Positions 1-64,000 of a stretch of 64,000 bases of DNA are shown here, piece by piece. Made by a program: the position numbers and the translations under genes. Origin of the DNA: a virus. How positions within the stretch are numbered: position 1 is the first letter of the stretch; every line of letters begins with the position of its first letter. The stretch spans positions 1-64,000 of the IMG/VR virus record IMGVR_UViG_3300037258_000145. One strand, given 5' to 3'. The notes beneath the pieces were generated by a model. That model saw nothing but the letters and a program-made list of their open reading frames with translations, was not told where the DNA came from and did not search any database.

Positions 1-133
1 CGAGGGCAAGATCGGCCCCGGTGGAGCTACCAGTAACGTTTCGCTACGCGCTCACCAGTCTGAGCCACGGATGATGCAGGTGCGAGCCTACGAGTACCAG
101 GCGCCCAGCGGGACAGTGATCCCTCGCAAGCCT
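1..133. other. left-edge stretch without a supported gene
   Basis: Downstream of the ASCH gene the minus strand has only short open stretches (a 13-codon TTG frame and a 13-codon GTG frame) with no ribosome binding site. The window edge cuts the next gene, if any. I see nothing I can call here. Confidence 0.4.
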
Positions 134-709
134 CTACCCGGCTGGTAGCTCCCAATTCCACAGCCCTTGATGACCCTGGACGGGAACGGGTACGTCGAGA
201 GGCTTGATGTCGGCCAGGAGCCAGGCAAAGCGGCCGGGCGAATAGTCCCCATAAGGGCGTTGGTCGGTCACCCACTCGGCTTGCGCTCCCATCTCTCGGC
301 AGATACCGAGCACGCCGTCGCCATACCGCTTGAGGTGGGGGTAGTCGTCCTTTGTATAGGACCGGCCTGGCCCGATTATCGGCACGCAGTCGACCAGTTC
401 ACAGGTGGCCACGATGGCGCCGAGAGGGAGCCGGTAATGCTCGGCCGAGACGCCTGAGTAATCGACCATACCGTTGCCGAGTGTGGTGCCCGCTCGATGG
501 AGAGATGGCCCCTCGTCCACCCACCAGCCGGTGGCGGCCTCCCAATCGGCCAGCTTGGGCACCCTCTTGGCGGCGTGCACGGCAAGGCGCCCGCGGTACT
601 TCGTGGCCCAACTCCGGGTCTCGATGGTCTTGATGTTGAGAGCCACAAGTGAAGCCCATGGCTGGTAAAGAGACAGACAGCGCGCGTGGTCCCAGTCAAT
701 GGTGATCAT
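134..709 (-). CDS. ASCH-domain protein
   Basis: A 191-residue protein starting at the ATG that overlaps the stop of the upstream gene (ATGA). The N-terminal part has the ASCH hallmark LSLYQPWASLVA followed by KTIETRSW and the GRLAVHAAK strand, which build the beta-barrel of this PUA-like fold. ASCH proteins bind nucleic acid or nucleotides; several act on RNA or modified nucleosides. The frame stays open further upstream, but those residues overlap the neighbour and look non-coding. It is the last gene of a three-gene ATGA-coupled set (709-1181). The exact substrate is unknown. Confidence 0.8.
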   Translation of the reverse strand: MITIDWDHARCLSLYQPWASLVALNIKTIETRSWATKYRGRLAVHAAKRVPKLADWEAATGWWVDEGPSLHRAGTTLGNGMVDYSGVSAEHYRLPLGAIVATCELVDCVPIIGPGRSYTKDDYPHLKRYGDGVLGICREMGAQAEWVTDQRPYGDYSPGRFAWLLADIKPLDVPVPVQGHQGLWNWELPAG

Positions 710-909
710 GGACGGCGCCCGAAGTGGTGGAGCCAGACCTGCTCGCGGATATAGCGCACCACGGCGCCACCGGTGTTCGTGGCCCAGCCACAGCTGCACC
801 GGACGTCCCAGCCCCAGGCGCCGCGCATCTGGGCGGTACGGGGGAGCCAGCCGTCGGGGGCCTCCTCACAGGGGGTCACCCGGGCGAACCAGCGGATCTG
901 GTGCTTCAT
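706..909 (-). CDS. small protein of unknown function
   Basis: A 67-residue protein with conserved-looking tryptophans and one CxC pair (RCSCGW, about residues 37-42), perhaps part of a metal site. Start ATG overlaps the stop of the upstream gene by 4 nt and its own stop overlaps the ASCH start by 4 nt, so all three are translationally coupled. I do not recognise the family. Confidence 0.6.
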   Translation of the reverse strand: MKHQIRWFARVTPCEEAPDGWLPRTAQMRGAWGWDVRCSCGWATNTGGAVVRYIREQVWLHHFGRRP

Positions 910-1181
910 GGCTTGGCCCGCCTAGCGATGGACTTGGCACAGCTCCGGCACTTGTCCAGGGCGTGCACCTGGTCAAAGGTGGTGGCACCCTCCGCCCGGT
1001 ATTGGGTGAGCAGGATCAGCCCGCACAGAGAGCGGTAGCGGGGCACCTGGTAGGACGTGGTGGGCGCCACCTTGGCCGTCGGGTCATCAGAGTCCGCGGC
1101 GTGGACGATGCCGGCGGAGCCCCACGACCCGGGGCTGAGGGAGCGCACCGCGATAAAGGTCATCTTGGTTGAGGTGGTCAT
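906..1181 (-). CDS. small cysteine-containing protein, first gene of a leaderless operon
   Basis: A 91-residue protein with a C-terminal CRSC pair. I chose the ATG at 1181 over the longer frame starting at 1205 because it lies exactly 7 nt behind a TAAGAT box with a TTGACC element 18 nt further upstream, the geometry of leaderless transcripts seen elsewhere in this window. Ends with an ATGA overlap to the next gene. No family recognised. Confidence 0.65.
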   Translation of the reverse strand: MTTSTKMTFIAVRSLSPGSWGSAGIVHAADSDDPTAKVAPTTSYQVPRYRSLCGLILLTQYRAEGATTFDQVHALDKCRSCAKSIARRAKP

Positions 1182-1218
1182 GAAAGTCATCTTAGCAGAT
1201 GTCATATGGGCAGGTCAA
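1182..1218 (-). promoter_or_regulatory. leaderless-type promoter
   Basis: Minus-strand TTGACC (1213-1218), 18 nt spacer, TAAGAT (1189-1194), then 7 nt to the ATG of the 906-1181 gene. It is the only site in the window with both a good -35 and a good -10. Confidence 0.6.
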
Positions 1219-1277
1219 GGACACCGTGGAAAGAATCTCCCGCTCAAGGTCCCACGCTTACCAGTCGATACGACATC

Positions 1278-1499
1278 ATGACACCCACCAGCGCCACCCT
1301 AACCGTCGCCCGCCACGCTGCTATCACTGCCGCTCCGGAAGCCGCCGAAGCGATCGATCACGCCCTGGACATCGCCTACGAACTAGGACGGGCCTCGACG
1401 CGAAAGAACCGGCCGAGTCTTCCCCAACTCGACCGGCTCTCGCGTGCTCAAGGTCCAGGGCCCCTGTCCCTCATGCGTGTCCCCCTACTTAGGGAGTGA
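1278..1499 (+). CDS. possible small plus-strand protein
   Basis: A 73-residue frame beginning ATG, alanine-rich in its first half (HAAITAAPEAAEAIDHALDIAYE looks helical). It is divergent from the 906-1181 operon and convergent with the amidase gene, overlapping its end by 11 nt. There is no clear ribosome binding site or -10 box, so it could be spurious. It is the only reasonable content of this 300-nt gap. Confidence 0.4.
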   Translation: MTPTSATLTVARHAAITAAPEAAEAIDHALDIAYELGRASTRKNRPSLPQLDRLSRAQGPGPLSLMRVPLLRE

Positions 1500-2376
1500 C
1501 GCTTGAGGCTACCTCGGGCGCGGGCGGCTCGTCAATGTACTCCGGGACCGGATCGGGCGGGAAGGCGGCCTCAGGCGGTACAGCCATCTGTTCTTTGGGA
1601 GGCGGCGGGTTGTCGGGGTCGCCCCACTGTCCGGTGCCGTGAACCGGCGCCGTCGTCGGAGGGACTACAGGGAACCTATTCAGGAACCCGCCCGTGGCGT
1701 TGTCGTCGACTATCCACGCTGTGGGGACCAGGGGCACCTGCGCGGCTGTGAGGGGCTTCCAGTGCGTCGCAGCTTGGTACACGACCTGCTCGTAGTGGGT
1801 GACGGGCGTCGGACTGAACACGCCCTCTTTGAACACGCCTGATTTTAGGATCATGGTTCCCTCCGGAGGAATAGTCGCCGTGGCGGCTAGGAGCACGCCG
1901 GGCAGTTGAGCAGAGCGGATGGTCCCCGGGCAGGCGTGATCTCCGTATGCCGGGTCGGGTAGTCCCGATGGGTAGAAGGCGTGCGTAGTGATGCCCTGGC
2001 CCCCGTGGTCGACAAGTTCCAGCGGCCAGCCGTAGGACTGGTGGCCCCATGCGACGAGCTTGGCCAGGGTGGCGCATTGAGAGTCCGTCAGTGGGTCTTC
2101 GGGAAACCCACATGTCTCGACACTGAGGTAACTGCTATTGCCTTCGACCTCAGCCCAGGCGGTCGTCCCGGCTGGGACATACTGCTCAAGGCTGCCGTCC
2201 AGGTCGATCCAGAAGTGGGCGCTGACTTCGGCCGCGGGGTTACTGAACCAGCCGAAGAGAGACCCCGTACCGACCTGGACATGCACTACAAGTCCGACGT
2301 TCTCCGCCATTGGCCCACCGGTATTGCAAGCGATCGGCCGGTAGTCCGCAAACGGGCAGAGCGTCGGGACGGTCAC
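1489..2376 (-). CDS. N-acetylmuramoyl-L-alanine amidase endolysin
   Basis: A 295-residue protein whose first ~160 residues match the Amidase_2/PGRP fold: VHVQVGTGSL near residue 31, an SAHFWIDLDG strand, a central VDHGGQG region and the late HACPG motif (about residue 147) that supplies a zinc ligand and cleft residues. The enzyme cuts the amide bond between MurNAc and the stem peptide. The C-terminal ~130 residues are proline-rich and may bind the wall; no known binding module is evident. GTG start overlaps the stop of the papain-like gene (GTGA). A holin-like gene lies two genes upstream, forming a lysis cassette. Confidence 0.82.
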   Translation of the reverse strand: MTVPTLCPFADYRPIACNTGGPMAENVGLVVHVQVGTGSLFGWFSNPAAEVSAHFWIDLDGSLEQYVPAGTTAWAEVEGNSSYLSVETCGFPEDPLTDSQCATLAKLVAWGHQSYGWPLELVDHGGQGITTHAFYPSGLPDPAYGDHACPGTIRSAQLPGVLLAATATIPPEGTMILKSGVFKEGVFSPTPVTHYEQVVYQAATHWKPLTAAQVPLVPTAWIVDDNATGGFLNRFPVVPPTTAPVHGTGQWGDPDNPPPPKEQMAVPPEAAFPPDPVPEYIDEPPAPEVASSVTP

Positions 2377-3590
2377 CGTTCGAACGGAACCCCGACCGGC
2401 CTGCCCTCGTCGTCTACAGGTACGCCGCCGGCGGCCAGCTTCTTACGCTCCAGGTCGTGGAGGTGTTCGACGTCGTGGAGCAGGTCTTTGGCGTCGGTCT
2501 CTACCGTTTCGACCACACCGACCGCATCTCCACCTACCTGAGTGACCAGCGCGGCGGCGTCGGCTTCAGCATCGGTCACGACGGTCGTGGGGTCGGCTTC
2601 GATCGTTTTCACGTCGCCCTCAACCGTTTTGGCTACGCCCTCGGCGTCGGTCTTCACCTGCTCACCTAGAGCTTCGGCGTCAGCCTTGAGGGCCGCCAGG
2701 AAGCCGGGAGTCTGGACGATTGAGGCACGGTCCTTGGTCTTCAGGATGGCATCACGTCGACCCACGCCCTTAGCGATCCCTTGCTCCGCTTGGAGCGCCG
2801 CCAGGGCCTCCAGTAGCTCAGTGGCGTCGAAGTACGTCTGGCTGTGGAGCTGGTCCTCGTCGAGGATGAGATATGCCTCTTCGAGGGTGGCTCGGCGGTT
2901 AGGCCATGTGTACGGCCACTCAACGCACCATGTGGCCGTGTAGCCCTGCTTGGGGTCGCGGTAGGTCGACGCCGTCGAGTGCCCGCCGACGATGGTCTTC
3001 AGGGCTGTATCGCTCCACGGTTCGCCAGCGCTGAACTGGTCCTCCATCACGGCGCTGACCACGATGTCGTCGGTCACCACGCCGAATACCTGCATGGCTC
3101 CCTGATATATCTGACCGCCAGCCGGGAGCTGCATGAAGGCGAGGAGCTTGGACAGGGGGCCGATCTCGTTCATGGTGAACCAAAGATAGGCGTCGGCCTG
3201 GTCACAGCCATTGTCGTAGCCGTTCTCAGCTGACCAAACGAAGTCAGTGGGTTTGGGGCTGCCTTGGTAGATGAAGTAGGCCGTGAGATTTTGGTCCATG
3301 GTCGGCCAAACCGTGTAGTCGCTCCAGTTGCCGACTGGCTGAGTGCCTGCCTTCCAGGCGTTCAGCATCCGCGAGTACACGTAGTCCACGAACACGCAGC
3401 AGCCGTAGGCCAGGTTCCCCAGATCGGGCAGAGCGGTTACCCCGCACCGGCCATCGAAGGTGGACTCCGGGCTGACGTAGGGAAACGGGTTCTTGAGCCG
3501 AGGCTCCAGAGCGAGACGGGCGCCGATCTCGGACTTGCCGAGGTGCCGACCGTACTTGCCGATGGTACGGGGAAGGGTGGGGTCTGACAT
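2373..3590 (-). CDS. papain-like cysteine peptidase-like protein with C-terminal coiled coil
   Basis: A 405-residue protein. Residues ~50-70 read PDLGNLAYGCCVFVDY, resembling the papain active-site segment (D-x-G-x-x-x-x-C plus helix); VGGHSTAS at ~190 resembles the histidine segment, and W-rich strands follow. This is the C1-peptidase pattern seen in several phage wall-active or virion proteins. The last ~130 residues are Asp/Glu/Val/Ala heptads (DAEG, DVKTIEADPTT, DAKDLLHDVEHL) and should form a coiled coil. Start ATG directly follows the holin stop, with GGAGG upstream. The position between holin and amidase suggests a lysis or wall-processing role. The peptidase assignment is inferred from motifs only. 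Confidence 0.55.
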   Translation of the reverse strand: MSDPTLPRTIGKYGRHLGKSEIGARLALEPRLKNPFPYVSPESTFDGRCGVTALPDLGNLAYGCCVFVDYVYSRMLNAWKAGTQPVGNWSDYTVWPTMDQNLTAYFIYQGSPKPTDFVWSAENGYDNGCDQADAYLWFTMNEIGPLSKLLAFMQLPAGGQIYQGAMQVFGVVTDDIVVSAVMEDQFSAGEPWSDTALKTIVGGHSTASTYRDPKQGYTATWCVEWPYTWPNRRATLEEAYLILDEDQLHSQTYFDATELLEALAALQAEQGIAKGVGRRDAILKTKDRASIVQTPGFLAALKADAEALGEQVKTDAEGVAKTVEGDVKTIEADPTTVVTDAEADAAALVTQVGGDAVGVVETVETDAKDLLHDVEHLHDLERKKLAAGGVPVDDEGRPVGVPFER

Positions 3591-3824
3591 TTAGCTTTTT
3601 CCTCCAAGGAAGTTGGCCAAGCCGGATACGAGTGCAGTAAGACCTACCCCAACCGCGGTGATCACAGCCAGGTCACCAGCAGGTACGTTCGTTCCTTTGA
3701 GGGCCGCGCTGGCCGCGCTGTCGAGGATCAGGAGCAGGCCCGCGGACTTGCCTACGTCGATGGCGACGCGCTGCCACCAGGGCTGCTTGGCGGGCGGGGA
3801 TGGGACGGGCGGGGTGGGGGTCAC
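3591..3824 (-). CDS. holin-like two-helix membrane protein
   Basis: A 77-residue protein: proline-rich cytosolic start, two hydrophobic segments (about residues 22-43 and 50-72) and a short tail, matching the size and topology of class II-type phage holins. It precedes the papain-like and amidase genes. I chose the GTG at 3824 because a TAGGCT box lies 8 nt upstream (leaderless geometry); the longer frame overlaps the preceding gene in an unlikely reading frame. Confidence 0.7.
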   Translation of the reverse strand: MTPTPPVPSPPAKQPWWQRVAIDVGKSAGLLLILDSAASAALKGTNVPAGDLAVITAVGVGLTALVSGLANFLGGKS

Positions 3825-3838
3825 GGAGGTTGAGCCTA
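3825..3838 (-). promoter_or_regulatory. leaderless-type -10 box of the lysis genes
   Basis: Minus-strand TAGGCT at 3833-3838, 8 nt before the holin GTG. The TAG of the box is also the stop codon of the upstream gene. Confidence 0.5.
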
Positions 3839-4075
3839 GCCCTCGGGCTGGCCGGGAAGTTGGAAGCCCATCTCGGCTAGGTGCATGGCTGCCTTCATGG
3901 CTACGGTGTCGGAGTCGCGCGCGTGCGACTTTTGCTCTATGTCGGTGTCGATCTCTTCGACCTTGGCCAGAGCCTCGCGTAGGGTCATGGTGTTCTTGCC
4001 AGGTGACTTCTCTGAGCGCCAACCGAGCATCTTGGCGTGACGGCGGCGGGTTTGGCGGTTCTGGGGCTGGCTCAC
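3836..4075 (-). CDS. small protein carrying an in-frame palindromic insertion
   Basis: A 79-residue protein: basic N-terminus (QTRRRHAK) followed by a helical, acidic C-terminal part. The GTG start overlaps the upstream stop (GTGA). The 18-bp palindrome at 3913-3930 lies in frame and encodes SHARDS, so the reading frame has absorbed the repeat. Function unknown; its position just before the holin may link it to tail completion or lysis. Confidence 0.55.
   Translation of the reverse strand: MSQPQNRQTRRRHAKMLGWRSEKSPGKNTMTLREALAKVEEIDTDIEQKSHARDSDTVAMKAAMHLAEMGFQLPGQPEG
3913..3930. repeat. S-family palindrome, copy 1
   Basis: AGTCGCGCGCGTGCGACT, inside the 3836-4075 gene. It shares about 26 bp, including flanking TTTTGCTC, with copy 4 at 52812. 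Arms pair with one mismatch. Confidence 0.8.
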
Positions 4076-4410
4076 GCTGCGTTCCATCTCATGTAATAGG
4101 TGAAGGTGCTGGAGGTGTTGCCGCTGTTCCAACTGATGTTCTGCGCGCTTCCGTTGGTCATCGTAGCCCGCATCGATATCCGGACCACCCAATGACCCTC
4201 GGCGTTCCGCTCGACTAGTCCCGAGACATACTGACCGGTGACCTTGGAACACGCCTTCCAGCACAACTTGCAGATCAAGGGAGTTGCATCCGGGTGACGG
4301 CGACAGGTCCAGTGCGGGCCCTTGACGTGACGACCACAGTAGGTGATCCCATCTCGGGCGTCACGCTCCAGGTGAGGAACACCGCACTTGCGAGTGTGAC
4401 CTTGGCTCAC
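4072..4410 (-). CDS. zinc-binding small protein
   Basis: A 112-residue protein. The first half has several Cys/His pairs (CGVPH, CGRH, CRRH, CKLCWKAC), consistent with one or two zinc sites; the second half is a beta-rich domain (HWVVRISMRATM...). GTG start overlaps the upstream stop by 4 nt and its stop overlaps the next start. Family not recognised. Confidence 0.6.
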   Translation of the reverse strand: MSQGHTRKCGVPHLERDARDGITYCGRHVKGPHWTCRRHPDATPLICKLCWKACSKVTGQYVSGLVERNAEGHWVVRISMRATMTNGSAQNISWNSGNTSSTFTYYMRWNAA

Positions 4411-4598
4411 AGGTCGTACCTCGGCTTCGCTGTCATCCAGCGCTCCTCAACGCCGATAGTGGTGGAACTCACCGAAGTGACCGGACCAACCGCGGCCTCA
4501 GTCTCAAGGCTACGGGAGCGAGGACCGGCCGAGGCGAAACCCATCGGCCATCCCTTCCTCGGCTTCTTGGGCTTGGTGCTCTTCTTGGACTTTTTCAC
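4407..4598 (-). CDS. small basic protein
   Basis: A 63-residue protein with a lysine-rich N-terminus (KKSKKSTKPKKPRKGW) typical of a nucleic-acid-binding or disordered tail. GTGA overlaps at both ends place it in the same coupled string. No domain recognised. Confidence 0.5.
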   Translation of the reverse strand: MKKSKKSTKPKKPRKGWPMGFASAGPRSRSLETEAAVGPVTSVSSTTIGVEERWMTAKPRYDL

Positions 4599-4843
4599 GT
4601 CGCCCTTTCTGTGAGCTTCAGATCTGCCAACCGGTCCAACACTGCCAGTCGCTCGGCCACCTGAGGGTGCAAGGTGCCGTCGTGAGCGCGCAGATGGGTT
4701 CGAAGTTCAGCAGCCGACGCTTCCCAGTCCTGCACTGCTTCGCCGATGCTGTGACCGAGCCCGTACATGGCGCCTTCGGAATCAGCAAAGAGCCAGTCGC
4801 CATCTTCGTCCATTTCAAGGGTGAAAGTGATGGGGTAGCTCAC
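4595..4843 (-). CDS. HicB-like small protein
   Basis: An 82-residue protein. The strand pattern FTLEMDEDGDWLFADS followed by GHSIGEAVQDWEASAAELRTHL resembles HicB antitoxins and related RNase H-like mini-domains (beta hairpin, then helix). No HicA toxin is adjacent and no DNA-binding tail is visible, so an independent phage role is likely. GTG start overlaps the upstream stop. Confidence 0.5.
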   Translation of the reverse strand: MSYPITFTLEMDEDGDWLFADSEGAMYGLGHSIGEAVQDWEASAAELRTHLRAHDGTLHPQVAERLAVLDRLADLKLTERAT

Positions 4844-5208
4844 AGGTGCTCCCGGTAGATGTCTTGGATGAGGTGGACGATGGCGGCTTGGACATCGAAC
4901 GGGCGATCATTGCCCTTGTCAATGATTTGCACCAGGCCTACCAAGTGGCCGGCGTGCGGTCGGTCCCACAGCTTGTCGGGCTGGTACGCCTTCAGCACTT
5001 CGGTGAGCTTGGCTTGGGGACAGGCCGCGTAGACCGTCTTGGTACCTGGGTCGTCGGCGCCCTTGTGGTTGACCAAGAACCAGCAGCCTCCGAGAAGAGA
5101 GCCGAGCTGGTCGATCACTACCGGGCCTTTGATGATGCCTACGGCGGGGTCGGTGCCGGCGCGGACGCGGGCCATCTGGAGGAGTTGTTCGTGCTCAGTG
5201 CGGGGCAT
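4840..5208 (-). CDS. hypothetical protein
   Basis: A 122-residue alpha/beta protein with no recognised motif; KGPVVIDQLGSLLGGCWFLVNHKG suggests a beta-rich core. Its ATG overlaps the stop of the 48-residue zinc-ribbon gene (TGATG) and its stop overlaps the HicB-like start. Confidence 0.55.
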   Translation of the reverse strand: MPRTEHEQLLQMARVRAGTDPAVGIIKGPVVIDQLGSLLGGCWFLVNHKGADDPGTKTVYAACPQAKLTEVLKAYQPDKLWDRPHAGHLVGLVQIIDKGNDRPFDVQAAIVHLIQDIYREHL

Positions 5209-5354
5209 CAGGGGGCGGTCTCAGGAGCAACGATCTCGTTGTCAGCTACGTACTTGGTGATCTTGCCAGTGTGGTTGCAGAACCGACAAGCTCGGCGGGC
5301 CGCTCGATTGAGGTTCTCACACTCCGGGCAGTCGACCTCAATGGCGACGCTCAT
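5208..5354 (-). CDS. 48-residue zinc-ribbon protein
   Basis: A short gene: ATG AGC GTC GCC start, CPEC at residues 9-12 and CRFC at 23-26, spaced like a DnaJ-type or treble-clef zinc ribbon. Its stop overlaps the next ATG (TGATG). The R-family palindrome lies directly upstream. Probably a structural mini-zinc-finger. Confidence 0.6.
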   Translation of the reverse strand: MSVAIEVDCPECENLNRAARRACRFCNHTGKITKYVADNEIVAPETAP

Positions 5355-5358
5355 GGCT

Positions 5359-5386
5359 CAATACGCGCGGTCACCGCGCGCTTTCA
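5359..5386. repeat. R-family palindrome, copy 1
   Basis: Core CGCGCGGTCACCGCGCG at 5364-5380, flanked by CAATA on the left and CTTTCA on the right. It sits between the minor tail gene and the 48-residue gene. Confidence 0.85.
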
Positions 5387-5404
5387 ACTATCACGCAAGG
5401 CAGC

Positions 5405-6571
5405 TTAGCCGACCACTCCAGCCCATCCGGTAATTCGTCGGCCCGTGATAGTGGTTGTGTCCCCCGGAAAGAACGCGTGCACGATCGTATCCACGGCCAC
5501 CATGGCGGCGTCTAAGCCAGCGGCTTGGCGGGTCACCTGGATCATCTGACCCGACCTGACTCCCCAGCCTGCGGGCGGGGTGCAGGTGACGATGACCGGT
5601 TCGTCAGCTCCGAGCCCCAGGTACAGGGCGCAGGTGGCGTCGGCTTGGGCTTGGGCCTGAGAGGCGATCAGGGTGTCCTGGGTGTAGTCCAGGATGTAGC
5701 CGAAGGTGCCGACGTAGCTTGACGAGGCCGGGTTGTCGTCGAGGGCCGTGAAGGTGACCACCGAGTTACCCGGTCCTACCCCGTCGCGCTGGTATACGTT
5801 CGGCACATCGGCGTCGGTGAAGGTGTGCTCCACCTCGGTCATGGTGCAGTTGACGCCCTCGGTGAAGTACCAGTCGATCTCTTGGGTACGGGGGTCGGGG
5901 GGCATCTGGAGGTAGTACTTGGCGTCCGAGCCCTGGTAAAGCTCCACGCCCACCGCGGGTGCCCACTCCGTCGCCATCTTCGTCCATGGCTCGTCTCCGG
6001 GGTTGAAGGCAATAGCCGGGGTGGGCCATGTGATGTTGGCGAAGTTCGACAGGTCGGCGTCGGGTATCCAGTACGTGAGCAGATCGGCAAACGCCCATGA
6101 CCAGTACGTCCCTGCCGATACGGCCCATGCCGAATCAAGGGCGATGCGGGTCGCCAACCAACTCTCGTCCTGGCCGGTTATCTCCACCTCGCGCGTCGCC
6201 CCGGTGTCTTTGGAGTCACCGACCTGGACGATGAGCTTGCCAAGCTGCCACCCGCCCGCCACAACCAGGATCGTGTACCCCGACGTCGCCCCGGTGGCCA
6301 GTAACGACTGAGCATTGGACGGGGACAGAGCGCCGGTCGGGTCGGCCACGGTCATGTCACAGGAGCGCCGGTTGGCTTGGGTGCGGTCGTCGGTGAAGGT
6401 GGAGCCCTGCAAGATGTTGAGGGTCTGGGCCAGGTTCCCATACCGGTCGAACATGGTGATGACTACCGCCGGCGCTGGCTCCGGTAACGGCGGGATGGGT
6501 GGCGGAGGCGGAGGTGGGCTCGACACCACAGCGACCGGCATGGTCGTGGGTAGGCGGGAGGGAAGGGGCAC
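5405..6571 (-). CDS. minor tail / baseplate protein (DUF5047-like)
   Basis: A 388-residue protein. After a proline run (residues ~20-30) comes a segment with DDRTQANRRSCDMTVADPTGAL, the strand pattern of the DUF5047-type tail proteins of actinophages, then an AWAFADLLTYW region and a C-terminal beta domain. It lies directly downstream of the large LamG-containing minor tail protein, the usual place for baseplate hub components. The family assignment is from recall of motif pattern, not a search. Confidence 0.6.
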   Translation of the reverse strand: MPLPSRLPTTMPVAVVSSPPPPPPPIPPLPEPAPAVVITMFDRYGNLAQTLNILQGSTFTDDRTQANRRSCDMTVADPTGALSPSNAQSLLATGATSGYTILVVAGGWQLGKLIVQVGDSKDTGATREVEITGQDESWLATRIALDSAWAVSAGTYWSWAFADLLTYWIPDADLSNFANITWPTPAIAFNPGDEPWTKMATEWAPAVGVELYQGSDAKYYLQMPPDPRTQEIDWYFTEGVNCTMTEVEHTFTDADVPNVYQRDGVGPGNSVVTFTALDDNPASSSYVGTFGYILDYTQDTLIASQAQAQADATCALYLGLGADEPVIVTCTPPAGWGVRSGQMIQVTRQAAGLDAAMVAVDTIVHAFFPGDTTTITGRRITGWAGVVG

Positions 6572-6572
6572 G

Positions 6573-9500
6573 TTACGGCCGAGCTATTTGCACGTACTTG
6601 AGAGTGGTCTTGCGCATGGCCGACTCCACGCCAGTGAACTCGGTTTCGATCTCACGGGCGCCGGTTATCCAGACGTAGAGACTGTCCCCGAAGGGCCCCT
6701 GAAGCAGAAGAGCTCGGGACGGGATCAGCAGGTTCAGCAGGTTATAGATGTCGTACGGCGCGCCGTCGGGGCCTTCCATGGTGGTGAAGGTGATCGAGCC
6801 CGTGGCACCCCGCATCCCGTCTGAGACGATCACCTCGTAGGTCCCTCCGAGCGTGACGTAATCGCTCGAGACCTCGAGCGGTGCCCGGGGGTAGGGCGGG
6901 TCAAGCTGGACCTGAGCGTTATAGACCGGGTTGATCGGGTCCTTCAGCCACCAGTAACCGTAAAAGGCCGGACAGGTGCAGTTGACCACGGATGACCATG
7001 CCGATACCAGACCGCCCGAGGTGATCTGACGCACCCGGTAGCTAATGACCGTGCCGACGGCGGCCATATCGTAGTCGTCCAGGGTGGTCTCGATCGATGA
7101 GCCTGGTAGTGCCGCTCCCCACGTGCCCATCCCGAAGGCCCCGCCGCCCCACAGGGCCGAACCCGCTGTCCCTGAGGACCCAACCGGTACCGCCGAGCCA
7201 TTGCGGACGTCGGCCCATGTGCTCCCCGCGTTCAGGGAGTACTGGAACTCGGCCGTGTTGCCCACTGTGGCCCCTGTGAGGGCTAGGACGATGTCCAGGC
7301 CTGCATAGGTCCCAAGTGTCGCTGTGGCGGTCAGGGAGGGCGTAGCAGGGGCCGTGTAGACGATCGTGAATGTAGCGAAGTCGTCGTACCCGTTGGTAGC
7401 CCCTGAGGTCTCGGTAACGACCACGTAGACGTCATAGGTGCCCTGAGGCAGGTACAGGCCGCTGACGGTCGCTGAGGACGCCTGCCCGGCCGTGATGGGC
7501 GTCGACCATGTCGGGGTTGTGGTGGCCGGATCCCAACCGGTTGGCCCGATGAGGACCTGGTACGTGGTCTGGATGCCGCCCATCGTCCCGGCTGTGAACG
7601 TCCATTGGATCGTCGGCTGAGATGTCCCCACGACGTCATCGAGGTGGTACAGGCAGCCGGTTGAAACGTCCGAGGTGAACGGAATCGTGGCGGGCGTGTA
7701 GTTGCTGGCGAACGTGTAGCGCACGGAGTCGGAAATCCGCACTTCGTCAACGACGCTGGTCGCTACCGTGTCGGCAAAAAAGACCACCAGCGCCGTGGAC
7801 CCGCTTGGAGCCTTAGCCGATGTCATGGCATAGTCGGTGTCGTAGGTGCCGTTGACCCAAACCGCCACGTCGGCGCCGTTGTAACTCACGGCTACGTTAT
7901 TGGCGACACCGGCAGTGAGTAGATGCGAACCCGAGTTGAGGAAGTGCGAGGTCCCGCCCGAGTCGTACCAAATAACCTGGACGGCGCCTGAGGGATCGAT
8001 GACGATCTGCCACTCACCAGACCGTCCGATGACATAGGGCGTGGTCGCAAACGACGGCGCTTCGTATATGAACTCGCAAGTCCAGGCAGAGCCGGTGACA
8101 GCGCCCTGGGCGTTGCCAGAGCCGACAGGACCGGAGAGAAAGCTCCCGCTGGAGACGGCCTGCGCGGCCGAGCCAAAAGCCGTGCCTGCTGGTGACGGCA
8201 CCAATCCAACCGTTCCAGTCGCAGTGAGGGTCTGACCGCTCGGTCCAGAGTCGATGAACGACAACGGCGTGGCCTCGATCGACGCCGAGGGTGAGACGGC
8301 CAAGAACATCTTGAGCGGGAACGGGACCTGAGAAACGATGAGGTTGGGATCTCGGGTTAGCGTCCACCAGTAGTAGGTCGTCCCGGCGGGACCGAGGACG
8401 TCGGCCGGGATGGTCAACGATTGCGTCCCGCCTCCCATTACAGGAACGGCGTCCAGGTGGTACAGACAGCCGGTATTGGCGTTGCTCACAAACGGGGCTG
8501 TAGCGGGCGTGTAGGAGGTGCTGTAGCGGGCGGTGTCAGAGACGCGCACCTCGGCCATATAGCCTGTCGTCCCCGTCGTGGACGGTGAGGGGGCACCGAG
8601 GATCATGGACTGGCTCGACGGGGCTCGGGCCGTGCTGAGCGATAGAGTGGCCACCGAGGCGCCATTGAGCCACAGTGTCCACGTCGTGCCGGACCACGTG
8701 AGGGCGACGGCGTAGTTGGCTCCAGCGGTGAGGGCGACGCCCCCGAAGGCATGACCGATACCACTGGCGTCGAACACCTCGATGGTGAGATTGCCACCCG
8801 TTAGGTAAATGGCCCACTCCTGATGGGCGCTGGTATCCCTTGAAACCAAAAAGGTCGCTGTCGTCAGATCGGCCGCGCTCGGCTGGTACAAAAACTCGAC
8901 AGTGAACGCGGAACCGACGACGGCACCCTGAGCATTGGTACTGCCTGGTGGTCCGACTAGAGCGCTGTGACCGACAAAGTGAGCGCAGGCTGTAAACCCT
9001 TCGGTGATGGCGTACTGGACACCGACCACGGTGCCGACCTGGAAACTGAACGTTTGGCCGCTCGGGCCGGAATCAGCTAGCGAAAGGTCATCCAGCCACA
9101 CTTCCCACTGCGACAGCGCCTCGCCGTTCCAGTAGATGCCGGGCTGGCCCTGTCCGGTACCCAAGAGATAGGCGAAGGCGACCTGGTTCTCAGCTGGGTC
9201 GACGGTCCACTCAAAGGTCTGAGGTACCGCAGGGTTGATCACAGACCCGAACCCGGGCGGTCCTAAAACCGGAGTCGCAGGTTGGTAGACCGGCAGTGTA
9301 AATACGCCACTCATGCAAAAGGGCGTGGTGGCGCTCGCTATGGCCCCAAGGACCACATCGACTTCGCTGATGGTGGGGTTCGGCGGGCAGACAACCGACG
9401 TGCTCGAAGTGTCAAGACCGGTGGCAATCGTCTGGGTGAAAAAGTCCCATGTGAGGGTGGGAGGTGACGTTAGGCCAATTGTCATCCCCAGACGTATCAC

Positions 9501-10469
9501 GGTGCTCGGCGTGATCACCGACCGGGTAACCAACCACCCCCGGCCGATGGTAAAGGGATCGACATAGGTGGAGATATTCATCGCCTCGTCGCCGACGACA
9601 AGGGTGCCCTGACCGGGCAAGGGAGGCACGACCGAGGGGGCGGAGTAGGTACCGCTTAGGGCAACAGCTTGGGCGATGATCTGGAGAGAGGTCCCTGTGT
9701 AAATGACGAACCAGCAACCACTGCCCACATACCGGAGATGGGGGATGAAGTCGTAACTATTGTCAACCAGACCAAGGCTGATCTGGGCAAGCGACCCGAG
9801 CGTGATCGTCCCCGACGAGTTGATGGACCAAGTCCCAAGGCGCGCCACCCAACTCGTACCGTTATAAGTGTCGACCAGGACGCCCTCGCTGGCACCTAGC
9901 CCGGCTGCTGAGATAGTTCGACCGGCATTGGTGAGACCGGTCACGGCATCGACAGCGCTGATGGTCCCGCCTGCCAAGACATCGGCCACGCTCACTGTAA
10001 TGACAGCGATTTGCGTGGCCAAGACGAGATAGGCCCCGCCTGTCGTGTTAACCCACACCAGGGCGTACCCATTGCTATAGGCGAAGGACCCCAACGTCGC
10101 TGACGTAACCGACCACGAACCGTCAGCGGCGCGGACAAAGACGTAAAACACTGGGTAATAAAGCGAACTGGTCCCATAGACGGCCGCACAAAGGTACACG
10201 TTGTCCTCGGTGTCAACGGTCATGGACATCCCGCTTACGCCGAACGGTGGCTCCAGGGCCGCTACGACCTGAATGTCGGTCTTACCGGCTTGACCAACGG
10301 CCAGATTGAACTGACTTGTGGTCCCGTTGTAGAACCCAAATACGAGCGTGCCATCGGAGAGCTGTACGAAGGTCTGCTGAGGTTGGCTCCCGTAGTTGAA
10401 CGGATCGGCCACTACGCCGGTATTGGCGTACTCCCATACCGGCGCGACCAAGGGCGAAGGAACGGGCAT
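6573..10469 (-). CDS. large minor tail protein with LamG-like and FN3-like domains
   Basis: A 1298-residue protein starting at an ATG that overlaps the tape measure stop (TGATG). The first ~400 residues have a repetitive beta-propeller-like pattern. Two concanavalin/LamG-type jelly-roll repeats follow (ending in near-identical motifs, NTGCLYHLDAV and STGCLYHLDDV, near residues 680 and 960). A fibronectin-type stretch comes next and then a C-terminal tail domain. LamG folds bind glycans, so this is a likely receptor-contacting baseplate or tip protein. Confidence 0.75.
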   Translation of the reverse strand: MPVPSPLVAPVWEYANTGVVADPFNYGSQPQQTFVQLSDGTLVFGFYNGTTSQFNLAVGQAGKTDIQVVAALEPPFGVSGMSMTVDTEDNVYLCAAVYGTSSLYYPVFYVFVRAADGSWSVTSATLGSFAYSNGYALVWVNTTGGAYLVLATQIAVITVSVADVLAGGTISAVDAVTGLTNAGRTISAAGLGASEGVLVDTYNGTSWVARLGTWSINSSGTITLGSLAQISLGLVDNSYDFIPHLRYVGSGCWFVIYTGTSLQIIAQAVALSGTYSAPSVVPPLPGQGTLVVGDEAMNISTYVDPFTIGRGWLVTRSVITPSTVIRLGMTIGLTSPPTLTWDFFTQTIATGLDTSSTSVVCPPNPTISEVDVVLGAIASATTPFCMSGVFTLPVYQPATPVLGPPGFGSVINPAVPQTFEWTVDPAENQVAFAYLLGTGQGQPGIYWNGEALSQWEVWLDDLSLADSGPSGQTFSFQVGTVVGVQYAITEGFTACAHFVGHSALVGPPGSTNAQGAVVGSAFTVEFLYQPSAADLTTATFLVSRDTSAHQEWAIYLTGGNLTIEVFDASGIGHAFGGVALTAGANYAVALTWSGTTWTLWLNGASVATLSLSTARAPSSQSMILGAPSPSTTGTTGYMAEVRVSDTARYSTSYTPATAPFVSNANTGCLYHLDAVPVMGGGTQSLTIPADVLGPAGTTYYWWTLTRDPNLIVSQVPFPLKMFLAVSPSASIEATPLSFIDSGPSGQTLTATGTVGLVPSPAGTAFGSAAQAVSSGSFLSGPVGSGNAQGAVTGSAWTCEFIYEAPSFATTPYVIGRSGEWQIVIDPSGAVQVIWYDSGGTSHFLNSGSHLLTAGVANNVAVSYNGADVAVWVNGTYDTDYAMTSAKAPSGSTALVVFFADTVATSVVDEVRISDSVRYTFASNYTPATIPFTSDVSTGCLYHLDDVVGTSQPTIQWTFTAGTMGGIQTTYQVLIGPTGWDPATTTPTWSTPITAGQASSATVSGLYLPQGTYDVYVVVTETSGATNGYDDFATFTIVYTAPATPSLTATATLGTYAGLDIVLALTGATVGNTAEFQYSLNAGSTWADVRNGSAVPVGSSGTAGSALWGGGAFGMGTWGAALPGSSIETTLDDYDMAAVGTVISYRVRQITSGGLVSAWSSVVNCTCPAFYGYWWLKDPINPVYNAQVQLDPPYPRAPLEVSSDYVTLGGTYEVIVSDGMRGATGSITFTTMEGPDGAPYDIYNLLNLLIPSRALLLQGPFGDSLYVWITGAREIETEFTGVESAMRKTTLKYVQIARP

Positions 10470-13400
10470 CAGGTCGTCTTCGCTCGGGGCAACACCGCGG
10501 CCAGTTTGGAGTTGTTCTTGTGAATGGCCCCGGTAACAGTCTTGGGCAGATCATCGATGAGCTGCGTCATGCCCTTGGCCGTGGTGCCCTCGTAGCCGTT
10601 GGAGGTCCGCAGGATGGCCAGGATTTGACGGAGGAGCGTGGTTTGGTCGTCGTTGGAACTCGTGGACGTCGAGGCGTAGGCGGTCTGACTGGTGTAGCTC
10701 TGCTGGCCCACGGACAGGTGCTTGGTCGAGATCCCAAGGGACTTGCCGAAAGCGGTGATGATGTCAGCATCCACCTTGGTCATGGCCCTGTGGATGCCCG
10801 CCAGTTCCGTAGGCGCGGTGGATGGGTGCATGATCTGGGCGATCGTGGCCGCTAGCTCTTTGGCCGTCCAGTTCTTTTCGACCGCGGCCACATGTTGGTT
10901 GATCTGAGCAAGTGAGGCCTTAGCCGCCGCCGTATGGGCGGCTGTGTTTTGCTCGGCTGCGAGTTGTGCCGGCAGTGCTCTCGCCGCGGCCCTATCGGCT
11001 GCTTCAGCCGCTGGGCTCATTGGCGGCAGGGTTTTTACCGCGAGCCAGGGGTTCATAATTACAGCGATCTGGGCTGCCAGTTGCTTAGCAGTCCAGTTCT
11101 TTTCGACCGCCTGAACGTGCAAGTTGATTTGAGCGAGAGAGGACTTAGCGGCAGCGGTGTGCTGAGCCGTGGATTGTTCAGCAGCCAATTGGGCCGGGAG
11201 AGCCCTCGCAGCGGCCTTGTCAGCAGCCGCGGCGGCGGCGCTCATCGGCGGCAGGGTCTTTACTCCAAGCCAAGGGTTTTTTATGAGGGCTATCGTTGCC
11301 GCTAGTTGCTTAGCCGTGAAATTCTTTTCCATCGCGGCCACATGCGTGTTGATCTGGGCGAGCGACGCCCTAGCCGCGGCGGTGTGTGTGGCGGTGTTCT
11401 GTTCGGCGGCCAATTGCGCAGGGAGATTGCGGATCGCAGCGCGGTCAGCGGCAGCCTGCTCGGGGGTTATCTGCGGGATGCCAGGCGTGAGGGCCATACC
11501 CTTGAGCGCCGTCACCAAGTTCCCGGCCAGACCGGCAGCGGCCTTGACGGGGTGCAGATGCTCTTTCGCTACTATCCCCTGCACCAAAATAGCCGCCGAG
11601 GACCGCCACTCGGCCGCGATGGTGGCCGCCAGTTGCTTAGCCGTTTGAGCGGCAAGAACCGACTTGACGTGGGTCTTGATGTCGTCGAGCGCCGCCGCGG
11701 CCTGGGTCGTCTTGGCCGCTGTCGTCTTCTCGGCTGCGATCTGTTGAGCCACCTTCGCCTCAGCGGCAGCAGCGGTCTTGGCCATGGCCTCGTTACGGGC
11801 CTTCGTCGCTTTCTCCGATGCCGCCTTCAGGGACGCTTCGTACTTGGCGTACCCGGCCCCGCCGTTGTCCTTGATGGACTTCTCAAGCGCCTTGATCTCG
11901 TTCGTGTGCGCCTTGGCCGTGTCTTCGGCCAGTTTGCTAGCGCGCGCAGTCCAAAAGATTTGGCGACTGGCCGCTCCCAAGGCTTGCACACTCAATTGAC
12001 CACTGGCCTGACGCGCCTTGGTGATCTCAGCCACGACCTTGGTACTGGCCGTTTGAACGGCAGCCTTCACGGCCGCACCTCCGCTGCCACCTCCACCACT
12101 ACTGGTGGTCTCTCGTCCCATGGTGACGATCTGAGCTAGCGAGCTGGCAGACGACGCTACGGCTGTCTCGATCTGGTTGAGGGTGGCCTGTTGCGCCGTT
12201 TCCGCTGTCAGCATGGCCGTGAAGGTAGTAACCGGCAGGTTGACGGTCAGGGCCCCGCCCTGGGTTGACAGGTCGAAGGACTTGTTGGCTGACACCGTGA
12301 CTTCGGACAGGATGCGCTTGAACAGGTCCTCAAACTCGGAGAGGTAGGTGACGATCGACGACAGGGCCAGCTTGGTTGACTCAGCGCCCGTGGAACTTCC
12401 CATTGACGTACCACCAAGCGCTCCGGACGCTGCCGCGCTAGTAAGGCCCGCTGCGGCCTTGGTCACGGCATCTGAAGCCAGATGGGCGTTATTCGTGATG
12501 CCGAGCGCCCAGCCCTGCATGATGGGCTTACCAACCTGCTCAGCGAAAACCGTCGAGGGAGACTTGATACCAAAGGCGCCGAGGACGCCATGGGTCACGT
12601 CCCCGGCGATCCCCTTGACAGCACTGACCACGTTGCCAGCCTGGCTCAGAATGCCTTTGATCAGACCTTCGATGACCTGCTCGCCGGCACTGATCAGCCA
12701 CGTGGCCGCTCCCGCGAACACGCTCATGATCTTTTTCGGGACCCCGATAATCAGGGCGGTGAGCAGACCGAACTGAGTGCGCGCTAGACCAACCATGGCG
12801 TCCCAGACGCTGGAGAGAAACGCCTTGATGGCGTTCCAAACCGAGATGGCGTCGGCCTTGATGGCGGTCCAGTGGGACATGATGATGCCGACCGGCGAGA
12901 CGTCTTTGAACACGTCAACGATGGTGTTCCACACCAGCGAGAAGTAAGCCTTGATGCCATTCCAAATGATGGTGGCGTCGGCTTGGATCATGTTCCAAAC
13001 GCCGGACAGGAACGAGACAACCAGGTTGAAGATGGCCATGGCGTCTGACTTCATGTTGTCCCACGTGGTGGTCAGGAACGACAGGATCGAGTCCCAAACA
13101 CTGATCGCCTCGTTTTTGACCGCGTCCCACGCGCCTGTCAACCAAGACACGATCGAGCCCCAGATGCTAAAAGCCGTGGACTTTATCGTGTTCCAGGCGC
13201 CCGTCAGCCACGCCAGGATCGAACCCCACACGGAGATGGCCGTGTTCTTTACGGCGTTCCAAGCCGTTTCGAGATAGCCTCCGATCGCGCCCCAGACCGC
13301 CATGGCCGCCGACTTGATGAGGCCCCATACCTGGTCTAGGTAGCCCTTTATGGCGTCCCAAGCCGCCTTGACGTCGGCCAGGGCCTTGGCCCAGTGACCG

Positions 13401-15637
13401 TGGATCACAGCAATGATGGCGGCCCAGATGTCGTTCGCAGCCGTCTCGATGGCGTGCCAGACCCCGTCGAGATAATGCCACACCTCCTCGGCCTCGTTCT
13501 TGATCCAGCCCCATATCTGATGCCAGTGGGTCCAGACGTAAATGATGCCGACCACCAGTCCGGCAAGGGCGGCGATCATGAGGCCAATCGGCCCTAGCAA
13601 GATGGTGATGGCGGCAGCAACCGCAATAACAGCCGCCTTGTGCTTCTCCAGTTCTTCTCGGACCTGCTTCCAGTGGGTAACAAGCTCGATCAGGAGAGGA
13701 AGGAGCAGACCAATCGCCAAGCCAACAGGACCAAACATGTCGTCGGACGCCTCGCCTGCCGCTATCTCGGACGCCTCTACCTCAGGCATGATCCCGACCA
13801 GCCGCAACAGCGACGTGATAGCACCCTGCACCGCGCCGACGAAGCTGCCCACCATCTCGCCTACGAACGTCCCGATGGCACCCACAAGAACTGTCCCGAT
13901 CACGACAGCCAGGGCCTCGGCCACCGTTTTATGCTTTTCGAACCAGGTGATCAGATTTCCAATGTCGATGCCGACCTGTTCAAGAACCGGGATAAGCACT
14001 TCACCGAACTTGATGGACAACGCCTCGACCGTGTCCTTGGCCTGGTCCAGTTGAAAGCTGAGATCGCCCTGAACGAGCTTGAAACCCTGCACCTGGGTCT
14101 TACCGTTGGCCATGGCCGATGAGATATTGTCAACGTTGCTTTTATACGTGGAGAGATGATTACCCGTGAGATCAAGCGCGGCGCTGAGCCCATTGGCACC
14201 TCCCACCATGCTCTGCAACGTCGCCACATATGTCTGCGCGGCAGGGCCACCGGCGGCTAGTTCGGCGTTAAACGAGTGAGCCTTGTCGTAAGTGGCCAAG
14301 AACTGAGTACCCAGCTCCTTTTGTCCAGCTGGCAGATCGGCTATGGCCGAGCCGTAGTCCTTAGCACCTAAGGAGCCAGCCTCTAGTTGCTGAGCGAGAA
14401 CTTGAACACTTGCAGGCATGGCCTTGAGCATGGTCTGTAGGTCACCAGCCGCCGTCTGAGACTGAGTAAAAGTCTTCTCCAGCACTAGTCCTGCTGGGCC
14501 CATGTGGGCGGTGATGGCGCTTGTCAGTTCTCCCAAGGTGCCCGTTAGTCCTTCCTTGCCAAGGTTCTTGGAGACCGTGACCGAGTTGAGCCCCATGTCG
14601 GCCATGGCCTGTGTGGCCGCGGTGCTTGGGCTAATCAGCGCACGAAGCAGGAAGGCGAGTTGCGTGGAAGCACGTCGCGCTGTAGTACCACCGGCAGTCA
14701 TGGTGGCCAGCGCCCCGCCAACCTGGGCATAACCGACCCCAGCTTGAGCGGCTACTGGGAGTACCGAGGCGAGCGCTGAAGACAAATCTCCCAGCGTCGT
14801 CTTGCCGTCAGCGACCGTCTGGATAAGTCCTGACGTCACGGCAGTAGCCGAACTGGCCCCCAGATTGTATTGCTTCAGGACCGTAGTCACACCGCCCGCT
14901 ACAGTCGCCAGATCGGCATTGCCGGTTGCCGCTCCTTCGGCCGATGCTTTCAACACGGCGAGTCCAGCAGCGCCGTGGTAGCCAGCGGATTCGACCAGGT
15001 ACATGCCCTGGGCCAGGCTGGTTGTGGACTGACCTACCTGACCAGCCATGTTCAAGATGCCATCGCCGACCATTTTGATGTTCTTCTGAGACTCACCAGC
15101 CCCAGTGACAAGCGTGGTCATCGATGATTCAAAATCGCTGGCAGCTTTTACGGACGCCGCAGAAAAGGCCACCAAAGAACCGACCCCTACCAGACCCGTT
15201 ATGGCACCCAACTTGAGCATGCCCCCCATGAGCCCGCTCCCGGCTTGGTCGGCATTTTCCATCTTGTCGGCCATGTCCTTCATCATCGTCCCGACGATCG
15301 GAATAGACGATGTGTGCTTAGCAACGTCGTCGAAGGCTTTGGCCATGCCATGAAGAGAGTGACTGCTAGCATTCGCGCCCTTGGTCACCTTCGACGTGGC
15401 AACTTGAGCGTCACTGCCAAGGGTGTTGAGATCCCGGTCAACTTTTTGCAGATTGCCCGACTGAGCCATCTCCTCGGCGGCCTTGTCGGCCTTACCTAGA
15501 CCCCCTGCCATAGCCGCCCCAGAAGCATCGGCCTCGGCGCTCAAGCTGCCTAACTGCGCCTTGGTCTTATCGAGGTTGGCCGCGCCCTGCTCGGCTATGC
15601 GGATCAGGATGAGGACTTCGTCCTCGGACAGTGCCAT
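10469..15637 (-). CDS. tape measure protein
   Basis: A 1722-residue protein. The N-terminal third matches the TP901-1-type tape measure core (MAGQVGQSTTSLAQGMYLVESAGY, then TLGDLSSALASVLPVAAQ and MTAGGTTARRASTQL). Central hydrophobic helices follow, then a Trp-rich array with W every ~11 residues (about nt 12800-13500). The C-terminus has three to four copies of a ~76-residue Ala/Gln-rich unit (LPAQLAAEQNTA...SLAQINQHV). It sets tail length and is ejected into the host envelope. At ~0.15 nm per residue it predicts a tail of roughly 250 nm. Start overlaps the chaperone stop (TGATG). Confidence 0.93.
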   Translation of the reverse strand: MALSEDEVLILIRIAEQGAANLDKTKAQLGSLSAEADASGAAMAGGLGKADKAAEEMAQSGNLQKVDRDLNTLGSDAQVATSKVTKGANASSHSLHGMAKAFDDVAKHTSSIPIVGTMMKDMADKMENADQAGSGLMGGMLKLGAITGLVGVGSLVAFSAASVKAASDFESSMTTLVTGAGESQKNIKMVGDGILNMAGQVGQSTTSLAQGMYLVESAGYHGAAGLAVLKASAEGAATGNADLATVAGGVTTVLKQYNLGASSATAVTSGLIQTVADGKTTLGDLSSALASVLPVAAQAGVGYAQVGGALATMTAGGTTARRASTQLAFLLRALISPSTAATQAMADMGLNSVTVSKNLGKEGLTGTLGELTSAITAHMGPAGLVLEKTFTQSQTAAGDLQTMLKAMPASVQVLAQQLEAGSLGAKDYGSAIADLPAGQKELGTQFLATYDKAHSFNAELAAGGPAAQTYVATLQSMVGGANGLSAALDLTGNHLSTYKSNVDNISSAMANGKTQVQGFKLVQGDLSFQLDQAKDTVEALSIKFGEVLIPVLEQVGIDIGNLITWFEKHKTVAEALAVVIGTVLVGAIGTFVGEMVGSFVGAVQGAITSLLRLVGIMPEVEASEIAAGEASDDMFGPVGLAIGLLLPLLIELVTHWKQVREELEKHKAAVIAVAAAITILLGPIGLMIAALAGLVVGIIYVWTHWHQIWGWIKNEAEEVWHYLDGVWHAIETAANDIWAAIIAVIHGHWAKALADVKAAWDAIKGYLDQVWGLIKSAAMAVWGAIGGYLETAWNAVKNTAISVWGSILAWLTGAWNTIKSTAFSIWGSIVSWLTGAWDAVKNEAISVWDSILSFLTTTWDNMKSDAMAIFNLVVSFLSGVWNMIQADATIIWNGIKAYFSLVWNTIVDVFKDVSPVGIIMSHWTAIKADAISVWNAIKAFLSSVWDAMVGLARTQFGLLTALIIGVPKKIMSVFAGAATWLISAGEQVIEGLIKGILSQAGNVVSAVKGIAGDVTHGVLGAFGIKSPSTVFAEQVGKPIMQGWALGITNNAHLASDAVTKAAAGLTSAAASGALGGTSMGSSTGAESTKLALSSIVTYLSEFEDLFKRILSEVTVSANKSFDLSTQGGALTVNLPVTTFTAMLTAETAQQATLNQIETAVASSASSLAQIVTMGRETTSSGGGGSGGAAVKAAVQTASTKVVAEITKARQASGQLSVQALGAASRQIFWTARASKLAEDTAKAHTNEIKALEKSIKDNGGAGYAKYEASLKAASEKATKARNEAMAKTAAAAEAKVAQQIAAEKTTAAKTTQAAAALDDIKTHVKSVLAAQTAKQLAATIAAEWRSSAAILVQGIVAKEHLHPVKAAAGLAGNLVTALKGMALTPGIPQITPEQAAADRAAIRNLPAQLAAEQNTATHTAAARASLAQINTHVAAMEKNFTAKQLAATIALIKNPWLGVKTLPPMSAAAAAADKAAARALPAQLAAEQSTAQHTAAAKSSLAQINLHVQAVEKNWTAKQLAAQIAVIMNPWLAVKTLPPMSPAAEAADRAAARALPAQLAAEQNTAAHTAAAKASLAQINQHVAAVEKNWTAKELAATIAQIMHPSTAPTELAGIHRAMTKVDADIITAFGKSLGISTKHLSVGQQSYTSQTAYASTSTSSNDDQTTLLRQILAILRTSNGYEGTTAKGMTQLIDDLPKTVTGAIHKNNSKLAAVLPRAKTT
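10790..11560 (-). repeat. tandem repeats in the tape measure C-terminus
   Basis: A unit of ~76 codons recurs about three times with a partial fourth; each copy carries LPAQLAAEQ, SLAQIN and TAKQLAA. The copies differ mainly at third codon positions, so they are old enough to have diverged. Confidence 0.7.
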
Positions 15638-15886
15638 CAGTTGGCCTTGGCGCGCCGAGCGGCGGCGGCGTTCTCATGGGCGATCGTGGCCTGCATAAAC
15701 AGGCGGTATTCGTCGACCTCGTGGGTGGGACGCTCAGTCAGCGGGCGGGGGTCCACCTGGATCCCCAGTCGGGACTGGAACTGCTCCTCGGTCCAGAACT
15801 TGATGATCGTCGGATGAGTTGTCTTGCCCGCGTTGAGGGCTGCTCCCATTTCCAGCCTGAAAGGAGTACTCCTGTTCGGGGGTCTT
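15637..15886 (-). CDS. tail assembly chaperone, T portion made by +1 frameshift
   Basis: This frame lacks a plausible start of its own and overlaps the end of the G gene. It encodes HPTIIKFWTEEQFQSRLGIQ, typical of the C-terminal domain of GT chaperones that bind the tape measure. It lies +1 to the G frame. The best slip site is GGG.CCC.A at 15886-15892, where tRNA-Pro could slip from CCC to CCA. Its stop overlaps the tape measure ATG. Mu-like -2 slippage would give the same frame but no classic site is seen. Confidence 0.7.
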
Positions 15887-16336
15887 GGGCCCGTTGAGCA
15901 CATCGACTCGCTTTTGGATCTGGTCATAGGCTCGCTGAGGTATTTGCAGGAGGGACTTGCGCCGCGGGCTCATCCACATAGCGAAGCCGTCGGCGCCCAT
16001 CCGGGGTGAGCCGTCGGAGTTGGTGAGTTGGTCCCGCTGGATGCGCTCGAGGTCCCGGTCAAAGCTCGTCGGGAGCTTCACGGCGTTACGATCAGACAGG
16101 TTCCAGTCCACGATCGAGGCCACGACCTGTTCAAACTGCTTGCGGTTCAGGTCGATCTTGATGTCCGGCACGTTCTTGCCCGTCTTGTCGGTCTTCACGC
16201 CGATGGTGGACAGGGCGCGCTCGGCCTCTTCGGATTCGGCTACCGACAGGCACTTTTTGACGTCGACCCACCACATCTCTTCGTCGTCGATCTTGATGCG
16301 GTCGGTACCGTCGTATTCACCGAGAAAACCGGGCAT
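15734..16336 (-). CDS. tail assembly chaperone G protein
   Basis: A 200-residue protein starting ATG CCC GGT TTT. It lies between the major tail protein and the tape measure and overlaps a second frame, the canonical G/GT arrangement. The body is alpha/beta with many charged helices (VAESEEAERALSTIGVK) and a C-terminal Pro/Gly/Asp tail reached only when the ribosome does not shift. It chaperones the tape measure before the tube forms. Confidence 0.8.
   Translation of the reverse strand: MPGFLGEYDGTDRIKIDDEEMWWVDVKKCLSVAESEEAERALSTIGVKTDKTGKNVPDIKIDLNRKQFEQVVASIVDWNLSDRNAVKLPTSFDRDLERIQRDQLTNSDGSPRMGADGFAMWMSPRRKSLLQIPQRAYDQIQKRVDVLNGPKTPEQEYSFQAGNGSSPQRGQDNSSDDHQVLDRGAVPVPTGDPGGPPPAD
15886..15892 (-). 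other. putative +1 frameshift site of the tail chaperone
   Basis: Minus-strand GGG CCC A, in the G frame AAC GGG CCC AAG. The same heptamer in the same phase occurs at 25564-25570, where a +1 shift is also needed. +1 slippage at CCC is known from Listeria phage PSA. Confidence 0.45.
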
Positions 16337-16397
16337 GTTCGTTTAGCTCCTTGGGGGACTTGAGCTGGTGGATAGTTGCATAAGTGCTGGTAGGGGC

Positions 16398-17639
16398 TCA
16401 GTACGCCGTGTGTACCGCGTTCGTCACAGTTGCCGAGATGGTCACCGATGGCGAGGCGCTGAGCGAACGGCGGGCCTCGAAAGGAACGGTCTGCATGACG
16501 ATGTCCGACACCTTGGGGTCGACGTTGGCCATCTTCAACAAGCACTTACCCATGGACACCGTGATCCCGTAGCCAGTGGTGGCGTGAGTAGCCGAGAAGG
16601 AGATCGCGGCCTCATTGTGGGCCTGCATGAAGGACCAGAAGCCATAGGTGGAGTCGTTGAAGGTGTCGAACACCACATCGAACGAGCCGTTGACATGCAA
16701 GGCCGTGGACGGGTTGAACTGCAACTCGACGTTGCCGTTGAGGGTGTAGGTCGGCTTCAGGCCGTTGTCGATCGACAAGTTGAAGTTGGTCGGGGACTTG
16801 ATCTGGCCCCCGGCGTAATCCACGATGAACTCACTGAAGACAAAGGGCGGCTCGTCGACGATCGTCACCGCGCTCGGGCTGGTGAGCAGAGCCACGGACT
16901 GGGCGATCATGTCGCATGTCATCGACAATTCGGTGTTGGACGCCTGGCCTTTCAGGTCGAACTTGTTGACGCGAGCGCCGGCGAACTGGAGTGACTGACT
17001 GGCGCCGATGTTCTTTTCCACCGTCAGGCTCGGGATGTTGGTGATCCCAGATTCCACGATCAAATGGGTAAACGGGCTCACGACCGAAATGACTGCGGCC
17101 GCGGTGAGGTGGTTGTAAACCAAAGGGGCGTCCAGGGTTAGGACGTTGGTGGCGACGTTGGTGACCAACCGGCACTCGGCTGTGAGTGGAGTTGACGGGG
17201 TGTTGACGTCGATCTGGATGACGGTGGTGTTGGCCACGATCCCGGTCGCCGAGGTCACCGTGACCGTTGTGGCCCCTGCCGAGACGCCACCGTTCAGGGT
17301 GGTGGTGACTCCTCCGCCTGCGGTACCGGTGACGCCGTAGCCGGGCGAGCCGTCCAAGCCGATAGCCGCCGTGAAGAACAAGATGCCGTTGGTTGGGAAC
17401 ACTGGGCCCTCGACGCCACCAGCGTCCTTCTCCTCGCCATACAAACCGAAGGTCTGGAGGTCGCGGGTCCCGATCATCAGTTCGGGATAGAACAGACCGG
17501 GGTCGGTGTCCATCGTGTTGCCCGTCATGGGCAAGTCCTGGGTGGGGACTACCGGAGTGCCGAAGGTCGCCTCCTTGGCCACACCAGTAGCTGAAGCAGT
17601 GCCGAGCTTTTCTGTGAACAGGAAACCAGGTGATGCCAG
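16398..17639 (-). CDS. major tail protein (CTG start)
   Basis: A 413-residue protein. The first ordinary start in this frame is GTG at 17582, but upstream codons read in frame as CTG-ASPGFLFTEKLGTASATG and run straight into the box GGGAGGCATCTG; a TAA lies four codons before the CTG. The domain is a beta-rich tail tube protein with an internal Ig-like segment around residues 110-190 (NTTVIQIDVNTPS). Its place before the chaperones fits the tube subunit. The N-terminus predicted here is (M)ASPGF. Confidence 0.8.
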   Translation of the reverse strand: MASPGFLFTEKLGTASATGVAKEATFGTPVVPTQDLPMTGNTMDTDPGLFYPELMIGTRDLQTFGLYGEEKDAGGVEGPVFPTNGILFFTAAIGLDGSPGYGVTGTAGGGVTTTLNGGVSAGATTVTVTSATGIVANTTVIQIDVNTPSTPLTAECRLVTNVATNVLTLDAPLVYNHLTAAAVISVVSPFTHLIVESGITNIPSLTVEKNIGASQSLQFAGARVNKFDLKGQASNTELSMTCDMIAQSVALLTSPSAVTIVDEPPFVFSEFIVDYAGGQIKSPTNFNLSIDNGLKPTYTLNGNVELQFNPSTALHVNGSFDVVFDTFNDSTYGFWSFMQAHNEAAISFSATHATTGYGITVSMGKCLLKMANVDPKVSDIVMQTVPFEARRSLSASPSVTISATVTNAVHTAY

Positions 17640-17648
17640 ATGCCTCCC

Positions 17649-17996
17649 TTAGACCGCTGTCTCGGCGGTGGTGTCGGTTTTGTCGTCGGTCTGCGCCTTG
17701 GCGTACGCATCACTCGTTGAGGGCCAGCGGTTCGGCGGGACAGCGGGAGGTGCTGGCGTTTCGTCTTCAGCCTTGGGGAACACTGGGACGTCGTTGACGT
17801 CGACCTCGTACCACCCCGGGCTAGCGGCTAACTGGTCGGCGTACTGGGCCTGGTTCTCTTGGCTCTCATCGTAGGTGACGCGCTGGCCTCGGATGCCCTC
17901 AGGGTCGTCCTCGGAGGGGGAATGGGGGCCGTCGACGAATCGCTCCAAGTGGTCTTTCAACAGCACGCCGGGACCCGACCTGCGAAAATATCTCAC
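17649..17996 (-). CDS. hypothetical protein, connector or tail-completion region
   Basis: A 115-residue acidic protein (DDKTDTTAETAV end) between the gp10-like gene and the major tail gene. I chose GTG at 17996 because TAGGAT lies 8 nt upstream; the frame extends through the S palindrome to a TTG at 18068, which would begin with repeat-encoded residues. Family not recognised. Confidence 0.6.
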   Translation of the reverse strand: MRYFRRSGPGVLLKDHLERFVDGPHSPSEDDPEGIRGQRVTYDESQENQAQYADQLAASPGWYEVDVNDVPVFPKAEDETPAPPAVPPNRWPSTSDAYAKAQTDDKTDTTAETAV

Positions 17997-18010
17997 GGCC
18001 CTGAATCCTA
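17997..18010 (-). promoter_or_regulatory. leaderless-type -10 box
   Basis: Minus-strand TAGGAT (18005-18010), 8 nt before the GTG at 17996. The context GGGCTAGGATT is identical to the box before the protease gene (41088-41093). Confidence 0.5.
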
Positions 18011-18047
18011 GCCCACGGTAGCGGGAGGCATGCGGACCGCCCTGGCC

Positions 18048-18065
18048 AGTCGCGCGCGTGCGACT
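18048..18065. repeat. S-family palindrome, copy 2
   Basis: AGTCGCGCGCGTGCGACT, immediately abutting R-family copy 2. Intergenic unless the TTG start at 18068 is used. Confidence 0.8.
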
Positions 18066-18093
18066 CAATACGCGCGGTGACCGCGCGCTTTCA
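18066..18093. repeat. R-family palindrome, copy 2
   Basis: Core at 18071-18087 with G instead of C at the centre (GGTGACC). Its CTTTCA end supplies the TGA stop of the gp10-like gene. Confidence 0.85.
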
Positions 18094-18555
18094 GCCCTCC
18101 AACATGACAGCGATCCTGGCCCTCAGCTCGCCCAAGACTTCCTCCCTCATGGCCGTCCAGACGCCAACGACAGTGCGCTTACGACTGGCCCTGAGCTTGG
18201 CTGCAAACCCGCCGCCCTGATTCAGTGGAGGATGGAACCGACCGCCGAACCTGCCTCCGATGCCGAAGTCCGGCCCGAAACCGAAGGCGTTGGGGATGTC
18301 GTAGGGCTTACCTCCGGGCGGGGTGGAGAAGATGAGGTCCATCGATTCGGCGCTGGTGTGGCGCATGGAGCGGACCGAGGGCTTGTACCCGCCCCCTGAC
18401 TTACGAGGCAGCGATTTGGCCGCCAGGGCTTCGCGGAGCGCGGCGCTCATCGTCGGGCTTACCGTGTCGGCCCACTCGGTCGCCAGGGTGGAGAACCGGA
18501 AACGGTTGAGGCGGGCTATGGCCTCGTCGACACCTTCGACCCTGATCTCGCTCAC
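18091..18555 (-). CDS. HK97 gp10-like head-tail / tail terminator-region protein
   Basis: A 154-residue protein. The opening VEGVDEAIARLNRF and the C-terminal WTAMREEVLGELRARIAVMLEG helix match the HK97 gp10-like family, which acts in head-tail joining or tail completion. A glycine-rich loop (FGFGPDFGIGGRFGGRF) fills the middle. The GTG start lies 6 nt behind TAGCCT, and divergently transcribed small genes begin 34 nt away. Confidence 0.72.
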   Translation of the reverse strand: MSEIRVEGVDEAIARLNRFRFSTLATEWADTVSPTMSAALREALAAKSLPRKSGGGYKPSVRSMRHTSAESMDLIFSTPPGGKPYDIPNAFGFGPDFGIGGRFGGRFHPPLNQGGGFAAKLRASRKRTVVGVWTAMREEVLGELRARIAVMLEG

Positions 18556-18588
18556 AGGTCCAGGCTAGTCCTGCTAAGCTTCCTTTGC
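18556..18588. promoter_or_regulatory. back-to-back divergent leaderless promoters
   Basis: Minus-strand TAGCCT (18562-18567) faces the gp10-like gene and plus-strand TAAGCT (18575-18580) faces the small membrane genes. The boxes are separated by 7 nt, the same geometry as at 48920-48938. Confidence 0.6.
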
Positions 18589-18693
18589 ATGACCCTCGAC
18601 CAAGCACTCGCTCGACATCAGGGACGGATGCGGTTCTACATGCGAGCCCTACGTCCTGTGACCTTGTTGGTCCAGTGGTGGTTCGACCCATGA
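18589..18693 (+). CDS. 34-residue peptide
   Basis: ATG 8 nt behind TAAGCT starts a 34-codon frame (MTLDQALARHQ...) rich in Arg and Leu with a WW pair near the end. Its stop overlaps the next ATG (ATGA), forming a two-peptide plus-strand operon inside the minus-strand tail module. Function unknown. Confidence 0.5.
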   Translation: MTLDQALARHQGRMRFYMRALRPVTLLVQWWFDP

Positions 18694-18770
18694 CCCGCTT
18701 CACTCATTTCGGTTTCCTTGCCGTAATCCTTGCCCTAGCTGCTTTGGGTATCTGGCTCGCGTTGCCTTAG
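18690..18770 (+). CDS. 26-residue single-pass membrane peptide
   Basis: Starts at the ATG overlapping the previous stop. Residues 7-24 (HFGFLAVILALAALGIWL) form one hydrophobic helix. It ends convergently, 4 nt inside the tail spike gene end. Possibly a moron or a lysis accessory; no family known. Confidence 0.5.
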   Translation: MTRFTHFGFLAVILALAALGIWLALP

Positions 18771-21700
18771 CCAGCCTGCCAGTTGGCCCCGTCTGATATA
18801 ACCCTCTGGCTCACCCCTGCGGCAATGGTCGTCACCGGTATCGTCCCAGCCGTAGCCGCGAGGCCAAGACTGTTGGTAGAGGCGTTGGCGTTCACGACGG
18901 TATAGCCGTTGCCCGCCCCCTCCGTGACGGCCGAAGGCAACGTAGCCGTCTGGGCGGAAGTCGACAGGGTCCAGATGTGGGCCTTGTGGACATCGTTGGT
19001 AGGGATCGTGGCTGAGGTGGTGTGGGTCGATTGGCCGCTGAAGCCGTCGAAGGGGCCATAACCACCGCGGACAATGAGCCCAGTACGGCCTGAGGTCGTA
19101 AAGGGTGCTTTGCTGCTAACCCAGCGGCAGGAGGCCAGGTTGATCGAGAACGGGTCATCTGTCCCCGTGGCGGTGGTGTCTTGGAACGGCACGGCGCCGG
19201 CCCAACCCGAAAGGTCGCAATTGTCGACCACGACCTGGCCGGCGGTGTAGGTCCCGGCCGCGGCGTTAGCGTTCACTATGGCCGCACCACCGAGTGACGA
19301 GGTAAACCTGACGCCGGTCAGGGCGACGTTGCAGTTTGCGTGCGGCACGGCGCAAACTAGGTAGTTGATCCCGCCCCCCTGGGTCAGGTGGCCGCCGCGC
19401 ACGGTTAGATTGACAGCAAAACTCGGCGTAGACGGGAAGGAGAACAGCTCGGCCCAGTTACCGCTCAGGGTGAGCGTCGGGTTCTCAATCACAATGTCGA
19501 CCGGACCGACAGTGGCGTTCGAGGCGGATATTAATACGATATTGATTGGGCCGACGTAGCCTGAGGCGGCAGTGTAGGAGCCGGTCGGGGCCGAGCTGAC
19601 GACAAAGGTTATTTGCGTCGAAGACACAATCGAGGCGATGGTCCAAGTCCCGTTTATGTTGCTCCACGTACCACCGGCCGCCCCGGTGACAGTGATCGTC
19701 TGGCCGACAACGAGGCGGTTGGTATCCGCGATGGTGGCCGTGATCGTGGTGGTTGAATTGGTCGCCACCGAGATGGTGCCGGGGATGTTGACTATCGGGT
19801 TATTGATCCGATAGGTACCGACCGGCCCGACGCTGGTGCCGCCGATGCCTGGGGAGATGCCGATCCGAGGGGCTGTGCTGCCAGTAGATGGGGTATAGCT
19901 GGGTGACCAGATTGGAGTGTCTATATCGCAGCTCCGTGCCTCGACGGTGATAGCGCCTCCGTTGGGGAAGTTGGGCTGCACCATCTTGAGGCACTCAGTA
20001 GAGTCCCTGACGATCACCCCGGCGCACGGTATGCCATTAGCACCGAAGGTTGGGGCTATCAGGACCCTGTAGTATGGGCCTGGGCCTTGAGCCGTACCGT
20101 TTTCGTGCCACCAGTAAGCGCCACCGTTGTTGTCGGAGACATCGAACCGTGATCCGGTGGAGAGGGCGGAGGCATCAGGGGCAATATACGACGCGTGCCA
20201 ACCGGGGCTCGTCTGGTCAACCAATGTGGGCACCGAGCCGGTGGCGAAGAAAGTGCAGTTCTCGTCATAAAGTCGAGTGTCGCCCCCGACATTGTTAAAC
20301 GCAGCCCGGCAGTCGAAGTAGGCGTAGATGTTGCAGTCTTTGAGTATCGAAAATTTCTGAGCCGTGCCGGTACCGGCACCAACCCACAGCCCAACCGTGG
20401 GGGAATAAACAGGGTCAGAGTCGACAGCAATAGCCCGCAGCCAGTGCGTGAGGGAATCGCTTGTCGATGAGCCGATCACCTGGGCGATGCCGAACAGGGC
20501 TTCCGAGGACTGATGGGTCTGGTACTGCTGACCCATCCACCGGAAGTACAGGCCCTCCAGCTCCAGATTGACGCCATCGCCAGCCTGATAGCCCCAGGCT
20601 TGGAAACCAAACTCCAGGCTCGGTGCTACGACCGTAAACATGGCCGTTCCGCGTGCAGCCTTGACGCTGAAGGTCAATGATTGCGTAGCCGTCGACAGAT
20701 TCGGGTTCGTCAGTTCGGCAGAAAGCCCGGCACTCGTGAGAAGGTGCAGATAATTGCCGGGGGGTACCCACAGCTGCTTACTCGCCGTGAACGCGGCGGC
20801 AACGGCGGCGGCATGTAGAGCGCTGTTGTCGGTGCCGCAAGCGACCGTCATGCCAGTGCAGGAATAGGGAACATTGGCGGGAGTGGTGATGGTCACCTGG
20901 GTACCCGATTGGATGCTGGCCACCGTGTCCTGGTAGAAGGCGTGGAACTCAACGTGCACGGCCGAGACACCCGAGGCGTTCCCGCAAGCCGCCGCCAGCA
21001 CGACCGTCCCACCAGCCCCCGTCGAACCGACTGAAACAATGGTGGTCGACAGAAGGAACCCGCTAGCAGCCCCAGCAGAGACTAGGCACACCATCCCCGC
21101 CGCTGCCCACGTGGGAACCGTACAGGTCAGGGTGGTGCTGGTGTGGCTCATCACCCCATCGAGAGTGATGGCGTATTTGTAGAGCTGGACAACCGAGCCG
21201 ACCTTGGCATTGGCTAGAGCCGTCGAAGAGGAGACTACGCCGCTGGTGACCGTCATCGCCCCGTCTGTAGCAATAAGGCAGTCCGCTACCATTCCCCCGT
21301 CAGCGACAGCGTTGTAGACGCCGTTGACGAGGCCAGGGCCCAGGGTCGAAGGGTTCGCTGAGAACTTAGTGTAGGTGAGCACCGACGTACCGACCGTGAC
21401 GACCTGAGAAATCAGCAACCATGAGGTAGTGCCATTGGCCGTGCCGCTCTGGACTGGGATAGCCCCCGTGTCGTTGATATCTGCGGGCGAGTTGTAGTCG
21501 GTGGCCCGCGTGAAGATCGGCGGCAGGAGGCTCGTCTGGAGTTGCGTCAGGCTGTAGATCCCGTTGTACGCACCGGGATTCCCGCTCTGGGTGTCGTTCT
21601 TCACCAGCAAACGCTGACCTGTCGCTGTGAAGGTGTACGTCCCGTCGACCGTGATGGGAGTGTTGACCGAGCCAGTAAAAGTGGCCCCGACTCCTGAGGC

Positions 21701-22291
21701 GCCGTTCACGTAGGTCAGCCCTGAGGTATCCGAGGCTTGCGTAGTGGCGGCCTGCACGGCGACAGCGGGGTTGACCCCAGCAATAGCGTTGGCGACCGCG
21801 GTGGATACAAAGGCGTCCGTAGCCACGCTGGTGGTCGCATCGCCAGCAGTTTGGGTCGTGGCTGTGGTGGCGCTAGGAAGCGCCAGAGAGGTCGACAAGC
21901 CGGGGTTGGGATAGGTCCCACTGAGAGAACCGCCAGCCGCCCCCGATGGCGTCGCACTCGTCGGCACCGCCGCTAGAAGCTGCGAGATGGCCGCTGCAAC
22001 CGCCGCTGAGCCCGACAAGGTCTGATCAACGAGGGTTACCACGAAGTTGCACGCGGCGGTCGCTACAACGACTGTGAGCCCGTTCTGGAGCGTCCAGTTG
22101 TATAGCAGGGTGACCGGCGCGGTCGGGGTGATGGTGGCAATGACCTTGCCCGAACCGGTCGTGGAGTCGTACAGGGTGATCGTGGCCCCGGAGCCGACGG
22201 TGGAGATGGTGACCGACTGGAGGATCCCACCTCCCGCGGTTTGAAGCGGGAAGGTGCCGGTGGTGGTGATCGGGAACGCGGGTGCAGTCAG
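18767..22291 (-). CDS. tail spike, right-handed beta-helix type (CTG start)
   Basis: An 1174-residue protein when begun at the CTG of GGAGGTCATCTG; the first usual start (GTG at 22042) would remove 83 residues of clean coding sequence (LTAPAFPITTTGTFPLQT...). The N-terminus is beta-rich and likely docks to the tail. Residues ~120-190 contain GTYPNPGLS-type tail-fibre linkers. The central ~500 residues show the asparagine- and valine-rich pattern of pectate-lyase-like beta helices (FDCRAAFNNVGGDTRLYDENCTFFA). The C-terminus ends in a tail-fibre-like trimer motif. Confidence 0.72.
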   Translation of the reverse strand: MTAPAFPITTTGTFPLQTAGGGILQSVTISTVGSGATITLYDSTTGSGKVIATITPTAPVTLLYNWTLQNGLTVVVATAACNFVVTLVDQTLSGSAAVAAAISQLLAAVPTSATPSGAAGGSLSGTYPNPGLSTSLALPSATTATTQTAGDATTSVATDAFVSTAVANAIAGVNPAVAVQAATTQASDTSGLTYVNGASGVGATFTGSVNTPITVDGTYTFTATGQRLLVKNDTQSGNPGAYNGIYSLTQLQTSLLPPIFTRATDYNSPADINDTGAIPVQSGTANGTTSWLLISQVVTVGTSVLTYTKFSANPSTLGPGLVNGVYNAVADGGMVADCLIATDGAMTVTSGVVSSSTALANAKVGSVVQLYKYAITLDGVMSHTSTTLTCTVPTWAAAGMVCLVSAGAASGFLLSTTIVSVGSTGAGGTVVLAAACGNASGVSAVHVEFHAFYQDTVASIQSGTQVTITTPANVPYSCTGMTVACGTDNSALHAAAVAAAFTASKQLWVPPGNYLHLLTSAGLSAELTNPNLSTATQSLTFSVKAARGTAMFTVVAPSLEFGFQAWGYQAGDGVNLELEGLYFRWMGQQYQTHQSSEALFGIAQVIGSSTSDSLTHWLRAIAVDSDPVYSPTVGLWVGAGTGTAQKFSILKDCNIYAYFDCRAAFNNVGGDTRLYDENCTFFATGSVPTLVDQTSPGWHASYIAPDASALSTGSRFDVSDNNGGAYWWHENGTAQGPGPYYRVLIAPTFGANGIPCAGVIVRDSTECLKMVQPNFPNGGAITVEARSCDIDTPIWSPSYTPSTGSTAPRIGISPGIGGTSVGPVGTYRINNPIVNIPGTISVATNSTTTITATIADTNRLVVGQTITVTGAAGGTWSNINGTWTIASIVSSTQITFVVSSAPTGSYTAASGYVGPINIVLISASNATVGPVDIVIENPTLTLSGNWAELFSFPSTPSFAVNLTVRGGHLTQGGGINYLVCAVPHANCNVALTGVRFTSSLGGAAIVNANAAAGTYTAGQVVVDNCDLSGWAGAVPFQDTTATGTDDPFSINLASCRWVSSKAPFTTSGRTGLIVRGGYGPFDGFSGQSTHTTSATIPTNDVHKAHIWTLSTSAQTATLPSAVTEGAGNGYTVVNANASTNSLGLAATAGTIPVTTIAAGVSQRVISDGANWQAG

Positions 22292-22316
22292 ATGACCTCC
22301 ATGAGGCTCAAGCCTA
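22292..22316 (-). promoter_or_regulatory. promoter with leaderless micro-ORF MEVI before the spike CTG
   Basis: Minus-strand TAGGCT (22311-22316), then 8 nt, then ATG GAG GTC ATC TGA (22288-22302). The micro-ORF contains the Shine-Dalgarno GGAGG, and its stop overlaps the spike CTG. Confidence 0.5.
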
Positions 22317-22380
22317 GACGCTGGCCCTGGCTCGGCTGCGCACCGTCACCGTCAGCGACGGCTGGACTTAGGACACTGGA

Positions 22381-23025
22381 TCAGACCGGAGCGAATGAGG
22401 CAACCACGCCAGCCGCTTGCACGCTGGTCGCGTCCGTGAAGGTCTCCGAGTAGGCCCCCGCTGGAGTAATAAGTCCTCCGCTGTCGTAAAGACCACAAGC
22501 GCTGTTGAAAGCACGCAGGATGACGCCCCCCGGAGCGGTGCTCATCCCGTATTGGCACATGGCAGCCCAGGCGTTATTGGTTACCGTCGTCAGGGCCAGT
22601 GCCAGAGAAGTACTTCCGTTGACTGACGCGGAAGCGGAGGCGTCAGGCTGACCAGTTTGGCGTGCCCCCGCGTACGAGGCCGTGCAACCGGCCAGGAGCT
22701 GAGTTGTCGTGGAAGTGATCAGGACGGTGTGAGACCCCGACGGGGGGTTGACCAGCATGAAAAGGTAGACCCAGTTTGTCAGGGATGGCACTTCTTTACT
22801 GACCACCAATGTCATTGGCACGCCGTTATAGGAGGCGGCTACACCGGTACCAGTTCCCCCACTGGTCCCAGCAAGGAACAGGATGCGATTGGCGTTCGAC
22901 GAACAGGTGTGAGCCCATGATTTGCTTGTGGCCCCGAAGCCGGAGGCTCCGTCGGAAGCAGCGTCGAATGTGATGAAGGTGGCCGGCGATACGAACGCAC
23001 TGGTAGATAGTTTCCCGAGAGGCAT
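22381..23025 (-). CDS. beta-sandwich tail-associated protein
   Basis: A 214-residue protein. I chose the ATG 1 nt after the upstream stop (TGAGATG); the longer frame would overlap the spike by 75 nt. It has the repeated pattern of secreted or phage glycan-binding beta-sandwiches: WAHTCSSNANRILFLAGTSG, VAASYNGVPMTLV and VYLFMLVNPPSGSHTVLI. The protein at 29455-30126 has a similar style. Probably a fibre tip or accessory lectin. Confidence 0.6.
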   Translation of the reverse strand: MPLGKLSTSAFVSPATFITFDAASDGASGFGATSKSWAHTCSSNANRILFLAGTSGGTGTGVAASYNGVPMTLVVSKEVPSLTNWVYLFMLVNPPSGSHTVLITSTTTQLLAGCTASYAGARQTGQPDASASASVNGSTSLALALTTVTNNAWAAMCQYGMSTAPGGVILRAFNSACGLYDSGGLITPAGAYSETFTDATSVQAAGVVASFAPV

Positions 23026-23026
23026 C

Positions 23027-25156
23027 TCAGAAAGCTTGTCCCGAAACAAGTCCGTTCCATTGACCGTTTGCGTCACAGACGAAGTCGTAACGATCGTAGG
23101 CACCCGCCCCAGTGGTCAAGGTGGGGGGGCTGCCGCCGGGCCAGTTCACGCCGGTAAAACTGACCGTGTAGTTGTAGGTGCCCCCGGTGGAGGGCTGGCG
23201 GAAAAAGCCATAGCAGAACGCCCCTGGCGTGGCTGTTGGCATTGTCATCGTCAGATTGGCCGACAGGGTGACATCGTTGGCGATGTAGGCCAGCGCCAGG
23301 GTGGCTCCTGGGCTTAGGACCTCGTTCATCCACTCGGTCAAGCCGTAGACCTGCCCGTTGACAATGACGGTGTTCTGCATCACCAGCGCGAACGAAGTAT
23401 CCGGGCTGAATACGGACGCCCAGCCGCTGCCGTTGATAATTATGGTGTTGTTGATGGCACCGTTGATCAGCTTGAGGGCATACGCCTGAGTACCGGATGC
23501 CAGCGACATGGAGACGGTTATCGTGCATCCGAACGCTCCCCCGGCACTTCCGTCCAACGCTACCCCGGCATAGTCATTCGGGTTGGTCGAGTTGTAGGTG
23601 CTAGTGGCCTGGTTGAAATTGATCCCGATGATATTGCCCTGGAATGCACAGGTCTTGCCGAGGACGTAGAGCCCATATGTGCTGTTCTGCTCACTGGAGC
23701 ACCCAGCATAAGTGCTGTCACTGCCGGTTACGTAGACGCCAACGCCGTAGTCGGGGGCCTGGTTCTGGGTTCCCCGCCCGGCACCGTACATGGGTCGCTG
23801 GGGAGCCAACCAGTTGGCGGTGTCCGTCGAGGGGGTGCCACTGTAGGCGGTTAAAGACGAGGCGGCGATGTAGATGCAACCGAGATAAATAGTGGCGGCG
23901 CCCGCGGCCCAGTTCAGTCCATTGGTGTAGGGAACTGCCGTGCCGCTGTTGTAGAAGTGACAGTCCGCATAGGAGTTGTCGCCCGCCGCGTTCCACGATC
24001 CGCTGAGACCGTTCTCGGAATACTTACAGGCAATGTGCTCATTGTCGAAGTTGCCCTGGAAGTGGCCGCTACCGCCGTTGTGATTGCAATAGACATTGAA
24101 ATAGGTGATCTCACCGTGACCGCCAATTGTGCCGTTGATACCCTCGCCCGTCTGGTTCTTGATCGCCACCCGCTCGATGAGCGCATTCGTGTCGAAATCA
24201 CTGGCCGAAGTGGTGTCAAGAAGCAGCCCTGAATGCCAGTCACCCAAGGTCTGAGCATTTTCCTTGACAATCCGCAGATTGGCCAGTCGGAACCATTGCG
24301 CGGCCCCCGTAGCCGACAGAGCAGCGCAGTCGGCATTCGCCGCCTGTGTGATGAAATACCCATTGGCCCATCCGAGACCTTCAAGATTGCCGCCGCTTGG
24401 GATGACAAGAGTCGTGGATACGGTGACGACGGGATCTGTGAGCCACAGTACACCAAGCCCTCCAGGCCCAGCCGCCGCGAAAGTAGCCCAGTTGGCCAGT
24501 CCTCCGATGGCCGTAGTGCTTGAGAGACCCAAGTTGAAGTTGATGTCGACCTCGGTCCCAGACGTGACCTTGATCGTCTCATTGGGCGACGTGACCGTTC
24601 CGCCACCGCCTCCTCCTGGCCCCCACGCCGCCGATGCCCCGCTTGAAGGAGCAGTGGGCACGTAGCCGGGCGTAGGAGTGCCGGTGGCAAGTTGGGACAA
24701 GGGGACCACGCCGACAGGGCCCGTGCTGGCTACTCCGTTGGCCACTCCGACCGAAGTCACCAGCACGTATGAGTACGTCGGCGTCGACGTGGACGGAGAA
24801 AGTTGAGACAGGTCGATCGTCCCCCCAGGTGCCGCGTGAGGGATTACGACATCGTAGGTGCGCGACGGGGAGCCGGTGATGTTTTCAGTAACGACCCACG
24901 TGGAGCCGGTCGGCTGCGTCGTGGTGTCGTCGTTGGCGATCAGGACGATACCGACGGTGCTGTTGACCGAGATCTGGCCGCTGCCGTTGAGGGTGGCCGT
25001 CAGGGGGTTGGTGGAGGCGTCGGCGAACAGCTTGTCAGTCGAGTCCTGCAACAGGGTCGACAACCGGAATGTGACGGAACCTGCGGCGGGCGTTAGACCG
25101 TCACCTGACCCAAAAGGGACCAAATATGTCCCCGTAACGACGATAGGTGTAAACAG
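23027..25156 (-). CDS. second beta-helix tail spike (CTG start)
   Basis: A 709-residue protein beginning at the CTG of AGGAGGCATCTG (CTG TTT ACA CCT ATC); the first conventional start, TTG at 25123, would cut off FTPIVVTGTY. The N-terminal ~120 residues are a beta domain (VPFGSGDGLTPAAGSVTFRL) similar to spike head-binding parts; residues ~210-560 show beta-helix rungs with many N and G (YFNVYCNHNGGSGHFQGNFDNEH). A likely depolymerase or receptor-binding spike; no catalytic residues can be assigned. Confidence 0.7.
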   Translation of the reverse strand: MFTPIVVTGTYLVPFGSGDGLTPAAGSVTFRLSTLLQDSTDKLFADASTNPLTATLNGSGQISVNSTVGIVLIANDDTTTQPTGSTWVVTENITGSPSRTYDVVIPHAAPGGTIDLSQLSPSTSTPTYSYVLVTSVGVANGVASTGPVGVVPLSQLATGTPTPGYVPTAPSSGASAAWGPGGGGGGTVTSPNETIKVTSGTEVDINFNLGLSSTTAIGGLANWATFAAAGPGGLGVLWLTDPVVTVSTTLVIPSGGNLEGLGWANGYFITQAANADCAALSATGAAQWFRLANLRIVKENAQTLGDWHSGLLLDTTSASDFDTNALIERVAIKNQTGEGINGTIGGHGEITYFNVYCNHNGGSGHFQGNFDNEHIACKYSENGLSGSWNAAGDNSYADCHFYNSGTAVPYTNGLNWAAGAATIYLGCIYIAASSLTAYSGTPSTDTANWLAPQRPMYGAGRGTQNQAPDYGVGVYVTGSDSTYAGCSSEQNSTYGLYVLGKTCAFQGNIIGINFNQATSTYNSTNPNDYAGVALDGSAGGAFGCTITVSMSLASGTQAYALKLINGAINNTIIINGSGWASVFSPDTSFALVMQNTVIVNGQVYGLTEWMNEVLSPGATLALAYIANDVTLSANLTMTMPTATPGAFCYGFFRQPSTGGTYNYTVSFTGVNWPGGSPPTLTTGAGAYDRYDFVCDANGQWNGLVSGQAF

Positions 25157-25179
25157 ATGCCTCCTCTACGCCAAGCCTA
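25157..25179 (-). promoter_or_regulatory. promoter abutting the Shine-Dalgarno
   Basis: Minus-strand TAGGCT (25174-25179) is exactly 8 nt from AGGAGGCATCTG (25154-25165). Transcription would start about one base before AGGAGG, giving a 5' leader of about 10 nt. The TAG is also the upstream stop codon. Confidence 0.5.
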
Positions 25180-25606
25180 GACCGGACAGAAGACAGTCGT
25201 CCGCATGCTCCACACCGCGTTTGATGGCGTGCCGGTGTAGCCGATCACCAGGGAGTAAGTGTGGCCCACGGTGAGAGCCGACCCGCGCAGCATTTGGGTG
25301 ATGAGCCCGCCTGAGACCGAGGGGACGTCGGACAGGGTGACGACGCTGTTGGGCGTGGTCGAGGTATCGGTCAGGACCGAAGTGGGGAAGCGGAGCCCCG
25401 TGTCGCCAGTCGCGTTCTGATAGGTCGTCGGATCGAAGGTGAACAGTAAGGCATCAGTCGAACCGACCTCGATGGTGGCGGGCAGCGTGTCGATCAGCAT
25501 GGGGACCTGAGCGACCAAAGACAGGGTGCGTGGAGGTGCGAATACCAGGAGTGCCACTTCACCTGGGCCCTCGTTCGGTGATGACTTGTCGAACCTGGTT
25601 TGACAG
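25177..25606 (-). CDS. tail-region protein requiring a +1 frameshift
   Basis: AGGAGGCATCTG starts a frame reading CTG-SNQVRQVITERGP and then AGG TGA. Shifting +1 at GGG.CCC.A (25564-25570) continues as GEVALLVFAPPRTLSLVAQVP to the stop at 25177, about 142 residues. The length is 3n+1. A conventional call would begin at GTG 25557 without a good ribosome site. The body is a beta domain (ATIEVGSTDALLFTFDPTT) resembling tail-fibre accessory or virion Ig domains. A one-base sequencing error is the alternative. Confidence 0.55.
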
Positions 25607-25629
25607 ATGCCTCCTCGACCCTCAGTGTA
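25607..25629 (-). promoter_or_regulatory. promoter abutting the Shine-Dalgarno
   Basis: Minus-strand TACACT (25624-25629) lies exactly 8 nt from AGGAGGCATCTG (25604-25615). Same spacing as at 25174 and 26951. Confidence 0.5.
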
Positions 25630-25642
25630 GTTGAGATGTCAC

Positions 25643-26425
25643 TCAGTGCTGCCACACCCGGACGTAGTCGACCATCATCACCGAAGGTGAGACGATCGGC
25701 GGGCTCAATGTGGACGAGCTGCCCAGGTTGAGGATCATGTACTCAAGCGAGCCGATGATGCCAGGAGCACCTATCCCGGCCGAGGTGAAACCGCCAATCA
25801 GCACGCCGTCGTAGTAGAAGTTGACAAAGCCGGGCTCCCAGTCACAAGCGAAGGTGTGCCAGCCGCCGGCATAGGTCCCACCGGAACCGGTCAAAGGACC
25901 GTAGGCGCCGTTGGCGTTGTTGTAGTGGGCTTTGGCGATACCACCAATGCCCTCCATGATGTCGATCTCACCGGCGCTCTCGTCCGAGGAGTAGCCGTGC
26001 AGCCAGAAGGAGGGCCAGTTGTCGATGACCCCTGTCGTGTCCGCTAGCCAGATGCGCGCCTCAAAGAACCCGTAGGACGCGGCGAAGCAGGGAGGGGTGG
26101 TCCAGGGGTAGGCGTTGGCCAATGTGCAAACAAGACCGGAGGTGTAGTCAAAGGTCCCCTTGGAACTCGTATTCGTCTCGGTGATCATGGTCAGAGTCAT
26201 CACGCTGTCGGCGACGCTGACCTGAGGGGAATAGTAAACGCACTCATCGAGCACGTTGATAGGTCCAGTAACGGTGCTGTCGTTGCCGAAGAAGGCAGGC
26301 GTCCACATCGTCTCGTTGAGAGATGAGCCGTTGAACTCGTCGTCAAAGATCAGGTGCCACGGACCGGGGATGTCACCCGTTGGCATCGGAGCCGCGGTGG
26401 CGGCCATAAGGCGAGCGAATTGCAT
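25643..26425 (-). CDS. GH16-family beta-glucanase-like tail enzyme
   Basis: A 260-residue protein. The catalytic signature GEIDIMEGIG (about residues 150-159) matches the GH16 E-x-D-x-x-E motif with both carboxylates present. Other family landmarks are FDDEFNGSSLNETMW at the start, WPSFWLHGY before the motif, and WHTFACDWEPGFVNFYYDG after it. GH16 enzymes cleave beta-1,3 and beta-1,3-1,4 glucans and related polymers. No signal peptide is seen; the N-terminal MQFARLMAA is shared with the 29455-30126 protein and may be a docking tag. Probably a virion depolymerase. Confidence 0.85.
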   Translation of the reverse strand: MQFARLMAATAAPMPTGDIPGPWHLIFDDEFNGSSLNETMWTPAFFGNDSTVTGPINVLDECVYYSPQVSVADSVMTLTMITETNTSSKGTFDYTSGLVCTLANAYPWTTPPCFAASYGFFEARIWLADTTGVIDNWPSFWLHGYSSDESAGEIDIMEGIGGIAKAHYNNANGAYGPLTGSGGTYAGGWHTFACDWEPGFVNFYYDGVLIGGFTSAGIGAPGIIGSLEYMILNLGSSSTLSPPIVSPSVMMVDYVRVWQH

Positions 26426-26438
26426 TTAGAGCGGGGGT

Positions 26439-27011
26439 CTACGCTGCCTCAAGGTATTGGCCAACGATGGCGCTCGTCTGGGTCCCGGTGGCGCTCAGGA
26501 GCCGGTAATAGCCTGCTGGGACCTTGCACCGGAAGGTCATGATGCCGACCGAAGTGGAGCCGGTGACAAGAGTCGTCTGGGCTGGCGTGGCTGTCTTACC
26601 CACCCCGTCCGCAACCACTAGCGATGTGTTGGCGGTCACGTCCACGTAGACCGTGCACCACACGTCATAGCTCAGGATGTTCTGCCACGCGGTGCCGAGA
26701 ACTAAGTTCCCGAGGGCGGTTTGGATGGTGGCTGAAGTCGGCGGGGCTGAGGCGACGGTACCGGGAACAGTCGGAGGGGTGGCGTTGATGCCCAGTTCAA
26801 GCTGAGCCCCAAGAGCGGCGGTGATAGCGGCATTGACGAAGGCGGTATTGGCACCAGCCTGCGAGTTGTCCCCAGCGGGTTGGGTTGGGACCTTTGGTGC
26901 CGGGATCGTCGGTGTATTCAGCGGTGCGACCAGATGCCTCCTTGGGGCATAGCCTACAGCCTGACCGCCCCAGGTCCCGGTACCCCATGAGGAGCTACCC
27001 CACTGGCTCAC
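26439..27011 (-). CDS. tail-region protein with two possible starts
   Basis: A 190-residue protein from GTG at 27011, which overlaps the upstream stop (GTGA); its first 20 residues carry a Trp/Gly pattern (SQWGSSSWGTGTWGG) common at tail-protein termini. An internal AGGAGGCATCTG puts an in-frame CTG at 26933 (164 residues, (M)VAPLNTPTIPAP), with TAGGCT 8 nt before the box. Both forms may be made. The C-terminal ~110 residues are a beta domain ending TQTSAIVGQYLEAA. Confidence 0.6.
   Translation of the reverse strand: MSQWGSSSWGTGTWGGQAVGYAPRRHLVAPLNTPTIPAPKVPTQPAGDNSQAGANTAFVNAAITAALGAQLELGINATPPTVPGTVASAPPTSATIQTALGNLVLGTAWQNILSYDVWCTVYVDVTANTSLVVADGVGKTATPAQTTLVTGSTSVGIMTFRCKVPAGYYRLLSATGTQTSAIVGQYLEAA
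26934..26956 (-). promoter_or_regulatory. intragenic promoter abutting AGGAGGCATCTG
   Basis: Minus-strand TAGGCT (26951-26956), 8 nt spacer, AGGAGGCATCTG (26931-26942), inside the 26439-27011 gene. Confidence 0.5.
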
Positions 27012-27112
27012 CGGGCTTGGTGCTTACGCCTTCGCCACACCCCGTAGATGATCGACAGGCCCAACCAGACTTCGGCGACGTCGCGGTAACTGTCCGATAG
27101 GAAGTGGATCAC
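27008..27112 (-). CDS. 34-residue peptide
   Basis: GTG ATC CAC start overlaps the upstream stop (GTGA) and its stop overlaps the next GTG (GTGA), so both ends are coupled. The sequence has a hydrophobic middle (VAEVWLGLSIIYGVW) and a basic end (RRRKHQAR), fitting a small membrane-associated peptide. Function unknown. Confidence 0.5.
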   Translation of the reverse strand: MIHFLSDSYRDVAEVWLGLSIIYGVWRRRKHQAR

Positions 27113-29442
27113 AGGCCCGTACTCCCGCCGTCTTGGCTACCACAGGTCGACCCCTGCCAGTTGGCGTAGGTCTGAGCGGTTCCCTGTCCCAGGCACGCCA
27201 CAGCCCATGTCCCGGTGTATACGTTGTTGCTCCAGAGGTTGCCGTAGTGCAGGACCACGTTGTTTTGCGTAGCGCTCCCGGCATAGGGTGACCATCCGCA
27301 CAAGTTCGGAGCACCCCCGGAACAACTCCCTGAGTTGCCCCACAAGGCTTGGTATCCGCAGAGGTTGGTCGACGCTGGAGGAGAGCCCGTTGGCGCCACG
27401 CAACCAGCAAGCGAAGTCGGCGCCATATTGAACACATCAGATTGCGCGGTTACGTTCTGACTGGCCCAGGTGCAGGCATTGAAATAGGCGTTACCGTGCG
27501 ACGTGCCATTCAGGTTGGCCACCCCACACCCCCCGGCGGCGCCCACACCTATCTCCACGCTGGTCCCGGTACCAACCGCGGGCGTTGTGAGCGTGCAGGC
27601 ATTAGCGCTGGCGCACGTCGAAATGGTGTCGCCCGCCGTGATGCACGCGCTTGATCCTCCGCCGCATGTCGACGCCGCCCACACGTAGTCTCCGTTAGCT
27701 GGTGTTGTGCCCGCGCCGGTCTGGATGTTCTTGAAGCCGGCAGCCGAGGTGATAGCCGTCGTACCGTTCGTTACCCCGTCAGCGACACCGAGACCGGCGT
27801 TGTCGTAGTACGTGGACGGGTTGACCAGCGGGCAGTTGAGTTGATAGGGCGAGCCACAGAACCGGTTGCGGTCCTGGTAAACATCGATGCCATCCCAGTT
27901 GTTGGTGAAAACGTCGCCCTCGATATTGGCAGTGTTGGCAAGCGAAGAGACGAGACCGGACGAGCCGCTGATCGTGGTGCCACCGGAGGACGAGATGTAA
28001 ATGGCCGGTGTGTAGTTGGAGTAGATCGTGCTACTGCCATCGATCGGGCCCTCACCGTCGGCGCAGGACGCCGAGTGGCCATTGAAGGTGGACGACGAGC
28101 AGGACGGCCAAGAGAAGTCATTCGAGGTCCCGTTGCCCTCGAATAGGTTGTTCAGCACCTGGACGTTGGCGCTGGCCTCGAAGTCGAGACCATAGCCGAA
28201 ATTACCCTGGATGACGTTGTAGTTGACGTCCAAGCCCGCGTTGTTAAAGTCGAACCAGGTGCCCACGTAGTAGTTAACGTCGACCCAGTTACCCAGGGCT
28301 TGGCACTGCGAGACCGTGTCGGACCCATCTGGCCCGCTCCCGGTGGCGCACGTGCCTGGCGCCCCAAAGGTGACGTTGGTAGCCCACAGCAGCTTGCCAC
28401 CGCCCGAGTTACCGCCTCCACCATCAGCGTTGTCGGGGTAGTAGCCGATCCCGTTCTGAGTAATCTCGTTGGACTGGATGGTGATGTCATCGGCACCGCC
28501 GGCCGAATTGGGGTCGGGGCAATGCGTGCCGTCCCCGGTGCAGGAGACGTTGTAACCGCCTTGATTGTTCTCGGTGATGCAGTTGCCGGTCAGAACGTCA
28601 CCGGTCCCAAGATTGACCCCGTACCCGTACGCCTCGTCACCCTGGTAGCTGCTCGTCCCGTAATTGGGGCCGATCGTGTTGTGCGCGACGGTCCAGTCCG
28701 GCGTGTCGTTTGAGTTGATCAGCGCGTTGTTGTTGCCGGTGGCCCATCCGGTCACGGTCAGGTACTCAACCGTCACACCTGTCGCCGAGGTCGAGCCGTC
28801 TATGGCGTAACCGTTGGCCGTGCTGGTGCCTTCGAGCGTGGCCTCAGGGGGGCTGTCCCCGGAGTTGTAACCACCCTCCAACACGTCGCCCGTAAAGACC
28901 GTGAACCCCGTGGAGTTGGTGCTGAAGGTGTGGTTGCCAGGAGCCAGCCAGTAGCTTGTGCTCGGCGCGAGCGTGACTGAGGAATTGTCGCCCGCTGCGA
29001 TGGTCGTGAAGCCACCAGGGGCCGACGTAGGGCCGTGGAGCCCCGACGTAGCGCAGACCGCAGTCCCCGCCGTTGGAGCGTTGCCTCCTGGCGTCGTCGT
29101 GGTTGTGGTGGAGCTGCTGGTGGTACTTGAGCTGGTGGTCGTGCCCGACGTGCTCTGCGAATAGTTCGGGGGCCAAAAGACCGAGTTGAGCGACCAGGTG
29201 ATGACAAGGACGCTGAAGGCGATGCCGATTACTGCCTCGGTAACCCTCAGGATGGCCTGGTTCCGCTTGTGGCGCAGGGTGAGGGCGGCGACTACCTGCT
29301 GGCGCGCATGGAGCATGATGGCACCGCATTCGAGACAGCCCATCCACCACTCGGTCGGGTCGTGACCGTGGATGCAGCGCTCTACGACAGCGGGGGGCGG
29401 AGCCTGCTGGGGTGCAGCCCAGGTCGGGCGTTTTCTGTTCAC
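27109..29442 (-). CDS. membrane-anchored beta-helix protein with cytoplasmic zinc motif
   Basis: A 777-residue protein with layout unlike a virion fibre: residues 1-60 hold CIHGH...CLEC (likely zinc site), residues ~65-90 a single membrane helix (VIGIAFSVLVITWSLNSVFW), then a Ser/Thr-only linker (~95-115). A ~650-residue right-handed beta-helix follows with many cysteines (CATSG, CTGDGTHCPD, SCADGEG) that could form disulfides outside the cell. Expected topology is N-in, helix displayed outside. It sits within the fibre block. It might modify or mask the host surface after infection; this is inference. Confidence 0.7.
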   Translation of the reverse strand: MNRKRPTWAAPQQAPPPAVVERCIHGHDPTEWWMGCLECGAIMLHARQQVVAALTLRHKRNQAILRVTEAVIGIAFSVLVITWSLNSVFWPPNYSQSTSGTTTSSSTTSSSTTTTTTPGGNAPTAGTAVCATSGLHGPTSAPGGFTTIAAGDNSSVTLAPSTSYWLAPGNHTFSTNSTGFTVFTGDVLEGGYNSGDSPPEATLEGTSTANGYAIDGSTSATGVTVEYLTVTGWATGNNNALINSNDTPDWTVAHNTIGPNYGTSSYQGDEAYGYGVNLGTGDVLTGNCITENNQGGYNVSCTGDGTHCPDPNSAGGADDITIQSNEITQNGIGYYPDNADGGGGNSGGGKLLWATNVTFGAPGTCATGSGPDGSDTVSQCQALGNWVDVNYYVGTWFDFNNAGLDVNYNVIQGNFGYGLDFEASANVQVLNNLFEGNGTSNDFSWPSCSSSTFNGHSASCADGEGPIDGSSTIYSNYTPAIYISSSGGTTISGSSGLVSSLANTANIEGDVFTNNWDGIDVYQDRNRFCGSPYQLNCPLVNPSTYYDNAGLGVADGVTNGTTAITSAAGFKNIQTGAGTTPANGDYVWAASTCGGGSSACITAGDTISTCASANACTLTTPAVGTGTSVEIGVGAAGGCGVANLNGTSHGNAYFNACTWASQNVTAQSDVFNMAPTSLAGCVAPTGSPPASTNLCGYQALWGNSGSCSGGAPNLCGWSPYAGSATQNNVVLHYGNLWSNNVYTGTWAVACLGQGTAQTYANWQGSTCGSQDGGSTGL

Positions 29443-29454
29443 GCTTCAAAGTCC

Positions 29455-30126
29455 TCAGGAGTGGGCAAGTTCTATCTCCGTGATCGAGGCAAAGCCACCG
29501 GATGTCGGGCTGACCACGACGTTAGCGGTACCGGTCGACGTGACAACCCCGTACCAGATCTCTCCGTCTTGGCCGCCGTTGGTGGCTGTCTGCGCGGCTA
29601 CCGCTTTGGCGAACCCGCCTGAGACGAGCGAACAGGTGACACCGGTTACGGCTGTCTCGGCTCCCATGGAAATCATGACCACCACCAGGTTGCCGATGGT
29701 GTGAGTGGTGATCGACAGGGACGCGAACCCGGACCCGTCCCCGCTGGCTACACCAACCTCGCTGATGGTCTTGGCGGGGTAGAAGAACAGCGCCGCGATA
29801 ACGCCGCAGTTGTCCGAGCCGTTGTTGTTGTTCGCCGCCGTCGGCGTCGTGACGGACGAAATGCTTGTGTTGTAACAGTAATAGTTGGTGGTTGCCCCGC
29901 CAGGATTGCCGTAGGTGTAGCCCGAGGTCGAACCGCCTGAGTTGGTGCCATAGCTCCAGAAGTTCAGGCCGACATAAGCCTCGTTGGAGTTAGCCGGCGT
30001 CAGGCTGGGGAAGCTGAAAACAGATCCGCTGACCGGTGCGTCGGCATTGGCTCCGGTGGTGTCGACCTGCCAGCCGGTAGCGGGGGGCGCCGAGACCGCT
30101 GCGGCCAGGAGCCGGGCGAATTGCAT
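29455..30126 (-). CDS. beta-sandwich tail-associated protein with MQFARL start
   Basis: A 223-residue protein. ATG overlaps the upstream stop (TGATG). The N-terminus MQFARLLAAAVSAPPATG matches that of the GH16 gene (MQFARLMAATAAPMPTG). The rest is a lectin-like beta sandwich (FPSLTPANSNEAYVGLNFW, ...GNLVVVMISMGAETAVTG) similar in style to 22381-23025. Probably attached to the tail as an accessory glycan binder. Confidence 0.6.
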   Translation of the reverse strand: MQFARLLAAAVSAPPATGWQVDTTGANADAPVSGSVFSFPSLTPANSNEAYVGLNFWSYGTNSGGSTSGYTYGNPGGATTNYYCYNTSISSVTTPTAANNNNGSDNCGVIAALFFYPAKTISEVGVASGDGSGFASLSITTHTIGNLVVVMISMGAETAVTGVTCSLVSGGFAKAVAAQTATNGGQDGEIWYGVVTSTGTANVVVSPTSGGFASITEIELAHS

Positions 30127-31730
30127 CAGGCGTCGAGCAGCGCCGAGGCGATCCAGGCGCTCCGGTGCACGGACCAAGCCAGGACCAGGGTGTCAGTTTT
30201 GCCGTTGGTAGCCGTGAAGGTGGGAGCCGATCCGCCCACCCACGCCAGGGTCGCGCCGGTAAAAGTCCACGACGCCGCTGAGCCCGAGGCGGGTTGGTGG
30301 AGCATCGCTGCTATCTGGTCTCCTGGGTAGCCGGCGGGCACGGTGATGGCGCAGGAGTCGCCCGCTGTACCTAGAAGCTCAGTGAGCTTGTTGCGGACCA
30401 AGGTACCTGTGGTAGTAACGGTGGCCTGGGATGGGATCAGCGGTTGGGTCTCGGTGATCTGCCAGGTGTTGGCTGCTACCCGAACGAGCGTGGCCTTCTC
30501 GACTCCACCGGTCAGGGCCACGATGACCGAGGTAGAGGTGGAACCGTTCAGCGATGCCGTGCCGTCGGTGGTGAACGTGATGGTACCGACACCGGACAGG
30601 CCAGTAACCACGATGATGTCAGCGGTGCCCGATGCCCACGCCGTGCCGAACGTCGAATCGTCGGTGACGGTGATCGCGCAGCCCGAGGAGTCGGAGCACT
30701 CGATGAGAGCCCCGACGTCGGTGTGGCTCAGGTTGTGCGTGGCACCGGCCACAGCCACAATGGCAGTCAGGCCCGTGCCCTCGATGGTGACAATGCCGTT
30801 AGCGCCCGCGGTCGTGACTACCGGCTTGATCCCTGCGGTACCGATGAACTCAACGTTTCCAGTGGCGTTGGCCGACCCGTCGGTGATCTCCGAGACACCC
30901 GAGGACCCGCCGCCGCCCTCCACCCAGGTCTGAGACGAGGTGTCGATGGTGATACCGGCCGTCGGGGTAGCGAGGACCCAGTAGTACCCGGCGTAGGTAC
31001 CGAGCTTGACGTGACAGACGCGCCCGCCGTTCACCACGGCCCCCGACGGGAACTCAGTGATACGGGTTAGCGCGCTGGAGGCGCCGTTCCATTGCCATAG
31101 CCCGTTCTGACTGGCCGTGGACTGCACCGTGAGTAGGAGCAGATCGCCGGCGGCCAGCGAGTAGCCGTTGATCGTGGCGCCGGGAGCGGACAGGGAAGCG
31201 ATGTTCGACGTCGCCACCGTGGCCGCGGGGGTCAGCTCGGGGACGTGCAGGCCGAAGCGGTTGGTGCCGATGTTGGCGAAGATGAGGGTCTTGTCGACCA
31301 GGTTGGACGATGCAAGCGACGACGCCCCGCCTGATACGTATATCTCGTTGATGGCGATGTACCCCGAAGGACAGGCGGCCCGGACGGGAGGATTGCCGTT
31401 GCCAGGTGTCCAGTTGACGACGGAGCACTGCGCGCCCTGGACGATCGAAAGCGTGCCGCTGGGGTTGGAGACGACAAGGTCCTTGCGGTCGAACGTGGAG
31501 GCTGTGGCGCACGTCACGTTGCCGCTAGACCACGAGACGGGGCTCCAGTTCGATATGCCCGTACCGGCCACCACAGCCACCGTCAGACCGCTTACGACGC
31601 TGACGCTGCCACCCGTCAGTACCCCGGTACCGAAGATGGCGTTGACGAGCAGATCGATGTCGTTGACGTCGTCGGCTGCTTGACCGGCGTAGGTCGGAGA
31701 GTCCTGGGCGTTGTAGAGCTTTAGGGCCAG
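30126..31730 (-). CDS. tail fibre protein (CTG start)
   Basis: A 534-residue protein when begun at the CTG of AGGAGGCATCTG; the first ordinary start, GTG at 31580, would discard 50 well-behaved residues (ALKLYNAQDSPTYAGQAADDVNDID). The N-terminal acidic helix plus LLVNAIFG repeat looks like a tail attachment region. The C-terminal ~200 residues have the HNLSHTDVGALIECSDSSG and GTITFTTDGTASLNG pattern of phage fibre beta domains. Confidence 0.7.
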   Translation of the reverse strand: MALKLYNAQDSPTYAGQAADDVNDIDLLVNAIFGTGVLTGGSVSVVSGLTVAVVAGTGISNWSPVSWSSGNVTCATASTFDRKDLVVSNPSGTLSIVQGAQCSVVNWTPGNGNPPVRAACPSGYIAINEIYVSGGASSLASSNLVDKTLIFANIGTNRFGLHVPELTPAATVATSNIASLSAPGATINGYSLAAGDLLLLTVQSTASQNGLWQWNGASSALTRITEFPSGAVVNGGRVCHVKLGTYAGYYWVLATPTAGITIDTSSQTWVEGGGGSSGVSEITDGSANATGNVEFIGTAGIKPVVTTAGANGIVTIEGTGLTAIVAVAGATHNLSHTDVGALIECSDSSGCAITVTDDSTFGTAWASGTADIIVVTGLSGVGTITFTTDGTASLNGSTSTSVIVALTGGVEKATLVRVAANTWQITETQPLIPSQATVTTTGTLVRNKLTELLGTAGDSCAITVPAGYPGDQIAAMLHQPASGSAASWTFTGATLAWVGGSAPTFTATNGKTDTLVLAWSVHRSAWIASALLDA

Positions 31731-31763
31731 ATGCCTCCTGAGGTCGTCACCGAGGTAATCCTA
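31731..31763 (-). promoter_or_regulatory. promoter with leaderless nine-codon micro-ORF
   Basis: Minus-strand TAGGAT (31758-31763), 7 nt, then GTG ACG ACC TCA GGA GGC ATC TGG CCC TAA. The micro-ORF runs through the AGGAGG and the CTG of the fibre gene and ends 6 nt past the CTG, suggesting termination-reinitiation. Confidence 0.5.
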
Positions 31764-31810
31764 CGCCGCGAACGGTCAGCCTGCTAGCGATGACCACCAG
31801 CCCCTCATGC

Positions 31811-31823
31811 TAAGCTTGCTTTC
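31811..31823 (+). promoter_or_regulatory. leaderless-type -10 box
   Basis: TAAGCT at 31811-31816, 7 nt before the GTG at 31824. The whole string TGCTAAGCTTGCTTTC is nearly identical to the sites before 18589, 48911 and 63019. Confidence 0.6.
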
Positions 31824-32030
31824 GTGAAGTCCGACTCAAAACCTTCCGTGGACTGGAACGCTGGCTTTCTCTGGTTTCTCATCACCGGTGTGCTCGGATT
31901 CTGGCTCCTGGTTGTCGCATACCACTCGCACAACTGGGAGAGGGCAAATATCCCCGACGAACTACTGTACGTAGCTCTCCCTACGATCAGTCTTCTTGTG
32001 GGATGGCTCGTGGCAAAGTTCTCTCGATAA
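31824..32030 (+). CDS. small two-helix membrane protein
   Basis: A 68-residue protein with two hydrophobic segments (about residues 14-34 and 46-64) and a short loop. It is a lone plus-strand gene between the fibre block and the connectors, with its own leaderless promoter, and ends in the R3 palindrome. A moron-type gene; possible roles are superinfection exclusion or accessory holin. No family recognised. Confidence 0.6.
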   Translation: MKSDSKPSVDWNAGFLWFLITGVLGFWLLVVAYHSHNWERANIPDELLYVALPTISLLVGWLVAKFSR

Positions 32031-32056
32031 AAGCGCGCGGTCACCGCGCGCTTTCA
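32030..32056. repeat. R-family palindrome, copy 3, possible bidirectional terminator
   Basis: This copy is extended to AAAGCGCGCGGT-C-ACCGCGCGCTTT, a 12-bp perfect inverted repeat with a single central base. It lies exactly between two convergent genes and contributes to the stop regions of both, so it may act as a terminator in both directions. The T-run is short. Confidence 0.65.
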
Positions 32057-32594
32057 GGGGTCGACGCCAGGATTGTTCGGGTTGTAGTAGCTGCCAGGCA
32101 GGAAGTTGGCAGTCTCTTCGACGGTCATCACCATGTCGGCGGCGAAGAGGGCGAAACCCTGGCCTGAAGCGTTGGCCCTGATCCGGGTGTAGTCGACCGA
32201 CCACTTCTCCCCGACATTCAAGAACTGGGTCTGGAACCCCGTCACCGGATCGGTCCACGGCACCACGGCGTCTGCTGGGTAGACGAGGAACTGCGCCAGG
32301 ACTTGGTCGATCACAAGCGGAAAAGCTGTATCGAGGGCGGGATCATCGAGATTCATTCCTTGCGTCAGTTGGATGTCGACCTGCCAGGTGAACTTGTAGA
32401 AGCCCTGAGGACGAGGAGCGGACTGACGGGCACCGGTCATGCGTCCGCCCCAGATGTAGGCCGCTGGCGCACTGGCACTGTTGGCCATGACAGGATCGCT
32501 GATGTATGCCTGAACCGGATCGGTCTGTGGCGTCCCGAGCCCATCGAGCTGCCCGAAGATCCAGCGCTGGAGGCTTGCTAACGTAGCTGCTCAC
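32054..32594 (-). CDS. connector-region protein requiring a +1 frameshift near its start
   Basis: The GTG at 32594 overlaps the upstream stop (GTGA) and reads MSSYVS in frame 1, while the coding signal (SLQRWIFGQLDGLGTPQTDP, QAYISDPV, AAYIWGGRMTG) lies in frame +1, which has no ATG/GTG/TTG start before 32488. The total length is 3n+1. The ~179-residue product looks like a head-tail or tail-completion protein. A base-insertion error or real +1 shift within the first seven codons would explain it. Confidence 0.55.
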
Positions 32595-32674
32595 CTGCTC
32601 CCATCAGCACGCGGCCAACCCAAGCCCTGTTCTTTGCGCTTGAGATACTCTACGTCTGACCTGTGCGATCTCAT
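32591..32674 (-). CDS. 27-residue basic peptide
   Basis: ATG AGA TCG start, 3 nt after the upstream gene; Arg/Lys-rich (RSHRSDVEYLKRKEQG). Its stop overlaps the GTG of the next gene. Too short for any family; supported only by tight coupling on both sides. Confidence 0.45.
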   Translation of the reverse strand: MRSHRSDVEYLKRKEQGLGWPRADGSR

Positions 32675-32677
32675 CTA

Positions 32678-33757
32678 CTAATACACACGCGAAAACGGCC
32701 TCACAGCCGCCGCCGCCATCTTCTGGGCCGTCATGATCGTCTCTTCGATCGTGACTACCCTGCCGTCGCCCGTGATGCTGAGCGTCGCTAGACCTTGCTG
32801 TAACGCCCATGCTTTGGCGTACAGCGCCGTACCCTGTCTTACCCCTCTCGGCATCGCGGTCACCAGTACCGGGGCCGTGTGAGCGAACTGAGTGGGGTTT
32901 GCGAGGGTCAGGGTGCCCGGCCCCACAGGGACGATGACCGAACTCCAATAGGGCGTGGACGCGTTGGAGGGAGCCTGGACGCCTGACGGAGAACCGGGGC
33001 CGTTGGCGATGGTGCACTGCCAGGTATTGGCTGAGGTGTCGTTCACCAGCGCGCCGGGCCAGTAGTTGCCTGTCGATGAGTACGTAGCCGGTGTCGGGTA
33101 GCTCACCGAGGCGCACTGCACCACCTCGGCGTTGGGGCCGTCCAGGATGTCGAGGGCGGCGCCGAGCATCCCGCACACCTCGTCGACCTGGATCGTCGCC
33201 GCGCTCTTGGCGCAGTTGGCCGTCAATTGGCCATGGGGCCAGCCGTGGAGATAGTTGACCCACCACTCCAGCCCACCGCGTCCCAGCCCTCCCCCATAGC
33301 CCCAACTGAGCCCACCTGCTATCTGGATGGCGTTGTTACCGCCTCCGAACCCCGCCGGGGCAGACGAGCCGTACACGCCGAGCGGTCGTCTCTCAGGCCA
33401 CAGAGCGCCCGCCTGGGCCACGGTCCATGTCTTGGGGTACGCCACCTGTGCCGCCGTGAAAGCACCGAAGGGAACCGAGACGATGGGGTTGTACGAGCAC
33501 AGGAGCCGTCCGTTGCCGTTGGACAGGATCGAAGCGCGGTGATCGGGCATGTACCAGTCCTCAGAGACGTACTGGCAGGGGAGGGACTGGTTGCATTCCC
33601 GGTTGACCTCGGAGGTGGCGAACTCGCAGACGACGAGCAGAGCGGCGACATTGACCGGATCAGACGGCTTGGTACTGCCTGCCTGGCCCATCGTCGACCA
33701 GCTCACACCTAAAGGCATCGCTACCAGGTCGGCTGGCTCAAGGAAGGGGGCGGACAT
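32678..33757 (-). CDS. probable head-tail connector protein
   Basis: A 359-residue protein, longer than typical gp6/gp15 adaptors. The N-terminal EPADLVAMPLGVSWSTM and VNVAALLVVCEFATSEVNRECNQ helices resemble the start of phage adaptor proteins; the central region is Gly-rich; the last helix (AKAWALQQGLATLSITGDG) also fits. It follows a zinc-ribbon gene and lies between capsid and tail genes. ATG overlaps the upstream stop (TGATG). Confidence 0.55.
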   Translation of the reverse strand: MSAPFLEPADLVAMPLGVSWSTMGQAGSTKPSDPVNVAALLVVCEFATSEVNRECNQSLPCQYVSEDWYMPDHRASILSNGNGRLLCSYNPIVSVPFGAFTAAQVAYPKTWTVAQAGALWPERRPLGVYGSSAPAGFGGGNNAIQIAGGLSWGYGGGLGRGGLEWWVNYLHGWPHGQLTANCAKSAATIQVDEVCGMLGAALDILDGPNAEVVQCASVSYPTPATYSSTGNYWPGALVNDTSANTWQCTIANGPGSPSGVQAPSNASTPYWSSVIVPVGPGTLTLANPTQFAHTAPVLVTAMPRGVRQGTALYAKAWALQQGLATLSITGDGRVVTIEETIMTAQKMAAAAVRPFSRVY

Positions 33758-33963
33758 CAGCCCACCATAGCGATAGCGGCTTGGCGCACCTCAACTGGCT
33801 CAGAGCGTAGGCACCGGGCGCAGAGCTGGCGGTTGCCGTCGGAGATGTAGCGAACGTGCTTGGTGCACACCGACGTCCCACAGGAGCCGCAAATGGCCAC
33901 GGGCGCGGGGTTGGCGCGACGCTTCATGCCGCCACACAACCCGCACCCGTTCGACTTCGCCAT
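33757..33963 (-). CDS. double zinc-ribbon protein
   Basis: A 68-residue protein with CGLCGG (7-12), CGSCGTSVC (25-33) and CARC (48-51): two zinc-ribbon knuckles plus a helix. ATG start lies 4 nt after the previous stop. Such proteins are frequent near actinophage connectors; the role is unknown. Confidence 0.6.
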   Translation of the reverse strand: MAKSNGCGLCGGMKRRANPAPVAICGSCGTSVCTKHVRYISDGNRQLCARCLRSEPVEVRQAAIAMVG

Positions 33964-33966
33964 TGC

Positions 33967-34350
33967 TTACTTGGCACTACCGGCTGTGACCTGCTCGCGA
34001 TGGGAGGCGGCGAGGGCGCGGAGGGCTTGGCCCATTTCGAGTTGGCCCATCTGCTGCTCATGCTCCACGGCCAGTCTCTCGTCCACCGTCAAAGGCACGG
34101 ACTTCGGCTGTACGCCTGAGTGCTGGACGGTGGCCAGGATGGCGGCTTCGCAGGCCGGGGCACACGAGATGCGCCATACCCGGTCCTGGTCGGACTCGAG
34201 CGCCGGCTCTTCGACGTCGACCGGCTCGACAGGGTCAAGGGACAGATCGGCATTGTCAGGCAACCGACGGACTTTTACGGTGTCGGTGATCTTGTGCTCA
34301 TGACCGCCGATGGAGATGGAGGTCAAATCATGGTGTAAAAATACGGTCAT
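33967..34350 (-). CDS. hypothetical capsid-region protein
   Basis: A 127-residue protein. N-terminal beta hairpin (MTVFLHHDLTSISIGGHEHKI), middle acidic segment, C-terminal helices (LEMGQALRALAASHREQ). ATG overlaps the upstream stop (ATGA). Not recognised; the position suggests a head accessory role. Confidence 0.55.
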   Translation of the reverse strand: MTVFLHHDLTSISIGGHEHKITDTVKVRRLPDNADLSLDPVEPVDVEEPALESDQDRVWRISCAPACEAAILATVQHSGVQPKSVPLTVDERLAVEHEQQMGQLEMGQALRALAASHREQVTAGSAK

Positions 34351-34694
34351 TGGTCGTTCTCCTTTACTTCGGGATGTTCGCTGGGCTTTCCGGGGCCATC
34401 CATCACCATGGGCCCGCCGCATTTGGGACAAGGCGACTGCGCGTGAAATTGGAAGCCCGCGAAGCCGCATGTGAGACAGTGAGTGCCTTTGGACTTCGGC
34501 GGGTTGACAGAAGCGGCCTCGACGACAAAGCCGTCCGAGTTGCGCTTCATGGCGGCAATGTGTTCGGGATTGTTGACCTCGATGTGACCGGCGCGGTTGG
34601 AGCGGTAAACAGTGCCGTCTTCCATCGTCACGCCGGTACAGCCTGTTGGGAGGCCGTCGCGCTTTTTGTAGGACTCAACCAGCATGCGGGTCAC
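34347..34694 (-). CDS. zinc-ribbon protein of the capsid region
   Basis: A 115-residue protein with CLTC and CPKC knuckles in its C-terminal half (residues ~77-100) and a beta-rich N-terminal half (GVTMEDGTVYRSNRAGHIEV). Coupled on both sides through 4-nt overlaps. Function unknown. Confidence 0.55.
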   Translation of the reverse strand: MTRMLVESYKKRDGLPTGCTGVTMEDGTVYRSNRAGHIEVNNPEHIAAMKRNSDGFVVEAASVNPPKSKGTHCLTCGFAGFQFHAQSPCPKCGGPMVMDGPGKPSEHPEVKENDQ

Positions 34695-35152
34695 TCGGAC
34701 TCACGCTCAACCGTCACGGGGCCATGTTGGTTGAGACGGTGAACAGACCCGTGCGAAGCCCAACCGGTCGCCACCGCCATAGCGTCAGCGATCATGCCGA
34801 CCGTCCATGAGACCTCTTCGCGTGAACTGAAGTCCCACGACAAGCGCCCATCCAAGACCAAGCTCCAACGCCACGGACCGGGGTGCGGCTGGACTACGTA
34901 CGGCTCGACAAGGCTCTGAGCCTCATCCGTGCTCTCGCCAGCGAGATTGGTGAACGGGTAAACCTGCTGGCCATCTTCATCGACCGGGACCCGGAATACC
35001 TCGATATAGGGCACCTTGCACCCGCGGTACGAGACCTCGCAGAGCGTGACCGACGGGTTCCGGCTCATCATCATGACAAGAGGACGATCCTCGCGACCCT
35101 CATCAACTTGAGCTTGCTCTAGGTGGGTCTGATCATCGGGTAATGGGGTCAT
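34691..35152 (-). CDS. hypothetical protein
   Basis: A 153-residue protein preceded by a strong conventional site (AGGAGG, 7 nt, ATG). The middle is beta-rich (VSYRGCKVPYIEVFRVPV), and WRWSLVLDGRLSWDFSSREE follows. No family recognised. Confidence 0.55.
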   Translation of the reverse strand: MTPLPDDQTHLEQAQVDEGREDRPLVMMMSRNPSVTLCEVSYRGCKVPYIEVFRVPVDEDGQQVYPFTNLAGESTDEAQSLVEPYVVQPHPGPWRWSLVLDGRLSWDFSSREEVSWTVGMIADAMAVATGWASHGSVHRLNQHGPVTVERESE

Positions 35153-35170
35153 TTTGGGGCCTCCTGGGGA

Positions 35171-36031
35171 CTAGGCGGGTGAGAGATAGGTGGATAGACG
35201 GGAGAAGTCGCGGGCCTTGATCTCGGCCTCGGAGAGACGAAGGACGGTGACGCCCTGCTCGGTGAGATAGGCATCTCGCACGGCCTCTCGGTCCGCATTG
35301 CGTCCGTCGTGGTAGTAGGCGCCGTCGGCCTCGATATCAAGACGTAGCGAGGGAACGTAGATGTCGAGCGTGTACGGGCCCTGAGGCTTGTGGACTAAGT
35401 AGGGGACCTCAGCCTCGGTCAGGTACGTCATGACGCCAGCCTCGGGCTTGGTGATGTGATGACCGCCCCTGATGCCGCGGTTCGCTTTGGCAATCGAGGT
35501 CAGAATGGGTTCTCGCTCGGCAGGTCCCATCTTCGCCCAACGGGCTTTGGCCGACTCGCTAGCCTTCTCCCTGGACTCAGGGGTCCACTTGCGGTAGGGG
35601 TTCTTCTTGCGATCAAGCCGGACCTGCGCCAACAGAGTGCGAAAGCGGTCGGCGTATTCGGGGTCGCTCTTGATCCAGCGGAAGTGCTGAGTGAACTCAA
35701 CGCCCGACTTGGCACCGGCCGGTTTCAGCCAGTGAGTCTCAGCGAAGGCCGTCAAGAGAGCGTCCTGACGTTCCCTTTTGCGCTCTTCGTCAACCGGTCG
35801 ACCGGTGCCTGTTGCCCGACCAGTTTTCAAGCCCTCGGCTTGACGCTCAAGGGTGACGATCTCCATGGCCTCTCGGTACTCAGGATCACTGAGCAGCCAG
35901 CGCTCATGTCGAGAACGAGGAATGCCGACGCGTTCGCAGGAAGAAGTGATGTGCCCCGACTCCCTGTAGTGCGTCAGCATCTCTTCCTTCCAGGCCGCTT
36001 GTACTTCCGGGGCCGGTCCTTTTCTGGGCAT
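35171..36031 (-). CDS. Vsr/EDxHD-type homing endonuclease-like protein
   Basis: A 286-residue protein. The C-terminal domain (about residues 195-286) has the Vsr/DUF559 nuclease pattern LDIYVPSLRLDIEADGAYYHD, with E, D, H and D placed as in EDxHD homing enzymes. Upstream are helix-turn-helix-like and NUMOD-like segments (SREKASESAKARWAKMG) for DNA contact. It stands just after the major capsid gene, a favourite site for freestanding homing genes. Its Shine-Dalgarno AGGAG lies inside an 11-bp hairpin (see hairpin entry). Confidence 0.72.
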   Translation of the reverse strand: MPRKGPAPEVQAAWKEEMLTHYRESGHITSSCERVGIPRSRHERWLLSDPEYREAMEIVTLERQAEGLKTGRATGTGRPVDEERKRERQDALLTAFAETHWLKPAGAKSGVEFTQHFRWIKSDPEYADRFRTLLAQVRLDRKKNPYRKWTPESREKASESAKARWAKMGPAEREPILTSIAKANRGIRGGHHITKPEAGVMTYLTEAEVPYLVHKPQGPYTLDIYVPSLRLDIEADGAYYHDGRNADREAVRDAYLTEQGVTVLRLSEAEIKARDFSRLSTYLSPA

Positions 36032-36038
36032 CGTACAA

Positions 36039-36086
36039 ATCTCCTAGGGCTAGGCACACTCGGCCTTGACCCTAGGAGATAGCTTA
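36039..36086 (-). promoter_or_regulatory. start-site-sequestering hairpin with internal promoter
   Basis: ATCTCCTAGGG (36070-36080 on the minus strand) and CCCTAGGAGAT (36039-36049) form a perfect 11-bp stem with a 20-nt loop. The 3' arm contains the Shine-Dalgarno of the endonuclease. A TAAGCT box (36081-36086) would start transcription near 36073, inside the 5' arm, leaving only 4 bp of the stem and freeing the site. Readthrough from the capsid gene would carry the full stem. Confidence 0.7.
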
Positions 36087-36192
36087 CCACCTTTTGTTAC
36101 CCCAATACTATCGATCCATCCTTATGACACGGTGTTCTGAAGCAGTGCTGCATTCCCGTGACTTGCGGCGTCTTTAGAATTGGGGTGCACGC
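36087..36192 (-). other. untranslated spacer after the major capsid gene
   Basis: AT-richer than its surroundings, with no open frame. CACCCCAAT near 36178 and ATTGGGGTA near 36100 could pair over a ~60-nt loop. A third copy of GCACCCCAAT lies in the last codons of the capsid gene. I see no group I intron core. Confidence 0.4.
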
Positions 36193-38181
36193 TCAAAAAT
36201 ACGGCGTTGACGTGCCTGAAGACTGTTGAAGACCGCTAATCAATCCTAAATATTGGGGTGCGGCACAAAAGAATGAGCCGAAACGAAGGATGCTTTGCCT
36301 GAACGTAGGATCGATTACCGGCCAGCCGATCTGCGCGTAGTCCTGGACCATCACGTTCTCCATGACGTTGCCCAGGTTGTTTTGCGTCTGGGGCAGCGTG
36401 TAGGACAGGAACAATGCCATGCCCTGGGTCATGTACGGATGGACCACGATCTCGGGCATGGACCTCGTGACCGGGTTGACCACGTTGGACACGGCGGCGC
36501 CGGCGGTAACGCCGGCCATCTCGGTCTGTTGGATCCGGAGCTGATAAGCGGCTACGGATTCGGACAGGATCGAGTTGTTGAGCGTGGTGGCGTCGTTGGG
36601 GCTCGTCATGATCTCGCTCGGGTTGGCGAAGTAGCCGTTGGTCCCGTTGAACATTTGCTGGAGGGCGGTTTGGACCACGCTCACGTTGAGCGGGAGCCCT
36701 ATGCCCTCTTTGTAGTAGCCGGGGTTGACGGCCGGGGAGCTTCCGGGGCCGGGGTAGGGGCCTGAGCCTGAGTTGTAGCTCCGACCGCTGACGACGGCGA
36801 TGATCGACTCCATGCGGTTCGTGGAGCCGGTGCCGGTGTCCGCGCTCGGGGGGTTGGCTCCCGTGGTGGGCAGCGCGCCCTGGAGCGTGAACTTGGTGGC
36901 GCCGACGATCCCGTTCAGGGTGTTGAGGCCGACGAACTGGAACAGGCTGGTCCGGGCGGGCTGGGTCGAGGAGTTGTTCCCGATGTAGATCTTGTAGCCC
37001 ATGGCCCCGTTTACGAGCGGCAGGGTTACGTCGATCACCGAGGTTCCCGTGGTGGCCGTGGTGGACTCGGCGGCAGTGGCGTTGTAGGTTGTCTCGCCCC
37101 AGAAGTCGAGCGCCGTCACGGTGACCCAGATGTTGGTACCACCGGCAAAGGTGATCGGGGTCTCGCCCGTTCCGGCGTTCCTGGTGGCGATCGTGGCCGT
37201 GGTCGGAGTGGCCAGGGCTTGCGAGCTGGACGCCAGGATGTCGTGCTCTTCGAGCAGCATGAACTCTTGGAGCAGGATCATCGCCGCCAAACCGAACACG
37301 TCATCGTAGCCCTGGCCCGCGAATTGGGCCAGCCAGGACACGCCTTCAGTCAGGGCGAAGAACTTGTACGGGATCATCAGGTCGTACGCCGTCTGGGTGC
37401 CCGAAGCCGGCAACGCGTTGGGCCAGGACGAGAAGCTGCCGCCGAAGAACTCAGAGGTGGAGTCGTCCTGGAGGGTACCGAGCTGGCCCGGGAGCGAACC
37501 GGTGATGCTCGCCATGATCTTGGCCCGGTGGTACGTGCCCTGGCCGGGAACGCGCGGGAGCTTGTTCCGGAGCAGGGTGTACACGGGGTAGATCGTGCGC
37601 ACGAACGGCACCAGGTCGTAGGGCACGAAGCCGGACGACAGGGGGCTTGTCAGGGCGATGGTCTTGTTCGACCGTCCTTTGCCGCCCTTTAGGAGCGACT
37701 GGCTCATGTTCTGGGCCGAGAATTGCGTCATGAACTGCATCGGTCCGCGCAGTTCAGGGCAGAAGCTCTTTAGGACCTTGTCGCCCTTGTACATGGACTT
37801 GTGGATCACTTCGTCCAAGGTGGCGGAGGCGAACGCCTCCAGGCGGGCTGAGGTGTTCATGTCGAGCCCGGCACCGTTCAGGCGCATGGCGGGGTCCTGG
37901 ATGCGGGCTCCTGCGCTCTTGAGGGCCGGGTTGATGTCCCAGCGCTGGCCGATGTTCTGGGTCCCGTAGCCGCCGATGAGACCCTTCAGGGCCGCACTGC
38001 GGACTTCGGACGCCTTGGAGTAACGACCGCCTTCGATGGCGTCCTGCCAGTCGAGCACGCCGAGCCCGCCGCGGTGAGAACCACCGGGAGCTTGGTCGAG
38101 CCTGGACTTCAGGCTGGTAAAGGGATTGACGTTCAGGTCTCCCTGCGCGCCTTGCTCCCGTGAGAATGCGGTAAAGGTCAG
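36193..38181 (-). CDS. major capsid protein with Ig-like insertion (CTG start)
   Basis: A 662-residue protein begun at the CTG of AGGAGGGCATCTG; the first usual start, GTG at 38058, would remove 41 residues. HK97-fold landmarks are a long N-terminal helix region, E-loop-like PALKSAGARIQDPAMRLNGAG, spine-helix segment (DVFGLAAMILLQEFMLLEEHDILA) and the late IVVHPYMTQGMALFLSY. Residues ~330-445 form an inserted beta domain (TVTALDFWGETTYNATAAES...) that would project from the capsid. Unusually long for the family. Confidence 0.8.
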   Translation of the reverse strand: MTFTAFSREQGAQGDLNVNPFTSLKSRLDQAPGGSHRGGLGVLDWQDAIEGGRYSKASEVRSAALKGLIGGYGTQNIGQRWDINPALKSAGARIQDPAMRLNGAGLDMNTSARLEAFASATLDEVIHKSMYKGDKVLKSFCPELRGPMQFMTQFSAQNMSQSLLKGGKGRSNKTIALTSPLSSGFVPYDLVPFVRTIYPVYTLLRNKLPRVPGQGTYHRAKIMASITGSLPGQLGTLQDDSTSEFFGGSFSSWPNALPASGTQTAYDLMIPYKFFALTEGVSWLAQFAGQGYDDVFGLAAMILLQEFMLLEEHDILASSSQALATPTTATIATRNAGTGETPITFAGGTNIWVTVTALDFWGETTYNATAAESTTATTGTSVIDVTLPLVNGAMGYKIYIGNNSSTQPARTSLFQFVGLNTLNGIVGATKFTLQGALPTTGANPPSADTGTGSTNRMESIIAVVSGRSYNSGSGPYPGPGSSPAVNPGYYKEGIGLPLNVSVVQTALQQMFNGTNGYFANPSEIMTSPNDATTLNNSILSESVAAYQLRIQQTEMAGVTAGAAVSNVVNPVTRSMPEIVVHPYMTQGMALFLSYTLPQTQNNLGNVMENVMVQDYAQIGWPVIDPTFRQSILRFGSFFCAAPQYLGLISGLQQSSGTSTPYF

Positions 38182-38197
38182 ATGCCCTCCTGGGGTA

Positions 38198-41050
38198 TCA
38201 GTCGTCAGAGACCATGGCGATAGCGAACTGCTCGGGAGTCAGTTCTTCCATGGCCTGAGCGATCGCGGGTCCCGCGATCTGCGAATTGGGGGAATGGATG
38301 CCGCTTTTCAGCCGCTTGATCTTGGCGTGGACCTCGGCCAGCTTTTTGCTGTCCACAAGGTCGGGAGTGGGCCGGAATGCCGTACCGGTCTGGCGGGCCT
38401 TGCGGGCTCGGGGATCGGGTGCCCGAAGGGCGGTCCTCACCTCGGCCTTGAAGGCTTCGAGCTCGGCCCTGGTTATCGTCACCGTGTCACCTTTCTGGCT
38501 CTTGTTCGCCTTTGCCTTGCGGGCCTTACCTTGGTCCGCACCCTTCTCGGGTGCCTTTGGGCCTTTGGCCTTGGCCGCGCCTGCGGTAGAGGCGGGAGTC
38601 AATCTGCCGTCATTGGTGCCTGCTGGTTTCGGTAGGGGGACGGGCTTGGCCGTCGCTTGGTACATGGCGTCTGGTTGGCCCATGACGTCGTCGGGGGTGA
38701 CATCGTTCGGATAGATGCCACCGTCTTTGTCGGCACTGTCGTGCATGGGGCAGATGCCGGGGAAGTTGCGGGCGATGTGGTCGTGCAGCATGGCCGCTAC
38801 GTCGCCGTCGCCCTTGTCGCTGTTCTTGTAGAACACCCGCGCCGACGTCGGCGGGGCCAGCTCGGCGGCGGGCTTGTCCTTCTTGCCCTTCCGGGAGCCT
38901 TTCTTGCTCTTGGGCAGGCTGGCAGCCGAGACGCCGGGAGTGGGAGACGGACGAGCTTCGTTCGGGATCTGGCTAGTCCGGTTGAAGTCGGATGGCCCGA
39001 AGGTCGGGGCCATGCCCGGTGTGGGGATAGCGAACCCACCCGTCGGGGTGTCAGAGGTCGCACCGGACAGGAACGGGCGCTTGAACTGGTCAGGCGAGTT
39101 GAGCGTGAACCCCGTACCGGTCATGGTCGGGTACGCCGCTTCCATCGCCTTGTGAGCCGCCGTGCGCAGCCGTTCAAAGGTCGGGGTCGCCATCTGGCTG
39201 AGCTTGGTGGCCGCGGCCAACGAGTCGTAGGCGCGGGTGACGTCGCTCTCGCGTCCCTTGTCCTTGGCCATCTGGTAAGCGGTGGCGAAGTAAGAGGGGT
39301 CGATCGACTTGAGGGCTGACTCGGCGTCCACGGCGTAGACGGGGCACAGGGCATCGTGAGCGGCCAGGGCAGGCAGAGGAACGTGGCGGGACTTGTTGGC
39401 TCGCTTGGCTTTCTTCTTGTCCTTCTTGGCCTTGCGCTTCATACACATCTTGCACTTGCCACACTTGCCGCTGTCGCAGTTGGCGGGCATGGCGTCGTCA
39501 GGATCACCGTCGTCTCCACTCGGGGGCGGGGCGTCGTCATCGGTAGCATCGGCGCTGTCAGCCGGGGGGGCGTCCTTGGCTGCCTTCGGGGCAACCGGAG
39601 GAGCTTCCTTGTTGGCGATGTTGTCCTCGTCGGCATCCTGCGCGTCGTCCAGCACCTCTACGGCGTCTTGGACGTTGTCGAGGGCGTCGTCCACGATGTC
39701 ATCCCCCGCTGTGGGCGGGTGATCCTCGGTATCGGCGTCCTGGGCGTCAGAGACATCGCCGGTGGCGTCCATCAGTTCATCGATAGCGTCAGACACGTCG
39801 TCGTCGGTATCAGGTACTCCGTCATCATTGGAGTCATCCTGCTTGGCCGCTACGGGCTTGGTCTTCTTGGCCTTTTTGAAATCCATCGGGACCTGGCCGG
39901 CGCCTTCGCAGTCAGGGCACTTGCGGTTGCCCATCATGATCGTGCCTGAGCCCTTGCAGGTGGGACATGCCTTGTTGCCCTCGGTCGGGTCCTTACCGTC
40001 GAGACCGCTGGCCGCGGCTGCCTTGGTGGACTTGGCCGTGCATGCCGGGCACTTGCCGCAATCGCCAGACTCGCAATCCTTCATCTGCTTCCCTTTCTTG
40101 ACGCCCCAGCTGTCCGGCAGCTCGGCTGTAAAGCTCGGGCCCTTACGCTTGCACAGGGCTATGAGCTTGGATTTGAACTCTTCGAAGGTGGTAGAGCCCT
40201 TGTACCGGCCCCATGAACTGACGGCATCAGAGACATCGGCCGGAGTGACGACAGGGAACTTGCCATCTCCCTCGTCAGGCAGTACGAAGTCGGCCGGGTC
40301 GAGCTTGTCCCGGTCCACTCCTCCACCGACATCGGGGTCCATGTCCCGCTTGAAAGCGGCATACCAGTGCGCCGCGGCCAGTGTCTTTTCGGCTCGGTAG
40401 ACCATGGCCCGCTTGAGCGCCCTGGTGATCCCGTCGCCTGTCTCGTCTGTTACCGGCACCTCGTCAATACGCGCGGCACCGCGCGCTTCTGGTTCGCTGG
40501 ACAGTCCGAACAGGTCGGGGGCTTGGCCCTTCGCCTTGGACTTGGCCATGACGAAGCGAGGCACCTTGGTCTTTTCCTTGGTCCCGGACACGCCCTCGAT
40601 GTGAGCGTTCGGGTTCGCCCCGGCGTCAACCAGCGACACCTCACGCGCCCAGCCTCCGACCATTCGGCCGTTGGGGGCTTCGGGGTCACGGACGTATTCA
40701 GGGTCGTACCAGCCAACCGAAAAGTCCTTGTAGACGCCATTGAGCACGTGCTGGACGGCAGTCGGCTCATAAACATGCGCCCGGATACTCGACCCGTCTT
40801 CGGGATCGACTTCCAGGGCTATGCCGTTGCCCGCGGGCGGATAATATTCGCAGTGCTGACCGAACACCGCAGCGCCACCTTGGTACCAGTCAGATAAGGC
40901 CTTGGCGGCAAAGTCAGCATCGACTATCTCGCCGTCTGAGTCCAGGGAATCGTCGGTCACCTTGCCCCAGACGATCACCGAACCGTCGGGCTGTTCCTTG
41001 CGCTTGGTGATCGGATGATAGGTACGACGGAGCGCGGGCCTAGTAGCCAG
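38198..41050 (-). CDS. capsid maturation protease fused to a scaffold-like region (CTG start)
   Basis: A 950-residue protein begun at the CTG of AGGCGGCATCTG ((M)ATRPALRRTYHPIT). Residues ~25-160 match the XkdF-like prohead protease fold: FGQHCEYY (His), YKDFSVGWYD (Ser) and REVSLVDAGANPNA. A DUF-like helical region follows. The long middle has two CxxCxGxG-type zinc knuckles (CPTCKGSG, CPDCEGAG) and Asp-rich low complexity. The C-terminal part is helical, scaffold-like. An R-family palindrome (40465-40490) is in frame and encodes EARGAARI. Confidence 0.75.
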   Translation of the reverse strand: MATRPALRRTYHPITKRKEQPDGSVIVWGKVTDDSLDSDGEIVDADFAAKALSDWYQGGAAVFGQHCEYYPPAGNGIALEVDPEDGSSIRAHVYEPTAVQHVLNGVYKDFSVGWYDPEYVRDPEAPNGRMVGGWAREVSLVDAGANPNAHIEGVSGTKEKTKVPRFVMAKSKAKGQAPDLFGLSSEPEARGAARIDEVPVTDETGDGITRALKRAMVYRAEKTLAAAHWYAAFKRDMDPDVGGGVDRDKLDPADFVLPDEGDGKFPVVTPADVSDAVSSWGRYKGSTTFEEFKSKLIALCKRKGPSFTAELPDSWGVKKGKQMKDCESGDCGKCPACTAKSTKAAAASGLDGKDPTEGNKACPTCKGSGTIMMGNRKCPDCEGAGQVPMDFKKAKKTKPVAAKQDDSNDDGVPDTDDDVSDAIDELMDATGDVSDAQDADTEDHPPTAGDDIVDDALDNVQDAVEVLDDAQDADEDNIANKEAPPVAPKAAKDAPPADSADATDDDAPPPSGDDGDPDDAMPANCDSGKCGKCKMCMKRKAKKDKKKAKRANKSRHVPLPALAAHDALCPVYAVDAESALKSIDPSYFATAYQMAKDKGRESDVTRAYDSLAAATKLSQMATPTFERLRTAAHKAMEAAYPTMTGTGFTLNSPDQFKRPFLSGATSDTPTGGFAIPTPGMAPTFGPSDFNRTSQIPNEARPSPTPGVSAASLPKSKKGSRKGKKDKPAAELAPPTSARVFYKNSDKGDGDVAAMLHDHIARNFPGICPMHDSADKDGGIYPNDVTPDDVMGQPDAMYQATAKPVPLPKPAGTNDGRLTPASTAGAAKAKGPKAPEKGADQGKARKAKANKSQKGDTVTITRAELEAFKAEVRTALRAPDPRARKARQTGTAFRPTPDLVDSKKLAEVHAKIKRLKSGIHSPNSQIAGPAIAQAMEELTPEQFAIAMVSDD
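40465..40490. repeat. R-family palindrome, copy 4, inside the protease gene
   Basis: Core CGCGCGGCACCGCGCG (40470-40485), one base shorter at the centre than the other copies, which keeps the reading frame. It encodes EARGAARI in the minus-strand protein. Confidence 0.8.
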
Positions 41051-41078
41051 ATGCCGCCTTCAGCGCTCGACCAGTCAT
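41040..41078 (-). CDS. 12-residue leader micro-ORF
   Basis: ATG 9 nt behind TAGGAT starts a 12-codon frame (MTGRALKAASGY) in a different phase that runs across the protease CTG and stops 8 nt beyond it. It may be translated as a leaderless leader that delivers ribosomes to the CTG box. Confidence 0.4.
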   Translation of the reverse strand: MTGRALKAASGY

Positions 41079-41093
41079 TGGCCGAAAATCCTA
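41079..41093 (-). promoter_or_regulatory. promoter of the capsid operon
   Basis: Minus-strand TAGGAT at 41088-41093, 9 nt before the leader ATG; context GGGCTAGGATT is repeated at 18005. Confidence 0.45.
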
Positions 41094-41148
41094 GCCCGTT
41101 CGGCGTCGTCGTGGTTGGACCGGCACCACAGGAGCCCGCCTACGGGGG

Positions 41149-41331
41149 TCAGGAGCGCTCTAGCCCTACCCACTTCACGGCTAGGCAACTCCAGCACAGC
41201 AACCAACTGGCCCGCTTACGACCGTCTACAGCCAGGCTCAGCTTGTGTAGGGAGTGGTCATGCTCTCCGCAGTCGCTACAGCGGCCGAGTCGCGCGCGTG
41301 CGACTGGTTTGCGCTTGTGGTGCTTGCTCAG
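41149..41331 (-). CDS. 60-residue zinc-ribbon protein, CTG start
   Basis: CSDC (18-21) and CWSC (46-49) form a zinc ribbon. No ATG/GTG/TTG is available near the N-terminus; the CTG at 41331 overlaps the upstream stop as CTGA, the same overlap geometry that neighbours make with ATGA and GTGA. S-family palindrome copy 3 is in frame (encoding PVARARL). Confidence 0.5.
   Translation of the reverse strand: MSKHHKRKPVARARLGRCSDCGEHDHSLHKLSLAVDGRKRASWLLCWSCLAVKWVGLERS
41288..41305. repeat. S-family palindrome, copy 3
   Basis: AGTCGCGCGCGTGCGACT inside the small zinc-ribbon gene. Confidence 0.8.
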
Positions 41332-41735
41332 TGGACGTAGCCGGCGAGAACGGCGCTGATGACCGCGGCCGAGCCCGTCACAGCCAGGGTCAACGCGTTT
41401 CCGCTGCCGCCCGCCGAGGTGATCGACACGATAACCGGAGCCAGGGGCAGGGTCACTCCACACGTAATCGTGGCCAGGACGGTAGGCCCGGCCGCGTCGG
41501 TCAGGGTGATAGTGCCCGACGGTCCGCCCGCGAACACGACCAGGGCGCCGCGGAAGGTCTTGCCCGAGGGCACGGTGTACAACACGCCCGTCGTTTCCAA
41601 CTCCACAGCCACGATGTTGCCAAGGGTGACGCCGTTGACCTGGGCTTGGGTGCCCTGATTGGGCAGGAGGCTGATGTTGCCGTTTACGGGATCGACCTTG
41701 ACGAGACTGGCGGGGTTCGGGACGATGGTAGCCAC
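41328..41735 (-). CDS. beta-rich capsid-region protein, possible decoration protein
   Basis: A 135-residue protein built of short beta strands (PSGTITLTDAAGPTVLATITCG), like phage head decoration or stabilisation proteins. GTG start lies 7 nt behind TAGGAT. It precedes the protease and capsid genes in the same direction. Assignment is by composition and position only. Confidence 0.55.
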   Translation of the reverse strand: MATIVPNPASLVKVDPVNGNISLLPNQGTQAQVNGVTLGNIVAVELETTGVLYTVPSGKTFRGALVVFAGGPSGTITLTDAAGPTVLATITCGVTLPLAPVIVSITSAGGSGNALTLAVTGSAAVISAVLAGYVH

Positions 41736-41748
41736 GGGGCTTATCCTA
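41736..41748 (-). promoter_or_regulatory. leaderless-type -10 box
   Basis: Minus-strand TAGGAT (41743-41748), 7 nt before the GTG at 41735. Confidence 0.5.
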
Positions 41749-41876
41749 CGTCCGGTCTTGGCTCAGGGGTGGGATGGCCGGTCAGGACTTGCCGTGGATG
41801 GAGACCCCTCAACGTCTCAGGTTTTCTCTCCCGAGACGAAACCGGCCACCCGAGCTGTGAGCTTGTACCCGCTCAA
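41741..41876 (-). CDS. small protein with a +1 shift or base-insertion error
   Basis: TTG start overlaps the upstream stop (TTGA). Frame 1 reads MSGYKLTARVAGFVSGEK then ACC TGA; frame +1 continues PETLRGLHPRQVLTGHPTPEP to TAA just before the next gene. The length is 3n+1 (136 nt). The join lies at AAAA within a hairpin (41813-41838). If one A is removed the frame is continuous (44 residues). Confidence 0.4.
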
Positions 41877-42079
41877 GAACCTACCAAAAGTCCGAGACTG
41901 ACGAACAGGAGCACCAGCAACCCGAAAGCTCCGATGGCCCACGCATACGGCCGGCCGAGAGGGATCACGCCGAACAACAGTCCGACCGCGGCCACGATCA
42001 CGGCAATGAGAAAGAACAGTTGGGCGAGGTTCTGGTCCTGAGCAACGATGACAGCTAGCACGTTGGCGATCCTACCCAT
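41873..42079 (-). CDS. small two-helix membrane protein
   Basis: A 68-residue protein with hydrophobic segments at about residues 20-40 and 48-66, separated by a GRPYAWA turn. TAATG overlap with the upstream gene. Could be a second holin or small envelope protein; no family evidence. Confidence 0.6.
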   Translation of the reverse strand: MGRIANVLAVIVAQDQNLAQLFFLIAVIVAAVGLLFGVIPLGRPYAWAIGAFGLLVLLFVSLGLLVGS

Positions 42080-42438
42080 TACTGGCGAAGCTCTACCTTG
42101 GTGCCGTGCTCACCGCGGCGCACTACGCGTACGGGGGCGTTATAGCCCGCCCAGCCATCCACTGGTGGCACTGTCATGGTCACCGGCTCGTCTGGCATTT
42201 CTAAGAGCCGTCGGCCCAATTCATGTGCCGTGAAGCAGTCAGGACCGAACGGTTTGAGTAATCCCGCTTCAGTCAGGGCCACAACAGCGCATTGGGCCAA
42301 TTGCCAAGTTGTGGAGGACTTCGGCCACGGGAAGTCGGACGGCAGTCCGTTCCTTAGAATGTTGTGAACGATGCCCTCTGCTTGGGTCTGAGCGTGGCCG
42401 ATAGCGGCTTCGTTCCTGGGGTCCTTCTTTGCGGTCAT
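42079..42438 (-). CDS. hypothetical protein
   Basis: A 119-residue protein, mostly helical N-terminal half (AIGHAQTQAEGIVHNILRNGLP) and beta C-terminal half. GGGAG 7 nt before the ATG. No family recognised. Confidence 0.55.
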   Translation of the reverse strand: MTAKKDPRNEAAIGHAQTQAEGIVHNILRNGLPSDFPWPKSSTTWQLAQCAVVALTEAGLLKPFGPDCFTAHELGRRLLEMPDEPVTMTVPPVDGWAGYNAPVRVVRRGEHGTKVELRQ

Positions 42439-42497
42439 GGGGGTACTCCCTCTCGCTGGGTTTTGGGGACATAATATCTGGTGGGTGCTCCCCTCAT
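42435..42497 (-). CDS. possible 20-residue peptide
   Basis: ATG AGG GGA GCA begins a 20-codon frame whose stop overlaps the next ATG (ATGA). Only the coupling supports it. Confidence 0.3.
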   Translation of the reverse strand: MRGAPTRYYVPKTQREGVPP

Positions 42498-42510
42498 GCT
42501 TAGCGTGGGG

Positions 42511-42747
42511 CTACTTTCGGCTAGGCGCGGGTGGCCGAGGCCAACACCGGAATTTAGGACCCCACGCATCGTAGCCATTACCTGCGTGGTCGCTGACGTG
42601 GGAGGGGTTGAGGACGCAGACCGCCTTATCAGGTCCAGACGCATGACACTTGGGCTGCGAGCCCACCTGAAGATCCATGAACTGAGCCCAACTCAGATCA
42701 TCCACTTCCAGCGCTTCGCGGACTCGTATATCAACTGCGTCGGGCAT
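42511..42747 (-). CDS. small Cys/His protein
   Basis: A 78-residue protein: acidic N-terminal helix (VDIRVREALEVDDLSWAQFM) then a Cys/His segment (KCHASG, VCVLNPSHVSDH, RCWP) likely to bind zinc. A long open frame exists on the opposite strand, but its composition is less protein-like. Confidence 0.5.
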   Translation of the reverse strand: MPDAVDIRVREALEVDDLSWAQFMDLQVGSQPKCHASGPDKAVCVLNPSHVSDHAGNGYDAWGPKFRCWPRPPAPSRK

Positions 42748-42884
42748 GGGGTTCGATTTCGTAGTGCCAGTCTTTCAGGACTCGGAATTGCGCTACCTGA
42801 GCTTAGCGCTATGCTCAGTCTCGGCACTCGACGGTCTACAGAACTGAGCACCTGATTCGCGATAGAAACGGCTCCCGGGTGGAG
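42748..42884. other. short gap without a gene
   Basis: 137 nt between two minus-strand genes; no frame with a credible start, no repeat seen. Confidence 0.35.
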
Positions 42885-43142
42885 CTAGGTGTTGGGCTCG
42901 AGAGTGCTGCCGCTGGGCGGGCCTGGTCGACGTGACGATGTTGACGTAGGGCCCGCTTGGCGGTCTGTCTCTTTCTTCGTCCGTTGTCTGGCTTCGAAGC
43001 GTCGTATTGCCACGCGTTGATCGACATGGTTGGTCAGATCAAGCAGGAGATTCATGCCATCGATCCCGCCTGACGACCAGTCGATCTGCACCCATTCGCC
43101 GCGGCTACGGCTGAAGAACGGACCTGTCAGGTCTCTGCTCAT
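42885..43142 (-). CDS. hypothetical protein
   Basis: An 85-residue protein behind a strong site (GGGAGGG, 3 nt, ATG). N-terminal half is globular-looking (GEWVQIDWSSGGIDGMNLLLDLTNH), C-terminal half is basic and disordered. No family recognised. Confidence 0.5.
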   Translation of the reverse strand: MSRDLTGPFFSRSRGEWVQIDWSSGGIDGMNLLLDLTNHVDQRVAIRRFEARQRTKKETDRQAGPTSTSSRRPGPPSGSTLEPNT

Positions 43143-43152
43143 TTTCCCTCCC

Positions 43153-43566
43153 TCATCTCAATCGACGTTGGCGCTTGCTATCCAGCCGGACCGTAGACCT
43201 CAACTGGTCCAGCGTGGCCAGGTACTCCTCCCAGTGTGCCTGGACGAGCAAGCCGACCGCTCGCAACTCCAGACGAGCCAGCTCGGCTCGGCCGTCCGTG
43301 CTCCAGCCGTTCGGCAACCGGCCGATGGCACTGAGCGGGTCGCGGTCCCATGTGGCGTGACGCTGGACCGTCTGTAGGCAGGTGACGCAAAACTCGTAAT
43401 GTGAGCGCGCCTGGCCGATCTCCTGCGCCCTTTTGGTGGCTTGCTCCCGAGACAGGACTCGGGTGAACTCAATGGCGTCATGACCGCACTCGGTGCGCGG
43501 TGTGCCCGTTTCCCAAGGCAGACGGTCCCGGGCAATGTGCGCCAACGCCGCCGCGACCTCAGTCAT
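43153..43566 (-). CDS. hypothetical protein
   Basis: A 137-residue helical protein with a CGHDA...CVTC pattern (residues ~27-62) that may bind zinc. ATGA overlap with the upstream gene. Confidence 0.5.
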   Translation of the reverse strand: MTEVAAALAHIARDRLPWETGTPRTECGHDAIEFTRVLSREQATKRAQEIGQARSHYEFCVTCLQTVQRHATWDRDPLSAIGRLPNGWSTDGRAELARLELRAVGLLVQAHWEEYLATLDQLRSTVRLDSKRQRRLR

Positions 43567-43865
43567 TCTCCTCCGTCAAGCAAGACAGGCAATCGCACCA
43601 AGGGACAGCCGCAGGGCCAAGGACCTTCCTCGGGAGCATCGGCGATGCACTCGGCCAGATCGGCTTCTGTCGGAAGTTCACCTTGCATGGCGCGTGCCAC
43701 GACGAAAGCGAGCTGCAAGGTCACAATGACCAACTCGTCGTGGTCCAACAGTTGCAGTCGGGCCTTCAGGGTGTCGTAGTTTTCTTGCCCGTGTTCTTGG
43801 CAATAGTCGTCCAGCAACAAGCTCACGGCTTGCACCGTCGCCGGCTCCAGGGCTAGTTCGCTCAT
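43563..43865 (-). CDS. hypothetical acidic protein
   Basis: A 100-residue protein, helical (VQAVSLLLDDYCQEHGQENYDTLK) with a C-terminal CGC pair. The ATG overlaps the stop of the ParB-like-region gene (ATGA); the longer frame upstream is a shadow. Confidence 0.5.
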   Translation of the reverse strand: MSELALEPATVQAVSLLLDDYCQEHGQENYDTLKARLQLLDHDELVIVTLQLAFVVARAMQGELPTEADLAECIADAPEEGPWPCGCPLVRLPVLLDGGE

Positions 43866-44563
43866 CGGGTCTTGGCTCCAGACGGGCACACGGCGTGGGC
43901 GAAGGCCAGACCAGCCCGCACGATGCTGGACTCCTTGTCGAAGGGTCGTTTGCAACGAGAGCACTTCCCGCTGGCGTGGAGTTCGATCAAGATGCCCTCA
44001 GTAGCTGTAGCCGTCATCAGATATTGCTCAGGCGTGATGCGGGCCCTCGCCGTGTTGAACTCTTCCGTCCTAGACCGGGCGACGTTCGTTTTGGGAGGCT
44101 CGGCCAACTTGGACTCGGCATCGATCAGGCCGCTGGCGGTAGGGCGCGGCGATTCGGAGGCGTAACGCTCAAACTCTGGTTCAGGTACGAACGCAATCTT
44201 CTGGGCCTCAGAGGACTCTCGTTTAGTTATGCCCAGGTCGGAGAGGGTCGGCGAAACCGGTTCCCCCGGTAACCGGTTTTTCGGAGGACGCCCGCCCTTC
44301 GGCAAATCGGTCTTCACCAGCAACTCACCAAGCCGTCGCTTGGTGCGCAGGACCACTTCGGCCGCTTGCCGTTGAACATCCTTGGCGGCGTTCATGGTGC
44401 GAGTCAGATACTCCACCGCCTCGGCTTGCTTGAGGAATTGGGCGACCTCGATAGGGTCCTCCAATGTCGCTAGCGCGGTGCTCGCCCGCTCAAAGAAGTC
44501 GAACGCTTGTTGGACTTCGCCATAGCGCTCAGGAAGGTTGTCGCTAGTACGCTGCTCTGTCAT
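43862..44563 (-). CDS. DNA-binding-like protein with C-terminal zinc ribbon
   Basis: A 233-residue protein. Residues ~45-80 (AAKDVQRQAAEVVLRTKRRLGELL) followed by DLGITKRESSEAQKIA match a phage family often found beside ParB-like genes; a recognition-helix pattern is visible at ~108-125. The C-terminal CSRC...C forms a zinc site. GGAGG lies 5 nt before the ATG. Perhaps a regulator or terminase accessory. Confidence 0.6.
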   Translation of the reverse strand: MTEQRTSDNLPERYGEVQQAFDFFERASTALATLEDPIEVAQFLKQAEAVEYLTRTMNAAKDVQRQAAEVVLRTKRRLGELLVKTDLPKGGRPPKNRLPGEPVSPTLSDLGITKRESSEAQKIAFVPEPEFERYASESPRPTASGLIDAESKLAEPPKTNVARSRTEEFNTARARITPEQYLMTATATEGILIELHASGKCSRCKRPFDKESSIVRAGLAFAHAVCPSGAKTR

Positions 44564-44723
44564 CGGGACCTCCAGTGTCTCGATCAGTGGCCCGGCTGCT
44601 CATCACAGTGCGGGCCACACCTATGTCACCGACCATCTTAGCCTGTCATCGAACACCGATTCGCCCCGCCAACCACCGAATCTAGGGCGCTAACCGCCCT
44701 TTCACGATGTCACTACGGCAGGA
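44564..44723 (-). promoter_or_regulatory. intergenic region with a possible promoter
   Basis: A 160-nt gap; minus-strand TAAGAT at 44635-44640 is the only -10-like box seen, giving a leader of about 65 nt to the gene at 44563. No terminator-like stem is obvious. Confidence 0.35.
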
Positions 44724-44975
44724 TTAGGACCGCCACCAGTGCACCGGTCGAACTCCGACGAGGGTGTTTGTGGCGTAGTCGATGTCCTCGTAACGGTAGA
44801 CCTCGCCGTCAATGACGATGCGACCTCGCCTTGGCAGACTGCCCGCTTGGGCTATCGGAAGCCTGACGTCGTCCCAGCACCGGATGGCGCGACGGCGGAT
44901 AGCTATCGGAAAGGCCAAGATCGCTATCCCAAGGATCGCGGTGACAACGTAGGCCATGATCCAGGCGACACTCAT
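44724..44975 (-). CDS. membrane-anchored small protein
   Basis: An 83-residue protein: N-terminal hydrophobic helix (residues 2-26, AWIMAYVVTAILGIAILAFPIAI) followed by basic residues, then a ~55-residue cytoplasmic beta domain (GRIVIDGEVYRYEDIDY). ATG overlaps the upstream stop (TGATG). Confidence 0.55.
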   Translation of the reverse strand: MSVAWIMAYVVTAILGIAILAFPIAIRRRAIRCWDDVRLPIAQAGSLPRRGRIVIDGEVYRYEDIDYATNTLVGVRPVHWWRS

Positions 44976-45253
44976 CAGTAAGTGACCCGCCAAACGATGT
45001 TGATCGTGTTACCGTTGCCGCCGAAGTTGACCGTCACGCTTTCGTACACCGGAGCTGCATCTGTAGGTTGGCGGAAGCCTAGAACTGGATCGACTGGGGC
45101 GCGGTTCAGGTCGTCTTCGGTGATGCCGTGACGCTCCATCACTTGGGCGGCTTTGGCTCTACAGGCCTCAGCTTCGGCGGGGAAGGTGGTGCGGTCGGCT
45201 TTACGGAGCAGTAGCTCAACCAGTCTGACTCTCTTCGGGTCAGGCATCGACAT
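44975..45253 (-). CDS. DUF2786-domain protein
   Basis: A 92-residue protein. The segment LLLRKADRTTFPAEAEACRAKAAQVMERHGI is the DUF2786 signature (helix-turn-helix-like, found in phage and bacterial proteins of unknown function), split here only to show landmarks. Start chosen at the ATG 6 nt behind GGAG. The C-terminal strand region is beta. Confidence 0.7.
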   Translation of the reverse strand: MSMPDPKRVRLVELLLRKADRTTFPAEAEACRAKAAQVMERHGITEDDLNRAPVDPVLGFRQPTDAAPVYESVTVNFGGNGNTINIVWRVTY

Positions 45254-45476
45254 GCGTCTCTCCACTCGGTCCCGATTTGAAAAGTTCCTGGTGAGCTACG
45301 CACAACGACACCAGCACGAACCATGTGTCAATAGACAATACGAGGGTGTCAGTTGCAATATTCTGGCACTGGAGTAGGCCGATTTCTTCCCTTATTGCCG
45401 CCATGCAATGGGCATCTCCAGCGGCGACAGCATTGATCAGGGTCGAACGCGAGGGCTTGGAGTCAGGAGCAGTCAT
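45240..45476 (-). CDS. hypothetical protein
   Basis: A 78-residue protein (TLINAVAAGDAHCMAAIREEIG suggests a helical repeat). Its start overlaps the upstream gene by 14 nt and its end overlaps the DUF2786 gene. Confidence 0.5.
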   Translation of the reverse strand: MTAPDSKPSRSTLINAVAAGDAHCMAAIREEIGLLQCQNIATDTLVLSIDTWFVLVSLCVAHQELFKSGPSGETHVDA

Positions 45477-45750
45477 CGACAGCGACCTGCTTGATGTCCC
45501 GGAGTGCGGCTAGAACCTTGACCAGTCGGACGCGCTGACATCGCAGGGCGTGATGGTAGTGAGCTGGTGACGCTACTCCTAGGTGCCAGTGCCGGCCCAT
45601 GCGACAACGGTAGGGGATCAGGTGGTAGACGTCGAAGCCCTTGGCCGTCAGTCGTTGCGCTGCGAGGCAGGCTTCCCATGCCGTCGGGTAGGGCTTCTTT
45701 GGCTTGGTGCGACCATCTCTCAAGGTGACGTGACCGAGACCGCGCGTCAC
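45463..45750 (-). CDS. small phage protein of the CRMGRHWHLG type
   Basis: A 95-residue protein. The central YRCRMGRHWHLGV motif recurs in many actinophage small genes, where Cys/His residues probably bind zinc. GTG start, 21 nt after the previous stop. Function unknown. Confidence 0.55.
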   Translation of the reverse strand: MTRGLGHVTLRDGRTKPKKPYPTAWEACLAAQRLTAKGFDVYHLIPYRCRMGRHWHLGVASPAHYHHALRCQRVRLVKVLAALRDIKQVAVDDCS

Positions 45751-45771
45751 GACAGCACCCAGGCTACGGGT

Positions 45772-46122
45772 TCAGGCATTGAACGTGCTGTCCAGGAGGG
45801 CTTGGCCGATGATCGAGGGAAGGCGTCCACCGTCGGGGACACAGCCCCAGGGGCAGGGCATGTCCTCGACTACTCCCCACAAGCGGCACAGTGTCGGTCT
45901 CACGTCGTAGACGCTACAGCGACCGTCCTTTAGGGCTGGGCAGGTGTAGTCGCCGTCCATGAGATAGCTGGCAACCGCCTCGGCGACAGGAGGGAGGTGT
46001 ATTCCCTTCATGCTGAGCAGGGCGCGCTCTTGGCTACTGGCTTCGATCGGGCCGCAGGACTCGGCGCACAGGCCCTTGCAGTGCATGGCTGGGATCTTCC
46101 CCCAAGCTACGGGGTCAGGCAT
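45772..46122 (-). CDS. YkgJ-type cysteine-cluster protein
   Basis: A 116-residue protein with CKGLCAESCG near the start, then CPALKDGRCSVYDVRPTLCRLWG, the pattern of the YkgJ zinc/iron-chelating family. Eight cysteines. Members occur in many actinophages; the biochemical role is unknown. Confidence 0.72.
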   Translation of the reverse strand: MPDPVAWGKIPAMHCKGLCAESCGPIEASSQERALLSMKGIHLPPVAEAVASYLMDGDYTCPALKDGRCSVYDVRPTLCRLWGVVEDMPCPWGCVPDGGRLPSIIGQALLDSTFNA

Positions 46123-46366
46123 GTCGGCGCCGTTTGCGTCGAGGCAGGAGTGCGATGCGTTGGGCCATCTTCACCTCGGACTCCGCCTGTTTGGCTTTCC
46201 ACAACTCGGACGCCGACAGGGCGCGCTCGTACTGGCTGCGGAGGTAGCGCTCGCGTACCTCGTCGGGAGTCAGGGACCGACTGGAGTGTACGCCGCAGTA
46301 GCGACAGGGCTTGCCGGAGTCTGGGGCGCCGCAGTTCGGGCACCTCACTACGATGTCAGTGCTCAC
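46115..46366 (-). CDS. zinc-ribbon protein
   Basis: An 83-residue protein with N-terminal CPNCG...CRYCG ribbon (9-25) followed by a long charged helix and a basic tail (RRKRRRHA). GTGA overlap at the start. Confidence 0.6.
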   Translation of the reverse strand: MSTDIVVRCPNCGAPDSGKPCRYCGVHSSRSLTPDEVRERYLRSQYERALSASELWKAKQAESEVKMAQRIALLPRRKRRRHA

Positions 46367-46641
46367 ACCTGTCTCCTAGCTAGTCCTCGGGCTCCGTAAG
46401 TGCCCCAGCGGGTCCACTCGTCCATGGTGATGAGGATGGCGCCTTCGGACTGGGCTAGGCGCTCTAGGGCCTCCAGGTGGTCCGGAGATAGGCCGTCGTG
46501 GACGATCGTGGTCTTGAGTCGCGAGCCGTGGCCGACGCGGCGAGCCGACTTCTCTCTGATGGCGCTACGACGACGTACCTCGTCTGCGCTCATGTCGGCG
46601 AAGCTGCCGGCGCGTCTCCAGTCGCGGTAGGGCTTGGTCAC
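46363..46641 (-). CDS. hypothetical protein
   Basis: A 92-residue protein, basic N-terminal half, then DGLSPDHLEALERLAQSEGAILITMDEW, suggesting an alpha/beta unit. GTG overlaps the upstream stop (GTGA). Confidence 0.5.
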   Translation of the reverse strand: MTKPYRDWRRAGSFADMSADEVRRRSAIREKSARRVGHGSRLKTTIVHDGLSPDHLEALERLAQSEGAILITMDEWTRWGTYGARGLARRQV

Positions 46642-46997
46642 GGCTTGTCGAAGCATTCTTGGGAGCAGAACCACTGACTGTCTCGCCACAAACCGCGCAG
46701 GCCGGTCTTGCCCGGTGCGAGCTTGAGGAAAGACGCCCCACAGCATTGGCAGGTGCGCTCGATCGACGTCGACGGCTTCGGGCTTCCCCAACAGGACTGT
46801 TGACGTACTGGCCAGTCGGGAACGTTCAACGGCTTAGCCCCGAGGCTCCCAATGAGGGCCTCCAGGCGGTCGGTGTAGGTCGGCGCTGGTTCGTGGCCGA
46901 GAGAGTCCTCTCCGGGCGTCCCAGGAGGCGCTACGCCGTCCGAGGGCACGTTCGACGCGAGGTTGGCGTGAGGCATGGTTTCGTCGGTCACGGCCAT
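46638..46997 (-). CDS. protein with C-terminal zinc finger
   Basis: A 119-residue protein: disordered Pro/Gly-rich start, then CQCCGASF...WFCSQEC (residues ~83-116), a MYM/FCS-like or HNH-type zinc knuckle. Coupled at both ends. Confidence 0.5.
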   Translation of the reverse strand: MAVTDETMPHANLASNVPSDGVAPPGTPGEDSLGHEPAPTYTDRLEALIGSLGAKPLNVPDWPVRQQSCWGSPKPSTSIERTCQCCGASFLKLAPGKTGLRGLWRDSQWFCSQECFDKP

Positions 46998-47308
46998 TGG
47001 ACCTCCGGCGGCCGTTTGGCTCGCAGGGCAAGGATGACCTGCGCCGCTATCGCCGTGTCCATTCCGTACACCGTAGACAGGACGCCGAGCAACATGGCGT
47101 CTTGGTCAGCGGCCTCGGCTACCGAGAGGAAGCGCATGGCCATCACTCGAAGCTCGGCCGGGTCGAGTTGGCCGGTCATGAATGAACCGTCCTCAGCTAT
47201 GGCTCGGATCGTGACGAAACCTCGGAACGTCGGCGCCTCGATCGGTCCACCCTGCGCGGTACCGCTGGTCACTTCGACGTTGACTAAGCCTGCCCAGGTC
47301 TTGGTCAC
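46988..47308 (-). CDS. hypothetical protein
   Basis: A 106-residue protein; beta N-terminal half (VTSGTAQGGPIEAPTFRGFVT) and helical C-terminal half (MDTAIAAQVILALRA). GTG overlaps the upstream stop; the longer frame is non-coding shadow. Confidence 0.5.
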   Translation of the reverse strand: MTKTWAGLVNVEVTSGTAQGGPIEAPTFRGFVTIRAIAEDGSFMTGQLDPAELRVMAMRFLSVAEAADQDAMLLGVLSTVYGMDTAIAAQVILALRAKRPPEVQWP

Positions 47309-47691
47309 GTCTTGTCCACGAAGATGTGAAGGGTGACGTTGCCGAGGTTGTCGCTGGCGCGGATGGCTCCGATGTAGGTCATGTCCTCTACGTCGTCGCA
47401 GGGGGTGTGGTCCGGGACCAGGGCGAAGGTGTACTTGCGGATGGGGAGGGTGTGGTCGAAGATGCCCCAGGCTATGAAGCCCATACCTGAGACGCTTTTG
47501 TCCACGCTCAGCCATCTGGCACCTTCGGGGGCTTGGACCTCTTGGGTCCTCATCATGGACAGGGGGACAGAGTGAATGAGCTTGCGGGGCTGCTCCACTG
47601 GGCACGGTACTCGCATTGCCTGGAGACGGTCCAGCGGTGTGCCCGCCCACGCGTCGCTGCCCATCTTGCCTAGACGGTCCTCGGCGCTCAC
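47305..47691 (-). CDS. hypothetical protein
   Basis: A 128-residue beta-rich protein (WLSVDKSVSGMGFIAWGIFD). GTG overlaps the stop of the 57-residue gene. No family recognised. Confidence 0.5.
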   Translation of the reverse strand: MSAEDRLGKMGSDAWAGTPLDRLQAMRVPCPVEQPRKLIHSVPLSMMRTQEVQAPEGARWLSVDKSVSGMGFIAWGIFDHTLPIRKYTFALVPDHTPCDDVEDMTYIGAIRASDNLGNVTLHIFVDKT

Positions 47692-47861
47692 GACTGGTCC
47701 TCTGCTGGCGGCAGCAAGCCCAGGAGCCGGCTGCGAAGTTCGATGATGGGCAGTAGGCGGTCCACGGTCGGCAGTGGGTTCTCGTCCAACTGACGCACAA
47801 GTAACTTCTCTATGGCGTCGAGGAGGATGAGCGTGGCTTGTAACTGGCTCTCGGCACTCAT
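47688..47861 (-). CDS. 57-residue helical protein
   Basis: A short gene bounded by 4-nt overlaps on both sides (ATGA in, GTGA out). Leu-rich helix (LQATLILLDAIEKLLVRQL) and a second helix near the end suggest a small coiled-coil dimer. Confidence 0.5.
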   Translation of the reverse strand: MSAESQLQATLILLDAIEKLLVRQLDENPLPTVDRLLPIIELRSRLLGLLPPAEDQS

Positions 47862-48082
47862 GACTTCGCCTCGGGCAGCGGGGCCCGGTAGCGCTTCTCT
47901 ACGTTGAACCAGTAGCCGGGACGCACCTTTTCGCGTCCACCTTCTAGGGCTTTGGCGTAGGTGGAATAGGGACCGAACAGGGCGGGGCTGTCGCCGATGC
48001 TGACCCAGAACTCTACCTCTAGGCCTTCGGGGACGTCGAAGCGACGGGGTTTGGGTTTGGGGTTGCGCGGGGTTTCAGCCAT
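47858..48082 (-). CDS. hypothetical protein
   Basis: A 74-residue protein: Pro/Lys/Arg-rich start, then a compact beta-alpha unit (EVEFWVSIGDSPALFGPYSTYAKALEGG) reminiscent of small nucleotide- or tail-binding domains. TGATG overlap. Confidence 0.45.
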   Translation of the reverse strand: MAETPRNPKPKPRRFDVPEGLEVEFWVSIGDSPALFGPYSTYAKALEGGREKVRPGYWFNVEKRYRAPLPEAKS

Positions 48083-48375
48083 CACGGCATTTCCAGAAGT
48101 CGGTCCAGATAGTTGAACGCTTGGTCTACCAAGGCGGGGGTCAGAGATACCTCATGGTCCTCATCATCCACCAGGAGCAGTACGTGACCGCCATCGCATT
48201 TCAGTTCCCAACTGATTTCGTAGGGCGTGGGTTCTGCGAAGTCATCGGTGCAGGTGAAGCCGTAATATCGCACTAGCTCGCCACAGGGTTCTATCCGGTG
48301 CTCACGGTGGTAAGCGAAGTCGTCATTGGACCACGCCCTTACCACGGGCAGAAGACACGTCGGTTGATCAGCCAT
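48082..48375 (-). CDS. hypothetical protein
   Basis: A 97-residue protein; beta strands (WELKCDGGHVLLLVDDEDHEV) and a C-terminal helix. Its ATG lies in the same GACCATGGCTGA string that starts the next gene upstream (48694), an unusual repeat. Confidence 0.5.
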   Translation of the reverse strand: MADQPTCLLPVVRAWSNDDFAYHREHRIEPCGELVRYYGFTCTDDFAEPTPYEISWELKCDGGHVLLLVDDEDHEVSLTPALVDQAFNYLDRLLEMP

Positions 48376-48694
48376 GGTCCGGCTCCAAATACGCGCGGTC
48401 ACCGCGCGCTTTCAGTTCGTCGGCCACTAGATCGGCCAAGTGGTCGAGGGCGTCGGGTGGGATCATGGCGGTTGAGAACTCAATATCGCCGACGATGACG
48501 AAGATTGGGGGCGGGTCAACACCTCGATAGAGGAAATTAGCCTCGATGGCATCCTGTAACTGGTGGCCTGCCTCCCAGCTCAGGCTTGGGCTCTTGACGA
48601 CCAGCATCTCGCCCGGTTTCAACTCCAGCTTGGCTATCTCGACGCGGACCGCCTCAGCGATCACAGGGACTTGGACCAAGGGGACTTCAGCCAT
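48368..48694 (-). CDS. hypothetical protein with in-frame R palindrome
   Basis: A 108-residue alpha/beta protein (GEMLVVKSPSLSWEAGHQLQDA, PPPIFVIVGDIEF). The R-family palindrome near its end is translated as KARGDRAYLE. No family recognised. Confidence 0.5.
   Translation of the reverse strand: MAEVPLVQVPVIAEAVRVEIAKLELKPGEMLVVKSPSLSWEAGHQLQDAIEANFLYRGVDPPPIFVIVGDIEFSTAMIPPDALDHLADLVADELKARGDRAYLEPDHG
48387..48414. repeat. R-family palindrome, copy 5
   Basis: Core at 48392-48408, inside the 3' end of the 48368-48694 gene. Confidence 0.85.
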
Positions 48695-48911
48695 GGTCCG
48701 GCACCTTCACTACGAGCAGGGCCGCTTTCAAGGCCTGCCAGTCAGCGTAATCCGGCACTCCGTGACCCTCGCCCTGGACGCAGGCCTCAATGGCGTGGAC
48801 AAGGTCAAGGACCGATTCAATATCTCTTTTCAGGACCGTCATTCCAGCGCCAGGATTTAGATAGCCCTGGGTAAGACGGTCCAACGCACTCGTTGGTTGT
48901 GTGGTGGTCAT
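48687..48911 (-). CDS. hypothetical protein, first gene of a leaderless operon
   Basis: A 74-residue protein (ESVLDLVHAIEACVQGEGHGVPDYADW). ATG chosen because TAAGCT lies 8 nt upstream; a longer frame reaches 48983 but crosses the divergent promoter. Confidence 0.5.
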   Translation of the reverse strand: MTTTQPTSALDRLTQGYLNPGAGMTVLKRDIESVLDLVHAIEACVQGEGHGVPDYADWQALKAALLVVKVPDHG

Positions 48912-48944
48912 AGAAAGGAAGCTTAGCGCATCTAAGCTAGGGCC
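48912..48944. promoter_or_regulatory. back-to-back divergent leaderless promoters
   Basis: Minus-strand TAAGCT (48920-48925) and plus-strand TAAGCT (48933-48938) form an inverted repeat with a 7-nt centre. The ATGs lie 8 and 6 nt away on either side. Each polymerase's -35 region overlaps the other's start, so use should be mutually exclusive. Confidence 0.6.
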
Positions 48945-49229
48945 ATGGACCGCAGTTTGAACATCCTCGCCAAGTCGATCCACCGCGTCGCCAACAAGCG
49001 GGCACCGATGGTCCCAGCTACCCCGTTGTTTGGGACAGTGGTCAGCGTTCAGACGGGTTCAGGACCAACAACGATCTCGCTGGAGATAGGCAAGACGGGG
49101 TCGATCATCGTTGGCGTCGGGATTCTCGGCAACGGATCCGGATGGACGCCCTCACCTGGCGAGCAGGTCTATTACAACTCCATCAGGAACGTACCGCTGG
49201 CACTGGGGCCGGCCGGCAATCCGGCTTAG
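48945..49229 (+). CDS. small beta-barrel-like protein
   Basis: A 94-residue protein: N-terminal helix (MDRSLNILAKSIHRVANK) then an OB-fold-like strand series (FGTVVSVQTGSGPTTISLEIG, GWTPSPGEQVYYNSI) seen in small tail-associated phage proteins. Transcribed against its surroundings from a leaderless promoter. Confidence 0.5.
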   Translation: MDRSLNILAKSIHRVANKRAPMVPATPLFGTVVSVQTGSGPTTISLEIGKTGSIIVGVGILGNGSGWTPSPGEQVYYNSIRNVPLALGPAGNPA

Positions 49230-49681
49230 AGGTACTTCCCCCAGCGCTCCTTATCCTCAGCGCCGCGTCGTGAACCAAAGAGCGTGTCGTCTTGGCGCGG
49301 TCTGCTCTCGCATCCCCATGGCCGAGTAGGTACGTCGGACTCCTTCACGAAGCCAGCTGCCTTGAGGCTGACCCCAGGTTCGGAGACCAGCTTGTACGTG
49401 ATCACATGCCGATAGCCAAGCGCCTTTGCGGCCCGAGTTAGGGCACCGTAAAGCATGGAGTTGGCCATAGGAGTGCCCAGCGTGCAAGTACGTGTGATCT
49501 CGACCGTCCGACCGTCCTGCGCCCCGCGGCCGACTGGTCTGCCCGCCACTCCTACTCCGACCAATTCATCGCCCTCGCTCAGCCCCACGCCAAAGAGCCA
49601 GCCGATCGGAGGTTCACTGTGGCGATGGTGCTCGGCAATGAAGATGCGCGCCTGACGAAGCGTGATCGGGATCAGGACCAC
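49226..49681 (-). CDS. XF1762-family protein
   Basis: A 151-residue protein with PITLRQARIFIAEHHRH, VGVGVAGRPVGRGAQDG, ITRTCTLGTPMANSMLYGAL and KALGYRHVITYKL, the block order of the XF1762 family, a GNAT-like group common in phages. Substrate unknown. Confidence 0.8.
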   Translation of the reverse strand: MVLIPITLRQARIFIAEHHRHSEPPIGWLFGVGLSEGDELVGVGVAGRPVGRGAQDGRTVEITRTCTLGTPMANSMLYGALTRAAKALGYRHVITYKLVSEPGVSLKAAGFVKESDVPTRPWGCESRPRQDDTLFGSRRGAEDKERWGKYL

Positions 49682-49687
49682 TGTCCG

Positions 49688-50281
49688 TCAGGACGCGCAT
49701 ACGGCGTAGGCCGTGATAGTGGCGCTCTGACCGGGCTCCAGGACGCCGAAGAACGTCACGCTCCATCCCGTAGACGGGCTACCCGTCGGCACTGAACCGG
49801 TCATGGGAAGAGGCTCAGCAGGTGGCCGGGCGTAGGTCATGGTCCCGCCTCCGCCTAAGGCGTAGTCACCGGACGGGCAGAACGTCGACTCGATCCATGT
49901 CCCGTTGGTCCCCTCAGGGACCGGCAAGGTGTTGGAGACCACGAAAGAACTCGCTATGGACGCTGGAGCTATCACTGTGACCGGGCCGGGTGTCCCCGGT
50001 AGTCCTTCAGGTCCTTCAGGCCCTGACGCACCCTGAGGGCCTTGTGGACCGGTCAGGCCAGGTTGTCCGGCTGGGCCTTGGGCGTTGACGGGCTCGGACT
50101 TGGTACCTGTTGGGCACTTGCCCTCTTTGGCGCTGTAGACCAGACCAGCCTTGACACAGACGTGGTAGACGGGCGCGGGCGTCGATCCGAAGGCCAGGAC
50201 ACTGCCACCTACGACCAGCCCGAAGATGAGGACGACAACCAAGAAGGGAGCGATGATGCCGGGACTGCTGCGAGTGCTCAT
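49688..50281 (-). CDS. membrane-anchored protein with collagen-like segment
   Basis: A 197-residue protein: single N-terminal membrane helix (residues ~10-32, IIAPFLVVVLIFGLVVGGSVLAF), a short Cys-bearing region, about a dozen Gly-X-Y triplets (residues ~69-101, GPAGQPGLTGPQGPQG...) and a beta domain with a cysteine pair. Topology predicts export of the collagen and beta parts. ATG is 6 nt behind TACTCT. It may be displayed on the infected cell or be lysis/exclusion related. Confidence 0.6.
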   Translation of the reverse strand: MSTRSSPGIIAPFLVVVLIFGLVVGGSVLAFGSTPAPVYHVCVKAGLVYSAKEGKCPTGTKSEPVNAQGPAGQPGLTGPQGPQGASGPEGPEGLPGTPGPVTVIAPASIASSFVVSNTLPVPEGTNGTWIESTFCPSGDYALGGGGTMTYARPPAEPLPMTGSVPTGSPSTGWSVTFFGVLEPGQSATITAYAVCAS

Positions 50282-50293
50282 AGCCTGAGAGTA
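50282..50293 (-). promoter_or_regulatory. leaderless-type -10 box
   Basis: Minus-strand TACTCT (50288-50293), 6 nt before the ATG at 50281. Confidence 0.4.
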
Positions 50294-50437
50294 CGTCCTG
50301 CAAGGTCCCTTAGTGGATATTCGAACAGACGTGCGATGTGGCGTAGGGGCCGGTTGTCATCTCAGCAAGGGCATCTCGTTCTCAACTCTTAGATGCCACG
50401 GTATCGGTCTCGCGAGCCCCGACCCCTGTTGCAAAGC
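50294..50437. other. intergenic gap
   Basis: 144 nt; two overlapping tiny frames (MPLLR and a 16-codon ATGA-coupled frame) exist but have no other support. No repeat or terminator seen. Confidence 0.3.
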
Positions 50438-50914
50438 CTACATCGGCCGCAGCACGTGGCCTACCGGAGGCTGGTGGACGTGAGGTCGGAGCGGGGCTAG
50501 CTCGGCTGCTATGGCGTCGTCCAAGCGCGCCCAGTGCCCTGGTCCTGAACCCATGTCCCGCTGCACGGCCTCGGCCATCAGGTAGGGCAAGGTCTCCATC
50601 AGTTCGGCCCGGAAGCGCACACAGCCGAGCGAACCTGATACCAGCCGGTCGATCGGGCCCTTGGCGTCATGCGCATAATATTCGAATATGCACCACAGTT
50701 CGGGGCAGTATTCAAACTCTTTGAACACGTCAGCATGCGGGATTACATCGTGCTCGATGATCGTAAAATCCTGGCATTCGCTCCACAGACGGCACAGAAG
50801 TTGTCCGTAGGCGAACCGGTTGCCCCCGACGTCTACGGCTTCATAGTTGGAGTGGAACAGGGCGCTAATGGTTTCAGGGGTGATGTAGGGCGTGAAGGGA
50901 ACGACGATGCGCAC
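50438..50914 (-). CDS. glycosyltransferase-like small protein
   Basis: A 158-residue protein. DFTIIEHDVIPHADVF followed by ELWCIFEYY and SLGCVRFRAEL resembles the donor-binding half of GT-A-type or related phage sugar transferases, with HD in the place of DxD. Too short for a complete classical enzyme. GTG is 8 nt behind TAACCT. The assignment is tentative. Confidence 0.45.
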   Translation of the reverse strand: MRIVVPFTPYITPETISALFHSNYEAVDVGGNRFAYGQLLCRLWSECQDFTIIEHDVIPHADVFKEFEYCPELWCIFEYYAHDAKGPIDRLVSGSLGCVRFRAELMETLPYLMAEAVQRDMGSGPGHWARLDDAIAAELAPLRPHVHQPPVGHVLRPM

Positions 50915-50928
50915 GCTAAGCGAGGTTA
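50915..50928 (-). promoter_or_regulatory. leaderless-type -10 box
   Basis: Minus-strand TAACCT (50923-50928), 8 nt before the GTG at 50914, overlapping the stop region of the HNH gene. Confidence 0.45.
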
Positions 50929-51477
50929 GCTGTTATCCTTCGTGCCCGGCAGCTCCTCACGGGCGTCTTCATGCGGTACTACATGATTCCAACTCCGACC
51001 TTTCATGATGTGCACGATAGTGCTCGGCACCACGGCGAACAGAACAGCGATGTCCTTGACCATCACCCCGCTGGCCCGTAACCGCCGTACCTCCTCGACC
51101 TGTTCAGGCGTCAGTTTGGACCGACCTGGATTGGGACGGCCCTTGGCCATCCGGTCATGCACGTTGTCGGCGGCCGTGCCCAAGAACAGATGCGAGGGAC
51201 GGACACAGAGCGTGTTGTCACAGTGGTGACAGACCTGGAGTCCTGTTGGAACCGGACCGTAAGCCCACTCCCACGACAGTCGATGCGCCGAGAGTTTGTT
51301 GTCCGTAGACAACCCCGTAGACGACAACATGCCGTACGCAGGTCTGGGACGGGATCTCGTTTTGCGATGAGCCCCAGTCCATACCCAGCACGGTCCGAGA
51401 TGCAGCATGTGAGCGGGAATCGGGCCGTCCTTGTTGACCTTGACCCAAAAACGCTCGGCGAGAGTAGCCTTTGACAC
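50926..51477 (-). CDS. HNH homing endonuclease fused to a copy of the portal-gene C-terminus
   Basis: A 183-residue protein starting at GTG 7 nt behind AGGAGG. HNH_3-type catalytic core: AHRLSWEWAYGPVP, LQVCHHCDNTLCVRPSHLFLGT, with HH, N and H in place. A C-terminal helix-turn-helix (LTPEQVEEVRRLRASGVMVKDIA) gives specificity. The last 20 residues (NHVVPHEDAREELPGTKDNS) repeat the end of the upstream portal fusion, 14 of 17 residues identical but with different codons (see findings). Confidence 0.85.
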   Translation of the reverse strand: MSKATLAERFWVKVNKDGPIPAHMLHLGPCWVWTGAHRKTRSRPRPAYGMLSSTGLSTDNKLSAHRLSWEWAYGPVPTGLQVCHHCDNTLCVRPSHLFLGTAADNVHDRMAKGRPNPGRSKLTPEQVEEVRRLRASGVMVKDIAVLFAVVPSTIVHIMKGRSWNHVVPHEDAREELPGTKDNS

Positions 51478-51545
51478 CGTCAGTCCTCCTATCCAGGATT
51501 GTCCACGCCCGGGGCCGTACCAGCGGTGCCCGGGCAACCTCTATC

Positions 51546-54500
51546 TTACTTGGTACCAGGTAATTCTTCCCGCACATCCTCACGTGGCACGTCGTGATTT
51601 TTTGTGTTGTACTGCATCTGGCGCACCTTCTGTGGCCAGTCTGCGTCTCCGCTGCCCGGGGTCCCCACCCAGGCAGCGGAGGTGGTGTGCCCTGCCTTTT
51701 GGAGCGCTTCGGTGCGGTAGTACCCGTCAGCGATGACCATCTTCGGCCCCGCGCCCGCCACTAAGACAATGGGCTTGGGCTGCTTGCCGCCCTTGATCTC
51801 TTCCACCTTTTCCTCGACACGGGCGGGGTCGCGCCCGCCGGGGCGGTGGGCCATTTCGATGTCGTCGAGGGCGACGGCGGGCTTTAGCTGCCACTCGCAA
51901 CCCTTCACCCAGTCCAGGTCGACCTTGTCGTAGTGCTTGGCCAGGTACTTGTAGACGTGGTCAGCGGCATCGTCGTCGTCGTCGGCCTTACCGTAGGCGC
52001 CGGGCTTCACCTGTCCTTCAGGCCAGGGAGCGGGCGCTTTGGTAGCGGTGTAGCCGGGAGGGAGGCGGCGGTTCAGGAGGGATTCGAACGACTCCTCGTC
52101 GGACTTCAGCGCCGGCGCGGCCAGGGTGTGCATGATCTGAGGCAAGCTCGCCATCATTTCGGGACGTAGTGGGAGCTGAGCCAGGTGGTTGGGGTCGAAC
52201 CACGCCACGGCCTCGAAGCTGTCGCCGTCGGGATTGTTCACCTCGCGCCATTCGCCCTGGTTGACATCCACGCTCGCCTCATGGGCTGTCTCGACCACGA
52301 AGCCCTGATAGATGCCGCTCGTCCAGGAGCCGAGCCACTTGGCGTCTGCCGGTAGGAAGGTCCCTACCTCTTCGCCCCATTCCCTCGCCGCGCCTTGCTC
52401 GGGTGATTCGCCCGCCTCAAGATGTCCCCCTGGCAATTCCCACATGCCGGCGCAGGGGTCAGAGGGGTCGTTGGCCCGCTGGAGCAGTAGGACTCGCCCG
52501 GAGTCGAAGGCACGGAGCAAAGCGCCAGCACAGGTGACCTGAGGCGTGGCTGTGGTCATCGCTGGGCCTTCGGAATCGGGGCCCTGTGCCTTGGCGGCGT
52601 TGGCTTCGTCGAGGCGTTGCTGGCCCCACTGCTTGGGGTGCTTGGCTGGCTTCTTGCCGCACTGGAGGCAGCGCACTCCTGAGCCGACGTAGGCATGGCG
52701 TTGGGTGCGCTCGGCGACGTTGTTCGGTGCTACCTGGCCCGGTTCGGGGCCTGAGAGGTCGAAGGGGACAAAGCCAGTGTCCAGGGGTGCTCCGACGCTG
52801 ATGTCCTTGGGAGTCGCGCGCGTGCGACTTTTGCTCATCCATGCGGGATCGGTGCCCTGCGTGGTCTGGCGGGCGATCGAGGGGCTTTGGGTCTGAGCTA
52901 GGACCGAGTCGCCCTGCTCATAACTGAGCGAGCAGGCGCAGGCGGGCCCTCCGAGGCACAGGGTATCTTGGCCGTAGTCCCCGTCTCCAGGGAATCCGGG
53001 CAGATCAGCGGGGCTAAACGTCTGGCCGTCGAGAGCCAGGCAGTTCTCACAATTTTCGGCGTCACCGAGGGTCCAGCGGATCACACTGTTGGTGCCATCG
53101 GCATCCGGCGCCGCGGCGATGTAGCCCTGCTCGTACGGCGCCGTGAGCCCATCGGCGTAAGATTGGACCCTGGTAGCGGTCGACTGCGCCCCGCTCGGTG
53201 CGTTGACCGCGCCTGCGACAACTCCACCGACTACGTCGAGAGCTAGGTCCTTCAGGTACGGCATCATGCTCATGGCCCGGGTTTGAGCTAGGGCGGGGGC
53301 ACTCTCGGGACTGGGTGGGCTGGCAGCGTCCCCCCAGTCACCAGCCCCGCTACCGGCACCAGCGGTATATGCGTCCTGGTATGCCTGAGCCAGGATGGGG
53401 ATGGCGGCCGGCGCGAACTGGGCGGGCTTTAGCTTGTGATCGGTGAGCTTGTGCACCAGGGCGGTCAGACCGGCCATCAGGGAGGCTCTGGGCTTGGCCA
53501 GAGCGGTCTCCCGGTGGTCTAGCCGTCTCTGGGCCTTAGCGGCCTTCAGGGCGGCCGTGGCGGGGTCCTGCTCGCCTTTGGCGGCCTTCAGGGCGGCAGG
53601 GCGCAGTGCTCGGGGCTCGAAGCTCTCCAGCGACTTGCCGCGGGCCAGATAGCGGCGCAGGGCGCGCAGTTCGTTTGCCTTCTCTTTTTGGCTGGCCGAT
53701 TCGTGCGGCTCGGCATCTCCCGCCGCCGTCAGGCCTTGGTCGGCGGTGCTCTTGTCGGGTTCAGGAGCATTGCCGTTGGCGGGCGGTTTGGGTAGAGCAG
53801 GAGGCTTGTTGCCGGGCTTAGGCGGCGCTGGCGGCTTGCTAGCGCCGCCCTCAGGTGGCAAGGGTCGGGAGTTGGCGTCGATCGGGGCCGGACCTGAGCC
53901 GGGCGGAGGGGGCGGAGTTTGGCCCATGGGGATAACGCCGGTCGGGAGGAATTGGAGCGGCACCATCGACCAAGGCTCGTTGTAGGTCTTCAGGTCCAAC
54001 GCGATGCACGCTTCGTCGATCGAGGTGAGAGACGCCTTGACGAGTGCAACTTGGTCGGTGATGCGGTCCGACAAGGTCTCGCCCTGGTCCATGACTCCCC
54101 AGGACCACGCCATGTCCGTCTGGCCGAACTTGCCCCGGATCAGGGGATCGAACAGGCCCGTTTTCAGCTTCTTGGCCAGGGGGATGGCACTGCGGCGCGT
54201 CGTCTGGTCGGCGGCTTGGGTGGCGGCGTTCTTGGAGGCCGCCGGGCTCATCATCGAAGAGAGCTTGGGGGTGATGCCGAGGTCGCTGATCGACAAGCCG
54301 AACGGCATGGCGATGAGTGAGGTAAACCACGTGTCGATGTCGTCGGAGAGGTCGGCCGGCTTTTGGGGACTGACTTTTGCTCCAGGCGGTGTGACAATGA
54401 CTTGATGCATGTTGGCGAGGTCGCCACCGAGTTGGTTGATCGCCTGCATGAGCTGGCGGGCTTCCTCGGGCGTAGCGATCGACTCGCCGGGGTCCATGAA

Positions 54501-55541
54501 AACCGCCGGCAGCGACCCGTTTCGGAACCACTCACTTTGCCAAGTCTGACGGGCCAGCATCAGCGATATGGCCATGATGCCCTGTTCTGTTGGCCCCATG
54601 CCGTAAGGCGTCCAAGTCCTCGGGTTGGACTTGAAGTAGATCATCTCCGACCCGATCCACTCCTCACCCGTGGTGGTCAATTGGTCTAGCAAGGGGTTTA
54701 GCGCCTTGTAATCCTCGATCGTGGCGTCAGGACCGAGGTTGATGATGTCCATGAGGTCGACGCGGGGCACGCCCCAAAGCACCTGTTGATAGGCCACGGC
54801 TGGCTGCTTGGGTCGGGTCCCCCACTCGTCCATCAGGGGCTTTATCAAACTGGCATCTTGTAGGCACAGAGCACCCACGCTTGAGCCAGCCGGACCGTTC
54901 CCCTTCCCACCCGCTGGCTGGAGATAGATGGCCACAGCATCCAGTACAAGATTGTCTTCGAAGAGGGCATTGAGCCAGAGATCGCCTGAGTCGTACTGGT
55001 CAGGGTCAGGGTTCGCAAAGAACTCCATCAGCTCGCCCTTGCGACTCTCCCAGTCGGCTTTCTTGGAGGGATTTCCCTGCATCCCTGCTTGAGCGGCGGG
55101 CGTCGGGACTATGTCGTAGTCGGCGACGATAAGGTCCGCTTTTCTTATTTCTATGCACGTCCGACCAATAGCGGGTATTTCGGCTAAATCGCGCAGCTGA
55201 GCGAAGTTTGCGAGCTTAATTCCTTCGGTGCCGGGCTGGCCGATCGGCAAATTCCAACCGACCATCGGCTGAAGTCGCCTCGGGCGGGGCCGTCCGTTCG
55301 GCTCCTCCGGTATGTCGATGGGCACCGGCAGGATCGGTGACAGCGGGGAGAAGTCGCCGCTCGTGAACGTCTGCATGGGGCGCGGCAGCCCCAGCAATCC
55401 CTCGTATGCCTGACTGGCCCAGCCCGCGGCCTGGCCTGGCAGTTGGTACATGTTCGCCCGAGGACTATTGGGCTGGATGCCGTTGGCCCCGACGTCACCA
55501 GGACGAGCAGAATTGATAACGGCCCTAGCCAAGGGGTTCAC
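51546..55541 (-). CDS. portal-MuF-Nudix-ParB-like fusion protein
   Basis: A 1331-residue protein (1345 if TTG at 55583 is used). Residues ~60-560: portal protein (IPAIGRTCIEIRKADLIVADYD, ...MLARQTWQSEWFRNGSLPAVFM). ~600-900: MuF-like minor head domain with NCENCLALDGQTFSP and a Cys pair. ~990-1130: Nudix hydrolase with a complete Nudix box (GGHLEAGESPEQGAAREWGEEVG). ~1215-1330: ParB/sulfiredoxin-like domain (VALDDIEMAHR, MVIADGYYRTEALQ). GTG at 55541 preferred because it overlaps the stop of a CTG leader frame. S-palindrome copy 4 is in frame. Confidence 0.8.
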   Translation of the reverse strand: MNPLARAVINSARPGDVGANGIQPNSPRANMYQLPGQAAGWASQAYEGLLGLPRPMQTFTSGDFSPLSPILPVPIDIPEEPNGRPRPRRLQPMVGWNLPIGQPGTEGIKLANFAQLRDLAEIPAIGRTCIEIRKADLIVADYDIVPTPAAQAGMQGNPSKKADWESRKGELMEFFANPDPDQYDSGDLWLNALFEDNLVLDAVAIYLQPAGGKGNGPAGSSVGALCLQDASLIKPLMDEWGTRPKQPAVAYQQVLWGVPRVDLMDIINLGPDATIEDYKALNPLLDQLTTTGEEWIGSEMIYFKSNPRTWTPYGMGPTEQGIMAISLMLARQTWQSEWFRNGSLPAVFMDPGESIATPEEARQLMQAINQLGGDLANMHQVIVTPPGAKVSPQKPADLSDDIDTWFTSLIAMPFGLSISDLGITPKLSSMMSPAASKNAATQAADQTTRRSAIPLAKKLKTGLFDPLIRGKFGQTDMAWSWGVMDQGETLSDRITDQVALVKASLTSIDEACIALDLKTYNEPWSMVPLQFLPTGVIPMGQTPPPPPGSGPAPIDANSRPLPPEGGASKPPAPPKPGNKPPALPKPPANGNAPEPDKSTADQGLTAAGDAEPHESASQKEKANELRALRRYLARGKSLESFEPRALRPAALKAAKGEQDPATAALKAAKAQRRLDHRETALAKPRASLMAGLTALVHKLTDHKLKPAQFAPAAIPILAQAYQDAYTAGAGSGAGDWGDAASPPSPESAPALAQTRAMSMMPYLKDLALDVVGGVVAGAVNAPSGAQSTATRVQSYADGLTAPYEQGYIAAAPDADGTNSVIRWTLGDAENCENCLALDGQTFSPADLPGFPGDGDYGQDTLCLGGPACACSLSYEQGDSVLAQTQSPSIARQTTQGTDPAWMSKSRTRATPKDISVGAPLDTGFVPFDLSGPEPGQVAPNNVAERTQRHAYVGSGVRCLQCGKKPAKHPKQWGQQRLDEANAAKAQGPDSEGPAMTTATPQVTCAGALLRAFDSGRVLLLQRANDPSDPCAGMWELPGGHLEAGESPEQGAAREWGEEVGTFLPADAKWLGSWTSGIYQGFVVETAHEASVDVNQGEWREVNNPDGDSFEAVAWFDPNHLAQLPLRPEMMASLPQIMHTLAAPALKSDEESFESLLNRRLPPGYTATKAPAPWPEGQVKPGAYGKADDDDDAADHVYKYLAKHYDKVDLDWVKGCEWQLKPAVALDDIEMAHRPGGRDPARVEEKVEEIKGGKQPKPIVLVAGAGPKMVIADGYYRTEALQKAGHTTSAAWVGTPGSGDADWPQKVRQMQYNTKNHDVPREDVREELPGTK
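52812..52829. repeat. S-family palindrome, copy 4
   Basis: In frame inside the portal fusion, encoding KSRTRAT. Flank identity with copy 1 extends to about 26 bp. Confidence 0.8.
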
Positions 55542-55573
55542 GAGCCGAGCTTTCGTGTCGAGGTGGAGTTCAG
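55538..55573 (-). CDS. possible CTG-started 11-residue leader of the portal gene
   Basis: GGGGACATCTG contains the CATCTG box; CTG AAC TCC begins an 11-codon frame whose stop overlaps the portal GTG at 55541 (GTGA). This explains why CATCTG is not in frame with the portal here. Confidence 0.35.
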   Translation of the reverse strand: MNSTSTRKLGS

Positions 55574-55580
55574 ATGTCCC

Positions 55581-55607
55581 CAATACGCGCGGTCACCGCG
55601 CGCATTC
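55581..55607. repeat. R-family palindrome, copy 6
   Basis: Core at 55585-55601, immediately upstream of the portal gene; the right flank is CATTC instead of CTTTC. Confidence 0.85.
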
Positions 55608-55685
55608 GTCTCCGTCAGTACCGGCAATTGTGCGTTGCGTGGGCGAGGAGGACCGCATTGCCATCTTCGCCATCGTAGCCCGACC

Positions 55686-55730
55686 TATCATGGCTCAGCA
55701 GTGACCAGCGCCGGGGAGGCATCTGCATAG
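55686..55730 (+). promoter_or_regulatory. promoter and leaderless micro-ORF before the CTG gene
   Basis: TATCAT (55686-55691), 9 nt, then GTG ACC AGC GCC GGG GAG GCA TCT GCA TAG (55701-55730). The micro-ORF spans the GGAGGCATCTG box of the next gene and stops 5 nt past its CTG. Confidence 0.45.
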
Positions 55731-56073
55731 GTTCTTGGCAACGGCAACGACCTCGTCTCCTCCCCTGTCCTATTGGGGTCTCGTCGTTGTCACCAGTGTG
55801 CTGGCCGCCGGGATCATCGCTCTACTGGTGTGGGTCATCCGCTGGTCAAGGAAGTCCGGAGCGCGTGATGACGCCCTCGACGAACTGGTGGCGCTGCGCG
55901 GCGACCTGAAAGAACTGCTCCGCTTGGCCAACGGCAACACCAGCGTCTACCCCCCGGTACCGGGATGGAGCCGCACGATCAATGTCACATCCCAAGAGAC
56001 TCAGTGGCTCTCCGAGCATGTCGATCTGAGTGACGCCGACCGACGCAACTTCCAAGCCCTCAGGAGGGTATGA
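55723..56073 (+). CDS. single-pass membrane protein (CTG start)
   Basis: A 116-residue protein: (M)HRFLATATTSSPPLSYW, one membrane helix (LVVVTSVLAAGIIALLVWVI), then a charged helical cytoplasmic part. The box GGAGGCATCTG puts the CTG in frame with the TTG at 55735. This plus-strand occurrence shows the box is not peculiar to the minus-strand operon. Confidence 0.6.
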   Translation: MHRFLATATTSSPPLSYWGLVVVTSVLAAGIIALLVWVIRWSRKSGARDDALDELVALRGDLKELLRLANGNTSVYPPVPGWSRTINVTSQETQWLSEHVDLSDADRRNFQALRRV

Positions 56074-56523
56074 ATGACCCCAGGCCGGTTTCTCACTCTG
56101 ATGGGTACCGTGATCGTCTTTTTGACCCTCACCTGTGGCGGCATGGTTTACTTCACTTACGAGGGCAACCATCACTCCATCGCTGCGGCTCTGAGCGCGA
56201 CCAAGGCTGCACGAAGCGCAGCGGCAGACGCGAAACAAACAGCCGCCGAGGAAAACACGCTGAAGGGGATCGTGAACACCAACCACGCCGCCAGCGTCAA
56301 GGAAGCCATCCAGGAAAAGGCCGCTACGGGTGAACTCAAAGTAATTGTCGGGGAGGTTGAACAGACCATCTCGGTCTACGTCACCAACACCCTGACACGT
56401 CTGCTGACCAACGGGAAGACAACCTCGGCCAAGCTCGGGGCGAAGGAGTTAGCCGTCGTCTGCGCCCTGGCCAGGGCCCTTGACATCTCAGCCCAAGCGA
56501 TCGTGCTGAACTGTCCTAGCTAG
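56074..56523 (+). CDS. membrane protein with long coiled coil
   Basis: A 149-residue protein behind AGGAGGG: one membrane helix (residues ~7-28), then alanine-rich heptads (ALSATKAARSAAADAKQTAAEEN) and a globular end with a CALARALD segment. The ATG directly follows the previous stop. Together with the preceding gene it could form a membrane complex. Convergent with the next gene. Confidence 0.6.
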   Translation: MTPGRFLTLMGTVIVFLTLTCGGMVYFTYEGNHHSIAAALSATKAARSAAADAKQTAAEENTLKGIVNTNHAASVKEAIQEKAATGELKVIVGEVEQTISVYVTNTLTRLLTNGKTTSAKLGAKELAVVCALARALDISAQAIVLNCPS

Positions 56524-57302
56524 CGTCTCCGGGCGCTGTTGCGCCAGCACAGCCGACATGAACCTGCTGGTTGACCGTGAGCGGGACAGGTGCGCTGTGG
56601 GCGTCGAGCTGGCTTGGACGTTTCGGTCTCAGGACGCACCATCGAGCCCTCTTGCCATACCCACACGCCGTTACAGGCCGGTTCGGGATCGTCGGTAATA
56701 AGAACCGCTGCGCCCATGTAGCCCCCTTCCAGCGCCCCGCTGAGAGTCCCGTTAACCATCTCAACTCGGGCAAGCGGAATCCCTCCGACGCCAATAAGCG
56801 TAAAGGTGCGACGGAACTCCTCAACGTCGGCCTCTGACGCCAAGGTCTCATCGTCCTCGGGTGAACTCGGCCGGTGGACTTCCCACATGCCTTCGCCCTG
56901 CTGCTCACCAACCACAAAGGTCTCACCGACGATCATCACCGGACTGCCGAGGTGCAGCCGATCCGCCCAGGGCTCGGAGGCTCTGATGGAGACCGGATCT
57001 GTACTGCCCAACTGGTACAACGGATAGACGCCCTCAGTCGTCGTGGCCCGCTGTCGGCGCAACCACTCCGCCGCTGCTGTCATGTCATCGGGATTCAGGA
57101 TCACTCCTGAGGGCTCCAGGTAGGTTCCGTCCTCACGGGTCACAGCCGGGTTCATCAGGTCCTCGTAATAGCCTGAAACTACCTGCGACTCGCCATCTTC
57201 GTCCCAATGCACCACCATGGCGCTGTCCCATGAGAATGGATCGGGTTCGTTGATCCACTCCGTGTCTTCCAACCACTTGTCAAGCTCCGGACGATCAGGC
57301 AT
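56520..57302 (-). CDS. hypothetical protein with C-terminal zinc motif
   Basis: A 260-residue, acidic, tryptophan-rich protein (EWINEPDPFSWDSAMVVHWDEDG) with C-terminal CPAHG...CRLCW. ATG overlaps the upstream gene end. Possibly a terminase-region accessory protein; not recognised. Confidence 0.55.
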   Translation of the reverse strand: MPDRPELDKWLEDTEWINEPDPFSWDSAMVVHWDEDGESQVVSGYYEDLMNPAVTREDGTYLEPSGVILNPDDMTAAAEWLRRQRATTTEGVYPLYQLGSTDPVSIRASEPWADRLHLGSPVMIVGETFVVGEQQGEGMWEVHRPSSPEDDETLASEADVEEFRRTFTLIGVGGIPLARVEMVNGTLSGALEGGYMGAAVLITDDPEPACNGVWVWQEGSMVRPETETSKPARRPQRTCPAHGQPAGSCRLCWRNSARRR

Positions 57303-57666
57303 GGCCGTTGAGCGCCGCCAGTTCGGCCAACTCCCGCTCGACGCCCGACACCTGCGGTAAGGAGACGACCGGAGCGCTGGTCTGGCCGTGGCGAGGCTCA
57401 TGGGGTAGCGGGGACAGGTGAGGCTCAGGGAGACGCTTGCCGTCGAGGAAGAACCGGGCTCGTGCTGCTCGGCGTGCGTCGCGGTGCTCGGCCTTGGCGA
57501 TCGTCACGGCGAGGTCGTAGGACGCCTTGGCCTCGTCCTGGTCGGTCTCGTACTGGCGCTTGGCTGCTTGCCTGGCTGCTTGCAGAGCGGAGTCGGCTTG
57601 GGCCAGCTCAACGTCATACCGACCGTTGAGCGTGGCCATGCCGCTTGAGTAGGTTGCGGTGGTCAT
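57295..57666 (-). CDS. helical protein, possible small terminase or packaging accessory
   Basis: A 123-residue protein with a long Ala/Gln/Arg helix (LQAARQAAKRQYETDQDEAKASYDLA) and a proline-rich tail. It lies two genes after the large terminase. ATG is 7 nt behind TAAGGT. Small-terminase function is only suggested by position. Confidence 0.45.
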   Translation of the reverse strand: MTTATYSSGMATLNGRYDVELAQADSALQAARQAAKRQYETDQDEAKASYDLAVTIAKAEHRDARRAARARFFLDGKRLPEPHLSPLPHEPRHGQTSAPVVSLPQVSGVERELAELAALNGHA

Positions 57667-57679
57667 GTAAGCAACCTTA
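57667..57679 (-). promoter_or_regulatory. leaderless-type -10 box
   Basis: Minus-strand TAAGGT (57674-57679), 7 nt before the ATG at 57666. Confidence 0.45.
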
Positions 57680-57696
57680 GCGCATTTGCGACGGGG

Positions 57697-57942
57697 TCAG
57701 GAGGGCGAAAGTAGTTCGCCCGCAGGGTGCCAGACCGAATCCGGACCGGTGTACCCACCAGATGGCGGGGCGACCTTGCCGGCAGCGTGCGCTTCGGCCC
57801 AGACAGCATCGGCATGGATAGCGGCGTCGGCGATCTCTTGGTCCGTGGCGTCAGGGGAAGCGACAAATTGCGTTTGCGGCGAGCCGAACGGAGCGGCTTG
57901 GCCAGGAGATAGGAATTGGGGAATGGCAGGTTCAATGGTCAT
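57697..57942 (-). CDS. small hypothetical protein
   Basis: An 81-residue protein (ATDQEIADAAIHADAVWAEAHAAG) with a disordered C-terminus, 9 nt after the terminase stop. No motif. Confidence 0.45.
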   Translation of the reverse strand: MTIEPAIPQFLSPGQAAPFGSPQTQFVASPDATDQEIADAAIHADAVWAEAHAAGKVAPPSGGYTGPDSVWHPAGELLSPS

Positions 57943-57951
57943 GCCGTCAGC

Positions 57952-59808
57952 CTAACGCCCTGGAAAACCGGACGGGGGCTGTCCTTGCGCTTTGCGTTCT
58001 TCGTCGGTCGGAGGTGCGTACACGCTGGCCCATCCACCTGTTGAGCGAGGTTTGGGCTTGGGTACCAGGACGGGAGGCGCGCCGTAGACCTGCATCTCTT
58101 CGGCCTTGGCCTTCAGTGATTCGGTCAGGTCTTCGCACTCGGCGGCGAGCTTGCCGCAACTGCACCGACCGGCGCCTAGGAGGTAGGCATCCTGGTAGTG
58201 CTGAGGCTTTTCGCCGCGCTCCTCGGCTGCTACGCCGGCGTAGAAGTCAGCCCAACTCATGCCGCCCGCGGCCGCCCAATATGCTTGAACCACCGCGTCG
58301 CCATCATCAGGTGACCGGCCGAGTCGTTTCTTGATGTCGTCCTTGGACTCTATCTGGATCCGGGCTCCGCTGATCTCTCGTTTGCGAGCTGCCACCAAAT
58401 CGCCGGTCAGGCGATCGTCGGGGGGTAGAGCCATGTCAAGCTCAGCCGAGGGATCCAACATCTCGCGCAACGACCACCATGCAGCGGCCCGGACATTGAG
58501 CGCCGAAATTTCCCCAGTCGCATCACGCCATTTGGTTGCGCCGCTGCCGTGGAATGCCACGCAGGGCTTACCGATCACCCGGAGATGGTCGTAGACGCCC
58601 GAACCGATGCCATCGGCGTCTACGACCGCCTTGGGGTCGCCGTGGGCTTCCTGGATGGCAGCTACCTTGTCAGCCAGAATCTCGAGGTTGTCCGTATAGG
58701 CGTCTCGGCGCAACTCGATGATCGCATTACCCTGTCTCAGGGCGAAGACGCTCTTATCACCGCCGGCCCGGGCGACGTCGACACCGATCACGTGGAGGAC
58801 TTCGCTGTGACCGAGCACGCGCGCCGTACCAAGAGCAGGGTCGATCTTCGCTCCGTTGCCGCCCAGACGTGAGCCGTAAAGCTCCAACCAACGGGCATTG
58901 GCTGCTTCCACCCATGACAGCGGGATCACCCCGTCGGCGTCGACGGATGCGAACTCGCCGAGGGCCCGGTTCTTGAATAGGGCGCTGTCCTCGCCCCACA
59001 ACCGTCCAACCTGATCGACCCATTCCTGAGTAACCCGGCCAGCGGCGATAGCGTCCGACAGGGTGACCTGACGCGTCCACCAGTTCTCAGTACCGGGCTT
59101 GTGGCTCTGGATGTCGTAGAACCGGCCCACGGGCTCGCCAGGGGTTGAGACGGCCAGGGCGTAGGCGTTAGTTCCCGACTTCTTGCCACCGGTCGAAAAA
59201 GCGCCCTCGGCCGAGTCAAAGAAGGCGTCGGGGATACTGCGGGCCTCGTCGAACACGTACAGCAACTCATCGGCGTGGGCGCCTTCCAGCGCGCTCGGGT
59301 CACCGACGGCCATGGCAAAGGCCAGACCGGTGCGAAGTTGGATCGACAGCTTGAGCAGTTCGGCATTCATCTTGAACGGCTCCCGGCCCACCTTGTCCCA
59401 ACGCACCCGGCGCGTCCACTTGTGGATCTCAGGCCACAGGTAGTGGATCAACTGGCCCCATACGCTGGCCGTCGTCGGTACTTTCCAGTCCGCTCCGATG
59501 GCGTCGCGGGTCACCGAGAACCACAGGATCGTCAAAGCCGCGATCGTGCTCTTGCCTGAACCATGCAACGAGCGCACACACACCCTTCGCTCGTCGGCCA
59601 GATGCCCGAGAATGTCCTCCTGGTACGGAGCTAGACCGCCACCCTCAGGCCAGGAAATGCAGTCGTGACACCAACCCACGGGATCATTGAGGTAACGCTC
59701 TTGCTTGGCTCTCTCGGCGCTTCGGATGCGGCCCGCCGCGGCTAGAGCGCGCTTGCGAAGCTCGGGAGGTAGGACGGTTAGGTCTAGCGGGACAGCCTTA
59801 GTGGGCAG
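57952..59808 (-). CDS. terL: terminase large subunit (CTG start)
   Basis: A 618-residue protein. ATPase: Walker A SLHGSGKST (~residue 80), Walker B LLYVFDEAR (~183). Nuclease: IGVDVARAGGDKS, VVDADGIGSGVYD and DDGDAVVQAYW supply the metal-binding aspartates of the RNase H-like fold. No usual start exists until GTG 59679, which would delete the N-terminal LPTKAVPLDLTVLPPEL region; the CTG of ACCATCTG at 59808 restores it, with only a weak GGAAA upstream. It overlaps the previous gene by 11 nt. Confidence 0.9.
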   Translation of the reverse strand: MPTKAVPLDLTVLPPELRKRALAAAGRIRSAERAKQERYLNDPVGWCHDCISWPEGGGLAPYQEDILGHLADERRVCVRSLHGSGKSTIAALTILWFSVTRDAIGADWKVPTTASVWGQLIHYLWPEIHKWTRRVRWDKVGREPFKMNAELLKLSIQLRTGLAFAMAVGDPSALEGAHADELLYVFDEARSIPDAFFDSAEGAFSTGGKKSGTNAYALAVSTPGEPVGRFYDIQSHKPGTENWWTRQVTLSDAIAAGRVTQEWVDQVGRLWGEDSALFKNRALGEFASVDADGVIPLSWVEAANARWLELYGSRLGGNGAKIDPALGTARVLGHSEVLHVIGVDVARAGGDKSVFALRQGNAIIELRRDAYTDNLEILADKVAAIQEAHGDPKAVVDADGIGSGVYDHLRVIGKPCVAFHGSGATKWRDATGEISALNVRAAAWWSLREMLDPSAELDMALPPDDRLTGDLVAARKREISGARIQIESKDDIKKRLGRSPDDGDAVVQAYWAAAGGMSWADFYAGVAAEERGEKPQHYQDAYLLGAGRCSCGKLAAECEDLTESLKAKAEEMQVYGAPPVLVPKPKPRSTGGWASVYAPPTDEERKAQGQPPSGFPGR

Positions 59809-60025
59809 ATGGTTTCCGGTGCTGAGCAGCGTTGATGCAGGTTGCGAAGTGGCTCAGGAACCTACGGCCCGGAGGATCGGACGCCGTGGCCACATGGACG
59901 TTCTCGCCGTCAGGATGTAGGACCAGGTTCCCGTTTAGGGCGGGTTGGGAGTCGATCGGCATGGACTTACCGGTGGAGGTCTTCACCCATCTGACGGGGG
60001 CTGAGCATGACTTGCAGACGCTCAC
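59798..60025 (-). CDS. small zinc-binding protein
   Basis: A 75-residue protein: N-terminal CKSC, then a beta domain (GNLVLHPDGENVHVAT) and a C-terminal HFATC, a pattern frequent in actinophages and probably one zinc site. GTGA overlap with the methyltransferase gene. Confidence 0.6.
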   Translation of the reverse strand: MSVCKSCSAPVRWVKTSTGKSMPIDSQPALNGNLVLHPDGENVHVATASDPPGRRFLSHFATCINAAQHRKPSAH

Positions 60026-60957
60026 AGGAAGGCCTCAGACGGCTCGACGTCGATGGACGAGTCCTCGGTAACGTCATCGAACAGCGAGGGCACCGATGCG
60101 GCCAGTTCGGCCTTGCGCAGGTTCTCGCACGCTGTCTGCCAGTACGAGGGCTTCAGTTCGATCCCCGTGAAGCGTCGACCCCACTCGATGGCCACGTAGC
60201 CCTCGGAGCCGATGCCGGCGAAGGGCGACAGGACCAGTTCGTCAGGGTTGCTCCACAGCCTCACACAGCGCTCGATGAGCGGGAGTTGGAGCGGGCAGAT
60301 GTGGCGCTCGTCGGCGTCGTCCGCTCCGGAACCGGGATTGAGCGTGGCCATCTCGGCGATGTCGTACCAGATCGGTGACGCCCATTTGATCCACGTTTCG
60401 TTATCGATGTCGGGCTTGATCGGGACCTCGTTGTCACCCGGCTTGTGGAAGATAAGGACGTAATCGGCCATGGCTGGCCGTGACAGGGCCGAGTCCCGAT
60501 GCAACTGTACGAACATGAGCCCTTGCGCTTTGGTGCGCACCGCCTGGAGCTGGGGGTTCTTGTCGACCGTTACCTCGCCGTAGTAAATCCATCCCGCGTC
60601 AAGATGCGCTTGGATGACTCGGCCTCGGAAGTCCTGGAGCCCGACGTAGCCCTCCCTCGACTTCAAGATGGCGATCTGCTGGACGTGGACGGCGCAGGTG
60701 CGACCCGGCTTCATCACCCGTAGTAGCTCGTCAATGACGAAGGCGTAATGCTCGATGAACTGGTCCGTGCTCGTCGAGTTACCCAGGTCACGATCACTCG
60801 GGCTGTACGTGTACAGCGAGGCGAAAGGCGGGCTGTAGACGCACAGGTCGATGGAGTTATCCTCCAGCTCGGCGAGGCGCTCGACGCTATCGCCTAGTCG
60901 TAGATGCCAGCATTCGCCGTGGGCGTCGTCCGTCACGTATGGCTGAGGGTCGCTCAT
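60022..60957 (-). CDS. DNA methyltransferase (N6-adenine or N4-cytosine)
   Basis: A 311-residue protein. Catalytic motif IV CVYSPPFASL occurs early (~residue 38) and the AdoMet motif SPFAGIGSEGYVAIE late (~240), the permuted order of beta-class amino-methyltransferases (SPPF suggests N4-cytosine or N6-adenine). No specificity subunit is adjacent. It may protect phage DNA. Its start overlaps the helicase end by ~70 nt. Confidence 0.85.
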   Translation of the reverse strand: MSDPQPYVTDDAHGECWHLRLGDSVERLAELEDNSIDLCVYSPPFASLYTYSPSDRDLGNSTSTDQFIEHYAFVIDELLRVMKPGRTCAVHVQQIAILKSREGYVGLQDFRGRVIQAHLDAGWIYYGEVTVDKNPQLQAVRTKAQGLMFVQLHRDSALSRPAMADYVLIFHKPGDNEVPIKPDIDNETWIKWASPIWYDIAEMATLNPGSGADDADERHICPLQLPLIERCVRLWSNPDELVLSPFAGIGSEGYVAIEWGRRFTGIELKPSYWQTACENLRKAELAASVPSLFDDVTEDSSIDVEPSEAFL

Positions 60958-62248
60958 CGATGGGCCCCTTTCGAAGTTGGGAGTAGGTGACTAGACCGTG
61001 CGCGGCATCGGCGGCCTCGCGTTCTTTACGCTGTACGTTGTCGACGATCTGGCGCTCAAGGTTCGACACGACGATACGCACATCGACCGGCTCGGTCTGG
61101 CCGAACCGGTAGCAGCGCCGGATGGCCTGGTAGTAGGCCTCGTAGCTATCAGACAAGCCGAGGAAGACCATGCGGGAGCACTGCTGGAAGTTCATCCCGA
61201 ACCCAGCGATCGCCACCTTGGTCACCAGCACCCGGATAGCGCCATCCTGGAACGCCTCTAGAGCACTGGCCTTGGCCTCGGGCGTCATCGACCCTTCCAC
61301 GTTCACGGCGCCTTTTACGCTCGCCGCCACCGCGTCAGCTTCGGCGTTCAGCCCGCACCATACGACCCACTGGTTGCCGTCGTCCACCAGACCGACCGTG
61401 CGGTCTACCCGGGCATCCATCGTGTGGTGACGGACCCTTGACCGCCCGCCGATCCCCCCAAGCTCGGTGGCGAAGAGTTGGCCCTCAGGGGTTATCTCGA
61501 CGTCGACGACTTCGGGCGTGATCGTCAAGGGCGGCAGTTCGTAACCCTCGTCGGGATAACCCATGTCGGATGGCTTGCGCAGCGCTACGGCCCAGCCCGC
61601 CATCCACTGGTACATCGGTATCGCAGCGTGGCCCTTCAGACGCCAACCGACCTCGTCGTGGACAAAGAACGCCGCCAGCATCTCTCGCCGGCTCATCACA
61701 CCCAGGAACTCGGCATGGTTGCACAACTCGGCTACGTCGTTCGGCGCCGGCGTCGCCGTGCAGGCCAGACGGGCAGGGACGGAAGCGAACGCCGTAGTCA
61801 GTCGTTGACGGACTCGGCCCTCAACGTTTTTCAGGATGCTCGACTCGTCCAGGACGACCGCCCCGAAGTCGGACGGGTCGAACCCGTCGGTCATCTCGTA
61901 GTTCGTGACCCATATCCCAGGCCCGTTCGCCTCACTACCGTGGCGCACGTAACGAGCAGGGATACCTATCGATTCGGCCTCTCGGACGGTCTGACGGGCT
62001 ACGGACAGCGGAGCGACGATCAGCGACTTAGCAGCGGAATGCCGCGCCCAGTCCAATTGACATCTCGTCTTGCCGAGCCCGCAGTCAGCGAAGATCGCCG
62101 CTCGGCCCTTACGGATAGCCCACGTTGTGATGTCCCGCTGGAAGTCGAACAGAGACGGGTGCAGATCGGACGGCTCGACGACGGGGCCGTGGTCTGGGGT
62201 CGCCCGCTGCTTGCGAGCCAGGAAGTCAGCGTAAGCCTCAGCGTTCAC
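60887..62248 (-). CDS. SNF2-type SF2 helicase
   Basis: A 453-residue protein: Walker A FADCGLGKTRCQ, motif II VLDESSILK (DESS), motif III TATPAPND, and C-terminal YYQAIRRCYRFGQ (motif VI with RxGQ). Compact SNF2/RapA-like size. GTG overlaps the upstream stop (GTGA). Likely supports replication or recombination; the adjoining methyltransferase is a common partner in phages. Confidence 0.88.
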   Translation of the reverse strand: MNAEAYADFLARKQRATPDHGPVVEPSDLHPSLFDFQRDITTWAIRKGRAAIFADCGLGKTRCQLDWARHSAAKSLIVAPLSVARQTVREAESIGIPARYVRHGSEANGPGIWVTNYEMTDGFDPSDFGAVVLDESSILKNVEGRVRQRLTTAFASVPARLACTATPAPNDVAELCNHAEFLGVMSRREMLAAFFVHDEVGWRLKGHAAIPMYQWMAGWAVALRKPSDMGYPDEGYELPPLTITPEVVDVEITPEGQLFATELGGIGGRSRVRHHTMDARVDRTVGLVDDGNQWVVWCGLNAEADAVAASVKGAVNVEGSMTPEAKASALEAFQDGAIRVLVTKVAIAGFGMNFQQCSRMVFLGLSDSYEAYYQAIRRCYRFGQTEPVDVRIVVSNLERQIVDNVQRKEREAADAAHGLVTYSQLRKGPIDERPSAIRDGRRPRRMLASTTRR

Positions 62249-62448
62249 TTCAGCACCAGCGTGACTGTCGGGTCCAGGTGAGCTACCACGCCGTGGGTTT
62301 CGATGGCGCAAAACAAGGCGTCGGTCTCGGTCCAGAAGTGTTGCTTGTGCAGGTCAGGAGCCCCGACGTCGTAGGTGACCTCCCATTCTGGAGCGGTGAA
62401 AGTTATGGTCTTGCGCCCGTCCTCTGTTTTGCCGCGAACAATCTTCAC
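62245..62448 (-). CDS. small beta-rich protein
   Basis: A 67-residue protein (KTITFTAPEWEVTYDVGAP) with GTGA overlaps at both ends. No family recognised. Confidence 0.5.
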   Translation of the reverse strand: MKIVRGKTEDGRKTITFTAPEWEVTYDVGAPDLHKQHFWTETDALFCAIETHGVVAHLDPTVTLVLK

Positions 62449-62981
62449 AGCGGCACCACGGCGGCCTGGGCAGCCAGTTCCTTGTAGCGCACGTCTTCCC
62501 ACATGCGACGGAAGGTGGCCTCGATTGTGTCGGGGACTTCCCCCTTCCACGAGGCGTAGTAGGAACCTTTCGGAGCGCCGCTCCTGTCGAGCCAGTAGTC
62601 GATGCGGTCTCGGACGATTAGCGCCCGCCAGTGCTCGCAGGACTCACATTCCGGCTCGTCCTTCGTCCATGTCAGGCCCAGTTCCCGGTAAATCTCTTCG
62701 CAACCGTTCAGACCGTTGATCAGCTCGGAGTCGAGCAGGTTGAGCACAAGGCAAAGGTCGGCCTCGTCGGCTGTGCGCCACCGGGACTTGATTGGCTGGC
62801 GTCGCTTCTCGAAGCGCTGAAGAGCGGCCAAGGTGTCCCGCTCCCAATCCTGCGGCTCCGCGCCCAAGAGCACGTCGGGATCGTCCACGTAAAGGCTCAA
62901 GCAGGCGATGACGGCCTCAAACAAGTCGGCGGGCACGCGCACTCGCACACCACGTCGCCCGAAGCGAAGCAACTGGCTCAT
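62445..62981 (-). CDS. hypothetical protein with Cys pair
   Basis: A 178-residue helical protein (EADLCLVLNLLDSELINGLNG) with CESCEHW in the middle. ATG overlaps the stop of a 13-codon leader frame. Unrecognised. Confidence 0.5.
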   Translation of the reverse strand: MSQLLRFGRRGVRVRVPADLFEAVIACLSLYVDDPDVLLGAEPQDWERDTLAALQRFEKRRQPIKSRWRTADEADLCLVLNLLDSELINGLNGCEEIYRELGLTWTKDEPECESCEHWRALIVRDRIDYWLDRSGAPKGSYYASWKGEVPDTIEATFRRMWEDVRYKELAAQAAVVPL

Positions 62982-63019
62982 TCGCGCTCCCACTCTGAAG
63001 CGGAGAAGGTGCGGGTCAC
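62978..63019 (-). CDS. 13-residue leaderless leader peptide
   Basis: GTG ACC CGC ACC... 13 codons; start 7 nt behind TAAGCT, stop overlapping the next ATG (ATGA). Probably a leader that feeds ribosomes into the operon. Confidence 0.4.
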   Translation of the reverse strand: MTRTFSASEWERE

Positions 63020-63032
63020 GAAAGGAAGCTTA
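63020..63032 (-). promoter_or_regulatory. leaderless-type -10 box
   Basis: Minus-strand TAAGCT (63027-63032) with TGC directly before it; 7 nt to the GTG at 63019. Confidence 0.55.
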
Positions 63033-63623
63033 GCATGAGCGGTACTCCAGTCGGACCGTCCCGGATATCCTCTTGCCGTCCGCTCCCCTGACATTGAGCG
63101 CGTCGCCGAGTACCCATGTGCCCGGTTTGGTCTCGTTCAGGGCCACGGTCAGGAGCCTAAGCGCCTCTCCGCTGGTGACCATTTTCTCGGTAAATCGGAG
63201 CGTTCTCCAACCGAGCGCCGCGGCGTTTGATTGCTTGAGGCTGTCGTTCTCCACTCCCAGGCCCCGGACGTGCGCGCCGTCGGAGTAAGTACCGCCGTCG
63301 ACTTCGGCTAGGACGCCGTGATCGGGCCAAGCGAAGTCCCAGCGCCAGCGCTTGCCTGTAGCGGCCAGGGCGGCCTTGTACTGACGCGTGGGGGCAGGGA
63401 GACGGGCCATCTTGATCTGAGCCGCCAGGGCGTCCTCCAGCTTGTCTCTGTCGGCTTTGGCTACTGCTCGGCATAGCTCGTCATTGGCTGGTGTTGGTAC
63501 GGCTTTCAGGCCACAGCAAGGCGGGTTGCACTTCACTGCCGGGTTTTTGTGGTGGGGACAGTCGCACTTCTCGGCTAGTGCCGTGGGAGCGGACGGGCGG
63601 CGGTTTGGGGGATAGCGGGTCAC
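63030..63623 (-). CDS. PD-(D/E)xK-type nuclease with N-terminal zinc cluster
   Basis: A 197-residue protein: CDCPHH...CNPPCCG (20-40) is a probable zinc site; WRWDFAWPDHGVLAEVDGGTYSDG (~93-116) is a PD-(D/E)xK core with D and E-x-D, similar to VRR/Vsr-like phage nucleases used for Holliday junctions or end processing. Part of a recombination-type cluster with the helicase. Confidence 0.72.
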   Translation of the reverse strand: MTRYPPNRRPSAPTALAEKCDCPHHKNPAVKCNPPCCGLKAVPTPANDELCRAVAKADRDKLEDALAAQIKMARLPAPTRQYKAALAATGKRWRWDFAWPDHGVLAEVDGGTYSDGAHVRGLGVENDSLKQSNAAALGWRTLRFTEKMVTSGEALRLLTVALNETKPGTWVLGDALNVRGADGKRISGTVRLEYRSC

Positions 63624-63901
63624 ATCGGACCCGTTTTGGATTCGCGGCTGAGCGAGATCGACCAGACCGGATCGCTGTTCCCGTTGCCGTAGCTGAGCGC
63701 TATGAACTCGATCGGACGGCTCTCGTCGATCACCAGATATGGACGATTGAGGTTCGACAGGTCAAGTTCGGCGTGCCAGTGCTTGCCCTTCCACTCCCAA
63801 CGCCAGCGGTCTAACCAGTGCTCGACGCAGTAGCCGAAGATGGCGCGGTGATGACAGCGATAGCCCGGCGCCCAGGCCATAGTGTGGCAACAGCCGATCA
63901 C
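63620..63901 (-). CDS. small Cys/His-rich protein
   Basis: A 93-residue protein: CCHTMAWAPGYRCHH...CVEHW suggests a zinc-bound N-terminal part, then a beta domain. GTG start, GTGA overlap downstream. Confidence 0.5.
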   Translation of the reverse strand: MIGCCHTMAWAPGYRCHHRAIFGYCVEHWLDRWRWEWKGKHWHAELDLSNLNRPYLVIDESRPIEFIALSYGNGNSDPVWSISLSRESKTGPM

Positions 63902-64000
63902 TTCACAGCCCTCAGGTAGTCAGCCCTCCAACGCTTGCGAGCCTTGATGAGCGCCTTGACACCGGGCTCGTCTTGACGCTGCTGGAGGTAGTCGTACATG
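63898..64000 (-). CDS. partial or very short basic protein at the window edge
   Basis: Reads MYDYLQQRQDEPGVKALIK... and ends Arg/Lys-rich, 33 codons from the ATG at 63999. The ATG is the last complete codon in the window, so the gene may extend beyond it. Confidence 0.4.
   Translation of the reverse strand, partial: MYDYLQQRQDEPGVKALIKARKRWRADYLRAVK

Follow-up and report, generated by a model that had tools for sequence, protein, structure and literature searches.

A predicted membrane-anchored beta-helix protein in the fibre region of a phage belongs to an exported bacterial family with a conserved putative catalytic pair

Introduction

The polysaccharide depolymerases known from phages are virion spikes or free enzymes. 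Tailspike depolymerases such as those of Sf6, CBA120, and Dettilon are right-handed beta-helices encoded among tail genes. A bacterial glycosidase with a tailspike-like fold, WceF, is encoded in the exopolysaccharide (EPS) cluster of Pantoea stewartii and acts on the polymer of its own producer (PMC7949094). Phages also place exclusion proteins on the host surface, as exemplified by Ltp of phage TP-J34 (PMC3952083). In the GH120 beta-xylosidase XylC, Asp382 is the nucleophile and Glu405 is the acid/base, and mutation of the matching residues in homologues abolishes activity (PMC8954004). In the open-access literature, we came across no account of a phage beta-helix anchored in a membrane as reported here and no study of the bacterial beta-helix family to which it belongs.

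This work concerns one gene product, hereafter the target, encoded in the window, which is the whole stretch of 64,000 nucleotides that was analysed (positions 1 to 64,000 of virus record IMGVR_UViG_3300037258_000145). The target shares with the tailspikes a right-handed beta-helix (Z about 21-23) and a location among tail genes, but it has a predicted transmembrane anchor, shows no virion-binding head domain that Pfam, PHROG, or NCBIfam recognise, and is homologous to an exported bacterial family. It resembles WceF in belonging to a family of exported beta-helices that are often encoded in EPS clusters and, as proposed here, in acting on the polysaccharide of the cell itself; WceF, however, forms a trimer, is exported by the Tat route, and has a P22-like head domain, whereas the target has a predicted transmembrane anchor, and no homology between the two is claimed. 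Like the Ltp-type lipoproteins, the target is phage-encoded and is predicted to be exposed on the host cell surface, although those proteins are lipoproteins from the lysogeny modules of temperate phages, and here too no homology is claimed. The similarity to XylC covers the central beta-helix, where Asp382 and Glu405 fall on D398 and E422, and is seen via the family profile only, since the target alone gives no match in the PDB. Streptomyces sp. KN37 WP_320592324.1 and its kin share with the target full-length homology including cysteines, an export N-terminus, D398, E422, K350, and the C-terminal motif W..N.Y.G.W...QDxGST. The target is about 29-37% identical to these proteins and differs from them in its long, predicted cytoplasmic N-terminus with a Cys/His pattern, its location in a phage fibre string, and the loss of C343/C345 and several near-invariant residues.

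Gene context of the target

The target open reading frame (ORF) is real, with 777 codons and a GTG start read from the sequence. The coordinates of the target, its parts, and its neighbours are shown in Table 1. The gene had been described in an earlier note as sitting among fibres, and it does lie in a fibre/GH16 string on the minus strand. The 34-aa ORF that follows it has 4-nt GTGA overlaps with both the target stop and the start of the next gene. EPS biosynthesis genes were not seen near the target; fibre genes and the GH16 gene are found there instead.

Table 1. Positions of the target, its predicted parts, and neighbouring features in the window.
Feature	Position	Strand	Basis
Target, predicted membrane-anchored beta-helix protein, 777 aa	27109..29442	-	ORF and full-length homologues
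Basic N-terminus, residues 1-62, predicted cytoplasmic	29257..29442	-	Charge count; topology inferred
CIHGHDPTEWWMGCLEC, residues 23-39, possible metal site	29326..29376	-	No relatives found
Predicted transmembrane helix, residues 63-88	29179..29256	-	Within single predicted helix 29-88
Ser/Thr-rich linker, residues 89-128	29059..29178	-	Sequence; pLDDT <50 for 89-123
Right-handed beta-helix ectodomain, residues 129-775	27118..29058	-	Homology, alignments, model
K350	28393..28395	-	Invariant, 97/97 family copies
D398, putative nucleophile	28249..28251	-	Aligns with nucleophile Asp382 of GH120 XylC
E422, putative acid/base	28177..28179	-	Aligns with acid/base Glu405 of GH120 XylC
Shine-Dalgarno GAGGA	29452..29456	-	9 nt 5' of target GTG; overlaps stop of upstream gene; read from sequence
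Upstream fibre-module gene	29455..30177	-	12 nt before target
Possible membrane microprotein, 34 aa, VIHFLSDSYRDVAEVWLGLSIIYGVWRRRKHQAR	27008..27112	-	Sequence; membrane role inferred
GH16-family glycoside hydrolase in the gene string of the target	25643..26425	-	PF00722, E 5.8e-11

Three further features of the window were observed. The peptide MQFARL[ML]AA is common to the GH16 protein and the upstream fibre-module protein, at or near the start of both, and is perhaps a docking tag. An ORF of 1345 aa at 51546..55583 on the minus strand carries a portal domain (PF04860, residues 312-443) fused to a NUDIX domain (PF00293, E 1.2e-19, residues 1019-1142), which is an unusual fusion. A protein of 197 aa at 49688..50281 on the minus strand has a hydrophobic segment at its N-terminus (Kyte-Doolittle mean 2.79) as well as a short run of collagen-like Gly-x-y; it is likely, from these features, a second membrane-anchored surface protein of the phage.

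Architecture of the target

The target has a single hydrophobic segment at about residues 63-88, and its best 19-residue Kyte-Doolittle mean of 2.14 is among the highest of 50 ORFs in the window. Within the first 95 residues, the charges on the N-side of the helix are +8/-4 and there are none on the C-side; nine of the 13 K/R residues of the protein lie within the first 66. This placement fits an N-in/C-out topology. The low K/R content of the target is not in itself evidence of export because most structural proteins of the phage share it. The domain that follows the linker is rich in Gly, Asn, and Cys up to the C-terminus, and 22 of the 25 cysteines of the target are C-terminal of the helix.

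The earlier note had read the N-terminus as a cytoplasmic zinc knuckle followed by one membrane helix, a Ser/Thr linker, and a long cysteine-rich beta-helix. The helix, the linker, and the beta-helix are all recovered by hydrophobicity, composition, homology, and modelling. The name zinc knuckle is not borne out: a Cys/His pattern is present (C23-x-H25-x-H27-x8-C36-x2-C39), but the canonical CCHC zinc knuckle is CX2CX4HX4C. No relatives of the pattern were found in the phage records, and it is absent from the other phage copies of the beta-helix family. A pattern scan of viral contigs for this motif returned only matches in spurious frames, which were discarded.

The AlphaFold model of the target exhibits a confident beta-helix core, with a mean pLDDT of 62 over the whole protein and 300 residues below 50. 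The best fold matches are the mannuronan epimerases AlgE6 (Z 25.6) and AlgE4 (Z 25.4), followed by a tailspike, the biofilm lyase RbmB, NosD, PL6 lyases, and more tailspikes. The matches are thus mostly beta-helices that act on polysaccharides. A C5-epimerase function of the AlgE/AlgG type was not adopted from the shared fold, as fold alone shows no function.

Bacterial homologs and their export

The target alone gives no match in Pfam, PHROG, or NCBIfam, and phmmer of the target alone against PDB sequences returned nothing. The only tblastn relative in the phage collection is MT835644 (26%, 7e-26). This GenBank record, which is named 'Bacteriophage sp.' and comes from a human faecal source, has the appearance of an exopolysaccharide gene cluster of a bacterium and was rejected as a phage. 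The family alignment was built from MT835644 and then from plasmid-collection relatives in Nonomuraea and Streptomyces. The homology covers about residues 122-775 of the target, which is the full length of the ectodomain including the conserved cysteines, and PF13229 is found in relatives of the target, which supports the beta-helix. The target retains eight of ten family-conserved cysteines; C343 and C345 are both lost.

In the genome scan, 432 encoding stretches passed tblastn and 77 loci were kept. These loci are mainly from Streptomyces, Amycolatopsis, and Nonomuraea, and also from Acidimicrobiaceae, Dyella, and Saccharibacteria. Among 100 hits (loci and window), 48 N-termini carry a lipobox and 47 carry a signal peptide or transmembrane segment; the automatic lipobox scoring is an undercount, as several of the latter rows carry variant lipoboxes. 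Three hits have no hydrophobic N-terminus, two of which are cut at a contig end, and two hits are partial. The family is, judged from these sequences, a large, mainly actinobacterial group of exported and mostly membrane-tethered beta-helix proteins. The target likewise keeps, immediately ahead of the domain, a predicted export/anchor N-terminus that is hydrophobic and positively flanked. Its full layout, with a cytoplasmic stretch, a transmembrane segment, a Gly/Thr-rich linker, and the beta-helix, recurs in a copy from Acidimicrobiaceae (L071). Because nearly all copies are of the export type and L071 shares this layout, an export anchor is a regular trait of the family and not a peculiar addition to a spike. 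The Saccharibacteria copy (L013, 845..3211) also has a C-terminal extension in which Fn3-like and QxW (ricin-B-like) stretches were read by eye; such an extension would fit glycan binding.

The EPS genes beside family members are frequent but not universal. Of the 77 bacterial loci, 59 have an O-antigen-ligase homologue no more than about 8 kb away and 53 have a heparinase/alginate-lyase homologue, both as raw counts; 17 loci have no EPS match. These counts are lower bounds that were obtained with seven reference proteins from a sample rich in Streptomyces. The copies from Nonomuraea, Dyella, Saccharibacteria, and Acidimicrobiaceae are without O-antigen-ligase or heparinase/alginate-lyase neighbours. 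Streptomyces KN37 provides an annotated example of an exopolysaccharide cluster that holds a family member.

Copies in related phages

A single-sequence scan of viral contigs and the two-sequence profiles identified no new relatives. Viral-contig scans with a five-member profile identified copies in three contigs (L089, L091, and L092), and one further viral scan identified no new copies. All three copies have a hydrophobic N-terminus before the domain and lie in the same kind of fibre/glycosidase region. The L089 copy has a tail-fibre ORF (phrog_9017) as its immediate neighbour on one side and the portal (phrog_2662, 1.9e-40) on the other, with an apiosidase-family glycosidase upstream. In L092, an apiosidase-like ORF comes after the copy, and in L091, two such ORFs are downstream of the copy; those of L091 and L092 were identified by their similarity to the L089 protein. 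Possible signal-peptidase sites occur in the three copies, so some of these proteins could be released.

The window portal is 35% identical to the L089 portal (5e-63, over the portal part of the 1345-aa ORF). The window protease matches L091 and L092, the putative capsid protein matches L092, and the tape measure matches L091. Because portal, protease, capsid, or tape-measure genes are shared with the window, these sequence matches place the window, L089, L091, and L092 in one phage group. Neither an integrase nor a resolvase turned up in the phage records, which are possibly incomplete, and lysogenic conversion is therefore unlikely on present data.

The nearest protein to the L089 copy is that of MT835644. 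The nearest proteins to the L091 and L092 copies are from Dyella, Saccharibacteria, and Acidimicrobiaceae, and the window copy has no close protein. In the family tree, the virus label requires at least three changes on starred branches; these changes are gains or losses, and the count includes the contig L088. The window row is a very long branch whose exact place is unsure. The phage copies do not appear to have a single origin in this tree, and uptake of the genes seems to have occurred separately in related phages. We infer that the phage gene derives from a bacterial gene of the EPS type. The contig L088 (149.7 kb) was not counted as a phage, as none of its tested ORFs matched a phage family or a portal; its copy is of the lipobox type and about 67% identical to Nonomuraea.

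Two other observations were made in these contigs. Unrelated fibre-module proteins (L089 4586, L091 11416, L092 4812, and L092 2903 and 6268) have similar short peptides at their C-termini. The peptides are VPFRAGR, VPNRAGRR, and VPVRAGRR, and also VLYSMR; two beta-helix copies with a hydrophobic N-terminus carry such endings, and so do proteins without a transmembrane segment. An overlapping Shine-Dalgarno sequence as the cause of the RAGR(R) endings was rejected because the codons do not spell AGGAGG. In the 78-kb contig L091, glycosyltransferase-like and sugar-nucleotide-epimerase-like ORFs were seen by eye at 4273..7805, a few kb upstream of the beta-helix gene.

Putative active site

The family profile searched against PDB sequences places GH120 XylC (PDB 3vst) first, with an E value of 3.8e-7 and the next match at 0.027. 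The bacteria-only profile again returns XylC (E 4.5e-5). The XylC positions were counted from the printed alignment coordinates, and the same pairing of Asp382 with D398 and of Glu405 with E422 is obtained in both profile alignments. XylC is not among the 50 fold matches listed for the model, and this absence was not counted against the GH120 link. All 97 copies compared, with the target among them, retain D398 and E422. The two acids are 24 residues apart, which is about one rung of the beta-helix, and they would hence be adjacent. The target is probably, by alignment, a retaining glycosidase that uses D398 and E422.

The target differs from the other family members at C343 and C345 and at the near-invariant H388, Y421, Y425, E485, R497, and R658, and the L089 copy likewise departs at 485, 497, and 658. 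Catalysis in the target may therefore be altered, weakened, or lost, or its pocket may have been re-tuned.

Discussion

Computation identified in the window an ORF with anchor features that belongs to an exported bacterial family, retains its putative catalytic pair, and has counterparts in related phages. An anchored protein with its beta-helix facing outward is supported by the export N-termini of nearly all family members and by the hydrophobic N-termini of the copies in three related virus contigs, which lie in a similar genomic region. The earlier note had likened the protein to a displayed surface receptor or adhesin. The architecture and a likely surface location in keeping with the exported family agree with that view; a receptor or adhesin does not fit so well, and an enzyme is likelier because the acids aligned with the catalytic pair of XylC are invariant. 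A role at the surface of the infected cell, including in superinfection, is a good hypothesis.

We propose, with a probability of about 0.5, that the target is a membrane-tethered and likely catalytic glycosidase that trims the surface polysaccharide of the infected cell itself late in infection. It would be made late from the fibre/GH16 gene string as a type II membrane protein, with its N-terminus in the cytoplasm and one helix across the membrane. The flexible Ser/Thr linker would hold the disulfide-rich right-handed beta-helix outside the cell, where it may cut or strip the surface polysaccharide. The receptor would then be lost from the dying cell and its debris, so that progeny and incoming phages would no longer bind. 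The outcome may be easier release and limited superinfection, in a logic comparable to that of a receptor-destroying enzyme.

The main rival is incorporation into the virion, where the target would be a spike-like depolymerase of the tail or capsid and its hydrophobic stretch would dock to the particle or be removed. This rival is kept alive by the C-terminal peptides shared in L089, L091, and L092: the L091 and L092 copies have a Pro-rich C-terminal tail with VPxRAGRR, and VPFRAGR is the ending of a fibre-like L089 protein without a transmembrane segment. The target itself, however, has no C-terminal tag. Its gene is within the fibre string and its fold is also tailspike-like, but its N-terminus holds no recognisable head domain of the virion-binding kind, it shares with the exported relatives a basic N-side followed by a hydrophobic helix and a linker, and its conserved cysteines suit an oxidising compartment. 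We consider virion incorporation unlikely.

The other two readings keep the target at the cell and change what it does there. The earlier note had suggested that the protein may mask the receptor, and a reading near to this takes the beta-helix as a non-catalytic surface lectin that binds the phage receptor at the infected-cell surface and hides it to block superinfection. The near-invariant residues lost in the target agree with it, and phage surface lipoproteins that exclude superinfection are known, such as Ltp (PMC3952083). A pure binder would nevertheless be free to lose D398, E422, and K350, which are kept in 97/97 copies, and we regard a mask as less probable than a virion spike. The least probable of the readings is that the phage copy keeps or adjusts the chain length of the host capsule or biofilm polymer in the manner of WceF, to the benefit of the infected population. 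The bacterial relatives lie within biosynthetic clusters and wceF mutants produce longer stewartan chains (PMC7949094), which would suit such a builder or remodeller of exopolysaccharide, but the phage records give no sign of a temperate life style and the target gene is in the structural region beside GH16.

Beyond the single protein, we suggest tentatively, as a possibility that is itself rather doubtful, that related and apparently non-lysogenic phages keep a slot in the fibre region that repeatedly takes up beta-helix glycosidases of bacterial origin, which would be membrane-tethered and destroy the receptor before lysis. If the proposed glycosidase role is true, a membrane-tethered depolymerase would give a phage a distinct means of controlling the surface of the dying cell, and bacterial surface-polysaccharide functions would have flowed repeatedly into a phage lineage. 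The target would also give a first functional handle on a large bacterial beta-helix family.

Follow-up and report, generated by a model that had tools for sequence, protein, structure and literature searches.

The closest described systems are the genes of the endonucleases I-TevI, I-TevII and I-TevIII of phage T4, in which long read-through transcripts enclose the Shine-Dalgarno (SD) sequence of the endonuclease in a stable hairpin, and a promoter is positioned so that its RNA is made without the 5' arm of that hairpin (PMC2988022). In T4, it is the nested promoter that is late, and read-through transcription belongs to the early or middle phase (PMC2988022). RNA structures that reduce translation initiation have also been shown for mobE of phage Aeh1 and implicated for segB of T4 (PMC3014915, PMC2988022), and a hairpin-covered SD is a known way of quieting such genes in read-through mRNA (PMC2988022).

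The locus described here comes from the 87.7-kb IMG/VR contig of an uncultured phage, with 62.5% GC, whose first 64,000 nucleotides form the window; coordinates are those of the window unless the record is named. The best overall explanation for it, held with moderate confidence, is a translational lock on the read-through mRNA of the major capsid gene, which would be relieved by RNA shortened at its 5' end.

The endonuclease gene and its genomic context

The minus strand carries genes for portal-like, maturation-protease-like, capsid and connector proteins, and two of its genes are central to this analysis:

35171..36031, minus strand: homing endonuclease gene, 286 aa, with a C-terminal DUF559 nuclease domain (profile matches)
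36193..38058, minus strand: major capsid gene, source of the read-through mRNA (MMB025 similarity, gene order and L002)

The capsid protein was assigned from gene order and from a weak match to the protein annotated as the major head protein in Alicyclobacillus phage MMB025. The protein matches PHROG 13692, a family of unknown function, and its only close relative is L002 (63% identical in the best segment), which a profile search with the capsid protein returned again, with nothing further. The endonuclease matches DUF559 (PF04480) with E=1.6e-7 and 31.6 bits, compared with a Pfam cutoff of 20.6, as well as a PHROG 'homing endonuclease' family, and it contains the motif DIEADGAYYHD, which resembles the Vsr/DUF559 core. 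Among named phages there were weak matches to the nuclease core alone, Hef-like enzymes among them, and no homologues were found in IMG/VR or GTDB genomes. An AlphaFold model made without an alignment (mean pLDDT 46) was too poor for use.

No endonuclease is found behind the capsid gene in L002, MMB025 or Thermoanaerobacterium phage THSA-485A, where small genes and connector genes follow in a similar gene order, so the gene is most simply explained as an insertion in the lineage of the present phage. An endonuclease borne by a group I intron was rejected, given that the capsid C-terminus is complete relative to L002 and that there is no Rfam intron match even at a relaxed E-value; the gene is thus free-standing. 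The CACCCCAAT repeats, common to the capsid 3' end and the intergenic region, were considered as a homing site plus operator, a weak candidate, as 12 of 500 and 83 of 500 shuffles score as high.

Nine palindromes of almost identical sequence, GCGCGGTSACCGCGC, divide the genome; their flanks are conserved (in most cases AATAC before and GCTTTC after), and they are terminator-like in both directions:

5365, 18072, 32035, 48393 and 55587 of the window: GCGCGGTSACCGCGC palindromes
65383, 74126, 80622 and 85846 of the record: GCGCGGTSACCGCGC palindromes

Those neighbouring the endonuclease locus are at 48393 and 32035, and none of the nine lies between the capsid and connector genes, which therefore appear to share one transcription unit with the endonuclease, so that the capsid mRNA should traverse the hairpin described below.

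Two other features were observed along these genes. Positions 31811-32054 hold a moron-like plus-strand unit inside the late minus-strand operon, with a leaderless promoter, a hydrophobic (probable membrane) protein of 68 aa with a GTG start and a terminator-like palindrome at its stop codon. Positions 51546-55265 form a single ORF of 1239 aa, whose one reading frame encodes both a NUDIX domain (E=1e-19) and a portal-like part (E=2e-8, slightly short of the Pfam cutoff).

A predicted hairpin over the Shine-Dalgarno sequence

On the plus strand, 36039-36049 (ATCTCCTAGGG) and 36070-36080 (CCCTAGGAGAT) are complementary at 11 of 11 positions and separated by a 20-nt loop, and the minus-strand RNA is predicted to fold into a hairpin of 12 pairs, one of them an extra G-U, with a free energy of -26.4 kcal/mol and a z-score of about -5. 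The parts of the locus are, on the minus strand in every case:

36039..36049, minus strand: 3' arm of the hairpin, containing the SD (sequence and fold)
36041..36045, minus strand: SD sequence AGGAG, 9 nt before the endonuclease ATG, wholly within the 3' arm
36050..36069, minus strand: hairpin loop of 20 nt, between both arms
36070..36080, minus strand: 5' arm of the hairpin, the anti-SD arm (sequence and fold)
36073, minus strand: predicted start point A36073, from the 7-nt spacing of the promoter family
36081..36086, minus strand: TAAGCT, candidate -10 hexamer, abutting the stem from outside (sequence)

The first-pass annotation, made from the sequence, had described a perfect 11-bp stem that captures the AGGAG of the endonuclease, and this description holds at every position of the stem, with 36041-36045 entirely in the 3' arm. 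It had also placed a promoter inside the hairpin, of which the predicted start alone lies inside, the hexamer being outside the stem.

In the genome as such, perfect inverted repeats of 11 bp or more are no rarity, with three found and 1.3 expected, whereas a perfect 11-bp repeat covering an SD is rare. Opening the SD of the endonuclease costs 12.2 kcal/mol, compared with a mean of 2.8 in shuffled or random genomic upstream sequence; a cost as high as that of the endonuclease is reached by 1 of 1000 dinucleotide shuffles and by 0 of 1500 genomic segments. It is the highest among the SD genes of the 87.7-kb record, which number about 24, the count being approximate because genes beyond the locus were called with a simple script. 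The case for the lock is built on thermodynamics and position; searches for relatives of the endonuclease and of its leader found none. Three viral contigs matched a 16-mer of the 5' arm, at an unrelated locus where the same hairpin is absent, and these matches were taken as chance. Separately, the capsid 3'UTR holds a second paired stretch at 36099-36186, with 11 of 12 positions paired and a z-score of -2.3; as an alternative, the end of the capsid coding sequence could be the partner of the 3' arm of this stretch.

Access to the Shine-Dalgarno sequence and the 5' end of the RNA

The cost of opening the AGGAG was computed for many RNA 5' and 3' ends. For RNA starting at 36078 or further upstream, the mean cost is 10.6-12.8 kcal/mol, and the duplex with the anti-SD returns -7.3 kcal/mol, less than has to be spent. 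The cost then falls to 6.9 for a start at 36076, 4.2 at 36075, 1.9 at 36074 and 1.3 kcal/mol at 36073, with a sharp cutoff for release between 36074 and 36075; this collapse over a few start positions indicates that a handful of nucleotides in the 5' arm decides whether the lock holds. Two earlier proposals, that RNA beginning at 36073 exposes the SD and that read-through RNA keeps it closed, thus agree with the folding scan, in which every long transcript carries a cost of about 11-13 kcal/mol and the cost at 36073 drops to the lowest value given here. As to an opening of the hairpin by translation of a leader ORF, a 38-codon GTG frame is present at 35974-36090, without a convincing SD.

The TAAGCT family and the candidate start point

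The genome contains a promoter-like family of 16 copies with the consensus TGC TAAGCT nnC TTTC ATG ACCACC:

1194 (minus strand), 5407 (minus), 18575 (plus), 31811 (plus), 48925 (minus), 57679 (minus) and 63032 (minus) of the window: TAAGCT family sites
65765-85819 of the record: TAAGCT family sites (L006, L007)

In most copies an ATG or GTG follows after 7 nt, as the start of a leaderless gene whose protein begins with MTT; several of these genes start directly at the predicted +1, and some copies have TTGACC 16-18 nt upstream. TAAGCT accounts for 9 of the 20 TGNTANNNT words in the genome. The member at 78817 of the record retains TTTC despite an ordinary SD leader, and TTTC therefore seems to belong to the promoter, not to translation. 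Twelve of the 16 sites are in the 48-86 kb arm, together with Gam-like, DnaA-like, helicase and methylase genes. The exact consensus pattern is absent from other IMG/VR contigs, and sister phages sought through the promoter motif (IMG/VR and genomes) and the terminator repeat (IMG/VR) gave only one chance match of 39% GC. It was also observed that some of the GCGCGGTSACCGCGC palindromes stand directly upstream of a TAAGCT promoter, forming a terminator-promoter cassette.

At the endonuclease, the TAAGCT hexamer and the TG match this family; the hexamer is preceded by TGG, where all 16 members have C, is followed by ATCTCCT instead of nnCTTTC, so that the TTTC discriminator is absent, and has no -35 element (2 of 6 positions). 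By the extended -10 alone, this site, which was picked after the fact, ranks 19th of 175,000 positions, 16 of those ahead being the training sites; by the full motif it scores -0.8 bits, which is background, at rank 188, whereas family members reach at least 13.6 when scored leave-one-out. With the family's 7-nt spacing, +1 falls at A36073, exactly the optimum that the folding scan found independently. The start near 36073 proposed in the first-pass annotation agrees with this prediction; its promoter is supported in part, as the hexamer is the -10 of a repeated family and the invariant C, the TTTC and the -35 are lacking; and a real start at 36073 would not be leaderless, the leader being 42 nt long with an SD. 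A nested promoter at this TAAGCT is thus suggested, tentatively, by hexamer and spacing.

The same features can be read as the same lock without such a promoter, with ribonuclease cleavage in the 5' arm or loop freeing the SD, or with a gene that is nearly silent. The missing C, TTTC and -35 speak for this reading, and RNase E processing has been reported for the transcripts of segB, segG and Aeh1 mobE (PMC2988022), while the exact match of the hexamer to the phage's own promoter family, at the spacing that gives exactly the SD-opening start, argues against it; we regard it as somewhat unlikely.

Other possible roles of the inverted repeat

A role in DNA was considered, in which a repressor, either the endonuclease or a regulator of the phage, would bind the repeat beside a promoter, the RNA hairpin being a by-product of the dyad. 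I-TevI autorepresses at its own promoter (PMC2988022), the arms are built on the palindrome CCTAGG, two of only four CCTAGG sites in the genome are located here, and the repeat holds the genome's sole cluster of three CTAG within 40 bp. On the other hand, a dyad of 11+20+11 is long for an operator, the half site has no second copy elsewhere in the genome and the SD falls wholly inside one arm; we regard an operator as improbable.

That the pairing arose by chance and has no function is less probable still: in its favour, the genome has three perfect 11-bp repeats where 1.3 are expected, and against it stand the exact coincidence with the SD of the endonuclease and the near absence of equally high opening costs in shuffled and genomic sequence. 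If the hairpin instead terminated the capsid mRNA or stabilised its 3' end, overlapping the SD by accident, this would fit its place after the capsid gene, behind which L002 likewise has a GC hairpin; this is nevertheless the least probable reading, as there is no U-run (tail UUGUACGA), the hairpin is absent from the terminator scan and unlike the nine terminator-like palindromes of the phage, the downstream connector genes need read-through, and 112 nt separate it from the capsid stop.

Proposed mechanism

In the preferred explanation, the translational lock, a free-standing DUF559-type endonuclease gene would have entered the late structural transcription unit directly after the major capsid gene, so that capsid mRNA could extend into the connector genes only by reading through the insertion. 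On this mRNA, as judged from sequence and thermodynamics, a hairpin of 11-12 bp would cover the SD and block translation, and the endonuclease would thus not be over-made. The lock itself is probably real. It would be relieved by RNA with its 5' end at or downstream of 36074, the most likely candidate being a short transcript that begins at A36073 and is driven by the neighbouring TAAGCT, and the alternative being RNA trimmed by an RNase; relief by a start from TAAGCT is possible, though held with less confidence than the lock.

The TAAGCT class, to which the nested site would belong, would serve mainly the DNA-metabolism arm, and if its members are early promoters, the circuit would mirror that of T4: the endonuclease would be produced early, from a short RNA of its own, and shut off once the capsid operon supplies read-through mRNA in bulk. 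Such a mirror image, in which a DUF559 endonuclease in an unrelated phage would have adopted the same RNA lock independently and with opposite timing, we consider unlikely.

If confirmed, the combination of an SD-sequestering hairpin and a nested start would stand as a convergent solution of phage homing endonucleases that extends beyond T4-like phages and the GIY-YIG and HNH families. It would also explain how a DNA-cutting gene can be present without overproduction in the operon that phages usually transcribe most strongly.

Comparison with known systems

Among named phages, the Hef enzymes of phage U5 and relatives have weak similarity in the nuclease domain (E about 9e-3, residues 219-270); the nuclease core alone aligns, at 34% identity, and the DNA-binding parts and the genome position differ. 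In its control elements, the locus resembles the I-TevI, segB and mobE type, in which a consensus SD precedes the start codon by about 8 nt (here AGGAG, 9 nt from an ATG) and read-through transcripts form a stable SD-sequestering RNA structure (here predicted in silico). I-TevI, I-TevII and I-TevIII are intron-encoded GIY-YIG or HNH enzymes, whereas the present gene is a free-standing DUF559 gene with no intron and a candidate promoter; and while the nested promoter of T4 is the late one, here the read-through from the capsid operon would be late, so that the timing is perhaps reversed. Aeh1 mobE and T4 segB are likewise free-standing phage endonuclease genes, but these encode HNH and GIY-YIG enzymes in T4-like phages, in nrdA and in the tRNA region, and the present gene encodes a DUF559 enzyme in a high-GC, non-T4 phage, behind the capsid gene. 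The earlier suggestion that the logic matches the control of T4 I-TevI is borne out by this comparison and extends to the architecture of segB and Aeh1 mobE (PMC2988022), and the present locus is probably a further member of this type of control, found in an unrelated high-GC phage.
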